Shown in pieces: positions 1 through 11,594 of a stretch of DNA of 11,594 bases. The stretch's first letter is position 1; each line of letters begins with the position of its first letter. Below the pieces are notes generated by a model. It ran no database searches, was not told where the DNA came from, and was given only the letters and a program-made list of their open reading frames with translations. A program made the translations under genes and the position numbers. The stretch lies in NCBI GenBank assembly GCA_946618745.1, contig CAMOLN010000011.1, forward strand, positions 1 through 11,594, read 5' to 3'. This stretch comes from an uncultured Alphaproteobacteria bacterium. Its GTDB lineage: Bacteria; Pseudomonadota; Alphaproteobacteria; RF32; CAG-239.

Positions 1-1
1 T

Positions 2-937
2 GATAATAGTGAAATGTTTATACCTAAACGACCAACGATTCAAACTACCGTTGTCGACAAACCGCAAAAGCCTTCGATGACACCTCCGGGAGACAGTCTT
101 ACCGAAAGGTTACAAAAAGATCCTCAAAATAAGAACGATAATCTCATTGAAGGTACTTGGATTGAAAAATTAGGCGAATTATCTCCCAGTAAATTATTAA
201 ACATTGAAGATGAAGACAAGAATACGACCACAAAAAAAGAATCTGAAGTTGACGACGAAAAAAATGCAACTACGGAAGAAGATGCAGATATTGATGATAT
301 GATGAAAGTTTCACGTCAAAATGCAAAGAATACCCGCTCAAATGCTGCTGTTTTTGACATTGCCGGAGTTATGTTGAGGATGAATGTGCAACAAACGGAA
401 GAAGTATTATCCAATCGAGGATTTAAGAAAATCAATGCTCGATATCAGGTACCAAATTTTATCAAGTGGCGCAATGAGGAAATTTGTCGTAATTCCGGTG
501 TGGTCGGATATGAAAGATTACAGGCTTGTATGTTAAAAAAAGCTAAGAAAGATGGTTTTGAATATATAGAGTATCTTAAGTTTGCAAAATTTGAAACTAA
601 AGAAGAGATAGAAGTTTATTTTTCCAGCAATTTTACTGATAATAAGGTTTATAAGATTTATTACACCTCAAACATCGTTTCAATCAATGGTAATTCGCCT
701 AAAGCTGTTTATTTGCGAAATCTTAAAATATATGATTTTTGGCGTAAAATAAGCAGGAAATACGGCAATCCGGATGATAAAAACCGGGTAGTCTGGGGAT
801 TGGGAGGTAATAAACCTTATTTGAAAGCAAAAACCGGAAAATTAAAATTGGAAGATCCGATGTTTATTGAAACAGATTATGATAAAATGGCTCAAGCAGA
901 TCAACGTTTTATCAGCAGTGATTTTTATAATTTTTAG
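2..937 (+). CDS. Hypothetical protein, acidic linker plus conserved C-terminal domain (5' end probably outside window)
   Basis: I do not recognise a named family. The frame is open to the left edge, with four sense codons before the first ATG at 14. That ATG has no Shine-Dalgarno sequence, so the true start is probably upstream and any signal peptide would be missing. Counting from that Met (307 aa), residues 1-110 are polar, rich in Pro, Glu, Asp and Lys, and probably disordered. Residues from about 112 are compact. They hold DIAGVMLRM followed by EEVLSNRGF, a pattern (G-x-x-L-x-M, then E-E-V, then L-x-x-x-G-F) that recurs in alphaproteobacterial envelope proteins. Later come Y-G-N-P and, a few residues on, V-V-W-G-L-G-G, like the 'KYG-P...WG' ending of the same kind of protein. 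That likeness is from memory. The gene leads the operon, 11 bp before the ChpT-like gene, so a role tied to signalling or chemotaxis is possible but unproven. Confidence 0.75.
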   Translation, partial: DNSEMFIPKRPTIQTTVVDKPQKPSMTPPGDSLTERLQKDPQNKNDNLIEGTWIEKLGELSPSKLLNIEDEDKNTTTKKESEVDDEKNATTEEDADIDDMMKVSRQNAKNTRSNAAVFDIAGVMLRMNVQQTEEVLSNRGFKKINARYQVPNFIKWRNEEICRNSGVVGYERLQACMLKKAKKDGFEYIEYLKFAKFETKEEIEVYFSSNFTDNKVYKIYYTSNIVSINGNSPKAVYLRNLKIYDFWRKISRKYGNPDDKNRVVWGLGGNKPYLKAKTGKLKLEDPMFIETDYDKMAQADQRFISSDFYNF

Positions 938-948
938 GAATATGAAAT

Positions 949-1551
949 ATGAAAAATTTAATTTCGGAATTAATATGTACTCGTATAAGTCATGACATTA
1001 TAGGTAATATAGGAGCCGTGGCTAATGCCTCGGAATTATTGGAAGAAGGTGATCTTGACTTTTTGGATGATATAAAGAGTATATTAAGAACAAGTTCTTT
1101 CAATCTTACTGCGCGTATGAAATTTTTCCGCTTGGCCTTCGGACTCGATAACAACAATCTTGATGATTTAAATATGGTAAAATCAACTTGTGAAAGCTAT
1201 TTAGCCAGTTTGGGAAATTCAGATTACCCCATTAAATTAGAAGCTGAATGGGAAAACATCAAACAAAGAAAAACAGCCATGGTTGCAATTATGGTAATGG
1301 CTGACTTGTTCGTAAGAGGAGGAATTATTAAATTAAATGAAATTAACGGTAATTTACGGGTAGAAATAAACAGAGAACATAAAATATCATCAGATAAATG
1401 GCAAAATTTACAAAAAATGATGAGCGGTGATGTTGAGTATGTAACGGCAAATACTGCGCCTTTAGCTCTCTTGTTAGAGAAATGCGGCTTGCAAAATTTA
1501 AGTTTAACAAGTGATGCAGAAAAATATTATTTAACAGTTTCGGAGATTTAA
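949..1551 (+). CDS. chpT: ChpT-like histidine phosphotransferase
   Basis: Predicted cytoplasmic histidine phosphotransferase of the ChpT family, 200 aa, close to the usual length. In Caulobacter, ChpT is a dimer that moves phosphate from CckA to CtrA and CpdR. It has a two-helix DHp domain and a degenerate kinase-like domain that does not use ATP. Here the first helix has T-R-I-S-H-D-I-I-G, with His15 as the expected phospho-acceptor, followed by GAVANASELLEEGD. The second helix ends in FFRLAFG (59-65), matching the 'FTRVAFG' that closes the ChpT DHp domain. Residues 75-200 would be the degenerate domain, and no ATP-binding N or G boxes are visible. The ATG at 949 has AGGAA at 936-940, overlapping the preceding stop codon; an ATG at 942 is out of frame. 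One base separates it from the receiver gene, so the likely partner is that regulator. It may be a chemotaxis-dedicated paralogue, not the cell-cycle ChpT itself. The family call is good; the partner is inferred. Confidence 0.82.
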   Translation: MKNLISELICTRISHDIIGNIGAVANASELLEEGDLDFLDDIKSILRTSSFNLTARMKFFRLAFGLDNNNLDDLNMVKSTCESYLASLGNSDYPIKLEAEWENIKQRKTAMVAIMVMADLFVRGGIIKLNEINGNLRVEINREHKISSDKWQNLQKMMSGDVEYVTANTAPLALLLEKCGLQNLSLTSDAEKYYLTVSEI

Positions 1552-1552
1552 G

Positions 1553-1930
1553 ATGATTTGTATGATAGCTGACGACTCAAAAATTATGCGAATTCTGTTA
1601 GGAAAGATAGTCGGCAATTTGGGATATAAGGTAATTGAGGCTGAAAATGGCGATGAATTACTGAATAACTATGAAAATATTCAGCCCGATTTGGTTATTT
1701 GCGACTGGGAATTGCCTATGGTCGACGGAATTGATGTTCTTTATTCTATTCGTAACAACAAAAAAGTTAAACAACCGATATTTATGTTCTGTGCTTATGT
1801 GAAAGATACAGATGTTTTGCAAAAAGCATTGGAGGGCGGAGCAAATGATTTTATTATTCGACCGTTTGACGAAGATATTATTGCTTCAAAATTGAAGTTG
1901 GCATTATTAAAAAATAAAGGAATTATCTGA
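1553..1930 (+). CDS. Single-domain CheY-like response regulator with atypical active site
   Basis: Stand-alone receiver domain of 125 aa with no output domain, the size of CheY. The acidic pocket is present: Asp7-Asp8 in I-A-D-D-S-K, and phospho-acceptor Asp51 in VICDWELPMVDG. Two normally conserved switch residues differ. The Thr/Ser that ends strand 4 (Thr87 in E. coli CheY) is Cys80 in FMFCAY. The invariant Lys of the K-P-F motif (Lys109) is Arg103 in IIRPF. Phe100 stands at the Tyr106 position. It lacks the 'FATGY' motif of the alphaproteobacterial FAT GUY receivers. CGGAGA at 1541-1546 serves as the ribosome binding site. The stop overlaps the next start as TGATG, indicating translational coupling with the methyltransferase. 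It probably accepts phosphate from the ChpT-like protein and acts on motility or on the methyltransferase, but this is inference. No flagellar or other output partner is visible. Confidence 0.88.
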   Translation: MICMIADDSKIMRILLGKIVGNLGYKVIEAENGDELLNNYENIQPDLVICDWELPMVDGIDVLYSIRNNKKVKQPIFMFCAYVKDTDVLQKALEGGANDFIIRPFDEDIIASKLKLALLKNKGII

Positions 1931-2850
1931 TGTTAAAGAAAGATTTTGAGTTTTTGCTAAAGCTGATGAAAGAAAATGCAGGTTGGCATTTTGATGAAAA
2001 GAGTTATTTTATTATCGAAAAAAAAATTGCTAATTTTATCCGCGGTAAAAATTTCGGATCCGAGGAAGATTTGATTGATGAGCTTATGCTCGGAAATAAT
2101 CGCAATCTTATAAATCAGGTAGTGGAAGCGGTTGCTTTTTCCGATACTATGTTTTTTCGAGATGCCGAAGTTTTTGCCGATTTTAAAAATAAAGTTCTTC
2201 CTAAATTAAAGGATAAATGTCGATCTCGTAAAGAAATTAACGTGTGGAGTATAGGTTGTTCTAGCGGTCAGGAAACATACAGCATCGCTATAATATTTGA
2301 TAAATATAAAAAAATGTTTCAGAACTGGAAAATTAACATTTCCGGATCGGATATATCTATTGTAGCAATTAATAAATCGCAACGAGGGTTATATAACAAT
2401 TTTGAAATTCAAACCGGATTAAATATTGAAGATATATTGGAATATTTCAATCATAACGGAGATCAGTGGACAGCAAAAGATTTTTTACGGCAGAAAGTTG
2501 ATTTTCGTCATTATAATATTTTAGATGAAATTACCGGAACTAATAAGTTTGAAGTTATTTTCTGCCGTAATTTATTAAAATATTTTGATAAAGAACATCA
2601 AGATGAGATATTAAAAAAATTAAGTGAACGGCAACCTCAAGGCGGTTATTTGATATTGGGAAAAAATGAGAAAATACCGGCTTTGGATAAGTATTATTAT
2701 CCGGCATCCGGTATAAATGATATTTATCTCGCTATCGGTAAGCAGCAAACGGAAACAGTTTTTAACGGCAATATATCAATTTCATCTCCGGCAAACAATG
2801 ATGAAGAAGAGCAAATGCCCAGTTTTACCAGGCCTAAAGAATTCATTTGA
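1930..2850 (+). CDS. cheR: CheR-type chemoreceptor glutamate O-methyltransferase
   Basis: SAM-dependent methyltransferase of the CheR family, 306 aa. CheR methylates glutamates on the cytoplasmic helices of chemoreceptors for adaptation. Residues 1-65 are the small helical N-terminal domain. The linker has FSDTMFFRD (70-78), the counterpart of 'TNETSFFRE', with Arg77 at the position that contacts SAM. The Rossmann domain begins with VWSIGCSSGQETYSIA (105-120), the usual 'ACSTGEEPYSLA' motif with Gln114 replacing the first Glu; Glu115 is kept. Asp141 in SGSDIS fits the ribose-binding acid. FCRNLLKYFD (211-220) matches the family 'FCRNVLIYFD'. Residues 272-306 form a polar acidic tail without a clear receptor-tethering pentapeptide. 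AGGA at 1918-1921, inside the previous gene, is 8 bases before the ATG, and the two genes overlap by 1 bp. CheB and receptors are absent nearby. This is the last gene of the operon; no GC-rich terminator hairpin follows. Confidence 0.92.
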   Translation: MLKKDFEFLLKLMKENAGWHFDEKSYFIIEKKIANFIRGKNFGSEEDLIDELMLGNNRNLINQVVEAVAFSDTMFFRDAEVFADFKNKVLPKLKDKCRSRKEINVWSIGCSSGQETYSIAIIFDKYKKMFQNWKINISGSDISIVAINKSQRGLYNNFEIQTGLNIEDILEYFNHNGDQWTAKDFLRQKVDFRHYNILDEITGTNKFEVIFCRNLLKYFDKEHQDEILKKLSERQPQGGYLILGKNEKIPALDKYYYPASGINDIYLAIGKQQTETVFNGNISISSPANNDEEEQMPSFTRPKEFI

Positions 2851-2902
2851 TTTTATAAAATATCTTATTACGTTGACAATTGTTTTTGAATAACCCTGCT
2901 AA

Positions 2903-5900
2903 TTATTCCGGAATATTCATAGAGCATCCGTTAAGCGATGTAATATCAGGGATTGCGGTAATGTTAGTTCCATCTTCACTCCAAGACATAGATCCTATAT
3001 CTTCAATGGCAACAATACGTGCCGTGGTACCTGATGAAGATACCCAATAGATAATCCCGACAGGAGTTTTATCCGAGTGAGAATTGTTATAACTATCATA
3101 GGTTATAATTCCGTTATCACTATAGACGACATCGCCGACTTGCGGAGAGGATGCATTAGAAAGAGATGGTGAGGTAAAGCAATTTTCACAAAACTGAACA
3201 GCTCGAACATTAGCGGTATTATTCTTAAACTTGGTGGAACTGCCACCGGCTCCATTTATATGTACTACCCGAGCACTGTTACTATCAACTTCAGATGAAG
3301 ACCAATAATAATCGTTGGTTAAATCTGAACGTGATAGAGCGGATAAAGCGGCATTGATTGTGGATTTAACAACAGGTAGTCGGCGTAGCTCGCCAATAGC
3401 CGGAAGATACCAGTTGCCTGCCCCGAAATGACTGTCGGAACTACTAATATTACCAGGATAATATTGATTTGCAGCAACGGCAGCATAAGTTGTTTCTGAA
3501 GTTCCTAATTGTGCAACAATTGCTTGGGTATAAGCATAGCCATCATAAATCTGACAACTTAATACGGGATCACAAGCTGTATAATATCTGGTTCCGTTCA
3601 GCTCGCAATAGTCTTGCGGATCGGTAGGAGTTTGTCCGGTACAAGTTTCGGTATAATCAGAGGCACATTGACAAGTATTATAATACATGGGTGCCCCGGA
3701 AGCTGTTTGACAATAATCAGCTGTATCAGCCGGAACCAAATGATCTGAAGCACTACATGTCAAAGAATATCCGCTGTTGCACAAACAATTTCTATAATAA
3801 TTCTCAGTTCCGGATGGACCGGTAATTGAACATACATCATTGCTATCACCATGGATGTGATTATTGGAAGTGGCCTGACAGGTCTTGTTATAATCGCTGT
3901 TGCAAACGCAATGTTCATAAACGGTCGTTTCGTTTATAGTGCAACTTTCGGAAGTTGTATCAACTCCTTGTCCATTACCGGTACAAGTTGTCCAACCTGA
4001 CGGGCATTCACAGGATTGATAATAACTAATTCCACCGGAAACACAAGCTGCCCCAACACCGATTTGATTATTATTACAGGTGGTCCAACCATTGGAAATA
4101 TCGCAAGTAGAACAAGCGGTATAATATCTGGTTCCGTTAAGTTCGCAATAATCTTGCGGATCTGCCGGAATCTGTCCATCAGAGTTACATGTTTCGGTAT
4201 AGCCAGGAGCGCATTGGCAGGCGGTATAATATAAAGTTGATCCTGAAGCAGTTTGGCAATAATTATTGCTATCTGTCGGAACTAAATGATCCGAATTACT
4301 GCAAGTATATTCATATCCGCTGTCACATTGACAATTTCGATAATAATTTTCTGTGCCGGAAGCCCCGATAATTGAGCAAACATCACTGCTGTCGCCATGA
4401 ATATGATTGTTTAACGTTGCTTGGCATGTCTTATTATGACTACTGTCACAAACACAATTTTCATAAAACGTAATACCGCTGATAGTACACATTCCTAAAC
4501 TTGTGTTGCCAATCTGTCCGTTGCCATTACATCTTTCATAACTACTGTTACAATTACAGCTTTCATAGACAGTCACACCACTGGCAGTTTGGCAAGTTTG
4601 AGCCGAAGGATCTATCTCGTGATCCTCATCACAAATATTCCATCCTTCCGGACAAGTGCAAGACTGGTAATAACTGGTTCCACCAGAAACACAAGCTGTT
4701 CCCACACCGATTTGATTTCCCGTGCAAGCAGTCCAATCACTGGGAACTTCACATGAACAGGAGGTATAATATCTGGTTCCGTTAAGTTCGCAATAATCTT
4801 GCGGATCTGCCGGAGTTTCACCCTCACAAGTTTCTGTATACCCCGAAGCACATTGACAAGCATTGTAATAAACAGTTGCGCCAGAATTAGTTTGGCAATA
4901 ATCATTGGCGTCCACAGGGGCTAAATGATCAGAATTACTGCAAGTGAAAGTATAACCATTGTCGCATAAACAATTTTTATAATAATTTTCAGTTGCACCG
5001 GACGAATTGCTTATCGTACATACATCACTGCTGTCGCCATGAATATGATTATTGGATGTGGCTAAACACGACCGATTATAATCGCTTTTACAAATACAGT
5101 TTTCGTAAACCGTAGCCCCACCGTTTAAGGTGCACATTCCGGAAGTTGTATCACCGATTTGTCCATTACCGGTACATTCAATATAGTTACTGTTACAACG
5201 ACAGCTTTCATATACAGTTACACCATCATCAGTTTGACAAGATTGAGTTGAAGGATCAATTTCATGATTATCATCACATGTTGCCCACCCTGAAGGACAA
5301 GCACAGGATTGATAATAATCGACAACTCCGGAATTACAAGCATCTCCTACTCCGCTTTGATTGGCTCCCAAACAAGTATGCCAACCGCTATTGATATCGC
5401 ATTGACATCTCTTCCATAAAACATAATCACCTTTATCATCTTGACAGCCATAGCCACTCATACCGGTTTGCCCGACACCGTTACAAGTTTGAGTATACTC
5501 GGAGGTACAAACTATGGTATCGGAACATTGATACATTTTGCCGCCACATCCGTCATCTTTCCAAATACCGGTAGGATGAGCACCCGGAGAACAATTAAAA
5601 TAATTATTTGACCAATGATCCGGAATTTCATCTATATCACATTGACAAGATTCATAGTAATAACGCCCGTCAATCTGACAATAAGCACTGCCGGTTGAGG
5701 GAGAAACCCGATCATTATCATCACAAGTATATTTGAAACGTTCATTACATTTACAATAAGGATACAAATCAACCGAGTTTACCATAATGCGGTTATTAAC
5801 CGCGTCGTAAGGAACTTTATTTTTCCATTTATTAATCAGAGTATTTGAAGAATTTACATTCGATAAATCCTGAGTACAAGCCTTGCCGGTTACAGTAGCA

Positions 5901-7981
5901 TTACCGGAGCAAGTATAAACCGTATAGTTGTATAAACTCATGCAATTACATTCAGCCCAGCGTTTTTGTCCTTTATAAACTATATAATCTCCGGTAAGAT
6001 CATGACGAACCGAACAAACTACAGCACCATTATCTTTGGTGGTTGCATAGATATATTCCGATAAATTATAATAACAGTTATATTGCATTTCTGAATTACT
6101 ATCTGTCGAAATACAAGATTGAACCGAGGCGGCACGACCATATTGATTATAACATTGCTCAGGAGAAGACACCTGATAAATTTTAAAACTATCCGAAGCA
6201 TTTATCATACTGTAACCGGAGCCGTTCGAAACCATAACCGACATACCACAGATTCCACTATTTGTTCCGCTTTGACAATATTTGGTCGGAGATGATGTTG
6301 CGGCCTCTTCACGCATGGTGGAAGAACTGTCACGTCCGTGAACACACCAATCAGTCGGGGTATCAACAATCCCGCAAATAAAAGCATATTCATTACCGCA
6401 TGTTATCTGCCATTTCATAGTTCCGTCGGATACACATCTGCTTATTTGAGCAGACGGACCATAAGTGTTGTGCAGTTCGTTAACTGTGGTACCTGAAAAA
6501 GCTACCAATGCCAAATATTGCCCTTCTGAACGGCATAAATTGTCAAGATTATTGGGATCTAAAGTCCAGGAGGTATATTTAGTTCCGCTCAAATCACTGC
6601 TGGTATCATCATAGTTACACCCTGCGCCAACCCCGATATAATGGTCTGTATCGCAATTTTCGGTAATATTATTGGCAGCACACCATTCGTTTAATGTAAC
6701 CAATCCGCTTTGGCAAACGCAATGTTTACAATAATTTACACCGCCACAAGAATAACTTTCTTCTTCAATGTCGGAACAAACACCATTATTACTTTGACAT
6801 TCGGTTTCCGAATAAACACCGTCAGTTGCATTGAAACTATGTTTTAATCCGCAACGAATAAAGGTTGATTTAGCATTATCGGTATTATAACAAATATCAA
6901 GTGAAGCTGATAAGGGAGCCGCAGCAACTGCTTCAGAATAAGAATTGTATAACGGGGAAATATAATAACCGGCTGCTTCTTCTGCCGCGGTAAAAGAACT
7001 GCAAGTTTGTAAATAATACCAACCTTGGCAAAGCGGAGTTATATCGGAACTACCGGATATACCGCATTCAATCAAACACTCACTGATATGATAGTCGGCA
7101 TTGTCCGGAGCTATGTCGGCATAAGGGCGATAAAGATAATAACGAGATGTGGCGTTGGACGGCAAATCATCAAAACCATCCATAGAATAAGAATTACGTG
7201 ATGAAGATGTTTCTCTTTGATTGCGTAAGGAATTGCAATTTTGCAATCCGTGAGAGTTGAGTTGATAATCAAGAGAATTATGATAATCTGTTTGATTATT
7301 TCCACCGGGAGTATAAACGCATAACTTGACGAAATATTCGTTGTTATAATAATTATTTCCCGGTTTAATACAATTAATATTATTTGATTCCCCAAGTAAC
7401 GTCAAGTTTGTTGATGAAGAAGAACAAGTCAAATTGCGAGATGATGAATAATAACTTTGTGATATAGGATTGAGAGTAAATTCTGAAACTGCATCAGCTA
7501 ACTTAACCGGACAAAAATAATCTACATCCGAAAAGTAATAATAATTACTCTGATTAGGAATTAAAGTTAACGAACTGTCGGCGCTCACTCCCAAACCACG
7601 AGCATAGCCACTGTAATTTATTGTGCTGTGATAATGTAATTGCGAATCACATAAGGCGATATTCGTATTGTCGGCAGCACAATTGCAATAAACCGTATCC
7701 TCCGATGAACTACTGAAATTATGATATTGACAAGATGAATAATTTTCGCAATCAGAAAAATAACAGGACGGATAAGATTCTCCTTCATAAAGCAAACCAC
7801 CGCCATTTTCCGAATCTGCCGACGGACTATCAAGAGAAGGCTCATCAGTATTAGATGCTCCTAATGTTCGCATACCGCCTTTGGCTGCAAACGGCGTATC
7901 ATTAATCGAAACCACGCCGGCATAAGTAAACAGCGGGCAACATAAAATAAAAAACAAAAACAACCAAAATTTTTTATTCAT
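2903..7981 (-). CDS. Giant Sec-exported cysteine-rich repeat protein with DUF1566/Lcl-like C-terminus
   Basis: Predicted exported protein of 1,692 aa. Residues 1-21 are a Sec signal peptide: N-K-K, hydrophobic LFLFFILCC, then likely cleavage after T-Y-A. The cysteines there do not form a lipobox. Residues 22 to about 740 are non-periodic, rich in Ser, Tyr, Asn and Cys. From about 740 to 1475 the chain is built of units of about 35 residues, each of the form C...C...Y-x-x-C-x-C. The last three groups form a higher-order repeat with signature pieces GNQIGVG, DHEIDPS, GNGQIG, NNHIHGDS, DHLVP and PQDYCELNGTRYY. Residues 1476-1600 resemble DUF1566/Lcl_C (GNWYLPAIGEL, YYWSSSE, NVRAVQFC). A 90-residue tail holds GDVVYSD and KTPVGIIYW. 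Export and regular paired cysteines suggest a disulfide-braced surface stalk or adhesin; function is inferred. I prefer ATG 7981 over a TTG at 7999 because the former has a spaced Shine-Dalgarno site and puts the signal peptide first. It converges with cheR, 52 bp away. Confidence 0.9.
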   Translation of the reverse strand: MNKKFWLFLFFILCCPLFTYAGVVSINDTPFAAKGGMRTLGASNTDEPSLDSPSADSENGGGLLYEGESYPSCYFSDCENYSSCQYHNFSSSSEDTVYCNCAADNTNIALCDSQLHYHSTINYSGYARGLGVSADSSLTLIPNQSNYYYFSDVDYFCPVKLADAVSEFTLNPISQSYYSSSRNLTCSSSSTNLTLLGESNNINCIKPGNNYYNNEYFVKLCVYTPGGNNQTDYHNSLDYQLNSHGLQNCNSLRNQRETSSSRNSYSMDGFDDLPSNATSRYYLYRPYADIAPDNADYHISECLIECGISGSSDITPLCQGWYYLQTCSSFTAAEEAAGYYISPLYNSYSEAVAAAPLSASLDICYNTDNAKSTFIRCGLKHSFNATDGVYSETECQSNNGVCSDIEEESYSCGGVNYCKHCVCQSGLVTLNEWCAANNITENCDTDHYIGVGAGCNYDDTSSDLSGTKYTSWTLDPNNLDNLCRSEGQYLALVAFSGTTVNELHNTYGPSAQISRCVSDGTMKWQITCGNEYAFICGIVDTPTDWCVHGRDSSSTMREEAATSSPTKYCQSGTNSGICGMSVMVSNGSGYSMINASDSFKIYQVSSPEQCYNQYGRAASVQSCISTDSNSEMQYNCYYNLSEYIYATTKDNGAVVCSVRHDLTGDYIVYKGQKRWAECNCMSLYNYTVYTCSGNATVTGKACTQDLSNVNSSNTLINKWKNKVPYDAVNNRIMVNSVDLYPYCKCNERFKYTCDDNDRVSPSTGSAYCQIDGRYYYESCQCDIDEIPDHWSNNYFNCSPGAHPTGIWKDDGCGGKMYQCSDTIVCTSEYTQTCNGVGQTGMSGYGCQDDKGDYVLWKRCQCDINSGWHTCLGANQSGVGDACNSGVVDYYQSCACPSGWATCDDNHEIDPSTQSCQTDDGVTVYESCRCNSNYIECTGNGQIGDTTSGMCTLNGGATVYENCICKSDYNRSCLATSNNHIHGDSSDVCTISNSSGATENYYKNCLCDNGYTFTCSNSDHLAPVDANDYCQTNSGATVYYNACQCASGYTETCEGETPADPQDYCELNGTRYYTSCSCEVPSDWTACTGNQIGVGTACVSGGTSYYQSCTCPEGWNICDEDHEIDPSAQTCQTASGVTVYESCNCNSSYERCNGNGQIGNTSLGMCTISGITFYENCVCDSSHNKTCQATLNNHIHGDSSDVCSIIGASGTENYYRNCQCDSGYEYTCSNSDHLVPTDSNNYCQTASGSTLYYTACQCAPGYTETCNSDGQIPADPQDYCELNGTRYYTACSTCDISNGWTTCNNNQIGVGAACVSGGISYYQSCECPSGWTTCTGNGQGVDTTSESCTINETTVYEHCVCNSDYNKTCQATSNNHIHGDSNDVCSITGPSGTENYYRNCLCNSGYSLTCSASDHLVPADTADYCQTASGAPMYYNTCQCASDYTETCTGQTPTDPQDYCELNGTRYYTACDPVLSCQIYDGYAYTQAIVAQLGTSETTYAAVAANQYYPGNISSSDSHFGAGNWYLPAIGELRRLPVVKSTINAALSALSRSDLTNDYYWSSSEVDSNSARVVHINGAGGSSTKFKNNTANVRAVQFCENCFTSPSLSNASSPQVGDVVYSDNGIITYDSYNNSHSDKTPVGIIYWVSSSGTTARIVAIEDIGSMSWSEDGTNITAIPDITSLNGCSMNIPE
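3560..4098 (-). repeat. Higher-order repeat copy 3 (five units, 20 Cys, one unit missing)
   Basis: The copy nearest the C-terminus keeps units a, c, d, e and f (NQIGVGAAC, GNGQGVDTT, NNHIHGDSNDVC, SDHLVPAD, PQDYCELNGTRYY) but has no DHEIDPS unit. The landmark tataatatctggttccgtt lies at 3580, 540 bp from its partner in copy 2 instead of 645. The 105-bp difference is exactly one 35-codon unit. Its last unit runs directly into the DUF1566-like domain. Confidence 0.82.
4099..4744 (-). repeat. Higher-order repeat copy 2 (six units, 24 Cys)
   Basis: Second copy, with the same six-unit order as copy 1: NQIGVGTAC, DHEIDPSAQ, GNGQIGNTS, NNHIHGDSSDVC, SDHLVPTD, PQDYCELNGTRYY. It is closer to copy 3 than copy 1 in the d and e units (GTENYYRNC, QTASG). 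The f unit has two extra residues before PADPQDYC compared with the other copies. Landmark spacing to copy 1 is 645 bp. Confidence 0.85.
4745..5395 (-). repeat. Higher-order repeat copy 1 (six units, 24 Cys)
   Basis: This is the N-terminal-most copy, about 645 bp and 215 codons. Unit order, by signature, is NQSGVGDAC, NHEIDPSTQ, GNGQIGDT, NNHIHGDSSDVC, SDHLAPVD, PQDYCELNGTRYY. The DNA is also conserved. On the + strand, the string ctgtcgccatgaatatgatt in this copy recurs exactly about 642 bp away in copy 2. The string tataatatctggttccgtta at 4765 recurs exactly at 4120. Boundaries are approximate, set where the f-type unit gives way to the next a-type unit. Confidence 0.85.
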
Positions 7982-7990
7982 TATCAGAAA

Positions 7991-7995
7991 TTCCT
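7991..7995 (-). promoter_or_regulatory. Ribosome binding site that decides the giant-gene start
   Basis: AGGAA on the minus strand lies 9 bases before the ATG at 7981. If the upstream in-frame TTG at 7999 were the start, this site would be inside the coding sequence and six residues would precede the signal peptide. The ATG is therefore preferred. Confidence 0.7.
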
Positions 7996-7999
7996 GCAA

Positions 8000-8016
8000 C
8001 TCGAAAGTTTATCGAG
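8000..8016 (-). promoter_or_regulatory. Small inverted repeat in the leader of the giant gene
   Basis: CTCGA and TCGAG arms are separated by 7 bases, just upstream of the Shine-Dalgarno sequence. The repeat could be an operator or a leader hairpin next to the ribosome binding site. It is short and could be chance. The 80 bp upstream is extremely AT-rich and offers only a weak promoter candidate (TTGCAA, 17 bases, ATTATT on the minus strand), so I do not call one. Confidence 0.3.
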
Positions 8017-8095
8017 CATAATAATATAGTTTTTGTAAAAATTTGCAATAAATATTTATATTTTGTTAATCATTTAACGAGTATTATTTTAGGTC

Positions 8096-8133
8096 AAAAA
8101 AAATTCCGACCAGGCCTGAAACGCCTAATCGGG
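8096..8133 (-). terminator. Rho-independent terminator after the 179-residue gene
   Basis: Read on the minus strand, CCGATTAGGC (8132-8123) pairs with GCCTGGTCGG (8115-8106). This is a 10-bp stem with two G-U pairs and a 7-base loop, followed by two A and eight U (8103-8096). The stem is perfect only as minus-strand RNA; on the plus strand the two wobbles become A-C mismatches. It therefore serves the 8140-8679 gene and insulates the giant gene from read-through. Confidence 0.85.
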
Positions 8134-8139
8134 ATTTTT

Positions 8140-8679
8140 TTACATATGGTAATCTTCATATGTTTCTTCAAAGAACTTCCGCCAATTGTCTTCACCGAAA
8201 TGTCGGTCTAAGATATCTTCCTCAATTCCGGTAAATACTTTAAACAAGTCAGGATCAAGCTGCATATTAATCAGCTTTTTCTTGAGGTTATCAACCCAAT
8301 TTAGATGCCTCTCGTCCCCCTCCCATTGTTTTTCGAAATCACATTCTGCAAAAGTTTGCACCTCGTAGAACTCCCTTGATGGGATGTAGGCGCGTCCCTT
8401 ACCCGGATGCTTGCCTTTGAGAGGCCTAACGCGGTCATCTTTGGTGGCTTGGGTCAGGTCACCATGAAGATAGCCGACTTTGACGCGGCCGTCACCATAG
8501 TCCATGATAACGTAGCCATGATACCACTCTCGTTCTTTGAGAGGATTGGCAGTTAGCTTAGGAAGGTCAGCTTTGACAAACCTAACGGCCTGCTCTTGAG
8601 TGACCTTGTAAACCTTGAAACCGCCAAAAAACCATACATAACGCATGGGACGACGGCAACCTTCAATAGAAATTTTCAT
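8140..8679 (-). CDS. Hypothetical protein, 179 aa
   Basis: I do not recognise a family. The protein is soluble-looking, with no signal peptide and no membrane segment. It is rich in aromatic and charged residues. Residues 13-75 look beta-rich (RYVWFFGGFKVYKV, then WYHGYVIMDYGDGRVKVGYLHGD). Residues 76-105 are basic and Gly/Pro-rich (KGKHPGKGRAYIP). Residues 110-179 are acidic and helical, ending in EETYEDYHM. The ATG at 8679 has no obvious Shine-Dalgarno sequence. Met12 is a possible alternative start, but its nearest purine-rich site is too far away. Base use is clearly less AT-rich than the chemotaxis operon. It lies 70 bp downstream of the GNAT gene on the same strand and is closed by a strong terminator. 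It could be co-transcribed with GNAT or driven by its own promoter, listed separately. It is a plausible real gene because of its length, its terminator and a clean frame. Confidence 0.72.
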   Translation of the reverse strand: MKISIEGCRRPMRYVWFFGGFKVYKVTQEQAVRFVKADLPKLTANPLKEREWYHGYVIMDYGDGRVKVGYLHGDLTQATKDDRVRPLKGKHPGKGRAYIPSREFYEVQTFAECDFEKQWEGDERHLNWVDNLKKKLINMQLDPDLFKVFTGIEEDILDRHFGEDNWRKFFEETYEDYHM

Positions 8680-8702
8680 AAGGCATAAAATAATTTGTTA
8701 AA

Positions 8703-8717
8703 CATAATTGAATTATG
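8703..8717. promoter_or_regulatory. Perfect 15-bp palindrome, possible operator
   Basis: CATAATT and AATTATG arms flank a single central base. The site lies 3 bases downstream of the candidate -10 box of the 179-residue gene, covering the expected transcription start. That position suits a repressor site. It is AT-only except for the outer pairs and the centre, and no U-tract follows it in either direction, so it is not a terminator. Confidence 0.4.
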
Positions 8718-8720
8718 CTT

Positions 8721-8748
8721 AATATATATAATTTATTTTATTTGTCCA
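8721..8748 (-). promoter_or_regulatory. Candidate promoter of the 179-residue gene
   Basis: On the minus strand, TGGACA (8748-8743) and TATATT (8726-8721) are 16 bases apart, a reasonable sigma-70 type pair in the gap after the GNAT stop. The surrounding DNA is almost all A and T, so chance matches to a -10 box are easy. Confidence 0.4.
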
Positions 8749-8749
8749 G

Positions 8750-9187
8750 TTAAATTTTCTTCACCATCTTGGCAAAGGTTACCCCGCCTTCTTCGAAAAT
8801 GTCGCCTTGTTGTTTGAAGCCAAGTTTTTCGTAAAAACCTATTACATTAAGCATGGCATGCATAATCACAACGGAATAGCCGGCTTCATGAGCACGATGA
8901 AGAGCATATTCAATCATTTTGCGACCGACCCCCTCGCCTTGATATTTGCCGTCAACCGCAACTTGCATCAGGCGAATAGTCTTATCATCCAAAGGGACCA
9001 TCATTAAACCGCCCACCAATTTATCATCAAGATTTTCAATACAGCCGATATGCAAATACCCGGCTTCTTGCGAGCGGTGAGAATCGAGAAATTTTAAGCC
9101 GAGAGGTTCCAATAAAACTTTATAACGCAGTTCGACCAATTCGTCATAGCGGTGCGAGCCGAACTCTATATCAATCATTTTTTTCAT
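8750..9187 (-). CDS. GNAT family N-acetyltransferase
   Basis: Small cytoplasmic acetyl-CoA-dependent N-acetyltransferase, 145 aa, single domain of the usual GNAT size. Residues 15-30 (ELVELRYKVLLEPLG) form the first helix, with the 'LR-x-x-V' start seen in ElaA-like members. Strand 4 and motif A are LMQVAVDGKYQGEGVGRKMIEYA (73 onward). Its Q-G-E-G-V-G (83-88) is the Q/R-x-x-G-x-G/A pyrophosphate-binding loop. Motif B contains NVIGFYEKLGF (114-124), with Tyr119 as the likely general acid. The substrate cannot be told from the sequence. The start at 9187 is fixed by AGGAGG at 9199-9194, six bases before the ATG. The gene is divergent from lepA and lies upstream of the 179-residue gene on the same strand. 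Confidence 0.9.
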   Translation of the reverse strand: MKKMIDIEFGSHRYDELVELRYKVLLEPLGLKFLDSHRSQEAGYLHIGCIENLDDKLVGGLMMVPLDDKTIRLMQVAVDGKYQGEGVGRKMIEYALHRAHEAGYSVVIMHAMLNVIGFYEKLGFKQQGDIFEEGGVTFAKMVKKI

Positions 9188-9227
9188 CTGTTACCTCCTC
9201 TGCTTAATAATTATGGTATGATTTTTT

Positions 9228-9256
9228 ATTATGCGCCTTTTTAAACGGTTAGTCAA
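9228..9256 (-). promoter_or_regulatory. Promoter of the GNAT gene
   Basis: On the minus strand, TTGACT (9256-9251) and CATAAT (9233-9228) are separated by 17 bases. This is close to the sigma-70 consensus and predicts a leader of about 35 bases ending in the AGGAGG site. Confidence 0.6.
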
Positions 9257-9267
9257 ACTAAAAATGC

Positions 9268-9295
9268 TTGCGAAAATTTTATTTTGGTTTATGTT
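9268..9295 (+). promoter_or_regulatory. Candidate promoter of lepA
   Basis: TTGCGA (9268-9273) and TATGTT (9290-9295) are separated by 16 bases and lie about 33 bases before the start codon. Both boxes are imperfect. The divergent GNAT promoter ends 12 bases to the left, so the two transcription units share a compact control region. Confidence 0.4.
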
Positions 9296-9327
9296 GGAGT
9301 AACTGTTTGATTTGGAGTTAGGAAAAA

Positions 9328-11136
9328 TTGAGTAATCATGATATAAATTTAATTCGCAATTTTGCGATTATTGCCCATATTGATCATGGAAAATCAACCA
9401 TAGCCGATCGCTTGATTGAACGCTGCGGCGGGTTGGATAAACGCGAGATGACCGAGCAAGTTTTGGATAATATGGATATTGAGCGCGAGAGAGGTATTAC
9501 CATCAAAGCACAAACCGTGCGGCTTAATTATAATGCCAAAGATGGTAAAACATATCAGCTCAATTTGATTGATACTCCGGGACATGTGGATTTTTCTTAT
9601 GAAGTATCGCGTTCGTTGTCATCATGTGAAGGCTCAATTTTGGTAGTTGATGCAACGCAAGGCGTTGAAGCACAAACTTTAGCCAATGTTTATTTGGCAA
9701 TTGACAACAATCACGAGATTATACCGGCCTTAAACAAAGTGGACCTGCCGTCTGCTGATGTTGAAAAAGTTAAACAACAGATTGAAGATGTTATCGGACT
9801 TGATACTTCCGAGGCAGTTGAAACTTCCGGCAAAACCGGATTGGGTATTGATAATTTGTTGGAAGAAATCGTAACTAGACTCCCTGCCCCAAAAGGAGAT
9901 GAAAACAGCCCTCTGAAAGCATTGTTGATTGACAGTTGGTATGACAGTTATCTCGGTGTAGTTATTTTAGTACGTATTTATGATGGGGTGTTACGCAAAA
10001 AAACACCTATTCGCATGATGTCCAACGGGGCGGCTTATTTAGTGGACAGAGTGGGAGTATTCTCACCTAAGATGACCGATGTGGAGGCACTTTACCCCGG
10101 CGAAGTAGGTTTTATTACCGCCAGTATCAAAAGTGTGGGCGATTGCAGTGTCGGTGATACCATCACTAATGATAAATCGCCTTGTAATGAACCGTTAAAA
10201 GGCTTTAAGCCTTCGGTGCCGGTGGTTTTCTGCTCGATTTTTCCGGTAGATTCCAGTCAATACGGCGCCCTAAAAGATGCTTTGGCCAAACTTAAACTCA
10301 ATGATGCCAGTGTTGATTATCAAAACGAAAATTCGGCGGCTTTGGGATTGGGATTCCGCTGCGGATTTTTAGGATTGCTCCATATGGAGATTATCCAAGA
10401 GCGTTTGGGGAGAGAATTTGACCTTGATTTGATTACCACAGCACCGTCGGTGGCTTATAAAATTCACATGACCAACGGCGAGGTTATTACTCTGCATAAT
10501 CCGGCGGATATGCCTGATCCGACTAAAATTGCTTCGATTGAAGAGCCGATGGTTAAAGCCACGATTATGACACCGGACGAATATTTGGGTTCGGTAATCA
10601 AACTTTGCACCGAGCGCAGAGGGGAGCAAGTTGAACTGACTTATGTCGGATCGCGGGCAATGGTGGTTTATAAAATTCCGCTTAATGAAATCGTGTTTGA
10701 TTTTTATGACCGCTTAAAATCAATAACTTCCGGTTATGCAAGTTTTGATTATGAATTGACCAGCTATCAAACTTCCGATTTGGTAAAAGTGCAGATTTTA
10801 ATTAATGAGGAGCCGGTTGATGCTTTGGCTTTTCTCTGCCATAAGAGTGAGGCAGAAGCACGCGGACGGCAAATCTGCGAAAGATTGAAAGACCTTATCC
10901 CGAGGCATTTGTTCAAAATTCCCTTGCAAGCCTGTATCGGCGGAAGGGTGGTGGCACGCGAAACCATATCGGCCTTGCGTAAAGATGTTACCGCAAAATG
11001 CTATGGCGGCGACGTTACCCGTAAACGTAAACTCTTGGATAAACAAAAGAAAGGTAAACAACGGATGCGTCAATTCGGCAAAGTAGAAGTCCCGCAATCG
11101 GCATTTATTGAAGCCTTAAGAATCGGAGATGAGTAA
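9328..11136 (+). CDS. lepA: Elongation factor 4 (LepA), translational GTPase
   Basis: Ribosome-binding GTPase EF4/LepA, 602 aa, the normal length. It acts on translating or initiating ribosomes and is usually membrane- or ribosome-associated. GTPase boxes: G1 AHIDHGKST (16-24), G2 around GITIK (56-60), G3 DTPGH (82-86), G4 NKVD (136-139). G5 is S-G-K (167-169) in place of the common S-A-K. EF-G-like domains II, III and V follow. The LepA-specific C-terminal domain ends in [20 protein letters not shown] and a basic tail, the family hallmark. The start is TTG at 9328: no in-frame ATG precedes the G1 box, GGAG at 9314-9317 and AGGA at 9320-9323 lie upstream, and the resulting N-terminus matches the family. 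It is monocistronic here, divergent from GNAT, with its own terminator. Confidence 0.98.
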
Positions 11137-11166
11137 AAAAACGCCGATTTAATTATCGGCGTTTTT
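11137..11166 (+). terminator. Rho-independent terminator of lepA
   Basis: ACGCCGAT (11141-11148) pairs with ATCGGCGT (11155-11162) around a 6-base loop. The flanking A and T runs extend the stem to 12 bp and give a final U-tract. It begins directly after the lepA stop codon. The A-run on the left also allows function on the opposite strand. Confidence 0.93.
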
Positions 11167-11178
11167 AATATTTAAATC

Positions 11179-11195
11179 GATAATTGGTGATTATC
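11179..11195. promoter_or_regulatory. Short inverted repeat upstream of the last promoter
   Basis: GATAAT and ATTATC arms are separated by 5 bases and sit 12 bases before the candidate -35 box of the following gene. The position would suit an activator or repressor site, but the arms are short and AT-rich. Confidence 0.25.
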
Positions 11196-11207
11196 AAGTG
11201 TTTGTGA

Positions 11208-11237
11208 TTGACAGAAAAATCAGACTGTGTTTGTATA
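11208..11237 (+). promoter_or_regulatory. Candidate promoter of the gene at the right edge
   Basis: A consensus TTGACA -35 box (11208-11213) is followed after 18 bases by TGTATA (11232-11237). A better -10 match, TATAAC at 11234-11239, would leave a 20-base spacer. The rest of the gap between the lepA terminator and the next ATG is AT-rich and otherwise empty. Confidence 0.4.
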
Positions 11238-11277
11238 ACATCGCTTTTAAATTATTAATTCACTAAAATTTATTATT

Positions 11278-11594
11278 ATGACAGTTCAAGTTTCTCAAAG
11301 CATTTCGCAGCTGGAACGGCGGATTTACAATTTTTTTGCAGAAGAAGTTGGATCCCAAAAAATGTTGGGATGGGTTCTTCTTTTGCATTATAATGTTCCG
11401 AAACCCAACGTGGTTATTAAAAGTCGATTTGACAACAACATGGTTTATAAGCGCTACGAAAACAACGAAGGAACAGTTTTGGCTTCATCCGGGCAGTTGG
11501 CCATAGATGTTGCCGAAATCAAAAATGCAAAGGATGACTGCATGTTTGTGTGCAATGCAGTCAAATGTCCTTCCAAGGTTTCCAGCTTATTGGA
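11278..11594 (+). CDS. Hypothetical protein, N-terminal part (cut by window end)
   Basis: An open frame of 105 complete codons runs from ATG 11278 off the right edge; the upstream in-frame stop is TAA at 11248-11250. I do not recognise a family. The N-terminus (MTVQVSQSISQLERRIYNFF) is likely helical and is not a signal peptide. It is followed by KMLGWVLLLHYN, too short and mixed for a clear membrane helix, then a Lys/Asn-rich stretch and a Cys-containing segment (DDCMFVCNAVKCPSK) with three cysteines in twelve residues. No Shine-Dalgarno sequence precedes the ATG; the leader is almost only A and T. The long open frame behind a terminator and a candidate promoter supports a real gene. Confidence 0.65.
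   Translation, partial: MTVQVSQSISQLERRIYNFFAEEVGSQKMLGWVLLLHYNVPKPNVVIKSRFDNNMVYKRYENNEGTVLASSGQLAIDVAEIKNAKDDCMFVCNAVKCPSKVSSLL

Follow-up and report, generated by a model that had tools for sequence, protein, structure and literature searches.

What does a bacterium gain from exporting a protein of 1692 residues that contains 128 cysteines? The question is raised by an open reading frame on the minus strand, at 2903-7981 of the window, by which we mean the whole 11,594-nt stretch of DNA that was analyzed. The window constitutes contig 11 in a 1.12-Mb assembly of 197 contigs (genome G000), estimated as 85% complete. The 1692 residues of the window protein (P0001) are counted from an ATG having AGGA 10 nt on its 5' side; an in-frame TTG at 7999, 18 nt before this ATG, is the mechanical start of the reading frame. 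With a terminator-like stem upstream and the AGGA before the ATG, the gene appears from its sequence to stand alone, separate from the upstream gene. The initial annotation had proposed a Sec signal, and the N-terminus, MNKKFWLFLFFILCCPLFTYAG, is indeed signal-like and of the Sec type. The features of the locus are collected in Table 1.

Table 1. Features of the giant gene and its surroundings, in window coordinates.
Feature	Position	Strand	Basis
Gene encoding P0001, the giant Cys-rich exported protein of 1692 aa	2903..7981	-	ORF
Signal peptide-like N-terminus, residues 1-22	7916..7981	-	Sequence; similar N-termini in 30 giants, by eye
N-terminal Cys-rich region, residues 23-420	6722..7915	-	Residues 1-420 62% identical to P0002 (RUG10672 giant)
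Core conserved across the giant family, residues 421-858, with irregular Cys units	5408..6721	-	77% identical to P0002
Array of 17 regular four-Cys units, residues 859-1471	3569..5407	-	
Super-repeat copy 1, residues 859-1074, six units	4760..5407	-	
Super-repeat copy 2, residues 1075-1289, six units	4115..4759	-	
Super-repeat copy 3, residues 1290-1470, five units, one B/C fusion-like	3572..4114	-	
Head part A (Lcl_C/DUF1566-type half), residues 1476-1600, containing the motifs WYLPAIGEL and YYWSSSE	3182..3556	-	
Counterpart of the DGR variable region, residues 1565-1591	3209..3289	-	
Head part B, residues 1601-1692; first in the canonical order, last here (circular permutation)	2906..3181	-	
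Possible sigma-70-like promoter, TTGCAA-16-TATTAT	8021..8048	-	Consensus match only; 35 such sites in the region versus 21 expected
Terminator-like stem separating the giant gene from the upstream gene (8140-8679)	8106..8132	-	
Neighboring CheR-type methyltransferase, in the ChpT/CheY/CheR block next to the giant gene in the window's subclade	1930..2850	+	

The cysteine stalk and the family of giants

The CxC count of the window protein was 21 against a shuffle mean of 9.5 and maximum of 23, which alone is not decisive. The full unit motif, Y..C.C-x(5-14)-C-x(9-16)-C, was found in 16 copies against a mean of 0.2 and a maximum of 3 in 2000 shuffles. Seventeen regular four-Cys units extend from residue 859 to 1470, and about three irregular ones, read by eye, lie at 743-858, in agreement with the approximately twenty units first described. 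The units are of six types recurring in fixed order, making two complete super-repeats and a third with five units, and the three copies are 69-72% identical as protein and 72-74% as DNA, so that the six-unit super-repeat proposed earlier was also recovered.

The unit type had been thought to belong to no named family, and Pfam, NCBIfam, and PHROG gave no match to the units in the window protein or the other proteins scanned. At an E-value of 0.1, Lcl_C was the sole Pfam match in the window protein, with no EGF, TIL, VWC, or other Cys-rich domain and no beta-barrel translocator domain (autotransporter, intimin/invasin); the units of five other giants were likewise unmatched by Pfam at this threshold. 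A PDB sequence search with the repeat stretch returned immunoglobulin rows only, at E 0.12 or worse. The structure model of residues 421-1144 (pLDDT 80, pTM 0.40) has short beta-strands recurring along the chain, and Foldseek and VIA returned nothing significant and no solved relative for this 724-residue model, which is long for such a search. Over the same residues, conservation in at least 90% of 30 giants was seen for 55 of 66 cysteines and for 60 of 658 residues of other kinds, a pattern that would be expected of disulfide-braced modules. The N-terminal ~1,470 residues are probably a fast-evolving, Cys-conserved, disulfide-braced rod of small beta-rich four-Cys units that would hold the head away from the cell.

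Giant Cys-rich exported proteins lacking a named domain are a real family. Of the 94 genomes searched, the window's own and 93 relatives, those with matches numbered 30 of 35 within the genus, 6 of the 19 others belonging to the family, and 0 of 40 beyond the family (counted from the table of matches). Outside the genus these were mostly head matches, with unit-like matches in G035 and G044 only. Twenty-three loci from other genomes of the genus, fetched because they matched, encode one Cys-rich giant each, of 820-2,559 aa with two cut by contig ends, and the unnamed stalk family is present in 24 genomes of one genus. The protein database contained 30 giants including the window protein, of 1,217-2,454 aa, all with signal-like starts as judged by eye. 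Source names are attached to two of them, one being Alphaproteobacteria bacterium and the other a Lachnospiraceae MAG (P0017, partial), and the latter label may reflect either a binning error or a wider spread of the family. Literature searches yielded nothing on these hosts or on such Cys-rich adhesins.

The initial annotation had remarked that such a protein would be unexpected in a free-living bacterium. The 21 named relative loci include RUG10672, RUG14511, and RUG10873, a type of name given to rumen MAG sets, and one from roe deer caecum, which makes the free-living premise doubtful; the other 17 titles state no habitat.

In the window, as in 3 of 20 other loci, the giant gene has ChpT/CheY/CheR genes on one side and GNAT/LepA genes on the other. 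It adjoins an RND pump gene in 16 of the 20, and one has neither setting. A 307-aa protein without confident family (window 14-937, plus strand) adjoins the ChpT/CheY/CheR genes, as it does in the subclade's three other loci. Among the 24 giant loci, only those of the window and the rumen MAG RUG10672 showed the head; by motif search only, it was absent from the other 22, which include L042, whose C-terminus runs off the contig, and from 28 of the 30 database giants. This headless majority and the two main genomic settings mark the stalk alone as the conserved part. They would suit a giant that serves as an envelope or cell-surface structural scaffold, such as a sheath or surface coat, with the function residing in the Cys units and the head fused to the C-terminus by accident. 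We consider such a role unlikely, since several other proteins of the genus also have the head behind Cys units and its reading frame has stayed open in both the window and RUG10672, with 46-49% identity outside the variable-region-like segment.

Identity to RUG10672 is 99% for the neighboring LepA, 87% for CheR, and 79% for ChpT. Within the giant it declines from 77% in the core to 61-62% in the N region and units, then to the 46-49% of the head, and finally to 23% in the variable-region-like segment. Only this gradient is used, and positive selection is not claimed from dN/dS, because dS relative to RUG10672 was saturated in most segments (1.4 to infinite across head and unit segments).

The circularly permuted head and its relation to Lcl

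Pfam Lcl_C (PF07603) matched residues 1516-1595 of the window protein with an E-value of 2.8e-6 and 28.0 bits, which is below the 34.9 gathering cut-off, and the homology of the head domain extends beyond this match toward the C-terminus. The Lcl_C core motifs are present as WYLP at 1524-1527, YWSS-E at 1559-1564, and Arg at 1593, the last invariant in 68 of 68 aligned rows. With the head sequence alone, a PDB search gave no hit at E up to 1. At the same threshold, a seven-row head profile reached only 8q4e, the C-terminal domain of Lcl, in a weak match (E 0.015) that runs for 41 residues without a gap, with YWSS-E and VR as anchors. A profile of the whole hits (alignment A1) returned flagellins only. 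The head was modeled with a pLDDT of 91; the top structural rows were adhesin tips at modest Z, and the A half matched 8q4e structurally. The Lcl/DUF1566-like C-terminal domain recognized at the outset was upheld. The Bdellovibrio MAT fibre tip Bd2740 (PDB 8oks) differs from the window protein in its stalk and has 13% sequence identity.

In sequence, the head is circularly permuted relative to canonical Lcl_C. Half A precedes half B in P0001, P0002, a flagellin (L055), and L063, whereas the canonical order of B then A is found in L058, L065, and L066.

A search for same-genome paralogues had been recommended, and it gave PF07603 matches at C140 and C65 in addition to the window; the C140 paralogue scored 35.8 bits, above the cut-off. 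At C140 (L048, minus strand, around base 600), the frame of an exported Cys protein of 455 aa overlaps the next frame, which contains Cys units and Lcl_C, at a G7 tract. This is either a slippage (phase-variable) locus or an assembly frameshift.

Excerpts of PMC11162425 state that the Lcl C-terminal domain has a C-type-lectin-like fold and give Lys369, 380, 385, and 391 as its glycosaminoglycan-binding residues. When chain numbering was corrected by an offset of 236, worked out by hand, these lysines aligned with V1565, G1577, S1582, and N1588 of the window head; none of the four is kept, and all fall in hypervariable columns. Glycosaminoglycan binding by analogy with Lcl is therefore not supported and was rejected on residues; the hypervariable face includes the four lysine columns. 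The same comparison nonetheless points to the face where the ligand, whatever its kind, should bind.

The giant shares with Lcl a stalk-and-head plan, the YWSS-E and VR motifs, and the A-half structural match; its head may also have the fold stated for Lcl in the PMC11162425 excerpts, and Lcl was the sole PDB sequence that the head profile reached. It differs in its permuted domain, its sub-cut-off Pfam score, and the missing lysines, as well as in a stalk made of four-Cys units, with no collagen-like region and no match to a Pfam collagen profile. We consider it highly improbable that the giant works as Lcl does, by binding sulphated glycosaminoglycans.

Retroelements and heads on other scaffolds

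DUF1566 is reported to be the commonest target domain of diversity-generating retroelements (DGRs) in excerpts of PMC4159848 and PMC6642488. According to those of the latter, most annotated DGR target genes encode hypothetical proteins, and a single sentence names flagellin among target annotations. Searches of the open-licence PMC literature for a DUF1566-bearing or DGR-diversified flagellin led to that one sentence; DUF1566 is itself a published DGR target.

The RVT_1 profile matched in 10 of 35 genomes of the genus, not all of them DGR-like. In three of these genomes, the reverse transcriptase is accompanied by a template repeat that matches a gene encoding the head, with template/variable-region mismatches falling at template A in 17 of 22 (G014), 17 of 21 (G028), and 13 of 15 cases (G002), fractions that are biased upward because the template search score rewards template-A mismatches. 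The target in G014 and G028 is a short exported protein with a C-terminal Lcl_C-type domain. A template-like PF07603 match also adjoins a reverse transcriptase, by coordinates, in G019 and G032. The segment equivalent to the variable region is hypervariable across 68 aligned sequences, with a mean column entropy of 2.61 versus 1.20 for the rest of the domain. Each of the 13 AAY codons in the G002 template coincides with a hypervariable column, so that 13 of the 19 such columns in the 32 mapped are covered (hypergeometric P 8e-5); the 19 were picked by entropy, and the last few columns are offset by one.

The G002 target is a flagellin. At this locus (L087, G002:C2:132000-148000), the flagellin gene at 2520-4880 is accompanied by the reverse transcriptase at 5434-6837 and the template at 6856-6974, and it is the variable loop of an Lcl_C domain inside the flagellin that pairs with the template. 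The flagellar filament appears here to be a DGR display scaffold. A flagellin-borne head used as query had 291 homologues; among the 120 matches listed, 96 were flagellins (84 by motif and 12 by eye) and 24 were Cys-bearing exported proteins. The flagellin heads of the genus have the A-then-B permuted domain and are 34-43% identical to the window head (alignment A1), but they sit between Flagellin_N and Flagellin_C rather than on a Cys stalk. RUG10672 bears the domain on a flagellin as well as on its giant, since one 613-aa frame (G007:C22:6624-7562) matches both Flagellin_N and Lcl_C. In G004 (L055, L056), Flagellin_N gave 20 matches and PF07603 gave 13, with many frames matching both and no reverse transcriptase match.

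Other reverse transcriptases of the genus have different neighbors. Those of L084 and L085 (G019:C136, G013:C2) are prophage-borne and adjoin phage tail genes, and the 495-aa protein beside them differs at its C-terminus between the two phages; these are likely prophage DGRs with another target type. In L088 (G017:C14:1-12000), at 3925-5269, a small ORF directly 3' of the reverse transcriptase ends in a WSAS-type, variable-looking motif, possibly indicating a DGR with a different target.

The window head is homologous to these DUF1566 variable proteins with template/variable-region pairs, and differs from them in being permuted and carried on a giant Cys stalk. RVT_1 had no match in G000 or in RUG10672 (G007, 96% complete), and no free-standing template-like PF07603 match was found in the assembled part of G000. 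The lack of either match in the 85% complete assembly speaks against an active DGR in the window genome. In addition, two strongly conserved framework residues are changed in the window head (W1571R and R1581S). The head might still be diversified if the retroelement lay in the missing 15% of the genome or acted in trans. The variable-region-like segment is, after all, the least conserved part of the head relative to P0002, and 16 of its 19 variable codons are NNY, ending in C or T, although this proportion is close to the gene background of 0.68 and uninformative. Given the two genomes without an RVT_1 match, the absence of a template match in G000, and the framework changes, ongoing diversification seems quite improbable, and we read the window head as an orphan within the DGR head family.

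The head would be one copy of a mobile module of the genus, which sister species carry within flagellins and on shorter proteins with Cys units. Exactly the face of homologous heads that is equivalent to residues 1565-1591 would, in some genomes, be rewritten by a retroelement. The window head may have been acquired after its lineage diverged from RUG14511/RUG10873, unless the latter lost it, and would now persist without a detected retroelement.

The adhesin reading and disulfide formation

The giant is probably a Sec-exported stalk-and-head surface adhesin with a disulfide-braced stalk and a lectin-like head. The C-terminal 220 residues would be a circularly permuted, C-type-lectin-like Lcl_C/DUF1566 domain that contacts its ligand via the 1565-1591 face. 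It is the anatomy of the protein that suggests adhesion, and disulfide bonding, surface display, and ligand contact are likewise inferred. Of the initial annotation, the stalk with its Lcl-like head and the Cys-unit type outside any named family are supported, and glycosaminoglycan binding is not.

So many cysteines had also been taken to imply an active oxidation system. DsbA-type proteins were found in 33 of 33 genomes of the genus searched; G000 has two, with CGYC and CSHC motifs and hydrophobic N-termini. By Pfam profile, DsbB and VKOR were each found in 0 of 33, versus 6 of 14 and 3 of 14 control genomes in the same searches. The earlier expectation therefore stands as regards DsbA-type proteins and not as regards DsbB or VKOR. 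Exported proteins of the genus have up to 212 cysteines, yet none of the 33 genomes gave a match to either profile.

We tentatively entertain a broader possibility, in which one mobile, permuted, retroelement-diversified lectin-like head is common to three display systems of the genus, namely short exported proteins, the flagellar filament, and the giant disulfide stalk. The window protein would be the stalk form, its variable face either frozen or still rewritten after DGR action, and the whole might constitute a surface repertoire with interchangeable scaffolds.

A single genus presents one head family on three different scaffolds, accompanied by a retroelement in some cases and not in others, together with a Cys-rich stalk family that matches no profile. 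The ligand of the diversified face thereby becomes accessible to testing, as does the way in which dozens of disulfides per molecule would be closed in a genus where DsbA-type proteins are present and neither DsbB nor VKOR was detected.
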